Assembly (NCBI RefSeq): GCF_021278965.1
Contig: NZ_CP065589.1
Span: forward strand, 2,609,001 to 2,673,000
Origin: Chryseobacterium capnotolerans
GTDB lineage: Bacteria > Bacteroidota > Bacteroidia > Flavobacteriales > Weeksellaceae
Direction of reading: 5' to 3'
DNA: 64,000 nt
The notes under the pieces are model-generated. The model had not been told where the DNA came from. It saw nothing but the letters and a program-made list of their open reading frames with translations, and ran no database searches. A program made the translations under genes and the position numbers. Each line of letters opens with the position of its first letter. Position 1 is the first letter of the stretch. Positions 1 to 64,000 of the stretch are shown piece by piece.

Positions 1-180
1 ACTGAATTACAATTACAAGGACACGCTCATACTTATATAGAAAACTTCAACCGTGTTTTGTCAAATAATACTGAAGGGCACATTATGACTTTAGGTTTTG
101 GTGAATTTAATAGAGAAAATTTAGACGAGCTAATAAATAAGTTTACAGATTTTTATGACCAAAATATGAGTGGAAGATAA
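1..180 (+). CDS. C-terminal end of a truncated gene, unidentified
   Basis: An open frame runs from the first base of the window to a TAA at 178-180, giving 59 residues that end in DQNMSGR. The start lies outside the window. The stretch IMTLGFGEF followed by an acidic helix (NRENLDELINKF) faintly resembles the C-terminal tail of fold-type I aminotransferases and MocR-like regulators, where a glycine-rich beta strand is followed by a final helix. This is weak similarity by eye. The next gene follows on the same strand after 54 bp, so the two may be cotranscribed. Confidence 0.5.
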   Translation, partial: TELQLQGHAHTYIENFNRVLSNNTEGHIMTLGFGEFNRENLDELINKFTDFYDQNMSGR

Positions 181-234
181 AAATCTTTTATTGCAAAGTT
201 TATGATAGTTTTAAATTAAATAGAGAAACTAATT

Positions 235-756
235 ATGCGAATAGCTTTTACAGGTTCCCATAGGGTCGGAAAAACAACTTTGGCGGAAGAGATCGCTGAA
301 AGTTTACCTGATTATGAATTTATAAATGAGCCTTACTTACAACTTGAAGAGGAAGGATATTTGTTTTCAGAAATACCGACGTTGGAAGATTATATTGAGC
401 AATTCAATTTTTCGGTAGAACAATTACAAAATAGTGATGACAATGCAATTTTTGACCGTTGCCCGTTAGACCTTTTGGCGTATGTCTATGCGGTTGGCAA
501 AAAGAAAAATATATCTGATCTCTACGAAGAGATGGCCGCGGCAATTGCTGAAATTGACCTATTGGTTTTTATCCCCATAGAAAAAGTCGATCTAATAGTT
601 TGTCGGGAATCGGATCTGCCGAATCTAAGACAGGAAGTAAATGATATTTTAGAAGACTGGATTGGAGATTTCAGCAATGAAGTTCTGGAAGTAAGCGGAA
701 CTTTAGAGAACAGGAAAAAGCAAATATTGGATAAGATAAGTAGTATGAAAAAATAG
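235..756 (+). CDS. AAA_28-type P-loop ATPase / nucleoside-kinase-like protein
   Basis: A 173-residue soluble protein with a Walker A motif at residues 7-15 (GSHRVGKTT) and an FDRCPLD segment near residue 73 in the position where small P-loop kinases carry the catalytic D-R motif. This arrangement is typical of the AAA_28/NadR-kinase-like group, which phosphorylates small molecules or acts in stress responses; the substrate cannot be told from sequence. It starts at an ATG 54 bp after the preceding partial gene and faces the DUF6265 gene end to end. A second, distantly similar ATPase of the same superfamily is at 28382-28942. Confidence 0.7.
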   Translation: MRIAFTGSHRVGKTTLAEEIAESLPDYEFINEPYLQLEEEGYLFSEIPTLEDYIEQFNFSVEQLQNSDDNAIFDRCPLDLLAYVYAVGKKKNISDLYEEMAAAIAEIDLLVFIPIEKVDLIVCRESDLPNLRQEVNDILEDWIGDFSNEVLEVSGTLENRKKQILDKISSMKK

Positions 757-772
757 AAACTTATCTACATTT

Positions 773-1255
773 TTACCTTTTCACTCTTTTCATTAGAAAG
801 GTCTGTTTGCGTTTCTGTCCGTTTTTTGTTCCTGAAATTTCGGCTATTAATGAATCGGAATTGATTTTTGTGTAAGCGATGATCTGCGGAAAGTCGTGCT
901 CCGGATTTTCAAAGACCAATTGATTTTCAGAGATAGTTTTGGCGGCAAAAAGAACAGGCAGACCATCATTTTGATTTTTAACAGTCGGAATGTAAAATAA
1001 CTTTTTGTTTTCCTGCACGAGCCGGATATTTTCAAAAACGATCGTGTCTTTGCCTTTGATACTATAACTTTTCCCCGACAATTCATTATTGCCAGTTTTG
1101 GTCCAGGTTTCATAGATGCTGCCTTTCTGGGTTTTATTTTCCCAGGTACCGATCAGCCATTCCGCTTTTTGAATGTCATTTGCCTGCTTTATTGTCCAGG
1201 CATAAAGAATCGCCAAACTAACGACCGCAATAAAAAATTTTGCTCCTGTTTTCAT
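773..1255 (-). CDS. DUF6265 family exported protein
   Basis: A protein of 160 residues from the chosen start. The N-terminus MKTGAKFFIAVVSLAILYAW is a hydrophobic export signal or anchor, followed by a small beta-rich domain with WLIGTW at its beginning and ENPEHDFPQIIAYT near the end; this W-x-x-G-x-W plus HDFP signature is characteristic of DUF6265 (lipocalin-like fold, unknown role). Upstream in-frame ATGs at 1282 and 1336 would add 9 or 27 polar residues before the signal and are less likely starts. It probably acts in the periplasm. Convergent with the ATPase gene and in the same direction as the AraC gene behind it. Confidence 0.7.
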   Translation of the reverse strand: MKTGAKFFIAVVSLAILYAWTIKQANDIQKAEWLIGTWENKTQKGSIYETWTKTGNNELSGKSYSIKGKDTIVFENIRLVQENKKLFYIPTVKNQNDGLPVLFAAKTISENQLVFENPEHDFPQIIAYTKINSDSLIAEISGTKNGQKRKQTFLMKRVKR

Positions 1256-1381
1256 AATTTTAGCTGATTGAATAATTGTCATTTTATTTGATTTCCAAAC
1301 ACCAAATGGTTTCTTTTGTGAAAGCTGAGATGACAAAGTTGCAATGTTTTTGAAAACTAAAATTGTAAAAATGGGACAAGT

Positions 1382-2197
1382 CTAATCCTTTCTGTAAAGA
1401 AGCGAGGACATCTTAAGATGAGTACCATAAAATTCTTTGGGCGTAGATCCGGTAAATTCTTTAAAATCTTTGATAAAGTGCGCCTGATCGTAATACTCGT
1501 TTTCGTAGGCCAGATCTGAGAGGCTGGAAAACTGATCGTTCAGTAACATTTTGAGTGCAGCCTGCAATCGGATCGTCCTAGACAGTTGTTTCGGACTTAG
1601 GCCAATGGCTGAAGAAAATTTGCGTAACAATTGTCTTCGATCGACTTTGGAGTGTCTGGACAATTCATCAACCGAGAGTTGCCCGTTGGCTGTCATAATT
1701 GTTTCAACCGTTGATTTTACAATGCGGTCAACAGTTTCAAGGTCAGTTAGCCTATCAAGTAAAAATATTTCAATAAACTTTATCCTCTCCGCAGTGGAGT
1801 TGGCACTTAAGATCTGTTGCCCTATTTCCTGTCCATCCTTTCCAAACAGCTTTTCCAATGAAACAGCAGTATTTTCCATCTCCTTTATGGGAGTAGTGGT
1901 AAAAGGCAAAAATCCTTCCGGACGAAAACGAATGGAGAAAATTCCTGTCTCGCCTGTCGGTTCGATCTCAAGTGGCCTTGTCAGTTGTCCGATGACAAAA
2001 CATCTGGGCTGGATAATGTTGTTCCCATTGTCCAAGTATTGTTTGTATAGATCGCCATAATGAAAGATCATCTCCATACATCCGTCAGGAACGATGGTTT
2101 GTTTTTCAGGTTTTTCTTCTTTCGGGCTTTCCAGTGTCCAATAACATTTGATAAATGCTGTCAAGTCCTGATCCGGTTCAAATGTTTGGTAATTCAT
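1382..2197 (-). CDS. AraC family transcriptional regulator (DUF6597 N-terminal domain)
   Basis: A 271-residue cytoplasmic regulator. Residues 1-110 begin MNYQTFEPDQDLTAFIKCYW and carry the DUF6597 sensor-type region often seen before AraC domains. The C-terminal part has two helix-turn-helix units, with the conserved family motif YYDQAHFIKDFKEFTGSTPKEF near residues 235-256 marking the second. It lies just ahead of the DUF6265 gene on the same strand (126 bp from the chosen start), so it may control that gene. Ligand unknown. Confidence 0.85.
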   Translation of the reverse strand: MNYQTFEPDQDLTAFIKCYWTLESPKEEKPEKQTIVPDGCMEMIFHYGDLYKQYLDNGNNIIQPRCFVIGQLTRPLEIEPTGETGIFSIRFRPEGFLPFTTTPIKEMENTAVSLEKLFGKDGQEIGQQILSANSTAERIKFIEIFLLDRLTDLETVDRIVKSTVETIMTANGQLSVDELSRHSKVDRRQLLRKFSSAIGLSPKQLSRTIRLQAALKMLLNDQFSSLSDLAYENEYYDQAHFIKDFKEFTGSTPKEFYGTHLKMSSLLYRKD

Positions 2198-2294
2198 CTG
2201 GCTTCTTTAAAAAAGTCATTTATTTAAAAACTTCAAAGTAATTCAAATATAATCAATCTATGTAAAAAGAAATTGATGGATAATCTATCATAAA

Positions 2295-2839
2295 CCTGCG
2301 TAATTTTAGTACAGGTTAACTGGAAGCCTGCGCAAAATGTGCACAGCTCAACTTAAAACCGGCTCAAAAACTAAGCAACTCCACACTGATCCTGCGTAAA
2401 AATTGAGTAGGATATTTAAATGCGTGCTCAAAATTTGAGCAACCATATTTCTGAAGTATATCTCAATAAAGTAAAGCAGCTCTTCTGCTGCTTAAAAATT
2501 GAACCACTTTTTTGAAAACCGGCTCAAAAATGTTACCACAAAGGGTTTACCTGGCTCAAAAAGTGAGCCGGTCAATTCTAACTCGGTGCAGAATTTAAGC
2601 CGGGTACTGTCGATGCGGCTCAAAAAATTAAACCGCCATATTGCTAAACTGTATCAAAGAAACTATAGCAACTCATATCCCTGCGCAAAAATTGAGCACC
2701 CTTTTTGAAAACCGGCTCAAAATTGTTACCACAACACTCCGATCCGGCTCAAAAAGTAAGCCGCTCATCCCAAAGCCGGCTCAGAATTTGAGCCGGGTAC
2801 TGTTAATGCGGCTCAAAAATTGAACAACCCTGATGTCAT
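2295..2839. repeat. Array of about 17 palindromic units with a 32-bp period
   Basis: Units centred on GGCTCAAAAATTGAGCCG, which is itself an inverted repeat (GGCTCAA / TTGAGCC), start at 2295, 2327, 2359, 2391, 2423, about 2455, 2487, 2519, 2551, 2583, 2615, about 2649, 2680, 2712, 2744, 2776 and 2808. Fourteen of the sixteen steps fit 32 bp exactly or to within 1 bp. The 12-14 bp between palindromes vary. A higher-order duplication is visible: the block beginning near 2510 recurs about 193 bp (six units) downstream, sharing GTTACCACAA and GGGTACTGT spacers. Open frames across it arise from the repeat and are not real genes. Function unknown; a multi-site binding array for a dimeric protein is an inference. 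Confidence 0.85.
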
Positions 2840-3220
2840 TGTCTTTTCTGCTTTTTTTCTTTTCAAAAGCAATTAATGCAACTCATTAATAATCAATCAA
2901 ATGTAAGCTTTTTTTTAGAACTCTGAAAAATCGGCGGTACAATTAAGCAAGATGTGTCTTTGTATATACAAACTTTTCAAGTTTTATATCCAAGACTCTC
3001 TTGCCTTTTTTGCAAAAAGGGAAAAGACTTCGGAACTCGTCTTTTTTCTTTGTACACCATCTAGTAGAATCCAATTTATTCTTTTTTAATCTCCAAAAGA
3101 TTTCTGCATCATCCAGATTGTTCTTATTTAGCCCACGCTCCTCTAACCCTATTGTTTTCAGGGTTTTATTGCTGCAACTTTGTAGAAGAAAGCTAAGTCA
3201 AAAACAAAAATGAAGTAGTT
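2840..3220. other. Non-coding leader of the island with a terminator-like hairpin
   Basis: About 380 bp without a convincing gene. It contains a perfect 14-bp palindrome TTTGTATATACAAA at 2959-2972 and a hairpin at 3022-3045 (AAAAGAC paired with GTCTTTT) followed by T-rich sequence, which could be a rho-independent terminator on the plus strand. CAACTTTG at about 3175-3182 resembles a Bacteroidota -7 element (TAnnTTTG) and is well placed to drive the small helix-turn-helix gene that starts at 3221. The open frame at 3001-3213 has low-complexity content and no recognisable features. Confidence 0.4.
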
Positions 3221-3478
3221 ATGATCGTAAACCTAATTACCAAAGAAGGCCTTCAGGAATTTAGAACCGAATTGCTGGAAGACCTACAAAACCTGTTTCA
3301 AATTAAGATTTCCCAGCAGAAATTATGGCTGCGTTCGTCAGAGGTCAAAGCGCTTCTAAAAATTTCCTCCGGAACATTGCAGAAGCTACGTATCAATGGA
3401 ACTTTATCTTACACCCGTGTCGGCGGGACATTATATTACAATTACAAAGACATTGAAGAAATGCTGAAAAAGAAGTAA
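3221..3478 (+). CDS. Small helix-turn-helix protein (HTH_17/excisionase-like)
   Basis: An 85-residue protein. The N-terminal half is a charged helix; residues 34-83 (KLWLRSSEVKALLKISSGTL then LRINGTLSYTRVGGTLYYNY) form the winged helix-turn-helix of the HTH_17/MerR-excisionase group. In Bacteroidota such proteins sit in front of mobile elements and accessory islands and act as regulators or recombination directionality factors. It is followed after 25 bp by another DNA-binding protein, so the two look like an operon. A role in control of the 32-bp array or of the invertase is possible but only inferred. Confidence 0.75.
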   Translation: MIVNLITKEGLQEFRTELLEDLQNLFQIKISQQKLWLRSSEVKALLKISSGTLQKLRINGTLSYTRVGGTLYYNYKDIEEMLKKK

Positions 3479-3503
3479 TGATTTAACAACAGCGAACCAA
3501 ATT

Positions 3504-3836
3504 ATGAATTATATCAAACACCTCACAGCTTTCTATGAAAAGGTGGCTCAGGATAATACACTTAATCCATCACACATCAGCCTCTATTTAGCCTTATTCC
3601 AGTTCTGGAATTTCAGCCGTTTCCGAAATCCGGTCAGTATTTCCCGCGATGAGGTGATGCGCATCAGTAAAATCCGCTCAAAAGCCACCTATCATAAATG
3701 CCTGAAGAATCTCCATTCTTCGGGCTATATTGATTATCAGCCGTCTTATAATCCGTTTCAGGGAAGTCAGGTGGTGATGGTGGATTTTGCTAGGGAGCTG
3801 AAGGTTGGTGTTAAACAGCAAAATAGGAAAAAGTAA
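3504..3836 (+). CDS. Winged-helix transcriptional regulator of mobile-element type
   Basis: A 110-residue protein with a replication-initiator or MarR-like winged-helix layout: a helical N-terminus (HISLYLALFQFWNFSRF), a recognition region (ISRDEVMRISKIRSKATYHK) and a wing (SGYIDYQPSYNPFQGSQVVM). Such proteins commonly follow HTH_17 proteins in Bacteroidota islands and are annotated only as transcriptional regulators. The target is unknown. It lies 25 bp downstream of the small HTH gene and about 100 bp before the DUF1016 nuclease, so it may set expression of the restriction cluster. Confidence 0.65.
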   Translation: MNYIKHLTAFYEKVAQDNTLNPSHISLYLALFQFWNFSRFRNPVSISRDEVMRISKIRSKATYHKCLKNLHSSGYIDYQPSYNPFQGSQVVMVDFARELKVGVKQQNRKK

Positions 3837-3934
3837 TTTTTTCTTAAAATCCCCAACGAACAAATTGAATAAGTATTTTTAATCAATTCCTAAATAAATA
3901 AACTTACGTAAGAAAAGAATCATCTTCTTAGTAT

Positions 3935-5044
3935 ATGATATTGATGAAGGATAATGGAAATAATGTTAAATTTGTAAATATGCATCAATTATCATCCACT
4001 CTTTTCACATCCATTAAGCATTTGATTGAAAATGCTAAGAATAGTATCGTCCGCAATATTAACACTACTATGTTGTTAACTTATTTTGAAATAGGTAGAA
4101 TAATTGTTGAGGACGAACAAAATGGCAGAGATAGAGCCGAATACGCTAAGGAGATACTTAAAAAACTCAGTAAACAATTAACGAAAGAATTTGGAATAGG
4201 ATATTCTATTTCAAATCTGGAATATTTCAGAAAATTTTATTTAACATTTCAAGACAGAATTCCCCAATCGATGACTGGGGAATTTAGAAAATCCCAATCA
4301 GTGATTGGGATTTCTTCAGAAAATTTAAATGATGAAATACCATCTCGTAATTTACCATTTACACTATCGTGGACTCACTATATACAATTACTTAAAATTG
4401 AGAATGAAGACGAAAGAAACTTTTATGAAATAGAAGCTTCTCAAAACAATTGGAGCGTAAGAGAATTGACCAGACAATATAATTCTGCAATTTATGAAAG
4501 ATTAGCTCTTAGCAGGGATAAAGAAGGTGTGAAACAATTAGCTCAAAAAGGGCAAATTATAGAAAAGCCCACCGACGTTCTAAAAAGTCATTATGTTTTG
4601 GAATTTCTGGATTTGAAAGAAGATAGTCGCTATTCCGAAAGTGATTTGGAGACAGAAATCATCAATAAGCTGGAACATTTTATGTTAGAATTGGGTAAAG
4701 GTTTCCTTTTTGAAGGCAGGCAAAGGCGATTTACTTTTGACGGTGACAGCTTTTTTGTGGATTTGGTTTTCTATAATCGGTTGCTAAAATGTTTTGTTCT
4801 ATTAGATTTAAAAATTGGAAAACTAACCCACCAAGATATTGGACAGATGCAGATGTATGTAAATTATTATGATAGAAAGATAAGAACGAAGGATGAAAAT
4901 CCTACAATAGGAATCATTCTCTGTAAAGAGGAGAACAAAACAGTGATAGAATTTACACTTCCGGAAAACAATAAGACCATTTTTGCGAAAGAATACAAAG
5001 CTATTCTTCCAAGTAAAGAAGAATTAAAAAAACAAATTGGATAA
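3935..5044 (+). CDS. PDDEXK nuclease domain protein, DUF1016 (YhcG) family
   Basis: A 369-residue protein. The N-terminal DUF1016 winged-helix region (residues 10-180, with FEIGRIIVEDEQNG and YSISNLEYFRKFY) is followed by a C-terminal PD-(D/E)XK nuclease fold: FDGDSFFVDLVFYNRLLKCF then LLDLKIGKLTHQDIGQMQMY at about 268-310. The conserved D and the DLKIG motif (D-x-K in place of E-x-K) are present and fit an intact active site for this family. Such genes often travel with restriction systems. Here it ends 21 bp before the Type IIG gene, so coexpression is likely. The hinge (residues about 108-128) is encoded by two short hairpins. Start could be the ATG at 3935 or at 3944. Confidence 0.85.
   Translation: MILMKDNGNNVKFVNMHQLSSTLFTSIKHLIENAKNSIVRNINTTMLLTYFEIGRIIVEDEQNGRDRAEYAKEILKKLSKQLTKEFGIGYSISNLEYFRKFYLTFQDRIPQSMTGEFRKSQSVIGISSENLNDEIPSRNLPFTLSWTHYIQLLKIENEDERNFYEIEASQNNWSVRELTRQYNSAIYERLALSRDKEGVKQLAQKGQIIEKPTDVLKSHYVLEFLDLKEDSRYSESDLETEIINKLEHFMLELGKGFLFEGRQRRFTFDGDSFFVDLVFYNRLLKCFVLLDLKIGKLTHQDIGQMQMYVNYYDRKIRTKDENPTIGIILCKEENKTVIEFTLPENNKTIFAKEYKAILPSKEELKKQIG
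4258..4313. repeat. Two adjacent hairpins inside the DUF1016 coding sequence
   Basis: AATTCCCCA at 4258-4266 pairs with TGGGGAATT at 4276-4284 across a 9-nt loop. Directly after it AAATCCCAATCA (4289-4300) pairs perfectly with TGATTGGGATTT (4302-4313) around a single base. Both encode the variable hinge of the nuclease (segment MTGEFRKSQSVIGIS). Two consecutive related palindromes in coding DNA are unlikely by chance and look like a small mobile or expandable palindromic unit. Confidence 0.7.
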
Positions 5045-5065
5045 CCATCAATAAAAACTAAACCT

Positions 5066-5269
5066 GTGTCACAAAAAATATTAACTCCTCATAAATCTCT
5101 AAATAAATCCTTTCTGAAACTTAAACCAAACAGAAAAGATATTGAAAATTTCAAGCACAATTTTGTAACACTTTTTGAAAGGATCAATGAAAAAGAATCC
5201 GAAGAATTTCAAAAAAATCTCATTATAGACTTCCTAAAAAAAATGGTTTTGATGCTGATTTCTATATAA
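5066..5269 (+). pseudogene. N-terminal fragment of the Type IIG restriction-methylation gene
   Basis: 67 residues starting from a GTG codon at 5066 (opening M-SQKILTPHKSLNKSFL). The sequence is the usual N-terminus (DUF7149-like) of a family of Type IIG enzymes. The frame is lost at an A8 run (5236-5243). Adding one A would give KKNGFDADFYINTKGKNDLV and join it without a stop to the long frame ending at 8094. The residues in between (5244-5370) carry NDLVIH and VIIETKS, a D plus E-x-K pair of a PD-(D/E)XK nuclease site, which is therefore split off in the sequence as given. It may be a phase-variable tract or, more likely, the same homopolymer contraction seen elsewhere in the window. Confidence 0.75.
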
Positions 5270-5370
5270 ATACAAAAGGAAAAAATGATTTAGTTATACA
5301 TACTGATAAAACAACTGCTAGTCCTGTAGGGGTAATTATTGAAACCAAGAGCATTAGCAATTCTGCGGAA

Positions 5371-8094
5371 ATGGTAAGTGCTAAAAGACTAAACACTAAA
5401 GCACTTCAGGAATTGTTATTATATTTTCTTAGGGAGAGAATTACACATAAAAATTTGGAGGTTAAACATCTTATTGTAACCAATCTATATGAGTGGTTCA
5501 TTTTTGATGCGTATCAATTCGAATATTTTTTTGCTAAGAACAAAAAATTAGTTAAGCAATTTGAGGATTTTGAAACGAAAAGACTTTCAGGAATATCAAC
5601 AGATGTATTCTATAAAGAAATTGCAAAGCCATTTTTAGATGAGGTAGCTAGTCAATTAGAGTTTACCTATTTCAATTTAAAAGATTACGCATCTATTGTA
5701 AAGAACCATTCTCAAAGGGATGACAACAAGCTGATTGCTATTTTTAAAATATTTAGTCCGGCTCATCTCCTAAAACTTCCATTCATCAATGACAGTAATA
5801 CTTTAGATAAGAGTTTTTATAATGAATTGTTACATATTATTGGATTAACAGAGACAAAGGAAGCTGGAAAACGATTAATCGAGCGCAATAAGTCTGGACA
5901 AAGAAATTTAGGTTCTTTATTAGAAGATACCATTATACAATTGGATTCTTTGGATAAGGTAAATCGTATCAATAAGCCATTCTTGTATGGAGATTCATAT
6001 GAAGAAAGACTTTTCAACATCGCACTAGAACTCAATATTACTTGGATTAACCGGGTTTTATTCCTAAAGTTAATGGAGGGACAGCTCGTCAATTATCACA
6101 GAGGTGACAAAGCATTTCTCTTCTTAAATTTTAATAAGATAAGACAGTACGATGACCTTAATACTTTATTCTTTCAGGTTCTAGCGAGAAGGTATGAGGA
6201 CAGAAATGAAGATGTTAAGAAAGCATATGAAAAGGTTCCTTACTTGAATAGTTCGCTTTTTGAACCTACCGAATTAGAGCATTCGACTCTAATTATTAGT
6301 AATTTAAAGGACGAAAAGAAAATACCCATACTTCCTACAACAGTTCTGAAAGATACAACAGGTAAAAAAAGAAGTGGAGAACTTAATACTTTAGAATATC
6401 TATTTGAATTTTTAGATGCTTATGATTTTGCAAGTGAAGGGACAGCAGATATTTTAGATGAAAATAAGACCTTGATTAATGCTTCTGTCCTAGGGTTGAT
6501 TTTTGAGAAGATTAATGGATATAAAGATGGTAGTTTTTATACTCCGGGCTTTATCACAATGTATATGTGTAAAGAAACGTTACGCAAAGCAGTTTTACAA
6601 AAATTCAATGAGATAAAGAATTGGGATTGTAAATCAATTGTCGATTTACATAATAGAATAAACGATATAAAAGAGGCAAATGAGATTGTCAATTCTTTAC
6701 GTGTTTGCGATCCCGCGGTTGGTTCAGGTCACTTTTTGGTATCTGCTCTTAATGAATTGATAGCGATTAAAAATGATCTTGGAATTCTGGTAGATAAATT
6801 CGGGAAGAAATTAAAAGATTATAATATCGAAGTACAGAATGACGAATTAATAATTACAGACGAAAATGGAGAACTTTTCGAATATAATCCTAAAATTAAA
6901 GAAAGCCAGAGAATTCAGGAGACTTTATTTCACGAAAAACAAACCATTATAGAAAACTGTTTGTTTGGTGTAGACATAAATCCTAATTCTGTAAAAATAT
7001 GTCGTCTTCGTCTTTGGATTGAATTACTGAAGAATGCTTATTATAAATCAGAGAACGAATTGGAAACACTTCCTAATATTGATATTAATATTAAGAATGG
7101 CAATTCATTAATTAACCGGTTTGGATTGGACAGTAACTTGTCATCTGCTCTGAAAAAAACAGGAATTTCCATAGAAAAATATAAGGAAGCTGTTGATCTT
7201 TACCGTAATGCAGAAAGTAAAGCTCAAAAATGGGAATTAGAACAAGTTATTAATAACATCAAAACAGGATTCAGGACAGAAATTAGCAAAAACAGTAAGG
7301 AAATAAAATCTCTCAATTTATTGAGAGGAGAATATTATACAAAATATCAGAGTGAGCAACTTTTTGAAACTGCATTAACAAAGGCTCAACAGAAAGATAA
7401 GAAAACTCTGGAAGCTAAAATCAAAAAAATTGAAGATTTTATTGAAGAGATTAAGAACAATAAGATATATGAAAATGCTTTTGAGTGGCGTTTTGAATTT
7501 CCGGAAGTATTGGATAACGAAGGAAATTTTATTGGTTTTGATGCTATCATAGGGAATCCCCCATACATTCAACTACAAAAAATGGGAGCTGAAAGTGATG
7601 CGCTTCAGCAAATGGAATATGAAACTTTTGCTAAAACTGGGGATATTTATAGTTTATTTTATGAGTTAGGATATGATATTCTTAAACCTAAAGGAATATT
7701 AACCTTTATTACTTCCAATAAATGGATGAGAGCTGCCTATGGCGAGAGTCTGCGTAAATTTTTTGCAGAGAAAACAAATCCTGAAATTTTAATTGACTTC
7801 TCAGGAAATCAGATATTTGATACAGCAACAGTAGATACTAATATTTTGACATTTACTAGGGATAAAAATAGACAACAAACAGAAGCCTGTATTGTTAAAG
7901 AAAAGCTGTTAATTAATTTGAGCGATTATTTTAGACAGAATTCTTCATTGTCGTCAAATTTTTCAAATTCTGAAACTTGGGTAATACTAACTCTAATCGA
8001 ACAGCAGATAAAGGAAAAAATTGAGAAGATTGGCACACCGTTGAAAGATTGGAACATAAGGATAAATCTACAGAGGAATCTAAACAGGGTTTAA
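5371..8094 (+). CDS. Type IIG restriction enzyme/N6-adenine DNA methyltransferase, main body
   Basis: A 907-residue frame, continuous at its 5' side with the nuclease region if the A8 run is corrected. It carries the N6-adenine methylase SAM-binding motif I (VCDPAVGSGHF, about residues 446-456) and the catalytic motif IV NPPY (729-732) in AIIGNPPYIQLQKMG. A Type IIG polypeptide combines cleavage, methylation and target recognition. The C-terminal TaqI_C-like target-recognition domain begins near IGTPLKDWNI at the end of this frame and is encoded in the invertible cassette, where the reading frame breaks at about 8055. The full protein would be about 1,260 residues. It follows the DUF1016 gene closely. 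The ATG at 5371 is only the first start after the broken frame, not a likely natural start. Confidence 0.85.
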   Translation: MVSAKRLNTKALQELLLYFLRERITHKNLEVKHLIVTNLYEWFIFDAYQFEYFFAKNKKLVKQFEDFETKRLSGISTDVFYKEIAKPFLDEVASQLEFTYFNLKDYASIVKNHSQRDDNKLIAIFKIFSPAHLLKLPFINDSNTLDKSFYNELLHIIGLTETKEAGKRLIERNKSGQRNLGSLLEDTIIQLDSLDKVNRINKPFLYGDSYEERLFNIALELNITWINRVLFLKLMEGQLVNYHRGDKAFLFLNFNKIRQYDDLNTLFFQVLARRYEDRNEDVKKAYEKVPYLNSSLFEPTELEHSTLIISNLKDEKKIPILPTTVLKDTTGKKRSGELNTLEYLFEFLDAYDFASEGTADILDENKTLINASVLGLIFEKINGYKDGSFYTPGFITMYMCKETLRKAVLQKFNEIKNWDCKSIVDLHNRINDIKEANEIVNSLRVCDPAVGSGHFLVSALNELIAIKNDLGILVDKFGKKLKDYNIEVQNDELIITDENGELFEYNPKIKESQRIQETLFHEKQTIIENCLFGVDINPNSVKICRLRLWIELLKNAYYKSENELETLPNIDINIKNGNSLINRFGLDSNLSSALKKTGISIEKYKEAVDLYRNAESKAQKWELEQVINNIKTGFRTEISKNSKEIKSLNLLRGEYYTKYQSEQLFETALTKAQQKDKKTLEAKIKKIEDFIEEIKNNKIYENAFEWRFEFPEVLDNEGNFIGFDAIIGNPPYIQLQKMGAESDALQQMEYETFAKTGDIYSLFYELGYDILKPKGILTFITSNKWMRAAYGESLRKFFAEKTNPEILIDFSGNQIFDTATVDTNILTFTRDKNRQQTEACIVKEKLLINLSDYFRQNSSLSSNFSNSETWVILTLIEQQIKEKIEKIGTPLKDWNIRINLQRNLNRV
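7919..7947. repeat. Left 29-bp inverted repeat of the invertible cassette
   Basis: The segment starting TGAGCGATTATTTTAGAC and ending AATTCTTCA is a perfect reverse complement of 9766-9794. It lies inside the methyltransferase frame and encodes LSDYFRQNSS, so recombination between the two copies keeps the reading frame and replaces everything downstream. Its size matches the 26-30 bp crossover sites of small serine invertases. Identity breaks immediately outside the copies on both sides, then resumes less perfectly inside. Confidence 0.85.
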
Positions 8095-8845
8095 TGATGC
8101 CTTTATTATAGACGGAGCAAAACGAAAGATGAACTTATTAATCAGAAGATCCTAAAAGTGCAGAAATTATACGACCTTTTTTACGAGGCCGAGATATAAA
8201 AAGATATGCTTATGAAGCAACTGATTTATGGCTGATTAATACTCATAATGGAATCAAAGAGGGCGTAAAGGCAATAGATATTGAAATGATTATCCTGTTG
8301 TAAAAAAGCACTTTAGATCCTTCGGATATGATAGCCTAAAACAGATTGTCGATAAAGGAGCTGGTAGAAGAGACTACTAATCATATGGTCTGAACACAAG
8401 ACTCGATAAGCTTATATGGAGGATTTTTTATATACCGAAAAAATTATGTATCCTAATATAACAAAAATTCCAAATTTATCTCTACGATAAAAACATTTAT
8501 GTATTAAATAATACAATCCTTTATGATTAGCGGTGAAAGCATCTTTCTTATTTAGACTGCATTTTTGAACTCGTCACTCTTCAAATATTGTTTTATTGAT
8601 AACTTTCCTGAATTACATAGGAGGAACACGATGAATTAAGGAAAATATTCTTGAGCAGCTAAGAATTCCTGTATTGGAAATTGACCTAATGATTTAGAAC
8701 TCTAAATTTGAACTAATAGTTAGCAAAATTCAGGCAAACATAGAATTCCACTACTATTAACCAACTGATCTATTTGGACAATTTAGTGAATAAAATGATG
8801 TTTGACCTATATGGATTATCCGAGTTAAATGATGAACTGCAATAG
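8095..8845 (+). pseudogene. Target-recognition module 1 (left arm), frame-broken as sequenced
   Basis: Continues the methyltransferase gene after the TAA at 8092-8094. In alternating frames one reads TGFNDAFIIDG, KSAEIIRPFLRGRDIKRYAYE, DLWLINTHNGIK, VVKKHFRSFGYDSLKQIVD and finally MMFDLYGLSELNDELQ followed by TAG at 8843-8845. These are the standard blocks of the TaqI_C-like specificity domain and C-terminus of Type IIG enzymes. The breaks are scattered insertions, deletions and base changes rather than homopolymer errors only; for example ATCTAAACA looks like a blend of ATT-AAA-ACA and the other arm's ATC-TTG-ACT. Either a decayed gene or a consensus built from both orientations. Confidence 0.7.
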
Positions 8846-8871
8846 GTTTTATTGAGATCTCAATAAAACCT
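8844..8871. terminator. Central bidirectional terminator palindrome
   Basis: A perfect 28-bp palindrome: AGGTTTTATTGAGA (8844-8857) followed by its exact reverse complement. It directly follows the stop codons of both convergent modules (TAG at 8843-8845 on plus, TGA at 8862-8860 on minus), so it can end transcription from either side and remains in place after inversion. It also marks the symmetry centre of the cassette. Confidence 0.65.
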
Positions 8872-9794
8872 GATTTCTTCATCATTTAACTCAAATAAAT
8901 TGTAACATCCTTTGATTCACTAAATTTTCCAATATAAGTGTGGTTAATAGTTTTGGACTCTATGAGTTTGCCTGAATTTTCTAACTATTATTGCTAAATT
9001 AGTAAATAGTTCCTAAATCGTTGGGTCAATTCCCCATACGGAACTTTTAGCTGCTCAGATATATTTTCCTTAATTCATCTTGTCGTGCCAACACCAGTTG
9101 TAATGCAGGCAAGCTATCAGTAAAATACCATTTGCAGAATTTGACGAGTTCAAAAATCAGTGATACTAAATACTAATGCTTTCCCGCTAATCAAAAAAGA
9201 TAGTATTATTTTAATAAATACTTGTTTTTATCTAAACAAAAATTAGGATTGTTAGTTATATTACGATCCAGACTATTTTCGGTCTATAAAAAATCCTCCC
9301 AATAACTTATCGAATCTTGTGTTTCAAACCATTGATTATTGGAGTCTTTTACGAGCACCTTTATCTCCAGTCTGTTTTAGTCTAGATCATATCCGAAGGA
9401 TCTAAAGGTGCTTTTTTACAACGGGATAATCAGTTCAATATCTATTTTCAAACTTTGATTCCATTATGAGTCGTAATAAGATATAAATCAGTCGAATTCG
9501 TATGAGTATCGCTTAATATCACGCCCTCTTAATAAGGGTCGTATAATTTCGGCAGATTTTGGATCTTCTGTTAATAAGTTCTTTTCTTTCTTTTTTATCT
9601 ATAATAAAGGCCTCATTATACCCAGTCAAGATTCCTCTGTAGATATTATCCATATTCCACTCTTTCAAGAGGTGTTCCTACAGCTTCTCAATTTTTGCTT
9701 TTATCTGTTGTTCGATATCATTTAATATCACCCAAGGAGTCACTACTGGAAAAATTTGACTTTACTGAAGAATTCTGTCTAAAATAATCGCTCA
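8860..9794 (-). pseudogene. Target-recognition module 2 (right arm, silent orientation), frame-broken as sequenced
   Basis: Read on the minus strand from the right 29-bp repeat it encodes SDYFRQNSS, then in alternating frames EQQIKAKIEK, NIYRGILTGYNEAFIID, KSAEIIRPLLRGRDIKRYSYE, LITTHNGIK and a C-terminus IYLSELNDEEIRFY followed by TGA. It is homologous to the left arm but clearly diverged, more so in the variable part. It has no promoter, RNA start or methylase motifs of its own, which fits a silent donor module awaiting inversion. Frame breaks are dense, as in the left arm. Confidence 0.7.
9766..9794. repeat. Right 29-bp inverted repeat of the invertible cassette
   Basis: Begins TGAAGAATTCTGTCTAAAAT and is the exact reverse complement of 7919-7947. 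It sits 88 bp upstream of the invertase start codon. Outside it, toward the recombinase gene, the sequence no longer matches the outside of the left copy, which defines the cassette boundary. Confidence 0.85.
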
Positions 9795-9802
9795 TATAGA
9801 TG

Positions 9803-9868
9803 TTATTTTAATAGTCTATGTTTATTTTAGACAGTTATAATATATTTTATACCATTATTGTATAAAAT
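9803..9868. promoter_or_regulatory. Invertase upstream region with partial crossover-site copies and an inverted repeat
   Basis: TTATTTTAGACAG at 9822-9834 repeats 13 bp of the core of the 29-bp cassette ends; a weaker related stretch (TTATTTTAATAGTC) lies at 9803-9816. Directly before the gene ATTTTATAC (9844-9852) and GTATAAAAT (9860-9868) form a perfect inverted repeat with a 7-bp spacer. These could be binding sites for the recombinase itself (autoregulation or accessory sites) plus an operator. The roles are inferred from position only. Confidence 0.5.
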
Positions 9869-9882
9869 TTTAAACGAAAGAA

Positions 9883-10479
9883 ATGATTTACGGATACATC
9901 AGAGTAAGCACAGACAAACAAACAGTAGAAAATCAAAGATTTGAAATCAATCATTTTTGTGACAAGCAACAAATTGTGGTAAACAAATGGATTGAAGAAA
10001 CTATTTCAGGAGCAAAGAATGTTGATGACAGAAAATTAGGAAAACTTTTAAAAAAAATGAAAAAAGGAGATGTTTTAATTTGCTCAGAATTATCCAGGCT
10101 TGGAAGAAATCTTCTGATGATTATGGGTGTACTTAATGAATGTATGAATCGTGATATTCAAGTTTGGACCATTAAAGACAATTATCGCTTAGGAAGTGAT
10201 ATTAATTCTAAAGTATTAGCATTTGCATTTGGTTTATCAGCCGAAATTGAAAGAAACCTTATATCCCAAAGAACTAAAGAAGCATTAGCTCGGAAAAGAG
10301 CAGAAGGTGTAATTTTAGGCCGTCCTGTGGGTAGTAAATCTTCTAAGACAAAATTAACTGGTCAGGAAAAGAAGATTCAAGAATTGATTGAAAAAAAAGT
10401 TTCATATTCTGCAATAGGTAGGATTTTAGGTGTACATAGATTAACCGTTTCTAGTTTTGTAAAAGAAAGAATGAACTAA
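9883..10479 (+). CDS. Serine DNA invertase, Mpi-like resolvase/invertase family
   Basis: A 198-residue small serine recombinase. The catalytic domain begins MIYGYIRVST with the nucleophile Ser9 and conserved R7; LICSELSRLGRN (about 67-78) holds the S-x-L-x-R active-site arginines, and AFAFGLSAEIERNLISQRTK the long helix E that dimerises and contacts DNA. The C-terminal helix-turn-helix is YSAIGRILGVHRLTVSSFV. Size and sequence fit the Bacteroidota master-invertase (Mpi) group, which flips DNA between short inverted repeats. It sits just outside the right repeat of the cassette and is intact, so it is the obvious catalyst of cassette inversion. Confidence 0.9.
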   Translation: MIYGYIRVSTDKQTVENQRFEINHFCDKQQIVVNKWIEETISGAKNVDDRKLGKLLKKMKKGDVLICSELSRLGRNLLMIMGVLNECMNRDIQVWTIKDNYRLGSDINSKVLAFAFGLSAEIERNLISQRTKEALARKRAEGVILGRPVGSKSSKTKLTGQEKKIQELIEKKVSYSAIGRILGVHRLTVSSFVKERMN

Positions 10480-10935
10480 TTACAACTACAAATTAAAATA
10501 AAAAACAGAAACCAAAGGTAATTCGCTACCAAGCCCAATAGCTAAATTCTGTCAAGGTCAAGCCCTCCGGATTTTCAGAAAAACTTTTTACATATAAAAA
10601 TCTACGTAAAAACTTTTTCCAAAAAACCTTGACAGAATGCCAAGCTCATTTTCAAAAGGCTTTCTTTTTTTCTGTTTTTTAAATTTTTTTTTTCTTCGTT
10701 TTCTTTTAGAAATATTTCAACTGAGAAAATTCAGGCGCTAAGAGAAGGATTAAATTCTGGCCTTAAACTTTAAAAAACCTGTTCAAAATTTGACCTTTTT
10801 ACTTGCAGATTTGAGCAGAAATTTTTAGTTTTACTACGTAAAATTTAAATTAGGATTTTACCACTTTTTTGCAAATGTCCTATTTGAGGCCATTCACAGA
10901 GATGCTACAGCGAAAATCTTATCCATAAAGCGATG
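10480..10935. other. Non-coding right part of the island with a 12-bp inverted repeat
   Basis: No gene is seen. ATTCTGTCAAGG (10546-10557) and CCTTGACAGAAT (10627-10638) are perfect inverted repeats 69 bp apart, enclosing sequence with a relatively GC-rich part (10558-10575). Downstream is a T-rich stretch. The arrangement resembles the end or transfer/replication region of a mobile element, but nothing identifies it firmly. Confidence 0.4.
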
Positions 10936-10965
10936 AGGATTGGGCACAAAATCCCTCACTCTCCG
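10936..10965 (+). other. Remnant resembling the 3' end of a tRNA-Ser gene, possible att site
   Basis: TTGGGCACAAAATCCC followed by TCACTCTCCGC looks like the T arm and the 3' acceptor strand of a tRNA-Ser (usual ending CTCTCCGC). The matching 5' half with GGAGAG is absent from the 80 bp upstream and the T loop is not canonical (CACAAAA instead of TTCAAAT), so this is not a working tRNA. Islands commonly insert at tRNA 3' ends and leave such a duplicated fragment. It fits the right boundary of the island, but the intact partner is not in the window. Confidence 0.35.
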
Positions 10966-10977
10966 CAAAAACAAATA

Positions 10978-11008
10978 AAAAACCTACTGAATACCAGTAG
11001 GTTTTTTA
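10978..11008 (+). terminator. Rho-independent terminator
   Basis: CCTACTG and CAGTAGG (10983-10989 and 10995-11001) pair around a 5-nt loop, flanked by A6 and followed by a T6 run. It follows directly on the tRNA-like remnant, as expected for the original terminator of a tRNA gene; by its A and T flanks it could work in both directions. Confidence 0.7.
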
Positions 11009-11065
11009 TTTTTCATAGATTTTGTACGAAAGAGCTATATTTAAAACAAATTTTATATTAAAAAA

Positions 11066-12201
11066 TTGATCTATACAACACTTTTAAATATTGCAATTTT
11101 TCAGGGAATAGTCTTGGGCATAGTTATTTTAAGGTCTTCCCTATTCAATAGTCAATCAAATAGATATTTAGCCTACTTGTTATTTGCACTTTCCTTTGTT
11201 TTATTGAATTACGTTTTTGAAATTGAAGGGGCATTTAAATCCTATCCTTTGCTATGTTTTCTGGACTATATTGAGTGGATATTTCTACCCTCCGTCTTCA
11301 TCTTCCTTTTTATAATAAACCGAATTGATGATACTGTAAGGAACAGACAAAGAACTTATTTGTATTACATTCCGTTTGCCTACTCCTCTACTTTTACCAT
11401 TATATACCATCTTAATAATATTTTAGGAATTTACAAAATCACAGATTCTGGTATTTTCATCATCAATATACTCAGACTGATTCAGCTTATATTTGCCTTT
11501 ATCATTATTCTGTTTCCTCCTTTTTATTCTTATTTTATGATAAAGCACTTAAAAGATCCACAAGAGAAAAAATGGATAATGACCTTACTAACTACTCTCT
11601 ATTTATTATTATCTACCTGGCTAATTACGTATATGGCTGGCTTCTTTTTGGAATAGACATTTCCTCTACCATGAGTGGGCTGGCTTTATCTGCGACATTT
11701 ATCATGCACTGGACAGCCTATATAGGCATTTATAAATATAAATTGGCCAAAAACAGAAATGCTGTCTACAATTTTCTAAATCAAGATTCAAATATTTCAT
11801 ATACCAATCCGCAAATTCCACAAAACAACATACCACAACAATATAAGGAATCTATTACGGCTGATAATCTTTATTTTCAAAAACTGGAACTTCTTTGCAA
11901 AGATCAGCACATTTATACTGACAGTACATTAAACAGAGAGAAAGTTGCTGAAAAACTAGGCATAAGCGCAGGATATCTTTCACAAATTATAAACACCATA
12001 ACAGAAGACAACTTTGCCCACTACATCAATCAATATCGGGTGGAGGCAGTAAAGGAAATGATATCAGATCCGGAATATGAAAACTATACTTTATTAACGA
12101 TCGGATTAGAATCTGGGTTTACTTCAAAAACAACTTTTTATAATGCCTTTAAAAAAGTCACGGGTCAGACACCCAATGAATATAAAAACACCATCAAATA
12201 A
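11066..12201 (+). CDS. AraC family regulator with membrane-embedded N-terminal domain (frame break)
   Basis: Two overlapping frames belong to one protein of about 378 residues. The first (TTG start at 11066, MIYTTLLNIAIFQGIVLG) has six or seven hydrophobic segments; the second carries the C-terminal AraC domain (EKLGISAGYLSQIINTI and TTFYNAFKKVTGQTPNEYK). The break is at a T5 run (11645-11649): one more T would read through into GIDISSTMSGLALSATFIMH. The layout is the common Bacteroidota membrane-sensor AraC protein. It ends about 90 bp before an outer-membrane barrel gene, which it may regulate. Related to the regulator at 16576-17730. Confidence 0.75.
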
Positions 12202-12290
12202 GTACCATTTTATCCATTTTTAAGCTTTTGAAACCCGTTCTAATTTGAATTATTTGAGTTTTGCACTTCAATAATTCAAATAACTTTTTT

Positions 12291-12830
12291 ATGAAAAAAA
12301 TGTTTTTATCACTCATTACTTTGTTTGCTTTTTATTCTATAAAAGCTCAAAGTGAAACTGATGTAACACCTTATCAGAAAAATAATGAAATTAAATTAAA
12401 CGTAATCGCGCCGTTATCCGGTGCTGTGGAAGTAGGTTTTGAACGGTATCTCAACAAAAAATCATCCCTTGGAATCTCTGCATTTACTGTTTATGATAAT
12501 ACAAAAGAGAAAGATATGAATTACTATCTCTCTCCTTATTACAGATATTATTTTGGGAAAAAATATGCTTCCGGTTTTTTTGTGGAAGGATTTGGAATGT
12601 TTACATCCATTGATGGAAAAAAAATAGTTGCAGCAGACAACCTTACCTTTATTGAAGGCAAAGATGTTTATGATCTTGCCCTGGGGGCCGGTTTAGGTTG
12701 GAAGTTGGCCACAAAAAAAGGACTTGTTTTTGAAGCCAACGCAGGGTACGGAAGACTTGTATTCAATGCAAACAAAACAGATCATGACCAGGTTATAAAG
12801 CTTGGATTGAGTATTGGCTATAGATTTTAA
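12291..12830 (+). CDS. Small outer-membrane beta-barrel protein (DUF3575-like)
   Basis: 179 residues from the ATG at 12291, which begins a clear signal peptide (MKKMFLSLITLFAFYSIKAQ). The mature part has alternating beta strands with aromatic ends (SPYYRYYFGKKYASGFFVEG, GLVFEANAGYGRLVF) and ends in a terminal strand with a final F (LSIGYRF), as in outer-membrane barrels. An upstream ATG at 12261 would add ten residues before the signal and is unlikely. Placed behind an AraC gene and followed by a terminator. Function unknown. Confidence 0.75.
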   Translation: MKKMFLSLITLFAFYSIKAQSETDVTPYQKNNEIKLNVIAPLSGAVEVGFERYLNKKSSLGISAFTVYDNTKEKDMNYYLSPYYRYYFGKKYASGFFVEGFGMFTSIDGKKIVAADNLTFIEGKDVYDLALGAGLGWKLATKKGLVFEANAGYGRLVFNANKTDHDQVIKLGLSIGYRF

Positions 12831-12844
12831 TACCTAATCTATCT

Positions 12845-12924
12845 AAAAAAGCACAATATGCTTTTTTTTCAGCTGAAAAAAATGAAAAAGAATCCCAACA
12901 ACAGAGCAGAGTTGGGATTCTTTT
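12845..12924. terminator. Two consecutive terminators between convergent genes
   Basis: First hairpin: AAAAAAGCA (12845-12853) with TGCTTTTTT (12859-12867). Second: AAAAGAATCCCAAC (12886-12899) with GTTGGGATTCTTTT (12911-12924). Both have A/T flanks and can act on either strand, separating the barrel gene (plus) from the DUF1266 gene (minus). Confidence 0.75.
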
Positions 12925-12986
12925 GTCAAAATTGAGTTATTCTAAAAAGAAAAAGGGTGAAAATTTTTGAGCATAGAATTTTCTAA

Positions 12987-13700
12987 TCAGATATATGTTC
13001 TGCTTTTGAGCGGGCTTTTTGGGTTACTCAATAAGTCATTTGCAATCTGCACCATTCCATTATTATTCCCTCCACCCCAAATAGCTCTTCCGAAAATATA
13101 ACTCGTTGTATATTCTTTCCAGGTGTTACAATATTTTTTCAATTCATTGTGGGATTTTGCCAAATACTCTTTGAGTTCTTTTTCAGAGATATAACCTAAT
13201 TCGTAGCAGCAGCGTGCTAAAAATGCACCTCTACCATAATTCCAGCTGCTATCTTTTGCTTTTTTCAGTTGAGTAAAGCCTGTAATAACCTTTTGTTCAA
13301 TCAATTCAGGAACAACACTTCTCAGTTTTCGGTATAGGTCTACATAATATTCAAAAAGACCATCTTCATGGGGTAGATTTGATCTTAAAATATCAACATA
13401 ATTTTCTGAATTTTCAAATGCTCTATAGACAATATCAATATTTTCATCTTGATTTCTATCATGTAAACTCTGGAGTATTTCTACAGCCCCATTTTGATCT
13501 GATATCCCCCAATACGTTTCAACTAGAGTTATAATATCAGATTGATTTAAACCCGTTTCATAAGAATTCAAGTATGCCGACTGTTGTTCGGCATACATTG
13601 AACCTACGAGTAAGTGCTCTAATAAATAACCACTTACCATATTTTTATCATTTAATCGAATGCTTTTAAATGAATTAAAAAAAATTGAAAAAAATCCCAT
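12987..13700 (-). CDS. DUF1266 domain-containing protein
   Basis: A 237-residue cytoplasmic protein without export signal. The C-terminal half has the DUF1266 pattern: SWNYGRGAFLARCCYELGYI (about 160-179), ELKEYLAKSHNELKKYCNTW and SYIFGRAIWGG. The domain is widespread near polymorphic toxin and other accessory loci, role unknown. It lies 6 bp downstream of the 13707-14405 gene, so the two form an operon with the membrane protein further upstream. Confidence 0.75.
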   Translation of the reverse strand: MGFFSIFFNSFKSIRLNDKNMVSGYLLEHLLVGSMYAEQQSAYLNSYETGLNQSDIITLVETYWGISDQNGAVEILQSLHDRNQDENIDIVYRAFENSENYVDILRSNLPHEDGLFEYYVDLYRKLRSVVPELIEQKVITGFTQLKKAKDSSWNYGRGAFLARCCYELGYISEKELKEYLAKSHNELKKYCNTWKEYTTSYIFGRAIWGGGNNNGMVQIANDLLSNPKSPLKSRTYI

Positions 13701-13706
13701 GATACA

Positions 13707-14405
13707 TTAAGACATTTTTAAATTAGAGAATTTATCCTGTAAAATTTTCACAAACCTTTCACCAACGACCTGATATTTTGCTCTCGTTTCCAATTGCATT
13801 TTTAGATTGAGCATATCCCCCGGATCCACCCTATAATTAAGTCTATCATGAATTTCAAGAGACAGCGAACTTCCGTCAATATCAAAAGTAATAACATGGG
13901 TTTGGGGTAAATATTCTTCCGATGATTTTGAATACACCCCCAATTGCGATTTCAGGATTCCTCCATATCGAAGGCTGGCATTTTCAACTCTAAAATGATC
14001 GAATACAATGTGTTCATCTAATTCGCCCACTGTATTGGTACTGAAAAAATGAAGATCATTTCCACTTAAAACCCAGAAACAATCTGTTTCAATTCGCTTA
14101 AGTTTCACACCAATGGCAGATAATGCAACATTTTTCATTCCGGTAGTTACAAGTTCCTGCACTTTATCACTTGTTGACTGCGGAACAGAGGCAGAGGTAA
14201 AAGCATCAATGGGTTTGCCATTCATCCATTGTGTCAATTTTGAAAAATCCTGAGCGAGAAGCTCTTGTTTGTATTGGCCATATTTAGTTCTTTCAGAATC
14301 TAAATCAATTTCTAGTTTTGCAGTTTTGTGCTTTTTATTCATGACGATCATGAAAGCTACTCCTGCAATGATTAATACGACTGGAATTAAAAATAATGGA
14401 TTCAT
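13707..14405 (-). CDS. Membrane-anchored hypothetical protein
   Basis: 232 residues: one N-terminal transmembrane helix (LFLIPVVLIIAGVAFMIVM), a short charged linker, and a soluble domain ending in a helical tail (ERFVKILQDKFSNLKM). The middle has strands such as CFWVLSGNDLHFFST that suggest a PH-like or similar beta domain, but no known family is recognised. The topology predicts a large cytoplasmic domain. Cotranscribed with the DUF1266 gene that follows it. Confidence 0.6.
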   Translation of the reverse strand: MNPLFLIPVVLIIAGVAFMIVMNKKHKTAKLEIDLDSERTKYGQYKQELLAQDFSKLTQWMNGKPIDAFTSASVPQSTSDKVQELVTTGMKNVALSAIGVKLKRIETDCFWVLSGNDLHFFSTNTVGELDEHIVFDHFRVENASLRYGGILKSQLGVYSKSSEEYLPQTHVITFDIDGSSLSLEIHDRLNYRVDPGDMLNLKMQLETRAKYQVVGERFVKILQDKFSNLKMS

Positions 14406-14431
14406 TTTTTGTAGGTTTAAGTTTTTTAGGT

Positions 14432-14889
14432 TTAGATATGTGTTGTATTTATTTTTTTAGGTTTGTCTTTAGAAAAGATCCCATATAGGATTAGTGCGAT
14501 AATCAATAGCCCTATGAATTTCCCTCCATATTTTGTGTAAAATCGAAGCTGTAGAAGACTTTCTTTATTCAATTTATTTTCACTCACCACCTGATCAAGC
14601 TGTTCATTGGTTAATTCGAAATATTCATCACTTTCTTTTTTGCCAGAACCAATTTGGGTTCCTGGGTTATCCAGACCGGAAGCACCCAGGCAATATTATA
14701 TTCCTGGTGTATTCTTGCTAAATCCAGGTATTCTTTTGAACCTTTACTTACAGCATATTTCTCCGTGTCGGGCAAATCTGCTATTATTTCTATTTTGTCA
14801 ATTTTGCCAAAAGGAATTTTCGCCTTTGCTGATAAAAAGTTGGTTGTAAATATTAAAACAAAAGATAATAAGAGAATTTTTTTTATCAT
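14432..14889 (-). CDS. Small exported/membrane hypothetical protein (frame break)
   Basis: About 152 residues when restored. The start MIKKILLLSFVLIFTTNFLS is a signal peptide; the middle (FGKIDKIEIIADLPDTEKYA) is soluble, and the restored C-terminus ends in a transmembrane helix (FIGLLIIALILYGIFSK) with a lysine-rich tail and TAA at 14434-14432. As given, the frame stops early at 14611 because the T6 run at 14636-14641 (A6 on the coding strand) is one base short. It heads a three-gene cluster with the two genes downstream of it on the minus strand. Function unknown. Confidence 0.6.
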
Positions 14890-14975
14890 TTTTTGATATT
14901 TGATTGATATATACTATCTAAAAACATTTTGAGATGTTGTAACGCTTACAAACATGCTTATGAATGGGGCTATTA

Positions 14976-16439
14976 TTATTTTTTTGTAATTTGAACTCTT
15001 GTTTTCATGGAATCTCTTGTTAAGAGGACAGAATTCACTGTTCCATTGCTGAAATCAAATTGTAATGTATTTGGATAATCTACAATTCTAAAGGTTCCAT
15101 TTTTCAGGTATACTAACTCGTTTTCGTTTTTTCCTTTAAAATATCCTAAAAATAGAGATTCAACATAGAGACGGTTATTCTTTTCTACAATTTTCGTTTC
15201 CGCTCCCTGTCCATAAAGAAAGTCGTTATACGTCCCGATAAGTTGTTTTTTAAAATTCAAAGGAAGTTCCTGAGTGTTTTCATCAGATATTTTCTTATTC
15301 CAGTCCATTAAAGTCAGAAGTTTTATACGGGCTTCGTTGATCACCGGAATACGATTAGGTTTTTCACCATTCGCAAGCATTACAAAGCCATTTCCATCTT
15401 CCATACTAGCCAAAATACTTCCTCCAACTCCGGTATTGGAACCATTACACATAAACCAGTCATAGTTGTTATAAGCAACAGACTTTTGCCAGCCATATCC
15501 CCAACCTCCAACAGCATCTTTCAAAGCGGTTACTTCTGTTACTTTTTTGGCAACCTGATGAGAAATCACTTTGTTATTTTTATTGCGTAAAGCATTTTGT
15601 ATTTCAATAGAAAGTTTAGCCAGATCTGTAGGGGTAGACCATACTCCTGATGCTCCAATCTGTGGAGTAATTGGCAAGCCTGTTCTTATCACTTTTCCAT
15701 CTTTATCATGAACAGAAGCTACATTGGTTGGAAATCCCTTTTCATTAGGCTGTATCATCGTGGTATTCATCAAACCAAGAGGTGCAAAAAGATGTTCTTC
15801 TGCCAGTTCTGCAATAGACTTATTCAAAGTATCTTCTAATGCCATTTGAACAATTACATACCCTCCACCGCTATATTCAAAACCGGTTCCCGGAGTAAAC
15901 AGGAATTCAATTTCCTTATCATATCTTGGGATCTGCCCTAAAAGGCTTTGTTTTATACTTGGAATAACATCTCCATTATAATAATCTGAGAATCCACCTT
16001 GGTTTGTACCTGAGGTATGATTAAAAAATTGTCTCCAGGTTGGGCTATTCTTTTCCGTAAACTTACTTTTTGGTAAATGCCATCGTTTTAAGTATTTATC
16101 AATGGGCTCATCCAGTTTAATTAAGCCTTTTTCTTCAAGGATATGACAAAGAAGTGCTGTGATTGGCTTTGTGATTGATGCGGTGGAAAAAGCAGTATTT
16201 TCATCTATCTTTTCTTTGGAGCTCATTGATTTCACTCCTGTCTGATTGGAATATACAATCTTATAGTTTTTAAAAACAACAAGACTCAATCCCGGAAGTT
16301 TGTAATTCTCCAATTGCTGTTCAACATGTAAGCTATCAGTAAGAAAACTGTAGTCTTTTTTTTGTGAAATGATTTTTTTACTTGTCTGGCAGCTTGAAAT
16401 CAGAACTATTAGAATGAGTAAATAAAAACTATTTTTCAT
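14976..16439 (-). CDS. Serine hydrolase, beta-lactamase/S12 family lipoprotein
   Basis: 487 residues. The lipoprotein signal MKNSFYLLILIVLISSC has the lipidation Cys17. The class C/S12 active site is present: S-I-T-K at 88-91 (STASITKPITALL) and Y-S-G at 189-191 (TGFEYSGGGY). A third motif around CNGSNTGVGGS (near residue 330) corresponds to the H/KxG position. A C-terminal beta domain (QLIGTYNDFLYGQGAETKI) is the usual lipocalin-like addition. Members are D-aminopeptidases, esterases or penicillin-binding-protein relatives rather than proven beta-lactamases. It probably sits on the periplasmic or outer membrane surface. The AraC gene upstream on the same strand may control it. Confidence 0.85.
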   Translation of the reverse strand: MKNSFYLLILIVLISSCQTSKKIISQKKDYSFLTDSLHVEQQLENYKLPGLSLVVFKNYKIVYSNQTGVKSMSSKEKIDENTAFSTASITKPITALLCHILEEKGLIKLDEPIDKYLKRWHLPKSKFTEKNSPTWRQFFNHTSGTNQGGFSDYYNGDVIPSIKQSLLGQIPRYDKEIEFLFTPGTGFEYSGGGYVIVQMALEDTLNKSIAELAEEHLFAPLGLMNTTMIQPNEKGFPTNVASVHDKDGKVIRTGLPITPQIGASGVWSTPTDLAKLSIEIQNALRNKNNKVISHQVAKKVTEVTALKDAVGGWGYGWQKSVAYNNYDWFMCNGSNTGVGGSILASMEDGNGFVMLANGEKPNRIPVINEARIKLLTLMDWNKKISDENTQELPLNFKKQLIGTYNDFLYGQGAETKIVEKNNRLYVESLFLGYFKGKNENELVYLKNGTFRIVDYPNTLQFDFSNGTVNSVLLTRDSMKTRVQITKK

Positions 16440-16575
16440 GGTATCGAATTTGAGGTTAAAGTTTATTTCGATACAAAAATGCGGAAGGCATTCAAGCTAT
16501 GCGACCGAATAAAAACAATTGGTCGTATTTGCTCAGAAAAATAGGTACAAGTATTTACAAAAAAAGTACGAATAA

Positions 16576-17730
16576 TTACAATTCACTAACCTTCAATCCT
16601 TTACGATAGTTAGTTGGTGTATTACCTGTATGTTTTTTAAAGGCAGTATTAAAAGAAGATTTTGAATTAAAGCCCACTTCATATAGAATTTCAAGAATTG
16701 TTACCTTACTTTTTGTACCATCCTTTAAAATATCCATAGCATTCTCTATCCGATAGGTATTCACAAAATCATAAAAATGCTTCCCTAATTGATGATTGAT
16801 TAAAAGAGACAAATCTCTTACCGGAATTTCAATATCCCTGGAAACATCCTGAATAGTGAGCGAAGAGTTGAGAAAAGGTTTTTTCTCAACCATATATTTT
16901 TTTAATTTCAAAACCTGTTCATTAAACTCTCTTTCATCTCCTATCGATTCTTCACTGCTTTTTTCTTCTAAAACAATCTCAGCAACAAGCTTTAGCTTTG
17001 AATCAATATTTCTAAAAAGATCAGGATTATTTAATGCTTTGAATAAATACCAACAAAAAATAAAGAGAGAAGATACCAGAAGCCCGATCTTTAACCATTC
17101 AGAAATATGTGGATAATCCGAAAATTTAAAAATATTTTTTATAAGTGCCACCGTATACAAAGTGGTCAATACAATGGTAAACTGAAATAACCAATGATAA
17201 GAATTGATACTTTTCCCGGCATAGTTTTCAAGATAAAGTGTCTTCGATCTTCTTAATACTCTGAAAACGGCTATGATATATAAAGCAATCTGAGTATGTA
17301 TTAAAATATGAATGAACTGAAACTCTATCATACTTTGACGGTTCTGAAGAAAACTCATTTTTGATGCCAGATCTACGGTGTAAAAACGCGGCATTAAAAT
17401 CAAATTCACAACTAAAAATGGAACTAGATGCAGTAGATGTTTTGGCTTCAGCTTAAAATCTGAGTAACAAACTGACAATACATAGAGATAAAAAACCGGA
17501 GTTTGCAGGAAAGCAAAGGTGCTCCTAAACATTCCCAGGTTTGAAGGGCCATCCGTCATCATATTAAACAAAGGCTCACTAATATCTATTGCATTTAACA
17601 GAATAAAGATTGCAAATAAGGAGTTACTTGTTTTATACTTTGTTTTAACTGTAATCAGGAAAAATACCAGAAAAAGTGAAATGAATAAAGAGACTATAGT
17701 CACAATAACCAATAAATTAATTTTATCCAT
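16576..17730 (-). CDS. AraC family regulator with membrane-spanning sensor domain
   Basis: 384 residues. The N-terminal 235 residues contain about seven hydrophobic helices (first: LLVIVTIVSLFISLFLVFFL) and the C-terminal 110 residues are an AraC domain with IQDVSRDIEIPVRDLSLLIN and the final helix-turn-helix FNSKSSFNTAFKKHTGNTP. Such proteins sense a signal in the membrane and activate nearby genes. It lies 136 bp upstream of the S12 hydrolase on the same strand, and its promoter region is shared with the divergent alpha/beta hydrolase. Confidence 0.85.
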   Translation of the reverse strand: MDKINLLVIVTIVSLFISLFLVFFLITVKTKYKTSNSLFAIFILLNAIDISEPLFNMMTDGPSNLGMFRSTFAFLQTPVFYLYVLSVCYSDFKLKPKHLLHLVPFLVVNLILMPRFYTVDLASKMSFLQNRQSMIEFQFIHILIHTQIALYIIAVFRVLRRSKTLYLENYAGKSINSYHWLFQFTIVLTTLYTVALIKNIFKFSDYPHISEWLKIGLLVSSLFIFCWYLFKALNNPDLFRNIDSKLKLVAEIVLEEKSSEESIGDEREFNEQVLKLKKYMVEKKPFLNSSLTIQDVSRDIEIPVRDLSLLINHQLGKHFYDFVNTYRIENAMDILKDGTKSKVTILEILYEVGFNSKSSFNTAFKKHTGNTPTNYRKGLKVSEL

Positions 17731-18258
17731 TCTTTACTTTTCTTTGTTTATTATTGTTTTATTTTTAAGCTTTTATTGGAATTCAGGCTGTTTATCAATA
17801 TTAAAAATCCAACAGATGCAAATATAAAAATTAGATTGACTGTTTTTATTTTTTTTTAATCAAAAGTATATTCCCACAAGAAAACTCTAAAAATTTTAAT
17901 TTGATCCGATTCAAATACAAAACATAAACATCTTTACAATAAAATGTTACAATTAAACATTATATCACCCACATTTATTACAGATAGATATCATGCGGAT
18001 ACCCAACAAGTATATCTAACAAAAAACAATCAAAGTTAAATTAATTTTGAAACACTGATTTCATGTAATATAAACTTCATATAAATCCCATCAGATTTTC
18101 TGTATATAGCTTCGTATAAAAATGTTATCTTTCAACAGCAAAACTATCATTTCAGTTTTTTTAAACTAATAGAAAGAATAAACTAATAACAAAATGAAAC
18201 ATACTGTTTTAACCCCATTGACTCTTCTTAAAAATGCCATACCTGCAAGACTTTTTTT
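17731..18258. other. AT-rich intergenic region between divergent genes
   Basis: About 530 bp between the AraC gene (minus) and the hydrolase (plus). A short frame opens with ATG at 18194 (MKHTVLTPLTLLKNAIPARL) and would run into the hydrolase if the T7 run at 18252-18258 were one base longer; it could be the real N-terminus of that protein. No hairpin or repeat of note is seen in the rest. Confidence 0.4.
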
Positions 18259-19107
18259 ATGAACTTTCTCTTGTTGCCATTTCTTTTTATAAGCAATTCA
18301 TTATTAGCAATTTCCTCTAATTTTACGACTAAAAATGTAAAGTTTCAAAGTGAAGGAATATCTCTTTCGGGGACAATTTTCAATCCTAAAAATGCTTCTG
18401 CTGCAGTTGTCATTGTGCATGGATCCGGACAGGAAAAAAGGATGACAGAGTTTGCAACACTTTTGGCTAACAATGGTATTGCTGTTTTAACTTATGACAA
18501 ACGCGGTGTTGGAGAATCCGGAGGTGTTTATGCGGGACCGGAAGTGGGAACCAATAATGTAGATTCTTTAAATCTTAACCTTTTGTCTTTAGATGCAAGC
18601 TCCGCTGTGGATGTTTTGTCTAAGGATTTACAGAATAATCGCATCCCCATTGGCTTAATTGGCGGCAGTCAAGCAGGATGGATCATTCCTTTGACGGCTC
18701 AAAAAAATAAGAAAATCAAATTTATGACGATATTCAGCGGGGCACTGATTACTGTGAAACAACAGCTTCGTTTTCAGTTTTACACCAATGGAAATTCAAG
18801 TTTTTGGGATACACACACAGAAGAAGATGCACGGAACCACACTATGACTGACCCAGATAAATATGAGTTTATAGATACTGATCCTTTAGATACTCTTACT
18901 AAATTGTCAATTCCAGGGTTATGGATTTTTGGAGGTAAGGATATACAGGTCCCTGTTAACTTATCCATTGAACTGCTGAACAAACTAAAGCCTGGCAGTA
19001 AACAGTATGAGTACAAACTATACCCAGACTTAGGCCACAATACTGCATTTTCTGATTCAACCGAACCAGTAGAATACGCCATCAAATGGATCAAAAACAG
19101 AAAATGA
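18259..19107 (+). CDS. Exported alpha/beta hydrolase
   Basis: 282 residues with a signal peptide (MNFLLLPFLFISNSLLAISS). Catalytic triad by motif: nucleophile Ser137 in GGSQAG, acid Asp228 in GGKDIQVP, base His260 in YPDLGHN. The oxyanion region is VHGSGQEKR (53-61), followed by LTYDKRGVGESGG. This is the dienelactone-hydrolase/esterase layout common in periplasmic carboxylesterases. The ATG at 18259 gives a good signal peptide by itself; a longer start at 18194 is possible if the T7 run is a contraction. Substrate unknown. Confidence 0.85.
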   Translation: MNFLLLPFLFISNSLLAISSNFTTKNVKFQSEGISLSGTIFNPKNASAAVVIVHGSGQEKRMTEFATLLANNGIAVLTYDKRGVGESGGVYAGPEVGTNNVDSLNLNLLSLDASSAVDVLSKDLQNNRIPIGLIGGSQAGWIIPLTAQKNKKIKFMTIFSGALITVKQQLRFQFYTNGNSSFWDTHTEEDARNHTMTDPDKYEFIDTDPLDTLTKLSIPGLWIFGGKDIQVPVNLSIELLNKLKPGSKQYEYKLYPDLGHNTAFSDSTEPVEYAIKWIKNRK

Positions 19108-19202
19108 TCTGAATAAGAAGCTATAAAGTAGAATGCTCATACAAGCCAGTATGAGAGAAACAACACTTCTGACCAGAATGTAAAAGTCAACTCCTTTCCA
19201 TA

Positions 19203-19541
19203 TCAATACATTACAAAAGTTACAGTATATATATTGTTTACTCTTCTACCCTTTTTGAAAAAAAACCTCAAAACCAACAGGCTAATAATAATCAACAGAG
19301 GCCCGAAGAAAACATTCTCATCCAATGGGATTGGGCTGTTAACAATGAGTTCCTGATTTTCTTCCAGGTAATCATTAGTCTTTACCAAAGTGGAATTGCA
19401 GCAATAATTTTCGTTTCCAATACAGTCTTCGTTTACATCATTACTCTCATCAGCAGCTCCCGAAACAGCTCTTCCCTGCCCGTTAGTATATTGAAAAGTA
19501 AACATTAAAATCAGAACGAAAATAAAATACAGACTGCTCAT
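19203..19541 (-). CDS. Small secreted protein with C-terminal sorting-like tail
   Basis: 112 residues: signal peptide (SLYFIFVLILMFTFQYTNGQ), a short polar stretch with a cluster of acidic residues and three cysteines (DCIGNENYCC), and a tail of SPIPLDEN, a hydrophobic helix (FFGPLLIIISLLVLRFFF) and basic residues KKGRR. This tripartite end resembles the short PID/PEP-CTERM-type sorting signals of small Bacteroidota proteins. The identity is inferred from layout. No neighbour clearly belongs with it. Confidence 0.55.
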   Translation of the reverse strand: MSSLYFIFVLILMFTFQYTNGQGRAVSGAADESNDVNEDCIGNENYCCNSTLVKTNDYLEENQELIVNSPIPLDENVFFGPLLIIISLLVLRFFFKKGRRVNNIYTVTFVMY

Positions 19542-19685
19542 AAATAAGTGTTCATGGTTATTTCCCTAAAATATAAATTTTTATGATATATCACTGCATA
19601 CAAAGAAGATAAACAAAGAAATTGATTACAATCCCTCTTCATCATCCTTAACAGATTATAATGAAATGAGTTAAAGATTCATATT

Positions 19686-20465
19686 TTACTGTTTCACCTG
19701 AAAGTTTTTGAAATCAAAAGGAATCTTCTGTACAGATTCTTCATTTTCAATGAACAGTTCAAGTGGAATATTACCTCGTTCTGCGGGTGTCATAGATTGT
19801 TCAAGCTTATAAAATGTATAGATCATCTTTGTTTTGGGATCTTTTAGAGTAAGATTGTTGTATCCGTAATCCAATTCATCATTCATTGTGGGAATAACCG
19901 GGATGATTTCATGGTTTTTACCTGCTGTTTTCGCAATGATCAGGTCATAATGATCAAAATTCACCTTTTCGCCTTTATTCATCTTGTAAATGATAAATTC
20001 TTTAAAAATTTCATTGGCTGATTCTACAGATACGATTCCAAAATAAAGCTTCGGATTTTTAGCCAGAAGTCTATTATCAATAAGATTCACATCTTTCTTT
20101 ACCTCTTTTACTGTACCCAATACAAAATAAGAATTATTATCCTTTGAAGGCTTGAAATATCTGATAACTCCTCTGGCATTTACACTTTTCAACTGTTCTT
20201 TTGGGACTTCATAACGCACCAGAATATTAGCTCTTCTATAGATATTTTCTGCCTCATAATTATCAATCAATATGTTATCTTTTTTACCAGTGGCTGTAAT
20301 AGTGTCAAATTTTATCAAATGAAACTTACCATTGGGCTTATTTTCCATTTTAAAACTCAATTCTATAAAATCAAAATACTGACCCGCCCGGTCAAAAAGA
20401 ATATTTTGCTGGGAATAAAGACATGCAGAAAGGCTTATACCTACTAAAAGAAATAGTTTTTTCAT
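19686..20465 (-). CDS. Exported hypothetical protein
   Basis: 259 residues starting with a signal peptide (MKKLFLLVGISLSACLYSQQ). The rest is a mixed alpha/beta soluble protein without a recognised motif; it ends FDFKNFQVKQ. It is probably periplasmic and stands alone, divergent from the membrane protein at 20627. Confidence 0.6.
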   Translation of the reverse strand: MKKLFLLVGISLSACLYSQQNILFDRAGQYFDFIELSFKMENKPNGKFHLIKFDTITATGKKDNILIDNYEAENIYRRANILVRYEVPKEQLKSVNARGVIRYFKPSKDNNSYFVLGTVKEVKKDVNLIDNRLLAKNPKLYFGIVSVESANEIFKEFIIYKMNKGEKVNFDHYDLIIAKTAGKNHEIIPVIPTMNDELDYGYNNLTLKDPKTKMIYTFYKLEQSMTPAERGNIPLELFIENEESVQKIPFDFKNFQVKQ

Positions 20466-20626
20466 TTTATTTTAAGTTTTGGATTATATAATACAACAGT
20501 AAGCCTTAGATTATTCTCAAAAAATACGATTTTCCCACTGATTAACAAAAATGAATTAACCTTCTGAAAATAGAATAGTTGCACACAAGCAAAATATTAA
20601 ATAAATTTGAAAAACAACCCTATATC

Positions 20627-21099
20627 ATGAATAGATCTTTGATGGATTTCAAAAAAATAAAATACTTCTTTATTGCATTCCTGATGGCAGGATTTGTTTT
20701 TACAAAAAACTGGATCATTGTACCTTATCAATTCCGATCCATCATTGGTTTTATTTTACTATTTGTATATGCTTGCGGAGTGTATACCCTTATTTACCGC
20801 CCAATCAGCTCAGAAAGTGAACTTAAAAAGCATCTATTCTTAAGACTTGGGATTCTGATCTTTTTCTTTCTCATTGCAATTGGTTCAATATGGCTTCTTA
20901 AAGAGCAGACCTTAGGGATAGGAGCAGGCCATATACTCTATATTGTGATGATGGTGATGGGCTATGCGATCTTTACTTATGCTGTCATTGAATCCCTGTT
21001 GTTATATGGAAAGAAAAATATGAACAGGTTGCTATTAACCTGGCCCTGGCTTTAGGTATATTATGCTTTGTGATTTTCAGCGGGTTATTCGGGTTTTAA
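20627..21099 (+). CDS. Four-helix integral membrane protein (frame break)
   Basis: About 157 residues when restored, starting at MNRSLMDFKKIKYFF. It has membrane helices FFIAFLMAGFVF, SIIGFILLFVYACGVYTLIY, LGILIFFFLIAIGSIWLL and ILYIVMMVMGYAIFTYAVI; the last one is INLALALGILCFVIFSGLFG after restoration, giving TAA at 21097-21099. As written the frame ends at 21055 because the A5 run at 21014-21018 is one short. An upstream TTG at 20579 would add 16 residues and is unlikely. Function unknown. Confidence 0.6.
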
Positions 21100-21122
21100 T
21101 CTCTTCGTATCTGCTTTTCAAA

Positions 21123-21653
21123 CTATTCTTTCACAAGGATAATTCCTGCTTTTTCATTATAAAAATCATTTTTAAAAACTTTTTTGCCAACATAATGTTT
21201 TTGATAAAAATAATTATTGTGTAGTTGTGAGCCGCCTTCAACTCCCATTCCTATTTTGTGATCTTTCTTTAATTTGTTTCTGATGGCCTTAAAGATCTTT
21301 GCGGCATTTCTATCAGAATCTTTTGAAAGAATCCTAAGAGAAATCCGTTCGATAGAGTCTTCAGATACTCATCCTCCTTCTCCTTCTAACATAAAAGGAG
21401 CTGTTTCAGCTTTATACATATGATCAGATGAAATTCCATCAATCTCCTGAGAGACAATAAAAATCCAAGATTCTTTTCCCGGCAGTCTTCAATATAAGCA
21501 TCTGAATTGCAGCAAGGAATTTTTCTCATCCCAAAAGCATCATCTTCATATTTTTCTTCTATTAGGAAGACTCCACCATTCTTTTCAAGAATATCTTCTA
21601 CATACCTGATAAGATCTCTTAAAGATATTACATTAATCTAAGCCATCTGTCAT
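21123..21653 (-). pseudogene. Decayed hypothetical gene of the immunity-like cluster
   Basis: Translating the minus strand from an ATG at 21653 gives MTDGLD-stop, then in the same frame CNIFKRDLIRYVEDILEKNG and LIEEKYEDDAFGMRKIPCCN. After a frame shift near 21480 it continues ESWIFIVSQEIDGISSDHMY, hits an in-frame TGA near 21370, and ends YNEAGI-like (NEKAGIILVKE) at a TAG at 21125-21123. Two in-frame stops plus a shift are not explained by homopolymer error, so this is probably a true pseudogene. It overlaps the end of the preceding gene by a few bases (TGATATG), suggesting a former operon. Confidence 0.6.
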
Positions 21654-21654
21654 A

Positions 21655-22149
21655 TCAATTAAAATAATACGTTGCAGTAAGATCGCCGCTAAAGTCCGGT
21701 TTATTTTCCTGTTTCCTTGTATTGAGTTCGAAGAGCCTTTCTCCATTTTTATGGCCGGCCCGTATTTTTAACGAAAACCATCCGTTTTCAAGGTTCATGC
21801 GGATGCTGTTCTCATCATTAATGGTAGAGATATCTTTTAAATAACCAATACCTACAACTCTCAGCTCGTTATTAGAAGTTTGAAATATCCATCCTTCTGA
21901 CTGTGCAGCAACTTCATCATGCCCCAATACGTGGTCTTCGTTAGCAGAAATACAGAATGAATAATAATCCTCTTCTACCCCTATTACAGGAATAGCAATT
22001 CCAGATTTTGTTATTACATCTCCGTGGTCATTTTCTACAAAATATTTCAGGATATTGTTTCCTGGCAAATTATGATCCTGCAGATATTTTGCTAAAAGCT
22101 CGGGGCTGTATATCACAAATCCTTTGAGTTCTGAAAATATTTTCTTCAT
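21655..22149 (-). CDS. Hypothetical cytoplasmic protein, possible immunity-type
   Basis: 164 residues starting MKKIFSELKGFVIYSPELLA, with beta-rich repeats such as GIAIPVIGVEEDYYSFCISA and RMNLENGWFSLKIRAGHKNG. No signal peptide or known motif. It lies between an Imm51-family gene and a decayed gene on the same strand, so it may be part of a set of contact-toxin immunity genes without the toxin; that is inference from context. Confidence 0.55.
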   Translation of the reverse strand: MKKIFSELKGFVIYSPELLAKYLQDHNLPGNNILKYFVENDHGDVITKSGIAIPVIGVEEDYYSFCISANEDHVLGHDEVAAQSEGWIFQTSNNELRVVGIGYLKDISTINDENSIRMNLENGWFSLKIRAGHKNGERLFELNTRKQENKPDFSGDLTATYYFN

Positions 22150-22272
22150 ATTACTTTTATTAGATTGGTTTAAAATATGATGTACCGAATCCGGTCATAC
22201 TAACTCTTTTTACGATTCAAGACAAGCAGATCTCATCTTCATTGTTCGAAATTCCCTGATCTATTATGTGAA

Positions 22273-22623
22273 TCAATCCAGTTCTGCTCTTGAAAACAAA
22301 TCTCTTATCAGCGTTTCATCTTCACACGCTTGTTTAAAATCCAGAATAAAATCTTTTAGCTGATTTTGTTCAGACGAGTACGCACAAAACATCCCACCCT
22401 CAGGATCAAATCTTATATATTCTCTTAAATCCGGTCTTTTTTCATCCAGAAAAACCTGAGCTAATGAACCCCAGTCGTATCCATTTCCTTCAAAACCTTC
22501 ATCTGCCCTGGTATCAAAGATTTCCTGTTTATAACTTCCCACATCTAAACATACCGAAAAACTGTTGGCATGCTCTACCCAAGAGAAGGGTTTAATGGTT
22601 TCCTTAAAGTGATTAATGTCCAT
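22273..22623 (-). CDS. Immunity protein 51 (Imm51) family
   Basis: 116 residues. The Imm51 signature is clear: IFDTRADEGFEGNGYDWGSL (about 35-54), DLREYIRFDPEGGMFCAYSS and a helical tail ending LFSRAELD. Imm51 proteins neutralise polymorphic or contact-dependent toxins. No cognate toxin is found nearby, so it may be an orphan immunity gene protecting against neighbours. Same strand and about 120 bp from the next gene. Confidence 0.8.
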   Translation of the reverse strand: MDINHFKETIKPFSWVEHANSFSVCLDVGSYKQEIFDTRADEGFEGNGYDWGSLAQVFLDEKRPDLREYIRFDPEGGMFCAYSSEQNQLKDFILDFKQACEDETLIRDLFSRAELD

Positions 22624-23127
22624 GTTCTTAGGTTTTTATTTCTATTTTTCGGCAACAGCAAATACATCCTGAAACAAAAGTTTCAGAAAATAATTAAAAT
22701 GAATTCATTAATAGATACGTATAAGCTTTATGAATTGCTGGTGGATCAGATACAGCTTGAACAGCTTTTGCTCTTTTCCTATTATCGGGTATCAGGATCT
22801 CTTTTTAATTGCCGTCATAGTATGTAAATTTTAATCGTTAATAATACTTTGTAATGATGTGATGGTATAACAAATATAAAGCGGTTATTTATATTCAAAA
22901 AATTTTAAAGCATCAATCTGAAAATTTGTAGTAGTTCTACGACTTTTAAATACTATTTCTGGTATTTCGAAGACAAAAAACACCCTAACCAACTCTGTTT
23001 TAAAATCATACAAGCGACACAACATGTTTATAAAAACATATTTTCTCGCCCGATATGGGATATAATTAACATTTTTGTTATTATTTTAAAAAATAGCTGC
23101 AAATCAATCCTCTGCAGCTCTTCTAAT
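22624..23127. other. Intergenic region with only a dubious short frame
   Basis: A 42-codon frame at 22699-22827 (MNSLIDTYKLYELLVDQIQL) starts after an A-rich stretch and could be a tiny gene or a fragment, but has no supporting feature. The remainder (22828-23127) is AT-rich and I see no hairpin, repeat or RNA gene in it. Confidence 0.35.
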
Positions 23128-24902
23128 TTACTTTTGGTTGTGTTTCTGAAGTTCAAGTGCTTTTCTCAAATAAACATCAGACTGATCCAGAAACTCTTGA
23201 TTGGTAAGCCGGATTTCATAATGCGGAACAATCCCCTGTCCTTTTTCTGATCCGGAAGATTTTGAGCATCCTGAATCACATGAACGATAGAGAATCCGGT
23301 TTGAATTCCTGTGTTGGGAAGCTCATACACTAACGGAAGATGCCCGTTATGTTCGTAATATCCGCCAACCGTTTCTTTTCCAATCACAATGGCATTGGTA
23401 TAAGATTTTATTAAAGAAGCCAGGTGAGAAGCTGCAGAAGCCACCCGTTGATCTGCCAGAAGATAAAGCTGTCCTCTAAAGGTTCTTTCGTTGGGTAAAA
23501 TCAAGAGGTTCTTATCATCAGCCCAATAATATTTACCCTGGATTTGTTTAGGATAAAGCTGTTTCAGATAAGTATTAATTCCATTCTTATCCGTTACTCC
23601 ATTGGACAGGAAAAGTGGGGTAATGATTAACTTATCTTCCATGGGAACCTCATTGAACCAGGTATAAGCATAATTGCTGTCACGAAAAGGCCTTTGGGTA
23701 AGATAAGAGAAAACTTTTTCATAAAGCGCTCCGGTTCCGCCGGTATTTCCTCTCAGATCAATAATAAGATTTTCTATTTTCTCACGCTCCAGAGTATCCA
23801 TCATCTGATCAAGAAAAATACTGAATTTTTTATAGGCAGGATCTTCTTTACCTGTGGCAAAATCAAAACCTCTTATTGATAAACGGTATACGTGATCACC
23901 TTCTTTGGTAAAACTGTATTTTTCAGCCATCAATTTTTTATCCAAAGTAAGAGAGTGTCTTGATTCCTGAAGTTTTTTAAAAGCTTCCAATGATATTCCG
24001 GGCAAACTTACGTCATGAGTCTGCCCATTCCATTGATACCTGATGTCATATTGTTTATGAGTACCGAATTCTATATAAAACTTATCCAGCATTCCTCTTT
24101 CAAAGCCTGCCGTTTCTCTGTAAGGTACAGAATATCCATCAGAAAAATAGTATTGGGAAAAACGGCTAATCATTTCTTTTGCAGGAATGCCATTAATAGA
24201 AATAATTTCGGCAGCAAGCGGTATTTTAATATCTTTTGAATCCTGGAGCAAACGGCCGTCAATATTTTTCAGAGTGATGGGCAGATATTCAGGTCTTTGT
24301 GCTAAATAATAAGATGCGTGATTAGGAAGATCTGTATAATTATGACAGCTTCCTTCAAAGCCTGTGACCTTTGCTATTACTTTATAGAAATCAAATATAT
24401 TCTTGCTGCTGGCCGCTTCTTCCTCTGCTTTTTTATACATACTATCTATCTGATGCCTGCTTCTGTAAACATATAATCCTGAATTTGCTTTTTCTCTGAT
24501 GGAACGGAAAACCCGCAGATCTTCTACAAACTGGGCTGAAGTGAACTGCCCATTCAGGCTGGAAACGGTTTTAGATTCTGTAATAGAGATCTTCGAAGGT
24601 TTATTTTTTTCAACATAGGATTTAGCCCAGATTCGAAGTTCATATTTTCTGCCTTTTTCAGGAGTAAAAAACAGTCTTTCAATACTTTTTATTCCTCTGG
24701 AATCATCCTGCTCCTTTATTTTTTTTCCGTCTATAAACAGGCTCATTGCAATATTGGCTTCGTTTGACTGAATGGTTACCCATACTGGTTTTTGAGATAT
24801 TGGTGAATACTTCAGCGTATCTCCTGGTTTTAACTCAATATCTTTCTGGCCATATACAGAATTTACAAGCAGTAATAAAGGAATAATAAAGGGTCTGATC
24901 AT
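23128..24902 (-). CDS. S41 family C-terminal processing-type peptidase (frame break)
   Basis: About 591 residues when restored. The ATG at 24902 begins a signal peptide (MIRPFIIPLLLLVNSVYGQ); an upstream ATG at 24941 adds 13 residues and is unlikely. The S41 protease core is in the second half: NLIIDLRGNTGGTGALYEKV, then QLYLLADQRVASAASHLASL with the probable catalytic Ser. It is a periplasmic protease/tail-specific relative without an obvious PDZ domain. As written the last 40 residues are out of frame because of a T5 run at 23242-23246 (A5 on the coding strand); one more base restores IVPHYEIRLTNQEFLDQSDV and TAA at 23130-23128. Confidence 0.8.
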
Positions 24903-24978
24903 TATTAATTTTTGAACGGCAATATACAAATTAACCTTCATCCATTGAGTGGCTGCCTATCTTTGCTGGTATTAAGGA

Positions 24979-25482
24979 TTATAACTTGACGCTCAAATCC
25001 TGAACTTCTTCTGCTGAAAAACCAAAGATCTGCGGTGTTTTCACATCAAGCAGATTAAGATAAATATAAATTTCTGCTCTATGGTGAATCTCATGTTCTA
25101 CCATAGCCCTAAGCCATTTCCATATAGAGATTGGATTATTTGCTGGAGTCATACATTTACGGTTAAGGTCCTCATCCGAAAGTCCCGAAATAATTTCCAG
25201 AGTCTGTCTGTGCATTTCATTGAAAAAAACTACACTATTTTCATATCCGTCTGCCAGTTCTTTTCCACATCCGGGATAGGCACTTTCTCTTCCTGAGATG
25301 GTTTCACCATACATATACCTTTCTATAGCCGCAATATGCCTGATCTGATCTCCAATCGTAAATTTTCCGGGTTTATAAGAAAAATCAATATGCTCAGGAG
25401 GAACAATTTCAATAATCCGGTTGGTTCTGGCTCTTATTTTCTCATAATAATCAATGAATGATGCTACAGATGTAATTTCCAT
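24979..25482 (-). CDS. DinB family protein
   Basis: 167 residues, a four-helix bundle of the DinB/YfiT superfamily. The metal-binding histidines are visible: GDQIRHIAAIERYM (about 44-57) and EHEIHHRAEIYIYL (about 134-147). These enzymes are often thiol transferases (bacillithiol or similar) or of unknown role. It precedes the S41 peptidase on the same strand by about 76 bp and may be cotranscribed with it. Confidence 0.8.
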   Translation of the reverse strand: MEITSVASFIDYYEKIRARTNRIIEIVPPEHIDFSYKPGKFTIGDQIRHIAAIERYMYGETISGRESAYPGCGKELADGYENSVVFFNEMHRQTLEIISGLSDEDLNRKCMTPANNPISIWKWLRAMVEHEIHHRAEIYIYLNLLDVKTPQIFGFSAEEVQDLSVKL

Positions 25483-25662
25483 TTCGAAAAGGTTTTTATA
25501 ATCTTTAATGATGATTTCGGTATTGTGAATATAAGAAATACAGAAATAGCTATATCATTATACATCACTTATTAACTAAAATATCAAAAAATTCCCTAAT
25601 AAGTGACTGCAAAACTTGCAAGTGTATCAAATAACAAATATTTTAGTTATAAATTAAAAGCA

Positions 25663-26804
25663 ATGATGAAAATATGGTTCTCTATCGTCCTTATTGGATT
25701 AGGCTTTAGAATAATGACAGCCCAGACAACAAAAATTGATACCGAAAAGCTGCTTGGATATTATGAGACTCAGCGTTTTGCAGATGCGGCTCAATATCTT
25801 CAAAGTCTTTACTCGGCAGACACACAGGATGTAAAGGCATTAACTCAGATTGCTTATTGTCAAATGATGGCAGGAAAACTTCCGGATGCTGAAAAAAACT
25901 ATATGAAAATTAATACCATTCAGCCTGACAATATTCCGGCTCTCTTCAGCCTGGCCAGTATCAATTCCAGAAGAGGAAATATTACAAATGCAAAGGCTTA
26001 CCTTCAACAAATCATCAAGCTTGACAGTCAAAACTTCAATGCTTACAAACAAATGGCAGGTTATGCAGATACTCCTGAAACCAAACTGGAATACCTTAAA
26101 AAAGCCAATAATCTGAATACAACTGATCCTGACACCGCCTATGATCTGGCTATGGTTTATAATGAACTTAAGCAGTTTCAGCCTGCTTATGATATTTTAA
26201 AAACAGCTATTGCCACTGATCCGGAAAATTTCACTCTGCAGCAGGCCCAATTGCCCATCGCCAACAAGTTGGGGAAATACCAGGAAGTTATTGAAACAGG
26301 AGAAAAATTATTAAAGGCTCATACAGATGCTAACGTTATGAACGAAATGGGACAAGCTTATTTTTATGTAAAGAATTACCAGAAATGTGTTGAAATTTAT
26401 ACAACATTGGAAAAATCAGGGCTGCAGAATGAAGGAACATTATACTTTATGACATTGAGTTATCGTGAACTGAAAGATTATGATAAAGCAGCTATCTATG
26501 CTCAAAAGACCATTGATGAGGCGATTTCAGACCACACCCCCTCTATTATGCTGCACTGGCAGGAATTTATGAAGCAAAAAATCAGTATAACGATGCTGTA
26601 ACAGCCTATAAAAGAGGGCTTACCTTTGGAGCCAGCAATATGATTTACTATCGTTTAGGACTTTTATATGATCTTAACCTGAAGCAGCCTAAAAATGCCG
26701 TTATTTACTACCACTTATACCTTAAGAATACTCCAGATCAGGAAAAGGAAAAAGACCAAATTGCTTATGCTAAAGGCAGAATCTCATTGCTTGGTGTAAA
26801 ATAG
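25663..26804 (+). CDS. Exported TPR-repeat protein (frame break)
   Basis: About 380 residues when restored. The ATG at 25663 starts a signal peptide (MMKIWFSIVLIGLGFRIMTA); a GTG at 25603 is less likely. It contains eight or so tetratricopeptide units, e.g. AYCQMMAGKLPDAEKNYMKI, ALFSLASINSRRGNITNAKA and AYFYVKNYQKCVEIYTTLEK. The C5 run at 26537-26541 is one base short; correcting it gives LYYAALAGIYEAKNQYNDAV and more TPR units to a TAG at 26802-26804. A periplasmic scaffold or binding role is likely; partner unknown. Confidence 0.8.
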
Positions 26805-26876
26805 CCTTTGACTCTTCACTACTCAATTTTAACCTTTTGATTTAGCTTTTTTAGAATCATTATCTAATAATTACCT

Positions 26877-27041
26877 ATGAAAATAACCCTAAAAGACGAA
26901 ATTACAGAAGCATATTATGATACTATATCTGAACTTTTTTACCAGCATAATTTGAAAAATACTAAAGAAATTAGCAGTATCAATAAACCTTTAGCAATTA
27001 TTATTAAGCAGAATATTTATGATAACCCGGGCTTTTTTTAG
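26877..27041 (+). CDS. Short hypothetical protein
   Basis: 54 codons from an ATG at 26877 (MKITLKDEITEAYYDTISEL) to TAG at 27039-27041. The amphipathic composition is protein-like, but no family is recognised and it may be a fragment. It stands between the TPR gene and a CRP-like palindrome. Confidence 0.35.
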   Translation: MKITLKDEITEAYYDTISELFYQHNLKNTKEISSINKPLAIIIKQNIYDNPGFF

Positions 27042-27082
27042 TAGAGATAAAAAGATGTTGAAAAAATTAGATGTATCCTTCT

Positions 27083-27130
27083 TTTGTGACGATCGTCACA
27101 AAGAAGATCCTTCCTGATGCATTAATTTTG
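27083..27130 (+). promoter_or_regulatory. CRP/FNR-type operator and promoter of the NTF2-like gene
   Basis: TTTGTGACGATCGTCACAAA at 27083-27102 is a perfect 20-bp palindrome containing TGTGA-N6-TCACA, the textbook binding pattern of CRP/FNR-family regulators. TAATTTTG at 27123-27130 fits the Bacteroidota -7 element, 20 bp before the start codon at 27150. The operator lies around -33 to -50 of that promoter, a position suited to activation. Confidence 0.65.
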
Positions 27131-27149
27131 TTCATATAAAACAATCCAT

Positions 27150-27488
27150 ATGAGCAATACAACCCCAAATGTCGCAGAACAGTTTATTCAATACTTAAAT
27201 GAAGAAAATTTTGAAAAGGCAGAAGGCTGTCTCGATCCTGATTTTAAATTCATTGGAGTGTTGGGAACAAGAGAAGGTGCTTCACTCTATATTCAGGAGA
27301 TGAAGCAAATGAAACTTAAATATCAGATTATAAAAACCTTTATAGCTGGTGAAGATGTTTCTTTCTGGTATATGATTGATATGGGTAATAAAACTATAGA
27401 AGCCTCCGGATGGTATCAGATCAATAATGGAAAAATCCATTCCTTAAAAGTTCTGTTTGATCCAAGGCCACTGCTGAACGGTCAGTAA
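27150..27488 (+). CDS. NTF2-like/SnoaL-type protein
   Basis: 112 residues with the NTF2-fold pattern: helix AEQFIQYLNEENFEKAEGCL, then DPDFKFIGVLGTREG, and strands ISFWYMIDMG-like and ASGWYQINNGKIHSLKVLF. Such small cone-shaped domains bind or convert small molecules; substrate unknown. Controlled by the CRP-like palindrome in front of it, by position. Confidence 0.8.
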   Translation: MSNTTPNVAEQFIQYLNEENFEKAEGCLDPDFKFIGVLGTREGASLYIQEMKQMKLKYQIIKTFIAGEDVSFWYMIDMGNKTIEASGWYQINNGKIHSLKVLFDPRPLLNGQ

Positions 27489-27723
27489 TTGTCTTTCAAA
27501 TACTAGATAAAGGCTGCCATTCCTCAGAAGTGGTGGTCTTATGCAAACTTTCTGTGCAATTCATAGATGCTGTTACAGTATAAAAACAGGATGCATGAAA
27601 AGCAGAATCTCCCGAAAAAAGAATAATTGAATCCTGAAACAGTCAGAGTAATGATTGTGAATATGAGTAATCAAAAGTACTCGACTCATAACCCAGCGCT
27701 TTAAACATTAAACCGGTTGCTCC

Positions 27724-28301
27724 TTATATCCATCCTACTTCCTTTCTCCAGGCTAAATATTCCTGATCTCTGCTATCAATTTCAGGAATTTCTCCCGGAT
27801 CAGAAATCTGATCAATTTCTTTTGCAGATAGTGGATGTAAACTCATTTTTTCCCGTTCCTTATTCAGCCTTTTTTATCTTCTACCGGAAAAGGAATTCCG
27901 CCAACAATAAGCTGGGTGCCATATTTTTGAGGTTTGCCTTGAAAAACCTGAATCCGATCGTATAAATAGGCTATATTTTTGAGATTAACATCAAGACCGT
28001 TTTCCTCCATTATTGTATAACATGATTTCATAAATTCTGGTTCCCCAATAGAATGCTGAATGATAAGCCAGGCAGCGTCACTTGCTTTTCCTCCTACCTT
28101 TGATATCGTTGGGAACCCAATCTTTTCTATGATTTCCCGAAGTCTTTTGGCATTAGCTTTATGAACCGCCTCCATTTCCGGATGATATCCTCCCTCCAGC
28201 TTTCCTTCTGCAAATAGTTTTTCCCTTATCTCGAGATCGTGATTGGCAAGACTTATTAATTCTTTTTCAAATTCTTCTTCATCCATTGGTCTCAGATTCA
28301 T
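27724..28301 (-). CDS. DUF6624 domain-containing protein (frame break)
   Basis: About 192 residues when restored. The DUF6624 blocks are present: HDLEIREKLFAEGKLEGGYH, EKIGFPTISKVGGKASDAAW, LIIQHSIGEPEFMKSC and YLYDRIQVFQGKPQKYGTQL. The frame as written ends at 27864 because of a T6 run at 27870-27875 (A6 on the coding strand); one more base gives RLNKEREKMSLHPLSAKEID and a stop at 27726-27724. Cytoplasmic, role unknown. Same strand and 80 bp from the ATPase behind it. Confidence 0.75.
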
Positions 28302-28381
28302 AACTTAAAATATTTAGAATATAACTAAAGGTTCACTCAAAGTTACAAAAATGGTTAATTTTCAATAGAGCTTCATGAAAA

Positions 28382-28942
28382 TTATTGATTGAGAGTATTC
28401 AGAATAAACTTGACGCGTTGTTCTATTGTTAATCTGGGAACCTCAATAACGTGATAGCCATATTCCTGATAAGTTTCATACATGTACTCAAAGGTATGTT
28501 GGGCTATTTCAGGAGTTTGTTTTCTTTCAGAATCATTTTCATAGATTTCCGGCCATGGAGGAAGAATGAAAACATTCTTGTTATACTTCATTTCGCGTGC
28601 TGTAGTTTTCATCTCCTCAGGAACAGGAATATTTTCAAGCTTAAGATAGCCAATGGTGTCTATAATTCCCCGATCGAAAAAAACAGGATCAGAACCTGAA
28701 GTGTGAAGTATCTTCTGATAGGCATCTACAGAGGCATCAAACATAAGCTCAGCAAAAAATTCTTTATCGATCCAGGGCAGTCCATTTCCATGAGCACTTA
28801 GCTGCTCTTTGATAATTTTCCGTCCTTCTTCAGGTACAGTTGTAAAGCCTGCCTGCCTTAATCCATCCAGTAAAGTTGTTTTACCAGCTCCTGGCCCTCC
28901 GGTAAGAATATAAAAATTTTGAACTGTCCTATTATTTTTCAT
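28382..28942 (-). CDS. AAA_28 family P-loop ATPase
   Basis: 186 residues. Walker A GGPGAGKTT at about 15-23 (ILTGGPGAGKTTLLDGLRQA), the PEEGRKIIKEQ segment and FDRGIIDTIGYLKLE (about 87-101) define the AAA_28 group of putative kinases or phosphohydrolases. It is soluble and followed by the DUF6624 gene, so the two may form an operon. A second member of the superfamily is at 235-756. Confidence 0.8.
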   Translation of the reverse strand: MKNNRTVQNFYILTGGPGAGKTTLLDGLRQAGFTTVPEEGRKIIKEQLSAHGNGLPWIDKEFFAELMFDASVDAYQKILHTSGSDPVFFDRGIIDTIGYLKLENIPVPEEMKTTAREMKYNKNVFILPPWPEIYENDSERKQTPEIAQHTFEYMYETYQEYGYHVIEVPRLTIEQRVKFILNTLNQ

Positions 28943-29216
28943 TTTTAAATCTTATTTGATCATTTTTTAGTCGGAATTATATTGTGGAAACAGCATACGA
29001 ACGAGTCTTCTTATCAACAAGGTTATAAAAACTATGAATATGAATTACTATAATGAAGAAAAGTAAGTGTCCGGGCAAAGAACAGCATAGAAAGCCAAAA
29101 ATATTCCCGGCAGCATGTTTCACATCCAATAGAAACATGGAATATTGAAAGTATCAGAATCCTTTGAGTAAAGATACTTTATTTTTTAAGAATGAAAAGA
29201 AATACAGAAAAATCTG

Positions 29217-29573
29217 TTATTCCTTGGGTGGGAAAGTAATCCCGGCATCCTGAATCAGGTCATATCCAAACTGCATGATGGTTTCAATGACAGGAATGGA
29301 TTTTTTGCCTTTTTCAGTAAGACTATATTCTACTTTTGGAGGCACAACGGGATATACTTCACGATGAATCATTTCCTTACTTTCCAATTCCCTAAGCTGG
29401 CTGGTCAGCATTTTGTCTGTGATATGGGGAATATCCTTTTTCAATTCACTAAAACGAAGTGGCCTTTCCTGTAATCTCCATAGAATAGGCATTTTCCATG
29501 TCCCTCCAATATGGCTCAATGCAAATTCTATAGGAGTATAATACAATCTTTTATCGTGAAAAAACTGAGGCAT
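29217..29573 (-). CDS. HxlR family transcriptional regulator
   Basis: 118 residues: the winged helix-turn-helix of the HxlR family, with ALSHIGGTWKMPILWRLQER, PLRFSELKKDIPHITDKMLT and LRELESKEMIHREVYPVVPP. It is divergent from an MFS efflux gene, separated by 104 bp with two direct repeats, the classic arrangement of a regulator controlling its neighbour and itself. Confidence 0.9.
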   Translation of the reverse strand: MPQFFHDKRLYYTPIEFALSHIGGTWKMPILWRLQERPLRFSELKKDIPHITDKMLTSQLRELESKEMIHREVYPVVPPKVEYSLTEKGKKSIPVIETIMQFGYDLIQDAGITFPPKE

Positions 29574-29601
29574 AGTAGTATTTTTATTGTTACACTTTCT
29601 A

Positions 29602-29633
29602 AAAAGTAAGTATAGAACTAAAAGGTAAGTATA
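29602..29633. promoter_or_regulatory. Direct-repeat operator between hxlR-type regulator and MFS gene
   Basis: AAAAGTAAGTATA (29602-29614) and AAAGGTAAGTATA (29621-29633) are near-identical direct repeats about two helical turns apart (19 bp). They lie between the divergent regulator and transporter genes and are the best candidates for the regulator's binding sites. Confidence 0.5.
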
Positions 29634-29677
29634 TAGTTTTCCGATAGTCTATTCTGCAAATTTGCACAAAAAAAATT

Positions 29678-30821
29678 ATGAAATCGAAAAGAAATCTTTA
29701 TGTGCTTGCATTAGGAGTATTTGGGATTACCACTACAGAATTTGGAGTTATTGGAGTATTACCGGAAATTGCATCTGCCTTCAATATCTCCATTGAAAAA
29801 GCAGGCTGGCTTCTGAGTGCCTTCGCTTTGATTGTGGCTGTTTTCGGGCCGTTTATGCTGATTGCATTATCTGCATTCAAAAGAAAAAGCCTGTTGGTTT
29901 CTTCCCTGCTGATTTTTGCTGTGGCTAATATTCTTTCTGCTTATATAGGAAATTTTTATGCATTATTGGCGGTTAGAATGATTCCGGCATTTTTTCACCC
30001 TGTTTATTGGTCTATTGCTTTATCATTTGCCGAAAAAACTTCTGATCCTTCTGATACATCAAAATCGGTAAGCATTATCTTTTCCGGACTTACATTAGCC
30101 ACTGTTTTAGGAGTGCCATTAGCCACTTTAATGTCTGATTTATTTTCCTGGCAGTCTTCATTCTTACTTACAGCAGGTATTAACATAGTGGCATTAATTG
30201 GAGTACAGCTTTTATTGCCGGTTATTGAAAAAGAAACTGAAGCTCAAGCGGTATTTGATCTTAAAATTTTTCAAAATAAAAGCCTGTGGATAGGATTATC
30301 CATTGCATTTTTCACCATTGCTGCAATGTATTCTACCTACGGATATATGGCTGATTTTCTTAAAAAAGTAACCCATATGAATGGCAAACAGATCAGTATA
30401 ATGCTTTTTTATGTTTGGTACAGTGGGAATTTTAGGAAATAAAATGGCAGGAAAATATATGAGCAGGTTTCCGTTACATACCACCAGTTTATTCCTGATC
30501 TTACTCACTGTTACCCATATATTTATCTATTCTTATGGAAGTTATTTTGTTCCCATGATCTGGATTATTGCATTTTGGGGAATGATTCATTCCGGAGGGT
30601 TTCTTATCAGCAATATGAATGTGATTTCTTCTGTTTCTGGTTCTTCGGAATTTATCAACAGTATTTTTACTTCCTGTGGAAATTTTGCAGTCACAGTCGG
30701 AACTTTATTCGGAGGTTTCTGGATTGCTCATTACGGTATTGAAAACAGTATTGGATCAAGCATTTTGATTTTGATCCTTGCTTTAATAATGGTCTGCATT
30801 AAGAAAAAACTTGTGAAATAA
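29678..30821 (+). CDS. MFS transporter, arabinose-efflux (AraJ/YdhP) type (frame break)
   Basis: About 381 residues when restored, with twelve membrane helices. N-terminal signature LGVFGITTTEFGVIGVLPEI and the GxxxD/R motif region RMIPAFFHPVYWSIALSFAE fit drug-type major-facilitator exporters. The frame is broken by a T6 run (30405-30410), one base short; correcting it reads IMLFFMFGTVGILGNKMAGK into the second part that ends at 30821. It would pump small molecules across the inner membrane under control of the divergent HxlR regulator. Confidence 0.85.
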
Positions 30822-30834
30822 ATCACTGCCAGCC

Positions 30835-31470
30835 TTAAAATCTTAGTGTATTCAGCTGTCCAAAATCTTCTTTATGGTATATAGCTTCAACTCTTCCGTT
30901 TTGCAGCAAAGCAATTTTATCACAGGTATGGAAAAGTGTTTCTATGATATGGGAGCTTATCACAACCACTTTATTCTGCGTCTTTAATTGTCTGATGATA
31001 TCATACAGAAGATGAACGCCCTCGAAATCTACTCCATTAAAAGGTTCATCCAAAATATTAATCGGTTTATTCAACATAAGCATCCCAATGAGGGACAATT
31101 TTTTCTTCATTCCACTGGAATAATATTGTATATATTTTTTCAGTGGAAGATTAAATTTATCAATGATATTATGGATTTCGTCTTCCTTTTCAGAAGAAAA
31201 ATAAGATAGGTACTCTTCTCCTGTCATATAGGGATAAAAGTAATTTTCGGTTTCCAGATAAGAGATATGTTTCCGCTGTAAACGCATATTTTTCCAGGTA
31301 ATATTTCCTGAGAATGATAAACTTTGGTACATGGATTCAAACAAAGTGGTCTTCCCTGCCCCATTCTTTCCGAGAATTCCCAAAATACATCCTTCTTCTA
31401 TTGATAAGTTCAAATCGTTTAAAACTTTCTGATTTTTAAATTCAACATTCACATTTTTAATTTCCAACAT
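30835..31470 (-). CDS. ABC transporter ATP-binding protein
   Basis: 211 residues. Walker A GKNGAGKTT (34-42 region), signature YSSGMKKKLSLIGMLM and Walker B NILDEPFNGVDFEG are all present. Its start overlaps the end of the upstream membrane protein by 14 bp (31457-31470), so the two are translationally coupled and form a small exporter-type ABC system. Cargo unknown. Confidence 0.9.
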   Translation of the reverse strand: MLEIKNVNVEFKNQKVLNDLNLSIEEGCILGILGKNGAGKTTLFESMYQSLSFSGNITWKNMRLQRKHISYLETENYFYPYMTGEEYLSYFSSEKEDEIHNIIDKFNLPLKKYIQYYSSGMKKKLSLIGMLMLNKPINILDEPFNGVDFEGVHLLYDIIRQLKTQNKVVVISSHIIETLFHTCDKIALLQNGRVEAIYHKEDFGQLNTLRF

Positions 31471-32368
31471 AGGTTTTAATATTTTGGTTAGCCTCTTTTA
31501 TTCCGGATTTAAGGATAAAAAGAGCAGGAATAATAGTCATACTACATAGGAAATATTCAAAATAAATACCCATATTGTAATCGCTATCTTTATTTTTATG
31601 GTTGTAATTTTTATATTTTCTCACCAGCATTAAGAGAAGGTACAGGTTCATAAAGGCAAAGTAATATAATATATATAGGCTTTGATAAGGATTTAAAATC
31701 AAAAAAGAAAAGCAAGTAGGTAAAAGCAGCATATTGAAAAACAAGGTGTTTTTCCGTATTTTTTCCTTCAGTGTATATTTTTTGAAGTACATTTCAAGCA
31801 TTTCCTTACTTTCATGCGGTTGATAAATATGGGAAATAAAATCCAGCACAAAAGCTCCTATAAAAATCAAGACTGCCGGCTGATAGGAGGAAAAGAGAAC
31901 AATTATAAATCCCAGTATTGCCTTCCAGCTATTCTTACGCAAAAAGCTCTTCCATTCAAACAAACTGTTAGGAACAATATTCCATTCCAAACTGAGCCAT
32001 GGTTTTGTTCTTGAAGGAATAAAGATCAATGAAGTTATCAATAGATAGGAAATCAACCCTATTCTCTCAATTTTGTAATGGATGTTTACCAACAATAAAA
32101 CAGTGTATATAATGGTTACTTCCAATAAAATAATCCATCGCCAGTTTTGCACAAAAACCTTCTTCAGAAAAGGAATATCCTTTCTTTCAGCATGAAAAAG
32201 AGCGATAATAACGCAGAATATAATGGGGTAATAAGAGTGTTTCGGCAGCTTTACGGCAATCAAAGCGACAAAAACAAGCAAAGCAGGAATACTTACTTTA
32301 GGATTCAGGTTGAATATTCTAAAGACCTGAACGAATCTGAATTTAAAATGGTTAATGAGTTTTTCCAA
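31457..32368 (-). CDS. Membrane subunit of a two-gene ABC transporter
   Basis: 303 residues with about eight hydrophobic helices (ALLVFVALIAVKLPKHSYYP, WRWIILLEVTIIYTVLLLVN, LYILYYFAFMNLYLLLMLV). No known motif, but the 14-bp overlap with the ATP-binding gene downstream identifies it as the likely partner permease. Its N-terminus is charged and cytoplasmic. Confidence 0.7.
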   Translation of the reverse strand: MEKLINHFKFRFVQVFRIFNLNPKVSIPALLVFVALIAVKLPKHSYYPIIFCVIIALFHAERKDIPFLKKVFVQNWRWIILLEVTIIYTVLLLVNIHYKIERIGLISYLLITSLIFIPSRTKPWLSLEWNIVPNSLFEWKSFLRKNSWKAILGFIIVLFSSYQPAVLIFIGAFVLDFISHIYQPHESKEMLEMYFKKYTLKEKIRKNTLFFNMLLLPTCFSFLILNPYQSLYILYYFAFMNLYLLLMLVRKYKNYNHKNKDSDYNMGIYFEYFLCSMTIIPALFILKSGIKEANQNIKTYVGN

Positions 32369-32704
32369 AAGGTTCTAAGGTTATCTTTTTTATCTATAAA
32401 GTCTATTGAAGAGGGCTTATCAAATACAATTTGTTCTGACTGGTTGTAAAAAGTTGAAAGTTGAGACTTTTATCTGAAAAATACAAATAAGGAGCATATT
32501 CTTTTTCAAGTTCGGCTTTAAGTGAAACTGAAAGAAAAATCCATTTATAATTTGTCAATGAAATTCCAATCTTAATAAAAATATCTAGAGAACTTTAGCT
32601 ACTTCCTCTTCCAGCGCCACAGCTTCTTTTCCCTATCTCCTATAAAAATACAAAACCCTCGCTTTTCGGCAAGGGTTATCTATTATATTCTAGCTCAGTT
32701 ACCA
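32369..32704. other. Intergenic region with a terminator for the symporter gene
   Basis: No gene is seen in the roughly 336 bp (the frame at 32147-32449 overlaps the permease and is a shadow). AACCCT at 32654-32659 pairs with AGGGTT at 32672-32677 with GC/GGC helping, forming a hairpin that suits termination of the minus-strand symporter gene. Confidence 0.5.
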
Positions 32705-34204
32705 CTATGGTTCCTGCATAATCTTTTTAACCTCATCGAATTCACTTTCAATTACTGCATCAGACTTGTAAGTGGCTAAGGATACAATAATGTTGGTAAG
32801 TAAAGAAAGAACGAATCCCGGAATGATTTCATACCAGTCTTTTAAAGGGTGTTGAAGATATACCCATGCCAGCACTGTAATTCCTCCCACTAACATTCCT
32901 GCCAAACCTCCCTGCCAGGTTGTTTTCTTCCATAAAAGAGATAACAGAATCAATGGTCCGAATGCAGAACCGAAACCTGCCCAGGCATTTCCAACCAGAT
33001 TAAGGATGCTATCTTTAGGATCTAATGATAAAAGTACCGCAATAACAGCAACTAATAAAACGGAAAGTCTGCTGGCAAAAAGTAATTGCTTGGGTGTCGC
33101 TTTTTTATTCAGGAACGCTTTGTAAATATCTTCGGTCAATGAACTTGAAGTTACCAATAACTGGGAAGAAATAGTACTCATTACAGCCGCAAGAATTGCT
33201 GTCAATAAGAATCCTGCAATAAATGGATGAAATAAAATACGTGAGAAATAAATAAAAATAGTTTCTGCCTCGGTTTTTGATCCGTCGAATTTCATCATCG
33301 TTTCGATATCAAATTTCTGAAGATAGGCAATTCCCACCAGTCCAATCGCTAAGGCTCCCGCTACCGTAAAGATCATCCATGTAATCCCGATTCTTCTTGC
33401 CTTAACCAGATCTTTAGGCTTATCAATAGCCATAAAACGAACCAAAATATGCGGCTGTCCGCAGTATCCTAGTCCCCAGGCTAATAAAGATACAATACTC
33501 ACGGTAGTTGTTCCTCTGAATAAATCCAGATATTTTGGATCTTTAGCCTCAATCAGTGATAAAGTCTCTCCTACTCCTCCAATCTGAATAATGGCAACAA
33601 TGGGTACAATGACTAGCGCCAATACCATAATCGTTCCCTGCACAAAATCCGTAAGACTTACGGCCAGGAAACCGCCTAAGAAAGTATATAAAACCACAAC
33701 TAAACTCGTCAGCAATAGCCCTACAGTATAATCCATTCCGAAAGCTGATTCGAAAAGTTTTCCGCCCGACACCATTCCTGCTGAGGTATAAAGGGTAAAA
33801 AATACCAGAATAAAGATTGAAGACGTAATCTTCAAAAGGTGGTTCTTGTTTTTAAACCTGTTTTCAAAAAATACGGGTAATGTAATAGCGTTTTGAGCCA
33901 CTTCGGTATAAATTCTAAGCCTCGGTGCTACGATAATGTAGTTCAGAAATGCTCCAAGGGTTAACCCTATCGCGATCCATGAGCTAGAAATACCGGAAAG
34001 ATACATGGCTCCCGGAACTCCCATCAGCAGCCAGCCACTCATATCAGCTGCTCCTGCAGAAAGTGCCGTAACAGCCGCCCCCATTTTTCTTCCTCCAATT
34101 AAAAATTCTTCTGAATTGTTTGTTGATTTTCTATAAGAATATATGCCTATACCTATCATTAATAACAGATACAACCCCACAGAAATCCCTTCATATAATT
34201 GCAT
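32705..34204 (-). CDS. putP: Sodium/proline symporter
   Basis: About 499 residues from the ATG at 34204 (MQLYEGISVGLYLLLMIGIG); the frame is open to 34285 but the extra 27 residues are polar and unusual for the family. Thirteen membrane helices and the solute:sodium symporter (SSS) hallmarks: SEEFLIGGRKMGAAVTALSA, ADMSGWLLMGVPGAMYLSGI and LAWGLGYCGQPHILVRFMAI. Length and order match PutP, which imports proline with Na+ across the inner membrane. It is a single gene; no proline dehydrogenase gene is nearby. Confidence 0.85.
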   Translation of the reverse strand: MQLYEGISVGLYLLLMIGIGIYSYRKSTNNSEEFLIGGRKMGAAVTALSAGAADMSGWLLMGVPGAMYLSGISSSWIAIGLTLGAFLNYIIVAPRLRIYTEVAQNAITLPVFFENRFKNKNHLLKITSSIFILVFFTLYTSAGMVSGGKLFESAFGMDYTVGLLLTSLVVVLYTFLGGFLAVSLTDFVQGTIMVLALVIVPIVAIIQIGGVGETLSLIEAKDPKYLDLFRGTTTVSIVSLLAWGLGYCGQPHILVRFMAIDKPKDLVKARRIGITWMIFTVAGALAIGLVGIAYLQKFDIETMMKFDGSKTEAETIFIYFSRILFHPFIAGFLLTAILAAVMSTISSQLLVTSSSLTEDIYKAFLNKKATPKQLLFASRLSVLLVAVIAVLLSLDPKDSILNLVGNAWAGFGSAFGPLILLSLLWKKTTWQGGLAGMLVGGITVLAWVYLQHPLKDWYEIIPGFVLSLLTNIIVSLATYKSDAVIESEFDEVKKIMQEP

Positions 34205-34459
34205 ATCATTTTTTTTATGAAGCCGAATATAGCCATTTTCTGAGAAATAAGGAGCCTTTTGTCTGGTAATAACGTTATCAGACACCGGGAAAAGCAGTGT
34301 AAATTTTCAACTAAAAAATGATATATTTTAAATTATTTTTTCCTGAAGAAGTATTGAAAGCTTAAATTATCAAGATAAAGCTTTGGATATGTGTTTCAGA
34401 TGATTATTAGGGGCATCAGATAAAATCAAAGTACTTAATATACAATTTTACGCTATTAT

Positions 34460-34520
34460 CATCTGACGAAGGAAGAGTCTCATTTATTGTTTAGATTCTT
34501 CCTCCGTCAGAATGACAGAG
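34460..34520. repeat. Imperfect palindromic intergenic repeat
   Basis: CTGACGAAGGAAGAGTCT (34463-34480) and TAGATTCTTCCTCCGTCAG (34492-34510) form a long imperfect stem with a 10-nt loop, followed by AATGACAG. Sequences of the type GTCATTCTGACGAAGGAAGA recur in many Bacteroidota genomes; here it may be a dispersed repeat that also works as terminator of the aminopeptidase gene. Confidence 0.5.
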
Positions 34521-34539
34521 TGAAATATCCAGTTAGATT

Positions 34540-37107
34540 TTATTTCACCAGCTTCTGTGCTCTTCTCAAATTATCTGTCGCCTGTAAAATTTTATTTTTC
34601 AGAATAGCATTATAATCAGGGTTTTTCAAAAGGAACTGATTGACCACTTCAAACGCTTTTGGATCCTGATAACTGCTAAATGTGGAACGGAGCCAGTTAT
34701 CCGGAAAAAATATATCCCCTGTTTTCTGAATTTCCTGTAAAATCTCCAAAGTCTTAGGAAGATAATGAACGGATGTCTGCTGCCTTAATGGATGGTGCAG
34801 ATAACCCAACGCTGATCCCACAGCAGATTCATTGGATCTATTCTGTTTTTGCATCAGTCCGTTGAAAAAATTGTCACGTATTTTTTGATCGGATGAAACC
34901 GCCTGCATAATGATTTTGAAGCGATTCACCCGATCCGGATTTTTAATTCTTGTCAGTTGCTCCTGCAGCAAATCATTATTATTTGAATTTCTTAATGATA
35001 AAGCAAGTGCAAGGTTTGTGAAATCTTCATCATTAAGCGATACTCCTTGTGGAGGAGTTTGCGACTTCCAGATCTTATACAGATTATCATAAGCCTGTTG
35101 AGATTGGAAAATACTCTGGTAACCGTCAAACACAATTTTCTTGTTGTTTTTTGCTGTCTGTACCTGTAATGCTTTCCATAATTTATCTTCTATATTTCCA
35201 GATTCCTTCAGTCTGGTATTTTCAGGTAAAAAATTCCAATAAACAGAGGAAATATAGCCGGTAATCAAACGAAGGTTCAGTTCTGTAGTTTCTTTAGGCA
35301 ATTGTTCTGCAAAGAAATTCAATACATCCTGTTTATTACCCCCTGCTCCGTTCAGCATATTTTCATACAAAGAAATATAAGCACTTGCACGGTTGATTGG
35401 ATCTTTTATCAAAGCAAAATTGGAGATAATCGTTTGATCTGTTTTGAACACTCCATATCCTATTCCCGATGAATTTTGCAGGATAAAGAGAGGTTTCAAT
35501 TTTCCTTTTAATTCAGGAATATCCTGCTGTTTACCATCCAGTTTTACAATAACCTTCTCAATTCTGTCAGGATAAAATAAACTGATCTCAAATTCCTGCG
35601 GCCATAGTTTAGGTTCTTTTCCATATTCCGGTGTTTGAATACTGGTAAAACGTTCTATCTTATCACCGTTATATTTTACATCATAATCGATGACTGGTCT
35701 TCCGGGATCATTTACCCATACTTTATTCCAACTTTGCAGATCTTTCGGCGTATGTTTATCGAGAATGGCAATAAGATCCGGCCAGCTTGCATTGTTGAAG
35801 GCATATTGGGTAAGGTATTCACTGACTCCTTTTCGGAAATCTTCCTCACCGATCAATAGTTCTAACTGGCGCATCATAATCGGGGCTTTGTTATAAATAA
35901 TTGGCCCATACATCATTCCTGCATTCTGCAGATTATCTAAAATCTGGCGGATAGGATTTGCCCCCAAAGTACGATCCACGGAATATGCAGCCGGAAAATG
36001 AGTCGTTAAAAACTTCAGATCATATATACTCTTATCTGAAGACGCTCCAGTGCTTTTATCTGCCATAAAATTGGCAAAGACCTCTTTCATCCAGACATCA
36101 TTGAACCAATCCATCGTCACCATATCTCCAAACCAAAGATGAGCCACTTCATGAGCAATCAGATTGGAACGGTTATTCAACTGATTCTGTGTTGCACTTT
36201 TATCTAAAAACAATGTAGAGTTTTGGAATAAGATAGCTCCCGGATGTTCCATTCCTCCGAATTGGAAATCCGGAATGGCAGCCATTCCATGTTTTTGGAA
36301 AGGATGTTTGATACCTGTCCATTTTTCATAATAGGCCAGAGAATTACGGTACAGTGTGAAAATAGAATCCATACTGTTTTTAATTTTTTCAGAATCGGTT
36401 TCACGGTATAAAATTCTGGAATCCTGCTGACTAATTTTCTCTGTATGGTTTTTAAAATCTCCCGCTGTAAAAGAAAAAAGATATGTTGGAAGCAGCTCCG
36501 ACTGATGAAACCGCAATGTTTTCTGTCCTTGTTGTACAAAGGTATCCTCTAATTTTCCGTTGGATATTGCACTCCATTTTTCAGGAATTGTTAAGGTCAA
36601 AGAATATTTCGCCTTCAAATTGGGCTGATCAAAGCATGGAAACATCGTTCTTGCACGATCCGGTACAAATAAAGCATACAAATATCCGTCACGTCTGTTC
36701 AATGCTCCATTTCCTGCCAGAAAACTGAAATTAATCTGATTGGATCCCGACTTCAGGTATTGGGTATCAATAACTACATGTTCATTTTCCAGAACCGGTT
36801 GTATCGTTTGCCCATTCACAGATACTGATAAAAGCGAAGCGGGATCTTCTTTAAAGTCTATTAGTAACGGAGATTCGTTTTGTTTCTTATAGTTAAATGT
36901 AAGAACTTCAGTTCCGGAAATTCTTTCTGATTTACTTTCAGGAATCTTCAGATGAAGCTCATATTTAATATCACTTAATGTACTTTTTCTCAACTGGACC
37001 AATTCATATGATACTCCAGATTCAATCTTAGGTAAAGATTTTGTTTGTGCATAATAACCACTATTGAAAACGAAAAGACATAATGCTAATAGACGTACTT
37101 TTTTCAT
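34540..37107 (-). CDS. M1 family zinc aminopeptidase
   Basis: 855 residues with a signal peptide (MKKVRLLALCLFVFNSGYYA). The M1 active site is complete: GGMEH at 284-288 (substrate-binding, GxMEN variant), zinc ligands H319 and H323 in HEVAH and E342 in WMKEVFANFMADK at the expected spacing. An N-terminal beta domain and a long helical C-terminus complete the family's usual order. It is exported, probably periplasmic, and trims N-terminal residues from peptides. Single gene, 570 bp from the next gene upstream. Confidence 0.9.
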   Translation of the reverse strand: MKKVRLLALCLFVFNSGYYAQTKSLPKIESGVSYELVQLRKSTLSDIKYELHLKIPESKSERISGTEVLTFNYKKQNESPLLIDFKEDPASLLSVSVNGQTIQPVLENEHVVIDTQYLKSGSNQINFSFLAGNGALNRRDGYLYALFVPDRARTMFPCFDQPNLKAKYSLTLTIPEKWSAISNGKLEDTFVQQGQKTLRFHQSELLPTYLFSFTAGDFKNHTEKISQQDSRILYRETDSEKIKNSMDSIFTLYRNSLAYYEKWTGIKHPFQKHGMAAIPDFQFGGMEHPGAILFQNSTLFLDKSATQNQLNNRSNLIAHEVAHLWFGDMVTMDWFNDVWMKEVFANFMADKSTGASSDKSIYDLKFLTTHFPAAYSVDRTLGANPIRQILDNLQNAGMMYGPIIYNKAPIMMRQLELLIGEEDFRKGVSEYLTQYAFNNASWPDLIAILDKHTPKDLQSWNKVWVNDPGRPVIDYDVKYNGDKIERFTSIQTPEYGKEPKLWPQEFEISLFYPDRIEKVIVKLDGKQQDIPELKGKLKPLFILQNSSGIGYGVFKTDQTIISNFALIKDPINRASAYISLYENMLNGAGGNKQDVLNFFAEQLPKETTELNLRLITGYISSVYWNFLPENTRLKESGNIEDKLWKALQVQTAKNNKKIVFDGYQSIFQSQQAYDNLYKIWKSQTPPQGVSLNDEDFTNLALALSLRNSNNNDLLQEQLTRIKNPDRVNRFKIIMQAVSSDQKIRDNFFNGLMQKQNRSNESAVGSALGYLHHPLRQQTSVHYLPKTLEILQEIQKTGDIFFPDNWLRSTFSSYQDPKAFEVVNQFLLKNPDYNAILKNKILQATDNLRRAQKLVK

Positions 37108-37674
37108 ACATCAAATATAATATAACGATTGGAAGCTAAGTGAAAAAAATCAATCAAAAATCACATTGACCTATCTTTTTTTCCGTTTCAAAATGAAAAT
37201 ATTCTATAAAGTACATTTTTAACCTTAAATCCTTCTCTATAGCCCAATCATAGAGTCCTTCATCTACAGAATATTGGCTTAATATTCGACTTAAAGAATA
37301 TTTTATGATTCATTGCTCTGCCAGTTCCGCAGTGGTAAAAATACAAGAAGAAAAGCGGCTTTCTCTCCTACAAAAAAATATACACCGTTTTCAATACTTT
37401 CGTTTTATAATTATTGGTAGAATTTGGCGGCCCATTTTGCTTCCTGCCAACATGAGACATAATGCTATATTATGATGTAACTTAAGCAATAATTATTTTC
37501 AAAAAATTAAATTTATTTTAAGCAAAAAAAAGCACAAATAACCTTATTAATAAACGCTTTACAATAAAAAACATCTTGTTACTTTTTTATTTATTTATAT
37601 TAATTCCAGATAAACAAAATTATTTTCATCTATTATCATAAATTATTAATAATTTAGCGGAATAATTAAAACGA
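37108..37674. other. AT-rich intergenic region
   Basis: 567 bp without a convincing gene or RNA. It contains several short AATATT-rich motifs and long A/T runs in front of the cupin-like gene. The promoters of the two divergent genes lie here, but no strong TAnnTTTG element stands out. Confidence 0.35.
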
Positions 37675-38556
37675 ATGGGCATACTCCTTAAACCGATTGA
37701 TATTGTAGATGATATTTCACAAGAAGATTTCCGTGAAAAATATTTAAAGCCTCGCAAACCAGTCGTCATCAAAAACATGGCTAAAAATTGGCCTGCATAT
37801 CAAAAATGGACCATGGAGTATATGAAGGAAGTGGTTGGCGACGTTGTTGTTCCTTTATACGACAGTGCTAAAGCTGATCCTGCAGCTCCTATCAATACAC
37901 CTACCACCAAAATGCCTTTTGGAGAATATGTGGATTTGATTCAACGGGAACCTACAGATCTGAGAATCTTCTTTTTTGACCCGATCAAATTTGCGCCTAA
38001 GTTGTTGGATGACTATATCCCGCCTAAGAATCTAATGGGTGGTTTTTTGGATAAATATCCGAGTATGTTCTTTGGGGGTAAGGGTTCTGTGACTTTCCTT
38101 CATTATGATATCGATATGCCTCATATCTTCCACACTCATTTTAATGGAAGAAAGCATGTCCTTCTTTTCGAATACAAATGGAAAACCCGTTTGTACAAGC
38201 TTCCTTACGCTACTTATGCTTTGGAAGACTATGATATTGCCAATCCTGATTTTGAAAAGTTCCCGGCACTGAACGGTATTGAAGGGATAGAATGCTATCT
38301 GGAACATGGAGATACTTTGTTTATGCCTACCGGCTGGTGGCACTGGATGAAATATCTGGATGGATCTTTCTCGCTTTCTCTTCGTGCATGGGATAAAAGC
38401 TGGGCGGTAAAAGCGCATTCCCTATGGAATCTTGCCATTCAGCGTAATTTTGATAACTTCATGAAAGGGAGGTATAAAAAAAGATATATGGACTGGAAGG
38501 AAAGAAAATCCGTAGAAAGAGCCAATAACGCTCTGAAAAAAGGGCTTCCTAAATAA
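37675..38556 (+). CDS. Cupin-like (JmjC-type) Fe(II)/2-oxoglutarate-dependent oxygenase
   Basis: 293 residues. The cupin_8/JmjC-like fold is marked by the iron ligands H-x-D in FLHYDIDMPHIFHTHFNGRK (about residues 141-160) and the distal His in FMPTGWWHWMKYLDGSFSLS. The N-terminus (DISQEDFREKYLKPRKPVVI) is the normal entry of this family. Members hydroxylate proteins or small molecules. It is followed by a membrane protein, with 87 bp between, and may be cotranscribed with it. Confidence 0.8.
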   Translation: MGILLKPIDIVDDISQEDFREKYLKPRKPVVIKNMAKNWPAYQKWTMEYMKEVVGDVVVPLYDSAKADPAAPINTPTTKMPFGEYVDLIQREPTDLRIFFFDPIKFAPKLLDDYIPPKNLMGGFLDKYPSMFFGGKGSVTFLHYDIDMPHIFHTHFNGRKHVLLFEYKWKTRLYKLPYATYALEDYDIANPDFEKFPALNGIEGIECYLEHGDTLFMPTGWWHWMKYLDGSFSLSLRAWDKSWAVKAHSLWNLAIQRNFDNFMKGRYKKRYMDWKERKSVERANNALKKGLPK

Positions 38557-38643
38557 ACACACTTTAATTCACAGGTTTTATACAATATGCAATTTAAAAA
38601 TGATTAAATTGCATAGAGAACCCGTTCCCTTAACACCTAGTGT

Positions 38644-39366
38644 ATGTTCGAAAAATTGATTGACAGTTTTGAGAAGCTGTGTCTTCAGATTATTATTGAA
38701 ATATTGCTGGTTCCGGTAACTATCTTTAAATTGTTTCAGGATCCACGCCGCTGCTATGATCTGTCCGTACATGAAATGGAAAAAGAAGAAACTGAGCGAT
38801 TTCGTGATTATTTGTCTCCTATCAAACTTTCAGTTTATACTTCAGTGATTGTATCTGTGCTTTTAATGGATTATGGCGGAGAACAGAATTTTCTGTCAAA
38901 GATCAAAGGATTAAGTATGGTGGAAAAAGCCTTATTTATTTTCTTGATGAACAATTTTACGGCCGTCATTTTTAGCGTAATCTTATTATGGTATAAAAAA
39001 GAAAAAGTGAATACGGTAACCTTCCGTACTTTACTTTTTTCCTTTATCTATACTACGGTTTATACTTCTACTCCATTTTTTATCCTGATCTTTTCGGTGA
39101 TGTTTCTAGGACAGACCATCAATGTCCAATCTTATTTAGACCACCTTGATAACCTGACCCGTTCCGGAAGCTATAGTTGGAGAGACAAATTCTTTTTTAT
39201 CATTTTCATTGTGTTTTTTATCATTGGAATCATTGGATTGGCAAAACTATTCAAAGCCCTGCATCATATTCTGAAAGAAAATTTCCGTTACCATCCTTAT
39301 GTAGTATGGTTTTTTACCTTATTATTTTTTCTTATCCAGCTTTATTACACGAAAGGATTTATATAA
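38644..39366 (+). CDS. Integral membrane protein (YIP1-like layout)
   Basis: 240 residues with five to six membrane helices (SVYTSVIVSVLLMDYGG, IFLMNNFTAVIFSVILLWY, FSFIYTTVYTSTPFFILIFS, FIIFIVFFIIGIIGLAKLF, VVWFFTLLFFLIQLYY). The N-terminal amphipathic part is cytoplasmic and has R-R-C-Y. No family is certain. Its position right behind the cupin-like gene suggests a shared role. Confidence 0.65.
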   Translation: MFEKLIDSFEKLCLQIIIEILLVPVTIFKLFQDPRRCYDLSVHEMEKEETERFRDYLSPIKLSVYTSVIVSVLLMDYGGEQNFLSKIKGLSMVEKALFIFLMNNFTAVIFSVILLWYKKEKVNTVTFRTLLFSFIYTTVYTSTPFFILIFSVMFLGQTINVQSYLDHLDNLTRSGSYSWRDKFFFIIFIVFFIIGIIGLAKLFKALHHILKENFRYHPYVVWFFTLLFFLIQLYYTKGFI

Positions 39367-39853
39367 AATATTATTTCTTAGGCCCGATTATTCAATTTGC
39401 TTAAGAAAAAATGTAATATCTATGTCCCAAAATCTATAATTTGACTCCATGGTTCTCTTCAAAAAGATATAAAAAAAGATTCTTTATTTCTTTTGAAGAT
39501 ACTACATTTATCCCTCTTCAAATATAAAACAACCTGATTTTCAATAAATTAAAATCATGTATAATGTAAGTAGGCATGAATTATCATTTATAGAAAATTG
39601 TTTTTCACTAACATTGTATTCATATAAAACACAAAATATTTTCAAATCCAATTCTCATGGATTGAAAGTTATTTTCTTTAAAAAGTTACAATCATGGATA
39701 AAAAGTATTTTAATTATTCTCACCATTATTTGTTATTATCTGGAAAACGCAAGTAGGAATTAGCATTTTTATTTTTGCTACTATTTGGGAATCACTAGAT
39801 CTCTATAAACATGTGGCAGGGAGGTCAATAAAAAAACACAAAACCATATACCG
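39367..39853. other. Intergenic region before the surface-protein locus
   Basis: About 490 bp. The 68-codon frame at 39557-39763 has no recognisable feature and biased composition and is rejected as a gene. No hairpin or repeat of note. Confidence 0.35.
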
Positions 39854-40279
39854 ATGAATCTGAAGGAAATACATATTGGTCAACTCATACACATAAGAGT
39901 TGAAGAAATGGAAATTGAAACTGCACGTTTATGCAGTTACTTTAAATGCACGGAAAATGATCTTATGAAAATATACAAATCTGAAGATATTTCGGCAGCA
40001 TTACTTTTAAAATGGAGTAAGCTATTGGAATATGATTTTTTCAGGCTCTATTCCCAGCATCTCATTTTCTATTCTCCGCCAGTTGTTAAGAATGAACGTA
40101 AAGATTCTGAATTTAAAACCTCTCTGCCACAATTTAGAAAAAATATCTACACCACTGAAATGATAGATTTTATTTTAGAAATGATCCGTTCCGGAACAAA
40201 AACCAAACAACAGGTCATTAAGGAATACAGGATTCCTAAAACTACATTGTATAAATGGATTGAAAAATATTCCTCCTAA
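39854..40279 (+). CDS. Small helix-turn-helix protein, transposase-like
   Basis: 141 residues. The N-terminal part (IRVEEMEIETARLCSYFKCT) and the C-terminal helix-turn-helix (KTKQQVIKEYRIPKTTLYKW) both look DNA-binding. The C-terminal unit is like the HTH of IS3-type orfA, but no transposase catalytic part is present. In Chryseobacterium such proteins occur in pairs with the next gene ahead of surface-protein genes; a regulatory role is likelier than transposition. Overlaps the region of the next gene start. Confidence 0.6.
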   Translation: MNLKEIHIGQLIHIRVEEMEIETARLCSYFKCTENDLMKIYKSEDISAALLLKWSKLLEYDFFRLYSQHLIFYSPPVVKNERKDSEFKTSLPQFRKNIYTTEMIDFILEMIRSGTKTKQQVIKEYRIPKTTLYKWIEKYSS

Positions 40280-40304
40280 ATCGACCATTATTTATTACTA
40301 TTAT

Positions 40305-40625
40305 ATGAAAAAGTATCACGAGCCCAACTATAGACGTATTTTCACAGATATCCTTACCAGAAAATATCCTGAAAAATTAGAAACCTGCACTCCTATTCTC
40401 AGCAAAAAAGAACTTACGGCATTGGATGTTCTACAGCTGAACAGGCTTATTTTTAACACTGGATATACAGACATTAATCAAAAGCACAGGTCATTTAATG
40501 AAACTTCTATTTTACAGATTCTGGAATATCAAAAAACCCACAATCTGAATAACAGTCAGTTGGCAATTCATTTCAGACTTAGCAGGAATACTGTTACCAA
40601 ATGGAAAAAATTATTTTTATCATGA
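40305..40625 (+). CDS. Small helix-turn-helix protein, second of the pair
   Basis: 106 residues from the ATG at 40305 (MKKYHEPNYRRIFTDILTRK); an earlier start at 40260 overlaps the previous gene. The C-terminal helix-turn-helix is HNLNNSQLAIHFRLSRNTVT, followed by KWKKLFLS. It is 25 bp behind the first HTH gene. Both may form a two-part regulator for the secreted-protein genes downstream. Confidence 0.6.
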   Translation: MKKYHEPNYRRIFTDILTRKYPEKLETCTPILSKKELTALDVLQLNRLIFNTGYTDINQKHRSFNETSILQILEYQKTHNLNNSQLAIHFRLSRNTVTKWKKLFLS

Positions 40626-40823
40626 AAAGAAATTAGGTTTAAAACCAGTCTATTTTATATCGAAAAATTATTCCAATTACACAATATATAGTTATTGTAT
40701 ACCACTTGAGAGGTATTTTTATTGAGTACAAAGAGATACTAAATAATTCTTGTATCGTAAAATATTTCTCACCTGGATACCTTTCCACTTCATTTAATTA
40801 ATAACCTTTTACAATATAAAATT

Positions 40824-42269
40824 ATGAAAAAAACTATTTTATCTATTATTGGTATTATTACTTTTAACAGTTTAATCAATGCACAGGTAGGAATTAACAC
40901 TACTATTTCTAAAACTTCACTAGATGTAAGTGCTAAAAGAGATGCTTCGGGAAATATTACGGATAACAGCCAGTTTATTGGGTTACAAGCACCAAGAATT
41001 ACAAGAGGGGAACTTACAGTCAATACAGCGGACTATGGAGCAGATCAAAAAGGGGCATTAGTTTATATTACTGATAGTAGTAGTGGTAATACAACGGGTT
41101 CAAGAATTAATATGAATACTATTGGCTATTATTATTTTGATGGAACTTTATGGCAGAAAATAAGTGGTGGTCCCGGGGCTGTTAATATCTACACAGCTGA
41201 CGGAACTATTGGAGCGAACCGTACTGTAACTATGACAGATAAAACACTTGCTTTTACTTCTTCTGCTGCCTCAGGATCAGATCATTTTAATATTGACGGA
41301 ACTACCTTCAGTGTCAATACTTTCTCAAATCGTATCGGAATGGGAACAACTACTCCATCAGCCATACTCAACACACTTAATCCTATTGCTGGTGATACCG
41401 GAGATGTTTTTGCAACAGGAATCAGTAATTGTGGAGCAAACTGTACCCAAAGTGCAGCTCGAAATATGGTTATTTATAACACCAATGCGACAAGCACTTC
41501 CGCAGGATCCATAGATTTTGTTTCCGCCATTGCTTCCACCGGAATTTCAGCAGCAGTAATTAAAAGCATCGATAGAAATGTTGGCAGCAATTTTGGTGGT
41601 TTATCTTTTCAAACACGAGGCGATGCTTCCGGACTAACAGATCGCCTAGTCATCAAACCCACAGGAAATGTAGGGGTGGGAACAACGGATACTCCCACAG
41701 AAAAGCTGGATGTAAACGGTAATGCCCGCATAAGAGGATTAGTAGACGGCAATGATGCTGCAAACTTCCCTAGATCGGTTGTTGCCAAAGCAGATGGTAC
41801 GTTAGGATATTCTTCTCTCTCTATGTCTTCCTTCCAGTTGATGATCCCACCACACAATGAATTTACTGCAGATTTTAGTAACCATTCAAATACAGCTTAT
41901 GATTCTAATGGATGGTGGGTAATCTCAAAATCATCAGTTGCATCCAATGTTACTTTTACAACAACTGGAAGTGGTTTTAGCGGAAGCAGCAGTCCCTACA
42001 CAACCAAAGCAACTAATCTCAATCCTGCAAGAATGACTATCGTCTATGAATATCAAGGAACTCCTTTTTCAGATCCTGGAAAGATTTATCCACAGCTCAC
42101 CGCAGGTAATAATCAGTCATTTCCTGATGTATATACTCCCTCTTTTATTAAGCTCGAAACAATAGGTGGTAAAACAAGAATGACTGTATCGATCGTAAGA
42201 GCTGATAATATACTTAACAATTGGCAGGGAACTTTCCTGCTCAATACCTTATTTGTTGTAAAAAATTAA
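40824..42269 (+). CDS. Secreted surface protein, flavobacterial S74-related without the chaperone domain
   Basis: 481 residues with a signal peptide (MKKTILSIIGIITFNSLINA). The mature N-terminus QVGINTTISKTSLDVSAKRD and the repeated VGVGTTDTPTEKLDVNGNAR are typical of flavobacterial tail-fibre-like proteins. However, it ends in a beta domain (LNNWQGTFLLNTLFVVKN) instead of the S74 autoproteolytic chaperone. Probably on the cell surface or secreted. A strong terminator follows. Confidence 0.65.
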   Translation: MKKTILSIIGIITFNSLINAQVGINTTISKTSLDVSAKRDASGNITDNSQFIGLQAPRITRGELTVNTADYGADQKGALVYITDSSSGNTTGSRINMNTIGYYYFDGTLWQKISGGPGAVNIYTADGTIGANRTVTMTDKTLAFTSSAASGSDHFNIDGTTFSVNTFSNRIGMGTTTPSAILNTLNPIAGDTGDVFATGISNCGANCTQSAARNMVIYNTNATSTSAGSIDFVSAIASTGISAAVIKSIDRNVGSNFGGLSFQTRGDASGLTDRLVIKPTGNVGVGTTDTPTEKLDVNGNARIRGLVDGNDAANFPRSVVAKADGTLGYSSLSMSSFQLMIPPHNEFTADFSNHSNTAYDSNGWWVISKSSVASNVTFTTTGSGFSGSSSPYTTKATNLNPARMTIVYEYQGTPFSDPGKIYPQLTAGNNQSFPDVYTPSFIKLETIGGKTRMTVSIVRADNILNNWQGTFLLNTLFVVKN

Positions 42270-42292
42270 CTTTTTTATTTTATATCCTATCC

Positions 42293-42321
42293 AATGGCAG
42301 TGAGATTCACTGCCATTTTTT
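42293..42321 (+). terminator. Rho-independent terminator
   Basis: AATGGCAGTGA (42293-42303) pairs perfectly with TCACTGCCATT (42307-42317) around a three-base loop, followed by a T run. Ends transcription of the surface-protein gene. Confidence 0.85.
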
Positions 42322-42509
42322 GATATCCATGTAAAATTAAGATTGAGAAGACTGGCGGATTGAACAGAGGCTGAATAGATTCCTTCATCTAACTTCAGGC
42401 TTCCTTACTTTGTTAAAAAAGAAATACTTTATCCCAAAACAAGTTAATTTAGTTAATATAAATCTTTATAAATCTACATTTTATATATTTTTTAATGTTT
42501 TTTTAACAA

Positions 42510-42543
42510 ACATACCAGTCTGTTCATATTTTAATTACATTTG
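42510..42543 (+). promoter_or_regulatory. Promoter and probable self-operator of the TetR gene
   Basis: TACATTTG at 42536-42543 matches the Bacteroidota -7 element 17 bp before the ATG. Just upstream ACATACCAGTCTGT (42510-42523) is an imperfect palindrome of the ACA-AC..GT-TGT pattern seen in TetR operators, placed between -33 and -7 so that a bound repressor would block the promoter. Confidence 0.55.
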
Positions 42544-42559
42544 TGAAAAACTTTGACCC

Positions 42560-43096
42560 ATGTCCAAACCTCGTGAAAGAATATTAAGTACAACTTTGCT
42601 TCTGTTTCATAAGCAAGGTTTTAACAGTACCGGTATTAACCAAATTATTGAAGAAGCCAAGGTTTCAAAAGCAAGCTTCTACCAACATTTTAAGTCAAAA
42701 GACGATCTATGTATTGAATTTCTTAACAAAAGATACAATTATTGGGTGTCTGAGCTGGAAAAGTTTATTTCCGGAACTTCAACGCCTGAAGAAAAAGTCT
42801 TGAAATCTTTTGATTTCCTTATTTATATGAATGAAAAAGAAGATTTCAGAGGCTGCAGCTTTTGGAATATCTTATCTGAAATACCCGCTGATAAAGAGAA
42901 CATTCATACTACTCTCCGTTATCACAAGAATAAGCTGAGAATATTCTTCAACGATGAAATGAAGAATGAGACAACAGCAGCACATGTTTATCTCCTTTTT
43001 GAAAGTTCAATACTTACCAGCCAGCTCTACAGGTCAAACGAATTCATTGAAACCTCCAAAACGATTATTAAAAATATACTTCATACCTCGCACTAA
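42560..43096 (+). CDS. TetR/AcrR family transcriptional regulator
   Basis: 178 residues. The N-terminal TetR DNA-binding helix-turn-helix is clear (RILSTTLLLFHKQGFNSTGI then EEAKVSKASFYQHFKSKDDL). The C-terminal ligand domain has FRGCSFWNILSEIPADKENI. It is 43 bp before the S74-type surface-protein gene on the same strand, so it may control the locus and itself through the palindrome upstream. Confidence 0.9.
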   Translation: MSKPRERILSTTLLLFHKQGFNSTGINQIIEEAKVSKASFYQHFKSKDDLCIEFLNKRYNYWVSELEKFISGTSTPEEKVLKSFDFLIYMNEKEDFRGCSFWNILSEIPADKENIHTTLRYHKNKLRIFFNDEMKNETTAAHVYLLFESSILTSQLYRSNEFIETSKTIIKNILHTSH

Positions 43097-43138
43097 GGAA
43101 GTATTAAACATACTCAAATAAAAAGCAATTAAAAAACT

Positions 43139-44002
43139 ATGCAAAACTCTACTTTTGTGCAGAAGACTTATTCTGCAATGTTCAGACTATGCCTCATCGG
43201 AAGTATCACTACCAGCTCAATGATGTTTTCCCAAGCAGGAGGTAAAATCGGAATTAACACTCCCAACCCAAAAGCTACTTTGGATATTAATGCTAAAACG
43301 GACGGAAGTTCCCAGGCTGAAGGGCTGATGATTCCAAGACTCACGGGAGATCAGATTCAAACCATGACAGCAAGCATCCAGCCGGGAACGGAGTCCCTGA
43401 TGATCTATGCAACCGCTACTCCAGCATCTCCTACTTCTAAGGTCGCAAAGATCACTCAGCCAGGTTATTATTTCTGGAATGGAAGCAATTGGGAAAGTAT
43501 GGGGGTAAACTCAAACCTCTATACCTCGGATGGAGCTATCACAACTTCTTTGGCCGCAAGAAATGTAGATTTGAATGGTAAAAACCTTGTCTTTTCCGGA
43601 ACTGGAAGTGTTGGGATTGGAACCACTCCTTCTGCAACAGCTAAACTGGATGTTGCCGGAACAATAAAAGCCAGTGCTATAGATTATAACTCTGATGAAA
43701 GATTAAAGCAAAATATCGTTGAATTACACTCTTCTCAAGAAATCATCAACAAGCTAAGACCTGTCTCCTATTTTTGGAATAAAACCGGAAAAAAGAAAGG
43801 CGGAAATGCCCAGCTTCAATATGGTCTTGTTGCTCAGGAGGTAGAAAAAGTGCTGCCCAATATCGTCAGCACCGACAATGAAGGCTATAAATCAGTCAAT
43901 TATAACGAACTGATTCCTTTATTATTACAAACCGTTCAGGAACAGGGCAAAAAGATAGAAGAATTACAGAAAGAACTGCAGCATCTGAAAAAATCCAGAT
44001 AA
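43139..44002 (+). CDS. Tail-fibre-type protein with S74 intramolecular chaperone domain
   Basis: 287 residues. The N-terminal signal region ends at SMMFSQAGGK and is followed by IGINTPNPKATLDINAKTDG. The C-terminal S74 domain starts at YNSDERLKQNIVELHSSQEI (about residue 185), with the LVAQEVEKVLPNIVSTDN motif and a final coiled coil (EQGKKIEELQKELQHLKKSR). The domain trimerises and is then usually cut off. Such proteins are surface-exposed in flavobacteria. Likely cotranscribed with the following large gene. Confidence 0.85.
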   Translation: MQNSTFVQKTYSAMFRLCLIGSITTSSMMFSQAGGKIGINTPNPKATLDINAKTDGSSQAEGLMIPRLTGDQIQTMTASIQPGTESLMIYATATPASPTSKVAKITQPGYYFWNGSNWESMGVNSNLYTSDGAITTSLAARNVDLNGKNLVFSGTGSVGIGTTPSATAKLDVAGTIKASAIDYNSDERLKQNIVELHSSQEIINKLRPVSYFWNKTGKKKGGNAQLQYGLVAQEVEKVLPNIVSTDNEGYKSVNYNELIPLLLQTVQEQGKKIEELQKELQHLKKSR

Positions 44003-44100
44003 ACTTCATCCAGGAACACCTTAATTCAAAGGTGTACTATGTTTAGCAAAGATTGAGACAGAATCTCTCAATCGATTACCAATTTTGTAATTCTAAGAAC

Positions 44101-47100
44101 ATGAAACATAAATTATATTTCATCATATTATTCCTGGCCTCTCAGCTTCTCATGGCCCAGAATAATTACTACTGGGTAGGTGGTGCTGGCAGCTGGAGTG
44201 ACCTGAATCACTGGCGAATAGGGTCAGCATCAGGACAAGCAGCCACAATTATCCCCTCACGGTATGATAATGTTTATATTACTTCAGGAAGTGGATTTCC
44301 TGCCAGTGGAGGAACGTTAACCATCCCATCATCAGCTACCTGTAAAGATTTCATTATAGATGATTCATTTACCACTAAACTGAGCTTTCCATCAGCAAGT
44401 GTTTTTAATATCTATGGAAATCTGAAATGGAAGTCCAATGCCACAGCTTTATACAACCTTACGGTGAATCTCTTTTCAGAAAGCACGAATCCAACCCCTA
44501 ATCTGATTGATATTCCTGATAATATGATTGACTCATACTATATCAGCGGTGGTTATCAATCTGCTATCAATTTTAAAGGGAACGGTACTTTCAAACTTGT
44601 GAAAAATTTTGCCAGCAATGGTTTTTTCAGTTTCAACATCAATGAAAGCGCTTTTTTAGATACGGATAGTAAGAATATCAGTGCGATGGTCTTCAACCAT
44701 ACTTCTACAGCAGCTTCTAATTTCAGATCTTCAACAGTAACTACCACCAGTACAATGACATTGAATTCAGCGGCCAATCTTACCCAGGCAACTGTTTCTT
44801 TTCCCATGCTGAACATACAGACGACCCAGAATATTAAAAAGATCGTCCTTAGTGCTTCAGGATATTCTCAAATAGCAGGCGGAAATATGCTGACAGTAGA
44901 TGAAGTAACCGGTGTAGGTACGTCAGGAGCTAATTTTACAGGATCTCAATTTAATTTTAATAAGTTCAATATATACTCATGCATTATTAACACTGATCTT
45001 TTGAAAGCCAACGACATCGTTTTAGGTGATGGGAGTGCTGAAATGTTGGGAAACCGGTTTGAAATTAAGAATATGACCCTTGGTAAGGGAAACAACATTT
45101 TCAGAGCGACCCAATTTGATATCAATAATCTTACGCTGAACGGCGGACAGTATAATTTCCGCCAGACTTCAGGTCCTGTTTCTTATTTTCAGGTTAATCA
45201 GACTCTTACAGCGAATGTTCCCTGCAATGGGGTTATTCCGAAATTTGCGGCTGTAGATCCTATATTACCGGTAAATCTTATTCTACCAAGTTCTATTAAT
45301 GGAAATGGAGCCGTATCTTTTAATGGTTATCATTTAGGCACTGTAAGGCTTACAGGTGGTGCTTCTGTTACGGCAGGAATAAACGGCGGAAATAATACGG
45401 GTAATATTACATATCCCGGAATCACAGCAAAAACATATTACTGGATAGGCGGTGGTGGTAACTGGAATGATCCTGCCCATTGGTCTTTTACTTCAGGTGG
45501 GCCTTCTGCCAACTGTATTCCTATTATGTATGATGATGTTTTCTTTGATGCGAATTCAGGGTTTACAGCAGGAAATAACAGTGTTAATAATGGCGGATCG
45601 GTTGCTAATGTAAGAAATATGACCTGGAATAATGCTCCTGCCAATCCTGTTTTCAATATTACGACTACGTTATATGGTAATCTTTATCTTCAAAAAGATA
45701 TGTCTGCTCCTATAACCTTCAATTTCCTTAAATATAACACAGAAGATCCAGCTATCAATCGTTATATGAGTTTTCAAGGCCAGAGAATAATTCAATTGGC
45801 CATCACTGGAAATGATAATTTTTATCTGATGCCTTCTAATTCCGGAACACCTTATGATGTTGAAGTGGGTGGAGTTTTTAATTTTGATAATAATGCTTTA
45901 ACAAGTAACCTTTATGCTGACGGAAGGAAAATAAAAGCCGGTGAACTATGGCTGGGAGGTAATAATGTGAATATCGATAATGCTTTACTGAGCCAAAACG
46001 TCTTCAATATTTTAACCAAGCAAACCATTACTGCACCCAATACTTCTGTATACACCCAAAATTATAATGGCCGTTATTCCAGTTCAGGAAATACCAATCA
46101 TTTTTTTGGTAAAATCTATAAAGAAGGAAACAACATTGGAAGTATACAATATTTGAATACGGATAATTTCCAGGTAAACGGAGGGGATCTAAGATTTTTT
46201 GGGAATAATAAGGCAAAAAATGTAGCCATTAATTCCGCATCCAATCTTACCATTTGGGATAACACGGTAAAACTAATCATCACCGACAGCTGGTTATTCA
46301 ACCGGGCAGACTGTGACCTGGTTCTTACTTTTACAGGCCAGGGCGGCAATAATCTGATTCTTGGAAACAATATCAACGGAAATGGATTCGTTGAGCTCAA
46401 CAGAATGAATATTTCAGGGATCAATGCAAGTTATGTTACTCCAATTGCCGGGGCAAAACCTATCAACGCCAGCAACTCTATAGACAGTGGAAATAATTCA
46501 GGGATCAATTTTATGGCATCTACCGCTAAAAATTTCTATTGGAAAGGGGGTAACGGAAATTGGAATGATCTAAGCCATTGGTCTTTGGATCCATCCAGTA
46601 CAAGAGCTACAGCCAACTGTGGTCTTCCTACCATTAATGATAATGTTTTCTTTGATCAATATTCAGGGTTCTCTACGACTGGAATTACAAGTGTACAGCT
46701 TACCAATGATATTTCGATTAATGACATTACCTTCAGTGGATTAACCCCAGGATCAAGATCTCATTTTACAGGAAATAGCAATTACTATAAAATGAATGTT
46801 AATGGAAATATGGTTTTACATCCAGGATATTATGATGCCGGCTACTTCAGCGGATTCACTTTTACAAACATCAATAAACCTGCAGGGATTATAAAAAATG
46901 TAACGCCCAACGGAGCTACCTCTGCCTTAAACTTCTCAGGTGATGCCCAATGGAAAATCAACAGAGGAACATCACAATATGACCTTTCCGGCTCTTCAAG
47001 CATCAGCCAGGCCAATGTTCCAGGTAACAGTCTGGATATAAGCAGTACAGTAATGAATCTTGAGATCTTTAATCTCAATGGTTCACAGCTGATAATGGAC

Positions 47101-49746
47101 AACGCAGACCTTACGGTAAATAACAGCCTCGTAGTCAACACTAAACAACCGGTTATAAAGACTTCCAATAGTGTAATTAAATTATTCAAATCTTCAGGAG
47201 GTTCTGATGCTGATATAAACTTCAGCAACGTAAATCATTATTTCGAAAAGATAGAATACACCAATACCACAACGAATACGGATTATATCATCACTTTTAA
47301 TTTCCCTGGTGGAGTGATTAATAATTTCATCGTCCGTTCTGCCATAAATTCAAGAATTGATAAAGTGAACCCATCCCTTGTTCTTAAAGCCAATACAGCT
47401 GTAAATAATTTAATTATTGAAAAGAACAACTATGTTACTTTAGATGGCGGGAATCTACAGGTAAACCAATCACTGAAAATGTTTGGAGATTGTTTGGATA
47501 GGCTTACTTTTGCAGCAACCGGAGCCACTTCACGAACGTTAATTCTCCCTAATTACAGCAGCAATCCAGCCAATTACAGCATAGATAAAGTACAGCTAAA
47601 GTCAATTGCTTCTTCCGGTGGACAAACATATACCGTTACAGGAAGTACAGATCTTGGTGGAAATACCGGGATTAATTTTCAGGATGCTATTCCTTCTACT
47701 CCAAGAAACCTTTACTGGATTGGAGGACAGGGATTGTGGAGAGATCCTCAGCATTGGTCACTTACATCAGGAGGAACACCTGTTTCAGGCTGTGATATTC
47801 CAACAGCCGTTGATAATGTATTTTTTGATCAAAATTCAGGGTTTACATCTACTTTAAATAAAATACAGATCAGAGGAGCTTATCTTTCAAAAGCGAATAA
47901 TGTTACTTTCAATAACGCAGCCAACCAACCTGTTTTAGATTTTACTACAGATGGTGGAAATCCTTATTATTTGTCTGTCTATGGTAATCTTATGCTGCAA
48001 AGTGATGCAAAAGTCATTGTTCCGATGTCTACTTTTGGTCTGACCCGGAATATTATCATGGCTCAAGGAACAGCTACCGGAAAAACGCGGTATATTGATA
48101 CAAAAGGGGCCTTTATTCACCTGAATATTAATGCTCAGGATTATTTTGAACTGAAAAGCCCATATCAGGGAGATATTAACTTCCTTAATGCAGCAGGGTT
48201 CAAAACCAATAACCATCCTATGACATTGGTTAACTTCAGTTGGAACCAGTCTGTTAATAATAATCCGGTTGTGGATCTTGCCCAATCGGTCATTACGGGA
48301 ACGAGAACTAACAGTGCAGGAACAACCAACTATTATATGCCCTCTCTTCCTTTTTATAATTTCTACTCGCCTTATTTTTATATCAGCACCGGAAATAATC
48401 CATTGACTTTAAATGCTGCTGATGTAAAAGCTGATCTGGGATATTTTACAACCAGCACTCCTACAGGTTTCAACTTTGGAGAACTTACGGTTTGGAAAGA
48501 TGGAGCTGTAAATACAGGAACAAGAGTCTGGAATTTCAATAAAATGACCTTTCTTGGAAGTACAAGCGTCAATAGTGTAAGTACCTTGTCCTCTGCCGGA
48601 AAATATAAAACATTATATTTTAATCCTGGATCTTATCAGGTTGATAATAATCAAACCGTTACTGAAAACCTTTTCATGACAGGAACTCCATGTAACAGAA
48701 TTTCTGTACTGAGATCCACAGCGGGACAAAATACGATTACTCTTGACCCTACCGCAGCATATACCATGTTTTATGCTTCTATCAGAGATATGAATTTTTC
48801 CCGTGCCGTAAGTGCTTATGGAAATAGCCAGGATCTTGGAAATACAGCCAATCTTTCTATTATCCCTACCGATGTTCAGGCGGCAGGATTTGGTGGAAAT
48901 AAAGCTATTTGTGCCTCGGAATTCCCTAAGACCTATGATGCTTCGGCTTTATTCGGTACGGATCCTAATGCTGCCTATACCTGGACTAAACTTAATAATC
49001 CCAATCCGGGAGTGATAGGTACAGGACGTTTGATAACATTTACTCAACCAGGGAATTATAGAGTCAATGTAACATATAGCCAGGACGGATGTAACATTAC
49101 GGAGGACTTTACCATCTCTTCTATTGTTCTACCGGCAGACAATACCACATCTTCATCTATGAGTGCAGCAAAACAGGCTTCAGGAGATATACAGGTAAAG
49201 TTTAAAGGCTCACTTGCTCAAACCTATATTTTCACTTATACCATTAATAATGGCCCGGATCAGACCATTACTTCTGCAGCAAACGGAGAGGCAATTATTC
49301 TTCATTCCAAAGGTCAAACGGGAACAGTTGTATACCGTCTTAAAAGCATCCGTTTTGCGACCGGAGAAGCTTGTTCTGTAACTATCAATAAAGAAATTGT
49401 TGTGAACATCAATCCGGATTGCCCTACTCCAGGGGTAATGATGTTGATGGATGGTATTCTTCGAGGCTGTACTTCCGATATGGGAGCTAGACGTTTGTCT
49501 GAGCTGAGCCCGATCACAGTATCCAACCCTCCTTCAGATGCAGGAGTCACAAGACTTGTTTCGGGAACAGGGATTGTTGTAAAAGAAGGAAATGAGGTAT
49601 TCATGATCCGAAACAGCAATGCTTTACCGGAAACGCTTACCCTTCCAGCCAATAAAACCTATATTCAGGGGGCAATCATCTACCATAATGACCATTTCTA
49701 TGAAGGGGTAGAAAACGGAAAATGGATTAGAATAGACAATGATTAA
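44101..49746 (+). CDS. Very large secreted modular surface protein
   Basis: 1,881 residues from the ATG at 44101, which begins a signal peptide (MKHKLYFIILFLASQLLMAQ); an earlier start at 44053 is unlikely. Four modules open with YYWVGGAGSWSDLNHW, YYWIGGGGNWNDPAHW, FYWKGGNGNWNDLSHW and LYWIGGQGLWRDPQHW at about 44165, 45436, 46533 and 47711, each followed by a D-N/D-V-F/Y-F-D-x-x-SGF segment. The module length is 366-423 residues and the interior is Asn-rich beta helix-like. A PKD/Ig-like part (FPKTYDASALFGTDPNAAYT) and a C-terminal beta domain follow. No T9SS sorting tail is recognised. Likely an adhesin or surface-layer protein. Confidence 0.8.
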   Translation: MKHKLYFIILFLASQLLMAQNNYYWVGGAGSWSDLNHWRIGSASGQAATIIPSRYDNVYITSGSGFPASGGTLTIPSSATCKDFIIDDSFTTKLSFPSASVFNIYGNLKWKSNATALYNLTVNLFSESTNPTPNLIDIPDNMIDSYYISGGYQSAINFKGNGTFKLVKNFASNGFFSFNINESAFLDTDSKNISAMVFNHTSTAASNFRSSTVTTTSTMTLNSAANLTQATVSFPMLNIQTTQNIKKIVLSASGYSQIAGGNMLTVDEVTGVGTSGANFTGSQFNFNKFNIYSCIINTDLLKANDIVLGDGSAEMLGNRFEIKNMTLGKGNNIFRATQFDINNLTLNGGQYNFRQTSGPVSYFQVNQTLTANVPCNGVIPKFAAVDPILPVNLILPSSINGNGAVSFNGYHLGTVRLTGGASVTAGINGGNNTGNITYPGITAKTYYWIGGGGNWNDPAHWSFTSGGPSANCIPIMYDDVFFDANSGFTAGNNSVNNGGSVANVRNMTWNNAPANPVFNITTTLYGNLYLQKDMSAPITFNFLKYNTEDPAINRYMSFQGQRIIQLAITGNDNFYLMPSNSGTPYDVEVGGVFNFDNNALTSNLYADGRKIKAGELWLGGNNVNIDNALLSQNVFNILTKQTITAPNTSVYTQNYNGRYSSSGNTNHFFGKIYKEGNNIGSIQYLNTDNFQVNGGDLRFFGNNKAKNVAINSASNLTIWDNTVKLIITDSWLFNRADCDLVLTFTGQGGNNLILGNNINGNGFVELNRMNISGINASYVTPIAGAKPINASNSIDSGNNSGINFMASTAKNFYWKGGNGNWNDLSHWSLDPSSTRATANCGLPTINDNVFFDQYSGFSTTGITSVQLTNDISINDITFSGLTPGSRSHFTGNSNYYKMNVNGNMVLHPGYYDAGYFSGFTFTNINKPAGIIKNVTPNGATSALNFSGDAQWKINRGTSQYDLSGSSSISQANVPGNSLDISSTVMNLEIFNLNGSQLIMDNADLTVNNSLVVNTKQPVIKTSNSVIKLFKSSGGSDADINFSNVNHYFEKIEYTNTTTNTDYIITFNFPGGVINNFIVRSAINSRIDKVNPSLVLKANTAVNNLIIEKNNYVTLDGGNLQVNQSLKMFGDCLDRLTFAATGATSRTLILPNYSSNPANYSIDKVQLKSIASSGGQTYTVTGSTDLGGNTGINFQDAIPSTPRNLYWIGGQGLWRDPQHWSLTSGGTPVSGCDIPTAVDNVFFDQNSGFTSTLNKIQIRGAYLSKANNVTFNNAANQPVLDFTTDGGNPYYLSVYGNLMLQSDAKVIVPMSTFGLTRNIIMAQGTATGKTRYIDTKGAFIHLNINAQDYFELKSPYQGDINFLNAAGFKTNNHPMTLVNFSWNQSVNNNPVVDLAQSVITGTRTNSAGTTNYYMPSLPFYNFYSPYFYISTGNNPLTLNAADVKADLGYFTTSTPTGFNFGELTVWKDGAVNTGTRVWNFNKMTFLGSTSVNSVSTLSSAGKYKTLYFNPGSYQVDNNQTVTENLFMTGTPCNRISVLRSTAGQNTITLDPTAAYTMFYASIRDMNFSRAVSAYGNSQDLGNTANLSIIPTDVQAAGFGGNKAICASEFPKTYDASALFGTDPNAAYTWTKLNNPNPGVIGTGRLITFTQPGNYRVNVTYSQDGCNITEDFTISSIVLPADNTTSSSMSAAKQASGDIQVKFKGSLAQTYIFTYTINNGPDQTITSAANGEAIILHSKGQTGTVVYRLKSIRFATGEACSVTINKEIVVNINPDCPTPGVMMLMDGILRGCTSDMGARRLSELSPITVSNPPSDAGVTRLVSGTGIVVKEGNEVFMIRNSNALPETLTLPANKTYIQGAIIYHNDHFYEGVENGKWIRIDND

Positions 49747-49787
49747 AACGAATCAGAAATTCATTCAAACCAACTAATAACCATGAG

Positions 49788-49818
49788 CCGCATTGAAGTC
49801 ATTTCAATGCGGTTTTTT
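49788..49818 (+). terminator. Rho-independent terminator
   Basis: CCGCATTGAA (49788-49797) pairs with TTCAATGCGG (49803-49812), followed by six T. It ends the surface-protein operon; the A/T context makes it also useful for the convergent gene at 49835. Confidence 0.85.
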
Positions 49819-49834
49819 ATTGATTGGCGCTCTA

Positions 49835-50434
49835 TTATTCCTTCACACCATCAAAGAAAGCCCTTATCATTTTTGAACTTTCGCCAGGAGTTCTCAGAAG
49901 AACTATTTCCCCAAATTCATCTGTTGTAATATGCCCTTTAAAAGCATCAGGCATCTTTTCATATTGTTCGTTCACCTGAGCCAGAAGTACTTTGAACAAA
50001 ACATAATTGTATTTTTCAATCAAAAACGGCAATGCATTCTTTCCTCTTAATAGTTCATATTCCTGGTAATTATAAGGAGTTGTTTTCTCAGTTTTGGCCA
50101 ATGAGATTTTAAGTTTATCAATCAGTTTTACAAGCTCTTTTTCTTCTGCAAACTGAGCCAGCCCACGCAAAGCATACACTTTCATATCATGGTACCTTTC
50201 TTTTTTATAGGCCTTTTCAAAAAATGAATAAAGTTCGGGATCGTTATGATCATATAACAGTTTGAGGATTCTATTCCGGTAGGAAATCTCTTTGGTGGTT
50301 GTATAAATCCGGATCAAATGTTCTAAATCTTTAGACGTGATATCTTTAGCATTAAGGTCAAATAACGCTGTCTTAAAATCAGGATGTTTTTGTTTAGCAT
50401 TTTCATCTGTTAAAATCTCCGGGAATAAGCTCAT
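49835..50434 (-). CDS. HEAT-repeat-like hypothetical protein
   Basis: 199 residues from the ATG at 50434 (MSLFPEILTDENAKQKHPDF). Helical pairs such as EHLIRIYTTTKEISYRNRIL, ALRGLAQFAEEKELVKLIDK suggest armadillo/HEAT-like repeats. An earlier start at 50473 adds 13 residues. No enzyme motif or export signal is seen. Possibly an adaptor protein. Confidence 0.6.
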   Translation of the reverse strand: MSLFPEILTDENAKQKHPDFKTALFDLNAKDITSKDLEHLIRIYTTTKEISYRNRILKLLYDHNDPELYSFFEKAYKKERYHDMKVYALRGLAQFAEEKELVKLIDKLKISLAKTEKTTPYNYQEYELLRGKNALPFLIEKYNYVLFKVLLAQVNEQYEKMPDAFKGHITTDEFGEIVLLRTPGESSKMIRAFFDGVKE

Positions 50435-50515
50435 ATTAAGGTAATTTTTAATTTGGATAATTCTCACATGCAAATTGGGAAAAATAAATTACAATGATAT
50501 AATAGAATGCTTATT

Positions 50516-50590
50516 TTAGGTTTTGGCTAAAGCCAATGGAATTATTTATTTTTTGGTGAGGGCGGGCTAAAGCCCGCCCCTATTGATGTT
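50516..50590. repeat. Dispersed GGCTAAAGCC palindromic element
   Basis: Two nested palindromes sharing the core GGCTAAAGCC: TTGGCTAAAGCCAA at about 50523-50536 and GGGCGGGCTAAAGCCCGCCC at 50560-50579. Elements of this kind (CTAAAGCCCGCCCCTATTGA) are common between genes in Chryseobacterium-type genomes and look like REP sequences or transcription/RNA stabilisers. Its GC-rich stem stands out in this AT-rich region. Confidence 0.6.
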
Positions 50591-50626
50591 GATATCCAAC
50601 ATGCATAATAGTTGTTTAACGAAAAG

Positions 50627-50750
50627 ATCTTTTATCTTTTATCTTTTATCTTTTATCTTTTATCTTTTATCTTTTATCTTTTATCTTTTATCTTTTATCT
50701 TTTATCTTTTATCTTTTATCTTTTATCTTTTATCTTTTATCTTTTATCTT
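50627..50750 (+). repeat. Heptanucleotide microsatellite (TCTTTTA)17
   Basis: From 50628 the unit TCTTTTA is repeated exactly 17 times plus TCTT, without any interruption (123 bp). The array ends only 48 bp before the sigma-factor start codon and just upstream of that gene's promoter. Perfect short tandem arrays of this length expand and contract by slippage, so the number of copies is probably variable between cells. Frames running through it are artefacts. Confidence 0.95.
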
Positions 50751-50754
50751 AAAC

Positions 50755-50780
50755 TTGTCACATTTTCTTCACTAAGTTTG
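50755..50780 (+). promoter_or_regulatory. Promoter of the ECF41-type sigma gene
   Basis: TAAGTTTG at 50773-50780 matches the -7 consensus TAnnTTTG; TTG at 50755-50757 is a possible -33 element, 15 bp away, slightly close. The heptanucleotide array lies directly upstream (to 50750), so changes in copy number would shift upstream DNA but leave the core promoter intact. Confidence 0.5.
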
Positions 50781-50797
50781 TCTTAAAAAGAAATATC

Positions 50798-51631
50798 ATG
50801 CAGGAAAATTACAACAGGCTTCTTACCTATGCCTACAATATCACTGGTTCTTATGAAGATTCTCAGGATTTGGTACAGGATGTCCTTGAAAAATATATTT
50901 CTTTAGATAAATCTGAGATCAGGAATGAAACCAATTTCCTGATCAAGAGTACAATTAACCATGCGATTAATTTTAAAAACAGGCACAGCAAAAAAATGGT
51001 GTTTGGAGAATGGCTTCCTGAGCCCCTTTCTTTCGAAAATGCAGAAAACAAGCTAATTGAGGAACAAACTACCCGCTATACCCTGCTTGTTCTTTTGGAA
51101 AAACTGAATGCAAGAGAGCGTGCAGTGTATATTCTTAAAGAAGCTTTTGATTATTCTCATCAGGAAATTGCAGAAACCCTCGATATTTCAGTAGAAAACT
51201 CCCGAAAGCTTTTGAGCCGGGCAGCAAAGCAATTACGAGGTATACCCTATAAACCGGACAACGCCAATACCTTAATTCATACTGATATCCTCCAACAATA
51301 TCAACTGGCTTTGAGCGAAGGAGATGTTCCTAATATTGAAAAATTACTTATTGATGAAATCAGACTGTCCGCAGATGGTGGAAAACGTGTTCGGGTCATC
51401 AAAGCGGTGGAAGTTGGGAAATCAGCAGCTGCACAACTTCTGGCTTATGTACAACAGCAGTTTTTGGGTAAAAAACCTCATACTTTCCATATTTTTAATC
51501 ATCAGCCGGCTATATGTTTCTGGCAGGATAACCGTATTTATAATTGCCACATTCTGGATATTGATTCTGAAGGAATGATCCGGAAAATTTACTCCATTGT
51601 TGATCCGGAAAAACTAAAGAGATTGCAATAA
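50798..51631 (+). CDS. RNA polymerase sigma factor, ECF41-type with C-terminal SnoaL-like domain
   Basis: 277 residues. Region 2 (NRLLTYAYNITGSYEDSQDLVQDVLE) and region 4 (LNARERAVYILKEAFDYSHQEIAETLDIS) define an ECF sigma factor; FGEWLPEPLSFENAENKL between them is the W-L-P-E-P linker signature of ECF41. The C-terminal 100 residues form the SnoaL/NTF2-like domain with ADGGKRVRVIKAVEVGKSAA (DGGK). In the ECF41 group this domain regulates activity instead of an anti-sigma factor. Followed by two stand-alone NTF2-like genes. Confidence 0.85.
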   Translation: MQENYNRLLTYAYNITGSYEDSQDLVQDVLEKYISLDKSEIRNETNFLIKSTINHAINFKNRHSKKMVFGEWLPEPLSFENAENKLIEEQTTRYTLLVLLEKLNARERAVYILKEAFDYSHQEIAETLDISVENSRKLLSRAAKQLRGIPYKPDNANTLIHTDILQQYQLALSEGDVPNIEKLLIDEIRLSADGGKRVRVIKAVEVGKSAAAQLLAYVQQQFLGKKPHTFHIFNHQPAICFWQDNRIYNCHILDIDSEGMIRKIYSIVDPEKLKRLQ

Positions 51632-51752
51632 TTGTCACGTTTTAATCACGAACTGTGTCTTTATAGAAAAGTATATGAGCACAATCTTTAGAATCGACAG
51701 TAGTTTAAATAGTGTTACAGCAATCTGAAATTTTAAAACAACTCAACTAATT

Positions 51753-52109
51753 ATGGAAGAGATTAAACAAACTCTAGAACAGTTTATTAAAGGAGGTGAT
51801 CGTAGTGACACAGTACTTCTGGAAGAAATTCTTCACGAAAAGTACCAGAATATTCAGGATGGATTTTTTGATAAACCAGGGATTTTTGTCATCCCGAAAC
51901 AGGAATACATTGGCTTGGTACGGAATAAAATATTTGGTGGAAAACCTCGTAAGATTACCTACCATTCCCTGGAGCAGAAAAATAATATTGCATATGCTCT
52001 GGTTTCTCTTGAAAGTTCAGCATTACGATTTTCATCCCTTATTACCTGCGTCCAGGAAAACGGAAAATGGCAGGTGATCACCAATATTCCTTCTATAGAA
52101 ATTAAATAA
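51753..52109 (+). CDS. NTF2-like protein (lumazine-binding-like)
   Basis: 118 residues with the small alpha+beta cone fold: IKQTLEQFIKGGDRSDTVLL, LHEKYQNIQDGFFDKPGIFV and SSLITCVQENGKWQVITNIP. It follows the ECF41 gene by about 120 bp and is followed by another NTF2-like protein. A target of the sigma factor is plausible by proximity only. Confidence 0.75.
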   Translation: MEEIKQTLEQFIKGGDRSDTVLLEEILHEKYQNIQDGFFDKPGIFVIPKQEYIGLVRNKIFGGKPRKITYHSLEQKNNIAYALVSLESSALRFSSLITCVQENGKWQVITNIPSIEIK

Positions 52110-52264
52110 TGTATAGGCCACAAATGCACGAATTAACTTTTCTCATGTATTTATTTGTGCATTTGTACCTAAATTATATATATTTTTTTTTTCAATAAAC
52201 TGTTTACAAATGTTATCGTTTATCCATCAAGACCTGATGTATTTTTGTTTCATAATAATACTTT

Positions 52265-52648
52265 ATGAAACATATTATCCAACAGGTTTTCAGTACTATT
52301 TTAGAAAATCCTGTATTTGATTTATCATTAATTGAAAAATATTTCTCCAAAGATTACATCCAGTTTGTGGATCATCATCAGCTTAATTATGAAGAGTTCA
52401 TTCTGCATATTAAAAAACTCAAAGAAAAAGTAGCTGAACAAAAGATTGATATCCTAAATTACGCTGAAAATGGAAATATTATTTTCACCCATCATATAGC
52501 AAAATCCATATTAAAAGATGGAAGTATGGTAGTACATAAAGTACTCGCAGAGTTTACCATTGAAGAGAACAAAATCATACAATGTGATGAATTGACTTTG
52601 CTATTGGAAGGGGATTTTTCATCCAGAAATCTGGGATCTGAAGTTTAA
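52265..52648 (+). CDS. SnoaL-like NTF2-fold protein
   Basis: 127 residues: MKHIIQQVFSTILENPVFDL, YFSKDYIQFVDHHQLNYEEF and MVVHKVLAEFTIEENKIIQC show the SnoaL/NTF2-fold pattern. A -7 element TATTTTTG lies at 52240-52247, 18 bp before the start, so it has its own promoter. Function unknown. Confidence 0.75.
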   Translation: MKHIIQQVFSTILENPVFDLSLIEKYFSKDYIQFVDHHQLNYEEFILHIKKLKEKVAEQKIDILNYAENGNIIFTHHIAKSILKDGSMVVHKVLAEFTIEENKIIQCDELTLLLEGDFSSRNLGSEV

Positions 52649-52752
52649 AAAAATAGATTCAGGGCACGAGCTACCTTTTACGGTTTTCCGTAAATAAATG
52701 ATAAGATTGCTTGTTAATTTTGGTCCACAAAGTAATCTATAAAACGATAATC

Positions 52753-53864
52753 ATGGCTTGGAGCTACAGAAAAAGAATTAAAGTAATACCTGGAGTACAT
52801 CTTAATTTTAGTAAAAGAGGAATTTCCACCACTATTGGTGTCAAAGGAGCTAGTATCAACTTTAGCAAATCGGGAACAACAGTCAATACAAATGTTCTTG
52901 GATTTTCTACACGTCATAAGCTGGCTGGTTCAAGGCCTAATCCGGTTTCACCTTATCCTGGACTTCCTGAAAACCAACCTTATCCTTTGGAAGAAAATAT
53001 TTTCAGTGCCGATATCCACGAAATTACAAGCCAAAATATGCAGGGGATTAAGGAAGCTATTATTTTGGCTCAACAGCAAAAAAAAGATCTTACTTCTGAC
53101 CTTAAGAAAATTACCAGAACTCTTTCTATAACAAAAACTAAGAAAATTCTTAGTTATCTATTTCTATATGGATTGATCAAAAAGAAATTCCAAAAAATTC
53201 TGATCAGGACATCAAAGTGCAGCAGGAAGCAATTAAGCAAACCAAAGAAATGATCGAAAAATGTTATGTAAATCTCGAAATTGATTTTGACAGCGAAATC
53301 AAAAGAAAATTTGAGAAAGTGTATGAATCTTTTTCAAAGCTTACTACATCGCATAAAATATGGGATATTACGAGTGCTCATTTTCAAGACAGAGTAGCAA
53401 CGCGTTCTTCCGCTGGTACCATCGTAAGCAGGCGGCAGGTTAATTTTGCCTTAAAAGCCGTTCCTTATATCAAATCAGATTATCAGGCATTATACATGAA
53501 AAATGCAAATGGAGCTGACATTTACATTTATCCAACATTCATAGTCATGTATAATAATGAAAATAATTTTGCCATTATCGGAGTCCATGAACTTAATCTC
53601 CACCAAACCTATACTCGTTTTACAGAAACGGAAACTGTTCCCAGAGATTCTAAAATCATTGGCCAGACCTGGGCTAAAGTCAATAAAAACGGAACTCGTG
53701 ACAAAAGATTTAAAAGTAATTATCAAATCCCTATAGTACGGTATGGCAATATTAGACTCTCTACTCAAACCGGACTTCGGGAAGAGTATGAATTCAGTCA
53801 TTATGAGTTCACAGAAGAATTTGGCAAAGCTTTCAGAGAATTCCAATCAGAATTTAGGCTGTAA
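52753..53864 (+). CDS. DUF4236 domain-containing protein (frame break)
   Basis: About 371 residues when restored. The start MAWSYRKRIKVIPGVHLNFS and the block KRGISTTIGVKGASINFSKS are the DUF4236 signature. The central part has a membrane-type helix (YLFLYGLI), then a soluble C-terminal domain (FEKVYESFSKLTTSHKIWDI, NANGADIYIYPTFIVMYNNE). The A5 run at 53179-53183 is one short; adding a base joins the first part (to 53253) to the second (from 53217). The longer start at 52711 adds 14 residues and is unlikely. Role unknown. Confidence 0.75.
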
Positions 53865-53870
53865 TACCTT

Positions 53871-53908
53871 AAAAACCTGTTTTCATGAATATATGAAAAC
53901 AGGTTTTT
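53871..53908. terminator. Bidirectional terminator
   Basis: AAAAACCTGTTTTCAT (53871-53886) pairs with ATGAAAACAGGTTTTT (53893-53908) around a six-base loop. Long and perfect; ends the DUF4236 gene. Confidence 0.85.
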
Positions 53909-53996
53909 AATTCTCATTATACTTTAGAATTTTCTGTATTAACAAATCTTAAAATAATATTAATTTTTACTTCAAGTAATTCCCCAAACAGACGTT

Positions 53997-54004
53997 TAAT
54001 TTTG
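53997..54004 (+). promoter_or_regulatory. -7 element of the TonB receptor-phytase operon
   Basis: TAATTTTG matches the Bacteroidota TAnnTTTG consensus and lies 28 bp before the GTG start of the receptor gene. No classic -33 TTTG is obvious, so an activator may be needed; Pho-type or other control could not be recognised. Confidence 0.5.
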
Positions 54005-54031
54005 TTCCGATTTTTATCTAATTAAAAGAAA

Positions 54032-56842
54032 GTGAAGAAAATTTTTACATCTGTTTTGTTTTGTGCTTCTCTATTTTTCTATGCACAAACCGGAACTCTT
54101 TCCGGAAATATTAATGATGACGCCAAAATTGCCCTGCCGGGAGCCAAAATCTCCCTAAACCCGGGAAATATATACACCACCTCTGATGAACATGGAAATT
54201 TTGTTTTCCTGAATGTTCCACCGGGAAATTATACCATGAAAGTAGACTATCTTGGTTACGGAACTCATCAGTATAATGTGATAGTGGAATCTGAAAAAAA
54301 TACCCGTCAGAATATTATTTTCGATAAAAAAGAAACCACTATTGGTGAAATTGTAGTTTCCGGAGCAACCTTGAAGAACCAGGCAAGAGCTCTGAATAAA
54401 CAAAAGAATAATTCTAATATTACCAATGTGATTTCTGCTGATCAGATCGGCCGTTTTCCTGATGCGAATATTGGGGACGCGCTAAAACGTGTTCCGGGAA
54501 TTACCATACAAAATGATCAGGGAGAAGCCAGAAACCTGATCATCAGAGGTCTTGCTCCCAATCTGAACTCAGTCACTTTAAATGGAGACCGGATTCCTTC
54601 TGCTGAAGGAGATAACCGTAATGTTCAGATGGACCTTATTCCTTCTGATATGATTTCCACAATTGAAGTTAATAAAACTTTGACTCCTGATATGGATGCC
54701 GATGCGATTGGAGGATCAGTGAATCTGATTACCAGAGCCTCTCCTAATGGCCAAAGGATTTCGGCAACATTAGCAGGAGGTTACAATCCCATTCGTGAGA
54801 AAGGAAATTATACGGCCGGATTTGTGTATGGAAATCGTTTTTTAAACAAAAAATTAGGTGCCGTATTCAGTTTTTCCTATAACAACAATAATTTTGGTTC
54901 AGATAATATAGAACCTGTATGGAGCCAGGCTAATGATAAGGCTCAAACTGCTTATATCAGTAAAATGGGAATACGTTCCTATAATGAACACCGCATCAGA
55001 CATAGTTTTGACCTGAATATGGATTATGAATTCAATTCTAAAAATAAGATCTATGCTTCTGCCATGTACAATTTCAGAAATGATAAGGAAAACAGATTTG
55101 CATTAGGGTATAAAATAAAACCGGTTTATAATGCTGATGAGTCTGAAATTATAGATTGGAAAGGCAGCATTACAAGACAGAATAAAGGTGGTGATGCCGC
55201 TAATGACAATACCCGACTTGAGAAACAAAAAGTGCAGAATTACGCCTTAAGAGGAGAACATTTATTAGGTTCTAAGGTAGATCTGGATTGGTCTATGAAT
55301 TATGCTATTGCAAGCGAGGACAAACCTCATCAACGCTATATTGAATTTGAAAACAGCAAGATGAATTTCTCTCCGGACTTAAGTAATCCAAGGACTCCCA
55401 TGTTCAATCTTCTTGCTGCAGATAATCTGGGAAGCTATAAACTGAGTGACCTTTCAGATGCCAACAGCTTCACTCAGGAAAAGGAGTTTGGTGCTAAAGT
55501 AAATGTGCGTTTCCCTTTTTCTGTCATTGATGATCAAAAAGGAAGACTTCGTACCGGTTTCCGTATGCGTTTAAAGGAAAAAGAAAGAGAGAATGATTTC
55601 TATGCCTTCACTCCTGTCAGCAATATGGGAAGTTTACTTTCTGTACCCACAGTATATCTGGATGGAACTAATTTCCAGGCTGGAAATTACATTCCGGGAG
55701 CATTTGTAGACCCAGTGTATTTAGGTGGATTGGACTTGTTTAATCCCACTTTATTTAAAGGTAATTCGAAACCTTCAAAATTCTTATCCAACAACTATAG
55801 TGCAAAAGAACAGATCTATGCAGGATATATCCGTTGGGATCAGGATTTCAATGATAAACTCTCTATGATTGTAGGAGCCCGTGTAGAAACAACCCAGATT
55901 GATTATACCGGAAATTATGTCATGAATGAAAAAGATTTGGTTGGAAAAATCAATAATACGAATACGTATACCAATGTGCTTCCTAACTTATCTTTCAAGT
56001 ATGTTCCTGTTCAGGACCTTGTTCTTCGTGCCGCATTTACCACTGCCCTTGCCCGACCGAACTATTATTCGCTAGTTCCTTATCTGAACGTTATTTCAGA
56101 AGATGAGATCGTTTCAGCAGGAAATCCTAACCTGAAAGCAACCTATGCTTACAATTTCGATTTCATGGCAGAGAAGTACTTTAAGTCAGTCGGAATTCTT
56201 TCCGGAGGTATTTTTTACAAAAACCTGAAAGACTTTATTTATACTTTTTCCCGAAGAAATTATACCACAAATGATTTCGCCAACGACTTTGCAGGACAAT
56301 CCAACCCTATTCCTGCAGGCGAAAGCAATTGGAAATTTACCCAGCAGCGCAATGGGGATAATGTAAGTATCTACGGTTTTGAAGTAGCTTTACAGAGACA
56401 GTTGGACTTTATCCCGGGAGCATTCTGGAAAGGTCTGGGAGTTTATGTGAACTATACTTATACCCACTCCAAAGCAAAAGGAATTACCAATGATGAAGGG
56501 ACTGAAAGAACAGATGTAGGATTCCCGGGAGCCGCTCCTCATATGTTCAACGGATCGCTTTCATGGGAAAACAAACGTTTTTCCGCAAGAGTTTCTATGA
56601 ATTATGCGTCTCATTATATTGATGAATTAGGTGGAAAATCCTTTGACGACCGTTATTATGATAAACAGTTTTTCCTGGATGCCAATGCTTCCTATAAAGT
56701 GACCAAACAACTAAGAGTTTTTGCAGAAGCCAATAATCTTACGAATCAGCCGTTAAGATATTATCAGGGTATTCCCAACAGAACTGCACAAGCAGAATAC
56801 TACAGACCTAGATTTACCCTGGGCGTGAAATTCGATTTTTAA
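54032..56842 (+). CDS. TonB-dependent receptor, linked to a phytase
   Basis: 936 residues beginning at GTG 54032 with signal peptide (KKIFTSVLFCASLFFYAQTG). Order of domains: CarboxypepD_reg-like (TLSGNINDDAKIALPGAKIS, residues 22-100), plug domain with IGRFPDANIGDALKRVPGIT and IIRGLAPNLNSVTLNG, and a long outer-membrane barrel ending FTLGVKFDF. It should move a ligand across the outer membrane with energy from TonB. The phytase gene starts 4 bp after its stop, so the two are one operon, and phytate or its breakdown products are the probable substrate. Confidence 0.9.
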   Translation: MKKIFTSVLFCASLFFYAQTGTLSGNINDDAKIALPGAKISLNPGNIYTTSDEHGNFVFLNVPPGNYTMKVDYLGYGTHQYNVIVESEKNTRQNIIFDKKETTIGEIVVSGATLKNQARALNKQKNNSNITNVISADQIGRFPDANIGDALKRVPGITIQNDQGEARNLIIRGLAPNLNSVTLNGDRIPSAEGDNRNVQMDLIPSDMISTIEVNKTLTPDMDADAIGGSVNLITRASPNGQRISATLAGGYNPIREKGNYTAGFVYGNRFLNKKLGAVFSFSYNNNNFGSDNIEPVWSQANDKAQTAYISKMGIRSYNEHRIRHSFDLNMDYEFNSKNKIYASAMYNFRNDKENRFALGYKIKPVYNADESEIIDWKGSITRQNKGGDAANDNTRLEKQKVQNYALRGEHLLGSKVDLDWSMNYAIASEDKPHQRYIEFENSKMNFSPDLSNPRTPMFNLLAADNLGSYKLSDLSDANSFTQEKEFGAKVNVRFPFSVIDDQKGRLRTGFRMRLKEKERENDFYAFTPVSNMGSLLSVPTVYLDGTNFQAGNYIPGAFVDPVYLGGLDLFNPTLFKGNSKPSKFLSNNYSAKEQIYAGYIRWDQDFNDKLSMIVGARVETTQIDYTGNYVMNEKDLVGKINNTNTYTNVLPNLSFKYVPVQDLVLRAAFTTALARPNYYSLVPYLNVISEDEIVSAGNPNLKATYAYNFDFMAEKYFKSVGILSGGIFYKNLKDFIYTFSRRNYTTNDFANDFAGQSNPIPAGESNWKFTQQRNGDNVSIYGFEVALQRQLDFIPGAFWKGLGVYVNYTYTHSKAKGITNDEGTERTDVGFPGAAPHMFNGSLSWENKRFSARVSMNYASHYIDELGGKSFDDRYYDKQFFLDANASYKVTKQLRVFAEANNLTNQPLRYYQGIPNRTAQAEYYRPRFTLGVKFDF

Positions 56843-56846
56843 AAAC

Positions 56847-57887
56847 ATGAAGAAGATAACATATTATATCGCAGCCCTTGCCATTTTTCCTTTTGTAATG
56901 AGCTGCAAAGGACAGAATCAATCCGTAGACAAATTAAAGCCAACCGTTATTACGGAAACCGTAGTTCATGATACTGATGACCCAGCCATATGGATCAATC
57001 CCAAAGATGCTTCAAAGAGCATTATTATTGGTACAGATAAAGATACCGATGGCGGCTTGTATGCCTTTGATCTTAATGGTAAAATAACCCACAAAGTTTC
57101 AGGGCTTAAACGACCTAATAATGTGGACATTGAATATGGTTTTGTTTTAAATGGACAAAAAACAGATATCGCAGCCTTTACAGAACGTGAAACCAATAAG
57201 GTAAAGCTGTATTCACTTCCTGAATTGAAAGAGATTGGTGAGATTTCTGTTTTTGATGGTGAAACAGAACGTGGTCCAATGGGAATATCCATGTATAAAA
57301 ACCCTCAAAACGGAGATGTTTTTGTGATTGTCGGAAGAAAATCAGGACCAAAGGACGGTTATCTATGGCAATATAAGCTTTCAGAAAAAGATGGAAAGAT
57401 CACAGGAGATGTGGTCCGTAAGTTTGGAAAATACAGCGGCTTGAAGGAAATCGAAAGCATCGCAGTAGATGATGAATTGGGATATATCTATTATTCTGAT
57501 GAGCAGTTTGGAGTTCACCAATATGATGCAGATCCGGCCAAAGGAAATGAGGAGCTTCTTGTTTTCGGGCAGGGCGACTTTACATCTGATGTGGAAGGAA
57601 TCTCCATTTATCCTACCTCCAAAGGAAAGGGATATATTTTGGTTTCCGATCAGCAGAATGACTCCTTCAATGTCTATCTGAGAGAGAATCCGGCAAAGGG
57701 AAGAATTGCAGCGATTCCTGTTTCTACCCTTGAAAGTGATGGTTCAGAAGTTACGAATGTTAATTTAGGACCAAAATTTCCCAAAGGAGTATTTGTAGCG
57801 ATGAGTAACGGAAGAGTGTTTCATATGTTTGATTGGAGACTTATTGAAAAGAGAATTCAAGCAGCTGTAAAAGCATCGAAAAAGTAG
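56847..57887 (+). CDS. Beta-propeller phytase lipoprotein
   Basis: 346 residues with a lipoprotein signal (MKKITYYIAALAIFPFVMSC, Cys20). Beta-propeller phytase (3-phytase) motifs are seen: HDTDDPAIWINPKDASKSII near the start, GLKRPNNVDIEYGF and ESIAVDDELGYIYYSDEQFG, FTSDVEGISIYPTSKGKGYI. These acidic loops bind calcium and phosphate. It releases phosphate from phytate, most probably at the outer membrane or periplasm, and is coupled to the TonB-dependent receptor upstream (4-bp gap). Confidence 0.9.
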   Translation: MKKITYYIAALAIFPFVMSCKGQNQSVDKLKPTVITETVVHDTDDPAIWINPKDASKSIIIGTDKDTDGGLYAFDLNGKITHKVSGLKRPNNVDIEYGFVLNGQKTDIAAFTERETNKVKLYSLPELKEIGEISVFDGETERGPMGISMYKNPQNGDVFVIVGRKSGPKDGYLWQYKLSEKDGKITGDVVRKFGKYSGLKEIESIAVDDELGYIYYSDEQFGVHQYDADPAKGNEELLVFGQGDFTSDVEGISIYPTSKGKGYILVSDQQNDSFNVYLRENPAKGRIAAIPVSTLESDGSEVTNVNLGPKFPKGVFVAMSNGRVFHMFDWRLIEKRIQAAVKASKK

Positions 57888-58086
57888 TTTTTAGCACTCA
57901 TATTTTCACAAACAGCACAATGATAATAGTGGATATTTGTGATTACAATAAAGATGTAAACCATTAAGATTTCATAAGGGTTTAAGGAGAATTAAGAATG
58001 AACTTTTCTTTAAGAGCTTTGGACTATAAAAATCCTAAAATTTTTCTTACCTATTCTTATCTTCTTTAAAAATCTTAATGGTTTAT

Positions 58087-60336
58087 TTATTCAAGATGTT
58101 TCCTCAGAAATTCAGCAGTAAAAGATAGATTATTTTCCAATAATTCAGCAGGAGTTCCTTCAAACAAAACTTTTCCACCAAATTTTCCGGCTCCGGGCCC
58201 GATATCAATGATCCAGTCAGCCTGGACAATAATATCCAGATTATGTTCAATAACAATTAAGGTATTGTGCTGGCCTACAAGATCATTAAAAAATGACAAT
58301 AGTTTTTGAGTATCACTTGGATGCAATCCGGTGCTTGGCTCATCCAGAACAATAATCTGATTCGTATTCTTCAGTTCCCGGGTCAGTTTCAAACGCTGCC
58401 TTTCACCACCTGAAAAACTGTCCAGCCTTTGCCCCAGCATCAGATAATCCAGTCCCAGCTTTATCAGCAGATCAAAGTTTTTGATCATATTTTGATCCGT
58501 AAAAAAATCCCGGGCATCTAAAACAGTCATATTCATCACTTCTACAATCGTTTTCTGATGATATTGATATTGCTGAACTTCCGGATCAAATCCTGAACCG
58601 CCACATACTTCACAAGGCTGTTCAATGTCATCCATAAAAGCTAAATCGATTTTTTCTACACCTAGTCCCTTACAGTTTTTACAGGCTCCTTCACTATTAC
58701 GGCTGAAAAGCTTTTCTGAAACATGATTGGACTCTGAAAACAGTTTTCGTACCGTATCGGATATATTCAAATACGTCAGGAGATTAGAACGGACACTTGC
58801 TGTAAATAAGGACTGATCTATAACTGTTAAATCCGGATAAAATGAAGGTAAAACATGGTTAATCAAAGTACTTTTTCCAGAACCTGCCACACCGGTAACA
58901 ACCGTCATAATTCCAGTTGGGATATTGACACTGACATCTTTAAGGTTGTGAAGACTGGCATTCCTTATCTCAAGATATCCGTCAGGTTTTCTGAACTGTT
59001 TTTTGATAACAGGTTTTTCTTTAAAATAAGATCCTGTTTTTCCTGTAGATTTCTTTAATCCTTTGAAATCGCCTTCATAGACCACTTCCCCGCCATTTTT
59101 ACCAGAGCCTGGCCCCATATCGATAACCCAGTCGGCCACTTTAACAATATCCGGATCATGCTCTACCACCAGAACGGAGTTCCCCTTATCCTTAATCTGC
59201 TGAATAATGGTATTAATATTCTGAAGGTCTTTTGGGTGAAGTCCAATACTGGGCTCATCAAAGATATACAATAAATCTACCAGGCTATTGCCTAGGTTTC
59301 TTACCATTTTTATCCGCTGAGATTCGCCTCCTGAGAGAGAATTTGTACTCCGGTCCAATGTAAGATACTGCAGGCCTATATTCATGATATTCTGAAGCTT
59401 TCCGGAAAGTTCTTTAATAATCACTTCATAAGCTTCAGATTTCAGGCTATGGATGAACTCCAGCAGCTCATCGATAGAAAGAGCAGTACAGTCTGCGATA
59501 TTTTTTCCTTTGATCTTACAACTCAGAATCTTTTCATTCAGTCGCTTTCCATGACATGACGGACAAGCTTTTGTGATGACTACATTATTCAAAGCATCTT
59601 TTCGGGTAATATTCTCTTTGGAGTCTTTTTTTAGAAATGTCTTTTCAATCCTCGGGATAATTCCTTCATACTTCACAGTTTTACCCCAACTTTTATCAGG
59701 GTGTTTCGGTTTGTGTTCAGGTTCATATAGCAGGATATTCCATTCTTTAGCCGTAAAATCCTTCAGCTTTTTATCATTATCAAAATAACCTGATTCCGTA
59801 TATCTTGTTAAACGCCATCCGCCCGGTTGAAAAGTTGGAAATTGAATAGCTCCTTCATTTAAAGATTTTGTCTGATCAATCAGGGTATCAACATTTACCG
59901 TCTGTACAATACCCAGTCCTTCACATTCCGGACACATACCCTGTGGATTATTAAACGAAAATACGTTGGAATATCCTACAAAAGGCTGTCCCATTCGTGA
60001 AAACAACAATCTCAGAGAAGCATAAACATCAGCTGCCGTTCCCACAGTAGAGCGCGCATTTCCTCCCAGCCTCTTCTGATTGATAATAATGGGAACATTC
60101 AGATTTTCTATTTTGTCTACATCTGGAATGCCATAATGTTGTAAACGGTTTCTGATAAAGCTGTTCTGCGTTTCATTTATCTGACGCTGCGCCTCCGCTC
60201 CTATGGTCTCAAATACCAGCGATGATTTGCCGGATCCCGATACTCCCGTAAAAACTACGATCTTATATTTTGGGATTTTTATGGAAATATTTTTGAGATT
60301 ATTCTGCCTTGCATTAGTAATTTCTATGTTTTCCAT
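58087..60336 (-). CDS. UvrA-like ABC protein (short excinuclease paralogue)
   Basis: 749 residues, shorter than classical UvrA (about 940). Two ATP sites: first Walker A GVSGSGKSS near residue 31 and second GVAGSGKST near residue 475, with signatures LSGGESQRIKMVRNLGNSLV and FSGGERQRLKLTRELKNTNQ and Walker B VDLLYIFDEPSIGLHP and IIVLDEPSTGLHP. Zinc-binding CxxC pairs are in CPECEGLG, CPSCHGKR, CKNCKGLG and CEVCGGSG. The reduced size fits UvrA2-type paralogues involved in drug tolerance or DNA repair. Divergent from a MarR regulator with a double operator between. Confidence 0.85.
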   Translation of the reverse strand: MENIEITNARQNNLKNISIKIPKYKIVVFTGVSGSGKSSLVFETIGAEAQRQINETQNSFIRNRLQHYGIPDVDKIENLNVPIIINQKRLGGNARSTVGTAADVYASLRLLFSRMGQPFVGYSNVFSFNNPQGMCPECEGLGIVQTVNVDTLIDQTKSLNEGAIQFPTFQPGGWRLTRYTESGYFDNDKKLKDFTAKEWNILLYEPEHKPKHPDKSWGKTVKYEGIIPRIEKTFLKKDSKENITRKDALNNVVITKACPSCHGKRLNEKILSCKIKGKNIADCTALSIDELLEFIHSLKSEAYEVIIKELSGKLQNIMNIGLQYLTLDRSTNSLSGGESQRIKMVRNLGNSLVDLLYIFDEPSIGLHPKDLQNINTIIQQIKDKGNSVLVVEHDPDIVKVADWVIDMGPGSGKNGGEVVYEGDFKGLKKSTGKTGSYFKEKPVIKKQFRKPDGYLEIRNASLHNLKDVSVNIPTGIMTVVTGVAGSGKSTLINHVLPSFYPDLTVIDQSLFTASVRSNLLTYLNISDTVRKLFSESNHVSEKLFSRNSEGACKNCKGLGVEKIDLAFMDDIEQPCEVCGGSGFDPEVQQYQYHQKTIVEVMNMTVLDARDFFTDQNMIKNFDLLIKLGLDYLMLGQRLDSFSGGERQRLKLTRELKNTNQIIVLDEPSTGLHPSDTQKLLSFFNDLVGQHNTLIVIEHNLDIIVQADWIIDIGPGAGKFGGKVLFEGTPAELLENNLSFTAEFLRKHLE

Positions 60337-60346
60337 TTTAAAATCA

Positions 60347-60375
60347 TTAACTTTGTTAATAGTTAACTAAGTTAA
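60347..60375. promoter_or_regulatory. Tandem MarR-type operator
   Basis: TTAACTTTGTTAA (60347-60359) and TTAACTAAGTTAA (60363-60375) are two near-identical imperfect palindromes (TTAAC-N3-GTTAA) 16 bp apart. They lie between the divergent UvrA-like and MarR genes and 14 bp from the regulator's start, an arrangement expected for autoregulation and coregulation. Confidence 0.7.
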
Positions 60376-60389
60376 TCAAAATTCATTCC

Positions 60390-60812
60390 ATGAAACCAGT
60401 TGAAAAAAAATTTTTTGATACGTTTACCGATTTCCAATGTCTTATTCTCGCTCATATGAACAGAGGAGATATTAACGGAATAACGGCTTCTCACTATAAT
60501 ATAATTGAGTTTATTCTTCGTAAAAAAGGATCAACAGGGAAAGAGATCGCTTCTGCTTTTAAAATTACTCCTGCAGCGGTTTCAAAGCAATTGAAGACAC
60601 TCATTAGGAATGATTTTATTACTCAGAATCAAGATGAAACAGACCGGAGAAAATTTAATCTGTCAGCTACTGAAAAAGGCAGATTTGTAGTTGAAAATTC
60701 TGAAACATTCCGGAAAACCATGACACAGCAGACAGCTTCTATACTTACTTCAGCTGAACTTGAGCATTTTAATTACTTACTGGACAAGATTTTGAGGGAA
60801 ATCAAGCTTTGA
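60390..60812 (+). CDS. MarR family transcriptional regulator
   Basis: 140 residues of winged-helix MarR type: helix-turn-helix GSTGKEIASAFKITPAAVSK and wing NDFITQNQDETDRRKFNLSA. It is divergent from the UvrA-like gene and probably represses both through the TTAAC palindromes. Ligand unknown, possibly an antimicrobial compound. Confidence 0.9.
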   Translation: MKPVEKKFFDTFTDFQCLILAHMNRGDINGITASHYNIIEFILRKKGSTGKEIASAFKITPAAVSKQLKTLIRNDFITQNQDETDRRKFNLSATEKGRFVVENSETFRKTMTQQTASILTSAELEHFNYLLDKILREIKL

Positions 60813-60898
60813 TTCATCCGTTTCCTTCTAATTAATTGTATTTTTGGAAAGCACTAAATGTGGTAACACTATAATCATTAAAAATTAATTTCGATTTC

Positions 60899-61660
60899 AT
60901 GAGTGAACTGATCAAACTTTTCCCAGCCTATGAGGATGTATTCTTTGATGACCTGGAAAATCACAAAAAATATTTCCTCCCAATTTGTTCCTTTAATCTT
61001 CAACTGCTTGATCCTTCTAAAAATGAATGGCTTCATATTGTTTCCGTAAAGGAAATTTATGATGGCTGTGTAGGAGAAACGCGTCCTGAATATCATACCC
61101 AATTTACCAAAGAGGATATGCTGGGTTTTGATATTATTGAGGGTAAATATAAATTTGATGCTGACTGGAATTACTTCCAGACTTCCACAGAAATTACTCC
61201 TGAACAATACCATCAGAAATTTTCTGAGCTGGAAATTGAATATAATATGAATGAAGCGATGTACCAGCTGAAAAAAGCCTACTTCAACAAGCATGGAAAA
61301 CTGTACGACAAATACTCTTACAGACCGGGCCTTACCATTGAAGATATCCGCAGACTGGAAAGGTTACGTCAGTTAACCGTTGAAGATCTTGAAAAGGATG
61401 AAGATTCAGAATACATGGTGGAAAGAGCAGAGCAAAAGGTATATGGCATCTTTGAAGAACTTAATATTGAGAAAAATAGCCTAGAAGACTCTAATTTTGG
61501 TGGTGAAAATCTTATGAATAAACCGACTCTGAATAATCAGCTATTAGATTACATCGCCTGTATTGAAGGGTATGATTTCCAGCAAAATGCAGCGGATCAG
61601 ATTTTTTTATTCCATGATGATTCTATTAAAAAGGCCGTAATCTGCTTTGAATACACCTAA
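60899..61660 (+). CDS. Hypothetical cytoplasmic protein
   Basis: 253 residues starting MSELIKLFPAYEDVFFDDLE, acidic, with helical segments (LTIEDIRRLERLRQLTVEDL) and aromatic-rich strands (YKFDADWNYFQTSTEITPEQ). No signal, membrane helix or recognised motif. The next gene follows after 17 bp on the same strand, so the two are probably an operon. Confidence 0.6.
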   Translation: MSELIKLFPAYEDVFFDDLENHKKYFLPICSFNLQLLDPSKNEWLHIVSVKEIYDGCVGETRPEYHTQFTKEDMLGFDIIEGKYKFDADWNYFQTSTEITPEQYHQKFSELEIEYNMNEAMYQLKKAYFNKHGKLYDKYSYRPGLTIEDIRRLERLRQLTVEDLEKDEDSEYMVERAEQKVYGIFEELNIEKNSLEDSNFGGENLMNKPTLNNQLLDYIACIEGYDFQQNAADQIFLFHDDSIKKAVICFEYT

Positions 61661-61677
61661 AATTTTACTTATTAAAA

Positions 61678-61956
61678 ATGTCAAAAAAATATACAGAATG
61701 CGCTCTGCACGGAAAGCAGGAAATAGGTTTGTTGTGTACCCATCTCGCTCATAGTCTTTTGGATAGAATTCCTGTTGGTTTTCATGAATTTGATGATGCA
61801 GACCTTGGCCGCCCTGACGCCTGGTGTGATGAATGTGAAAAAATTGAGAAACAGATTGAAACAGATCAGGACCAGGAAGACTGGTTTACCAGCTGTGACT
61901 ATAAAATCCTCTGTGCGGCATGCTGGGATGAAGCCAAAGAGCTGAATGGGAATTAG
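61678..61956 (+). CDS. Small cysteine-rich protein, possibly zinc-binding
   Basis: 92 residues with seven cysteines arranged as CALHGKQEIGLLCTHLAHS, WCDECEKIE, and SCDYKILCAACWDEA, which suggests zinc ligands (C/H pairs and CxxC). Acidic C-terminal part. Seventeen bp behind the hypothetical gene. Function unknown. Confidence 0.6.
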   Translation: MSKKYTECALHGKQEIGLLCTHLAHSLLDRIPVGFHEFDDADLGRPDAWCDECEKIEKQIETDQDQEDWFTSCDYKILCAACWDEAKELNGN

Positions 61957-62160
61957 GATGGAAACTAGAAGTTAGAAGTTATTATTCTCTATCTACTTCT
62001 GGTCATCTTTTTATAAATATTCTATATTTTTTTAACGCAAAAGGCGCAAAGGAGATGAAAAATAATGATTCTGATAATGTTCGCAGGGGCGTTTCACTCA
62101 GCAAGGAAAACATCTTGTGAGTATTTCTCACTACATAGTTTTTGAGCTCATGTATATTAG
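61957..62160. other. Intergenic region with a fragment of a repeat
   Basis: No gene is seen. It includes TTAACGCAAAAGGCGCAAAG near 62032-62051, which resembles the ACGCGAGGACGCAAAGG stretch inside the adjacent 250-bp units, so it may be an older relic of that repeat family. Confidence 0.4.
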
Positions 62161-62700
62161 TGGCGATTAAAAAGTCTTTGGAAAATCTCTGTAATCTGTA
62201 ATATTTTTTAGTTGGGAAACGCGAGGACGCAAAGGAATATGATACAAACTGTTGTTAAGGCGCTAGAGAATCAAAGATCCTCAGCAAGAAAAACAACTCC
62301 ACGTATTTCCCCTCTACATTCTATGGACCTATGTCCTCGTTAAAAAATTTAATTTTTACAACATGAAAACATAGTTTTTAGAATTATGCATGTTTTTATT
62401 CGTGTAGTAGTGGCGGTTAAAAAGCCTTTGGAAAATCTCTGTAATCTGTAATATTTTTTAGTTGGGAAACGCGAGGACGCAAAGGAATATGATACAAACT
62501 GTTGTTAAGGCGCTAGAGAATCAAAGATCCTCAGCAAGAAAAACAACTCCACGTATTTCCCCTCTACATTCTATGGACCTATGTCCTCGTTAAAAAGTTT
62601 AATTTTTACAACATGAAAACATAGTTTTTAGAATTATGCATGTTTTTATTCGTGTAGTAGTGGCGATTAAAAAGTCTTTGGAGAATCTGTGTAATAAATG
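62161..62700. repeat. Tandem 250-bp direct duplication
   Basis: TGGCGATTAAAAAGTCTTTG begins at 62161, recurs as TGGCGGTTAAAAAGCCTTTG at 62411 and again at 62661: exactly 250 bp apart. The two full copies (62161-62410 and 62411-62660) differ at only about three positions; the third is partial and diverges after about 40 bp. No open reading frame or hairpin of note is inside. It may be a recent duplication of an intergenic dispersed repeat, or a slippage/assembly artefact. Confidence 0.9.
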
Positions 62701-62755
62701 AAATCTGCGAGAAAATTTATCACATCCCATTTATACACTAAAATGACCTACTCTC

Positions 62756-63478
62756 CTATTTATATGTTCGAAACAATCTATCCCAGATAGAAGTATAAAA
62801 TCCAAAATTCTTAGTTTCATCCAAATGGTGCTGATTGTGAAATCTTGTAGTTCCTACAAAAAAACGGTCAAAACTGATTGGGAAAAATTCCCGGTTCAGA
62901 TGCCCTATGGTTCCCCATACAAGATTGATGAAGAGGTAAATGGAAATGGAAATCGCAGAAAAATCATAGCAGAGTAATACTACCAGCATCATCAGTCCAA
63001 ATCCAATGGTTTCAAAGGGATGAAGAACGAAAAGGCTTAGGTAGTTGGTACTTACATGCTCATGGTGTTTTCCATGGATTATTTTATATACAAAAGGTAA
63101 ATGGGCAGTATAGTGAAAGAAATACATAAAAAGATCCATTAAAAGCAGTAATGCTAAAACCTCAGCAAAAACAATCCACCCTGATGGACTATTTCCCAGC
63201 ACAATCCATCCATTTTTCCATAGAAAAGCTCCTATCAGCATCACAACGCTATTACAGATCACAGTAAAAAGACTGAGATAAAAATCTGATGCTGAAACAG
63301 GATGATCTTTCTCCTGCAATAGGCTTTTACGGCAGGTTTTATCAATAAAAAGATACAATCCAATGGAAAATAAATATAAAAATACATTGCTCACAAGACT
63401 AAACACTATCCATTGTGGCCAGGAAAACTGCCAGAATATATTCAAATAACCGGAAAGTACAGACTCATTAAAACTCAT
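62756..63478 (-). CDS. Sterol desaturase/fatty acid hydroxylase family protein
   Basis: 240 residues with four or more membrane helices (WIVFSLVSNVFLYLFSIGLY, WIVFAEVLALLLLMDLFMY). The di-iron histidine motifs are all present: FFHYTAH (HxxxH), IIHGKHHEH (HxxHH) and HNQHHLDE (HxxHH). Members hydroxylate or desaturate lipids, e.g. carotenoids or fatty acids. Single gene; substrate unknown. Confidence 0.85.
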   Translation of the reverse strand: MSFNESVLSGYLNIFWQFSWPQWIVFSLVSNVFLYLFSIGLYLFIDKTCRKSLLQEKDHPVSASDFYLSLFTVICNSVVMLIGAFLWKNGWIVLGNSPSGWIVFAEVLALLLLMDLFMYFFHYTAHLPFVYKIIHGKHHEHVSTNYLSLFVLHPFETIGFGLMMLVVLLCYDFSAISISIYLFINLVWGTIGHLNREFFPISFDRFFVGTTRFHNQHHLDETKNFGFYTSIWDRLFRTYK

Positions 63479-63645
63479 AACCCCTCATCTTTCAACTTGA
63501 TGTTATAAATGTATGAATTTTGGATTAAAATAAGGAAAGAACACTCACGTAAACATCAGTCCGGAAGCCATTGAGCTCTCTTTTCTCTTTAGCCCAAAAA
63601 GCAATTCTATTCTTCGATAACCATCTTTAAGAATAAAAAAAGAAA

Positions 63646-63915
63646 CTACTTCTGCCTCGTTTTTCTCTTAACTTCCCGGAGCCTCATGGTTAGCTTTTTT
63701 CTTAGATCGTTATGATAAGCTCTATATTTTTTGATACTTTCTTCAAGATTTTTTTTATTCATCAGGTATTCTTCATACAAATTGCTCAATTCCGAAATCT
63801 GGGTAATGACATCTGATGAAGGGGCTTCGGAATCATTTTCTGCCTCTATCAGTAAACGGTAATATTCAATACGACTGGTCAGGCTGGTGTGGAGTTTTGG
63901 TTCTATTCCCTGCAT
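63646..63915 (-). CDS. Small helical hypothetical protein
   Basis: 89 residues, charged, with a predicted coiled coil (ISELSNLYEEYLMNKKNLEE and KYRAYHNDLRKKLTMRLREV) and a strongly basic tail KRKTRQK. No family recognised. It is the last gene in the window; the 85 bp after it hold nothing visible. Confidence 0.55.
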   Translation of the reverse strand: MQGIEPKLHTSLTSRIEYYRLLIEAENDSEAPSSDVITQISELSNLYEEYLMNKKNLEESIKKYRAYHNDLRKKLTMRLREVKRKTRQK

Positions 63916-64000
63916 GGTTTTAATTTTTCTTTTTTAAGGTCAATGTATATTTTATAAATTCTTGCCAGCCGCTATAGGAGGAACATCACTCTGATATAAA

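Follow-up and report, generated by a model that had tools for sequence, protein, structure and literature searches.

Can a single-polypeptide Type IIG restriction-modification enzyme exchange its DNA specificity by inverting part of its own gene? This question is raised by a locus of Chryseobacterium capnotolerans that lies in a 64,000-nucleotide stretch of contig NZ_CP065589.1 (the window). A first-pass annotation had read the locus as an invertible specificity cassette, and this reading gained support from intact relatives and from partly swapped arms. Judged by sequence comparison, the locus is very probably a phase-variable Type IIG restriction-modification switch that operates by segment inversion. 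Its features are as follows (positions in the window).

5066..5269, + strand: 5′ fragment of the Type IIG reading frame with the start of DUF7149, here in another frame than the main ORF (ORF list)
5371..8094, + strand: Type IIG enzyme, comprising the rest of DUF7149, DUF7814, the Eco57I-type methylase (IGNPPY) and the start of the left arm (Pfam)
7919..7947, + strand: left inverted repeat, proposed recombination site, read as LSDYFRQNS
7948..8855, + strand: left specificity (TRD) arm, mosaic and frame-broken in this assembly
8163..8176, + strand: internal exchange motif, left copy (EIIRP codons), the swap boundary in relatives
8844..8871, unstranded: 28-bp palindrome at the meeting point of the convergent arms
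8856..9765, − strand: right, silent specificity (TRD) arm, mosaic and frame-broken here; TaqI_C domain in an intact relative
9537..9550, − strand: internal exchange motif, right copy
9766..9794, − strand: right inverted repeat, proposed recombination site
9822..9834, + strand: additional copy of the TTATTTTAGACAG half of the repeat, between the right repeat and the invertase (found by eye)
9883..10479, + strand: Mpi-family serine DNA invertase, 198 aa, intact (Pfam Resolvase, NCBIfam NF009949, PDB matches to DNA-invertases)

We propose that the invertase would recombine the two DYFRQ-encoding sites and flip the 1.9-kb segment. The conserved part of the enzyme, encoded upstream of 7919 and outside the segment, would be fused in frame to either TaqI_C-type arm, and the arm facing the invertase would be the stored version. 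The sequences methylated, and presumably those cut, would differ between cells of one orientation and cells of the other.

The 29-bp perfect inverted repeats claimed by the first-pass annotation were present at 7919-7947 (+) and 9766-9794 (−). Searching the 5.36-Mb genome with up to three mismatches allowed gave exactly two occurrences of their 20-bp core, which was absent from all 100 shuffles of the window. The left repeat was indeed translated in frame, as LSDYFRQNS, and the frame was kept across the junction after flipping 7919-9794. Where a shared central terminator had been proposed, we found a 28-bp AT-rich palindrome (8844-8871), and our data speak neither for nor against a terminator role. 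In many relatives, the ends of the two convergent open frames share 16 bp at this position. We also observed that the TTATTTTAGACAG half-site copy at 9822-9834 runs opposite to the right repeat, and a 13-15-bp match occupies the same place in L019/L132, L020, L099, L134 and L141. Long internal repeats exist in relatives as well, for example 81 bp in L025.

The intact Mpi-like serine invertase expected directly outside the right repeat was confirmed as a 198-aa protein. It scored 344.6 bits against the NCBIfam Mpi family NF009949 (cut-off 272) and 120.5 bits against the Resolvase catalytic domain PF00239 (cut-off 23.3). The C-terminal helix-turn-helix PF13936 reached 21.7 bits, under its cut-off of 27.

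The Type IIG gene is intact in relatives and not in the window, where its frame is interrupted in the 5′ part and in each arm. The enzyme frame was broken once in the 5′ part, near 5240, a region that is a single intact frame in C. taeanense; the DUF7149 match of the main ORF began only at profile position 100. Because the window arms are not intact, function in this strain was read from relatives. The intact C. taeanense locus (L019) encodes an Eco57I methylase and a TaqI_C specificity domain in one polypeptide, preceded by DUF7149 and DUF7814, neither of which is given a function by Pfam. This protein matched PADLOC REase_MTase_IIG with 940.9 bits over residues 10-1237 of 1245; the Type IIG assignment is based on this full-length family match and on the methylase/specificity fusion in L019. 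Both L019 arms contain TaqI_C specificity domains, and a profile built from ten arms matched the BseCI methylase. The arm structure predicted by AlphaFold (mean pLDDT 56.9) was of insufficient quality for a fold search. Two other assignments were rejected. L019 scored 85.5 bits with the BREX-1 PglX model against a cut-off of 500, and the sole PglZ match in the genome was 1.87 Mb distant from the locus. A Type I system was dismissed on the fusion of the specificity region to the methylase, with no separate hsdS gene; no hsd subunit was found among five proteins scanned from neighbouring ORFs.

In clean relatives, a Type IIG enzyme of ~1,250 aa is followed by a convergent TaqI_C-type specificity copy and then by the invertase, outside the right repeat. 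We inverted the segments in silico, with exact DYFRQ/VFVSQ-type repeats as the boundaries, and took frame lengths from stop to stop. As the first-pass annotation had claimed for the window's own cassette, intact relatives retained a full-length open frame, with L146 as the exception. The frame length was 1253 before and after the flip in L019, and it changed from 1267 to 1276 in L020, 1250 to 1252 in L022, 1242 to 1249 in L023, 1249 to 1262 in L139, 1114 to 1137 in L140, 1250 to 1259 in L141, 1247 to 1255 in L143 and L144, 1237 to 1250 in L151 and 1250 to 1254 in L156. Flipping L099 replaced a frame-broken arm (1127) with a frame of 1250. In L146, which has an extra ORF within the segment, the frame fell from 1135 to 898.

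More than one arrangement had been expected among related genomes, and reciprocal partial arm swaps suggest that relatives are not confined to a single orientation; a swap of the entire arm as one unit was seen in no pair of relatives compared. Between C. taeanense (L019) and ZHDP1 (L020), the arms were reciprocally swapped over residues 0-100 (LR 91/90, RL 86/94 vs LL 71/72, RR 71/74). Between C. taeanense and Leaf404 (L022), they were reciprocally swapped over residues 100-250 (LR 76/98/88, RL 76/91/90; same-side LL 44/30/30, RR 31/29/28). The internal exchange point lies at ~aa 95-100 of the arm (EIIRP/LRGRD) and is unlike the terminal repeat. Exchange appears to take place at two points within an arm, which would allow as many as four specificities instead of two.

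Among the 56 of 80 Type IIG loci with at least 1.5 kb of downstream DNA, a convergent copy was present in 6/6 loci with an invertase and in 0/50 without (P = 3e-8, Fisher test). This strict co-occurrence argues against a slow exchange of the inverted arms through homologous recombination or gene conversion, with the invertase acting elsewhere or hardly ever. The between-species arm swaps could stem from such a process, which would also fit exchange at an internal point that does not resemble the terminal repeat, the long internal repeats and the lack of a whole-arm swap in any pair. We nevertheless consider it unlikely, given also that the terminal site is present in the genome only as one pair and that a similar paired site, GAGCGATTATGTACGACAAAAT, surrounds a cassette on a Lactococcus plasmid.

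Evidence of another kind came from the arms in this assembly. The two convergent, diverged specificity copies of the first-pass annotation were found, each ~0.9 kb, with the ten longest gapless inverted matches 75-93% complementary. They were not intact modules: both contained stops in all three frames, and the left arm left the reading frame at ~8060. Compared to C. taeanense DSM 17071, we counted 39 and 52 indel events in the arms and 1 in 4,648 bp of flank. These 91 events in 1.83 kb of arms, against none in 2,548 core bases, were bounded by the two repeats; the invertase and its upstream region were identical (685/685 bases). A generally poor assembly around the locus was discarded as the cause of the broken arms, the tested flanks being clean except for the one indel. 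Both arms exceeded the intact C. taeanense arms by 51-52 bases. Arm-to-arm alignment gave 774 matches, 121 mismatches and 103 gaps in the window, and 598 matches, 125 mismatches and 334 gaps in C. taeanense.

In a two-parent mosaic test, the score of the window arms rose from 626.5 to 736.5 (14 switches) and from 533 to 717.5 (19 switches). The G020 arms gained 0 (0 switches) and 1.5 (2 switches). Arms being natural mosaics, the intact L020 and L022 arms also improved, by 41 to 152.5 (1 to 9 switches), and a gain in mosaic score is therefore no proof by itself. Decoy second parents partly raised the window scores (best 670.5 left, 655.5 right). As patchworks of two versions, the scrambled arms most likely reflect a consensus that merged reads from cells of either orientation, in which case the switch would have been active in the sequenced culture. 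Decay of a pseudogene, with old TRD copies carrying frameshifts and gene conversion and with switching lost in this strain, would account for the absence of an open frame in either arm and for the upstream break in the enzyme frame, and the arms of relatives are likewise mosaic. Decay should not stop at the repeats, however, and it does not predict longer arms that alternate between parents 14 and 19 times; we regard it as improbable. An ON/OFF switch, in which only one orientation gives an active enzyme and the other arm is non-functional, is the least probable reading: some silent arms are short (for example, a 168-aa frame in L137), but the silent arm of L019 has TaqI_C and yields a full-length frame upon inversion, and the crosswise arm likeness between genomes suggests that both arms have served as the expressed one.

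If the arms record a mixture of orientations, consensus assemblies may render active inversion as apparent frameshifts. An inversion and a series of frameshifts have been reported for the hsdS region of a PacBio-sequenced Prevotella intermedia genome (PMC5608340), and the frameshifts described there may merit re-examination.

We surveyed the invertase family and obtained 37 matches in 35 of 296 genomes. Both arms were present beside 24 of the 35 matches with at least 74% identity; in 7 cases the contig broke off no more than 0.9 kb upstream of the invertase, and beside 4 (L133, L145, L100, L153) no second arm was found. Three of eight further matches in the phylum stood in other or broken contexts. 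The arrangement is shared by several Bacteroidota families and involves different Type IIG enzymes; it is also present on a Lactococcus plasmid. Invertase searches returned 15 plasmid and five phage records, and we inspected the surroundings for 8 plasmids. Two of these, both from Lactococcus, combine the invertase with a methylase and a convergent ORF, whose homology was examined in the first. In a Prevotella plasmid, genes for Eco57I-type methylases lie on the opposite side; in a Desulforapulum plasmid, a helicase and a methyltransferase gene follow downstream; and 4 of the 8 inspected plasmids lack such neighbours. It is possible, although we put it forward tentatively, that an Mpi-type invertase clade and an inverted second arm form a portable specificity-switch module that has spread horizontally over Type IIG enzymes and across phyla. 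Such a module would have two site classes (DYFRQ at the arm start, EIIRP/LRGRD ~95 residues in), with half-arms shuffling independently and up to four specificities per gene in a population.

No invertible Type IIG enzyme was found in the open-access literature searched. Mpi of Bacteroides fragilis is a master DNA invertase that acts on short inverted repeats and flips promoters at many sites. The present invertase belongs to the same recombinase family (NCBIfam). Unlike the Mpi system, this locus has one site pair, inside coding sequence. Switching of Campylobacter jejuni Cj0031 occurs by a repeat-tract mechanism. This phase-variable Type IIG enzyme is described as altering methylation and phage restriction through stochastic expression switching of one specificity (PMC4889913), whereas a flip here would exchange specificities.

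The nearest known systems are invertible Type I hsdS and duplicated BREX PglX. Invertible hsdS loci are described in Mycoplasma pulmonis, pneumococcus and S. suis, where inverted, diverged specificity sequences are exchanged, the methylation target changes, and several loci carry a recombinase gene (PMC7394358, PMC3077401). In these accounts HsdS is a separate subunit of a multi-gene system, whereas here specificity resides in the C-terminal region of a single polypeptide, with a recombinase of the Mpi serine family. The BREX-1 locus of Lactobacillus rhamnosus is reported to combine a full-length PglX methylase, a second but partial copy of it and a site-specific integrase, an arrangement similar to ours, and PglX heterogeneity was linked to phase variation (PMC7513527). 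That system is multi-gene, its integrase sits between the full and partial copies, and the present enzyme scores far under PglX cut-offs with the PglZ match far away. In the S genes of Helicobacter pylori, among them one for a Type IIG S subunit, domain movement (DOMO) exchanges TRDs by recombination at repeats; the S subunit there is separate, and the paper leaves site-specific versus homologous recombination open (PMC3077401).

Inversion-switched specificity is already known from hsdS; new here would be its exchange by a DNA flip in a one-polypeptide Type IIG enzyme. In Type IIG enzymes, one recognition region serves both cutting and methylation, so a flip would change both together with no mismatch between cutter and protector. 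The switch could add methylation motifs beyond what a simple gene count predicts, and natural sets of exchangeable recognition arms would be available for study. If our reading is true, a single gene would provide a switch of epigenetic state and phage defence with two to four settings.

The window contains a Type IIG gene followed by two inverted arms and a serine recombinase, arranged as follows.

5066-10479, region from the Type IIG gene to the end of the invertase
5371-8094, main Type IIG open reading frame (ORF), with part of DUF7149, DUF7814 and an Eco57I methylase
7919-9794, two inverted arms
8163-8176 and 9537-9550, perfect 14-bp inverted pair formed by an inner motif
9883-10479, intact serine recombinase (198 aa)

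The left arm follows the enzyme core and would be the expressed specificity copy; the right arm is convergent and would be the silent one. The first-pass annotation had reported perfect 29-bp inverted repeats and an intact Mpi-like serine invertase. Both were confirmed: the repeats at the outer ends of the arms are identical, and NCBIfam assigned the recombinase to the Mpi family (344.6 bits; cut-off 272). A search of the 5.36-Mb genome allowing three mismatches found the 20-bp repeat core only at this pair. Judged from its sequence, this is very probably a Type IIG system whose specificity can be switched by inversion. At the 5' end of the Type IIG gene (5066-5400), the frame is interrupted near 5240, where a homopolymer differs in length; this is either an error of sequencing or another switch, of the slippage type. 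C. taeanense DSM 17071 (locus L019) and genome G020 (locus L099) are intact there. A DUF1016/YhcG-type nuclease gene lies directly upstream (3935-5044; PADLOC candidate PDC-S02). G020 has it too, the C. taeanense copy differs at 2 of its 1,110 bases, and the gene may belong to the same defence island.

Scanning named genomes with the enzyme core gave 273 loci, of which we retained the best 80. Six of these 80 had the invertase (C. taeanense; Chryseobacterium sp. ZHDP1, L020; Leaf404, L022, and MFBS3-17; Albibacterium bauzanense; Kaistella sp. SH40-3), and all six combined it with an enzyme frame of 1,242-1,267 aa and a convergent frame of 243-325 aa. Of the 80 loci, 56 had 1.5 kb or more of sequence following the enzyme; among these, a convergent copy was present in 6/6 with the invertase versus 0/50 without it (P = 3e-8, Fisher test). 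The other 24, with too little downstream DNA to enter this count, include Epilithonimonas caeni L021, where a convergent copy is present and cut by the contig end. Two of the 50 invertase-free loci had a second, same-strand homologous gene; in L054 (Sphaerospermopsis) and L098 (Cuspidothrix), such a gene stands in tandem after the Type IIG gene. We observed that the silent arm opens with an ATG exactly at the repeat (MSDYF, MSIYF or MSVFV) in L019, L022, L023, L139, L141, L143 and L151, and lacks it in L020 and L025. Such an ATG could allow the silent arm to be made as a separate specificity protein.

By homology, the arms are specificity modules. The Pfam TaqI_C specificity domain matched the expressed (39.2 bits) and silent (54.2 bits) arms of L019 (cut-off 26.5), and a ten-arm profile matched the solved BseCI methylase at residues 334-575 (E = 7e-15). 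The ten-arm alignment combines a conserved framework with stretches of strong variability. We measured frames from stop to stop before and after in-silico inversion, with exact terminal-type repeats (DYFRQ/VFVSQ-type, at the arm start) as the main set. Inversion there retained the frame (before/after: L019, 1253/1253; L020, 1267/1276; L022, 1250/1252; L023, 1242/1249; L139, 1249/1262; L140, 1114/1137; L141, 1250/1259; L143 and L144, 1247/1255; L151, 1237/1250; L156, 1250/1254; L099, 1127/1250), as it did at other repeats (L025, 1242/1266; L137, 1282/1280; L157, 1087/1112; L160, 1159/1155). The exception was L146 (1135/898), where a transposase-like ORF, judged by eye, lies inside the segment. 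No exact repeat of at least 12 bp was found near the arm start in L154/L077. In L157 (G154), a 63-bp inverted repeat (7359-7421 and 9665-9727) includes the methylase NPPY motif, so inversion there would swap part of the methylase too.

A survey of 296 family genomes (invertase at E 1e-40 or better) gave 37 matches in 35 genomes; several of these genomes also belong to the named-genome set, so the two sets overlap. Two weaker matches (62% and 48% identity) were left out. Of the 35 at ≥74% identity, 24 had both arms (21 by scoring, the window itself, and L136 and L138 by reading), 7 were cut by contig ends, and 4 were without a second arm (L133, L145, L100, L153). Among the 24, L134 (G281) has kept both arms and lost the enzyme core, which was not found in its genome; a leftover specificity arm there is fused to an ORF that looks S41-type peptidase-like by eye. 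In Epilithonimonas caeni (L133 in G111, and L021), some 69 kb of a single contig separate the invertase, which sits next to a collagen-like ORF, from the enzyme; a large rearrangement or a misjoin would explain this. The invertase of L153 (G231) adjoins a broken enzyme core in the opposite direction, which looks like inversion with a wrong partner site.

Across the phylum (395 genomes, E 1e-60), nine genomes matched, the window's own included. Besides the window, five matches (73-90% identity) had an enzyme and a convergent copy, two (66% and 56%) lay in other contexts, and one was degenerate. The enzymes are not all alike, and the matched part shares only 26-30% identity with the core in L140, L157 and L160. 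Outside the phylum, an N-6 DNA methylase and an Mpi-family invertase occur on the Lactococcus plasmids pJM1F and pUCCL629A, together with a convergent ORF (annotated as a TaqI-like specificity protein and as hypothetical, respectively). In pJM1F, the convergent ORF shows homology to the end of the enzyme, which PADLOC classes as Type IIG; the plasmid's paired repeat GAGCGATTATGTACGACAAAAT is similar to the site in the window, and the frame after inversion is 1,061 aa versus 1,106. After the Mpi-family invertase of a Prevotella nigrescens plasmid (L203) come two Eco57I-methylase ORFs plus an N-6 methylase on the other strand; this may be a switch of another design.

Two specificity modules had been proposed for the window. 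The two inverted arms are present, but neither is intact; translation of the assembled sequence gave stops in all frames of both. Compared with L019, the flank (3935-5044, 5066-7918 and 9795-10479; four pieces, 4,648 bp in total) contains one indel, whereas the left arm (913 bp) has 39 indel events and the right arm (914 bp) has 52, exceeding the intact 862 bases of L019 by 51-52 bases. The G020 arms differ from the L019 arms by one indel event each. The damage thus starts and stops at the repeats.

Left-right alignment gave 774 matches, 121 mismatches and 103 gap columns in the window, compared to 598, 125 and 334 in C. taeanense, 585, 133 and 399 in ZHDP1, and 593, 146 and 290 in Leaf404; the window arms are therefore closer to each other than those of clean relatives. 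We aligned the window arms one at a time to the two C. taeanense arms, that is, to another strain's parents, with switching allowed. The score rose from 626.5 to 736.5 for the left arm (14 switches) and from 533 to 717.5 for the right arm (19 switches). As controls, the intact G020 arms gained 0 and 1.5, and the intact L020 and L022 arms gained 41 to 152.5 (1 to 9 switches) because they are natural mosaics. The frame is kept in these natural mosaics and lost in the window arms. With decoy second parents, the left arm (L019 left arm first) scored 626.5-670.5 and the right arm (L019 right arm first) 536.5-655.5, and the top-scoring decoys were partial homologues of the missing parent. The simplest reading of these alignments is that the window arms represent a consensus of reads from cells in both orientations; we infer that the system was probably switching in the sequenced culture. 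In all 7 cut family loci the contig stops no more than 0.9 kb upstream of the invertase, and in three of the genomes concerned (G172, G185, G158) the enzyme core ends within 0.25-0.6 kb of another contig's end. These breaks fit a mixture of orientations.

The first BREX paper reportedly noted inverted pglX copies with recombinases already. We found no invertible Type IIG enzyme in the parts of the open-access literature consulted; subscription papers and REBASE lay outside the search, so absence is unproven. The nearest known systems in that literature are invertible hsdS loci, the BREX system of L. rhamnosus, in which PglX is accompanied by a partial copy (PMC7513527), and Cj0031, a Type IIG enzyme that is phase-variable (PMC4889913).

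The first-pass annotation had suggested a check of relatives for the opposite orientation. We observed partly swapped arms (L019/L020, L019/L022, L023/L151) but no whole-arm swap among the compared pairs. Between L019 and L020 (cores 99% identical), residues 0-100 agree crosswise (left-right, 91/90; right-left, 86/94) rather than in parallel (left-left, 71/72; right-right, 71/74). Past residue 100 the pattern is not reciprocal: the left arms agree at 100-150 (left-left, 94), and over residues 150-250 the left arm of L019 is once more close to the right arm of L020 (82/90). For L019 and L022 (core 90%) the likeness is parallel over the first 100 residues (left-left, 78/88; right-right, 84/84) and crosswise over 100-250 (left-right, 76/98/88; right-left, 76/91/90). 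Likewise, the parallel pattern of L023 and L151 (core 97%) holds up to residue 100 and turns crosswise at 100-150 (left-right, 94; right-left, 100). The inner swap boundary falls at a conserved motif that encodes EIIRP-LRGRD, and silent-arm likeness starts exactly at this motif in seven further loci (L101, L149, L150, L077, L188, L189, L190). Because of this coincidence, the inner motif may be a second recombination site, used either by the invertase or by ordinary recombination; if it recombines, four arm combinations would be possible.
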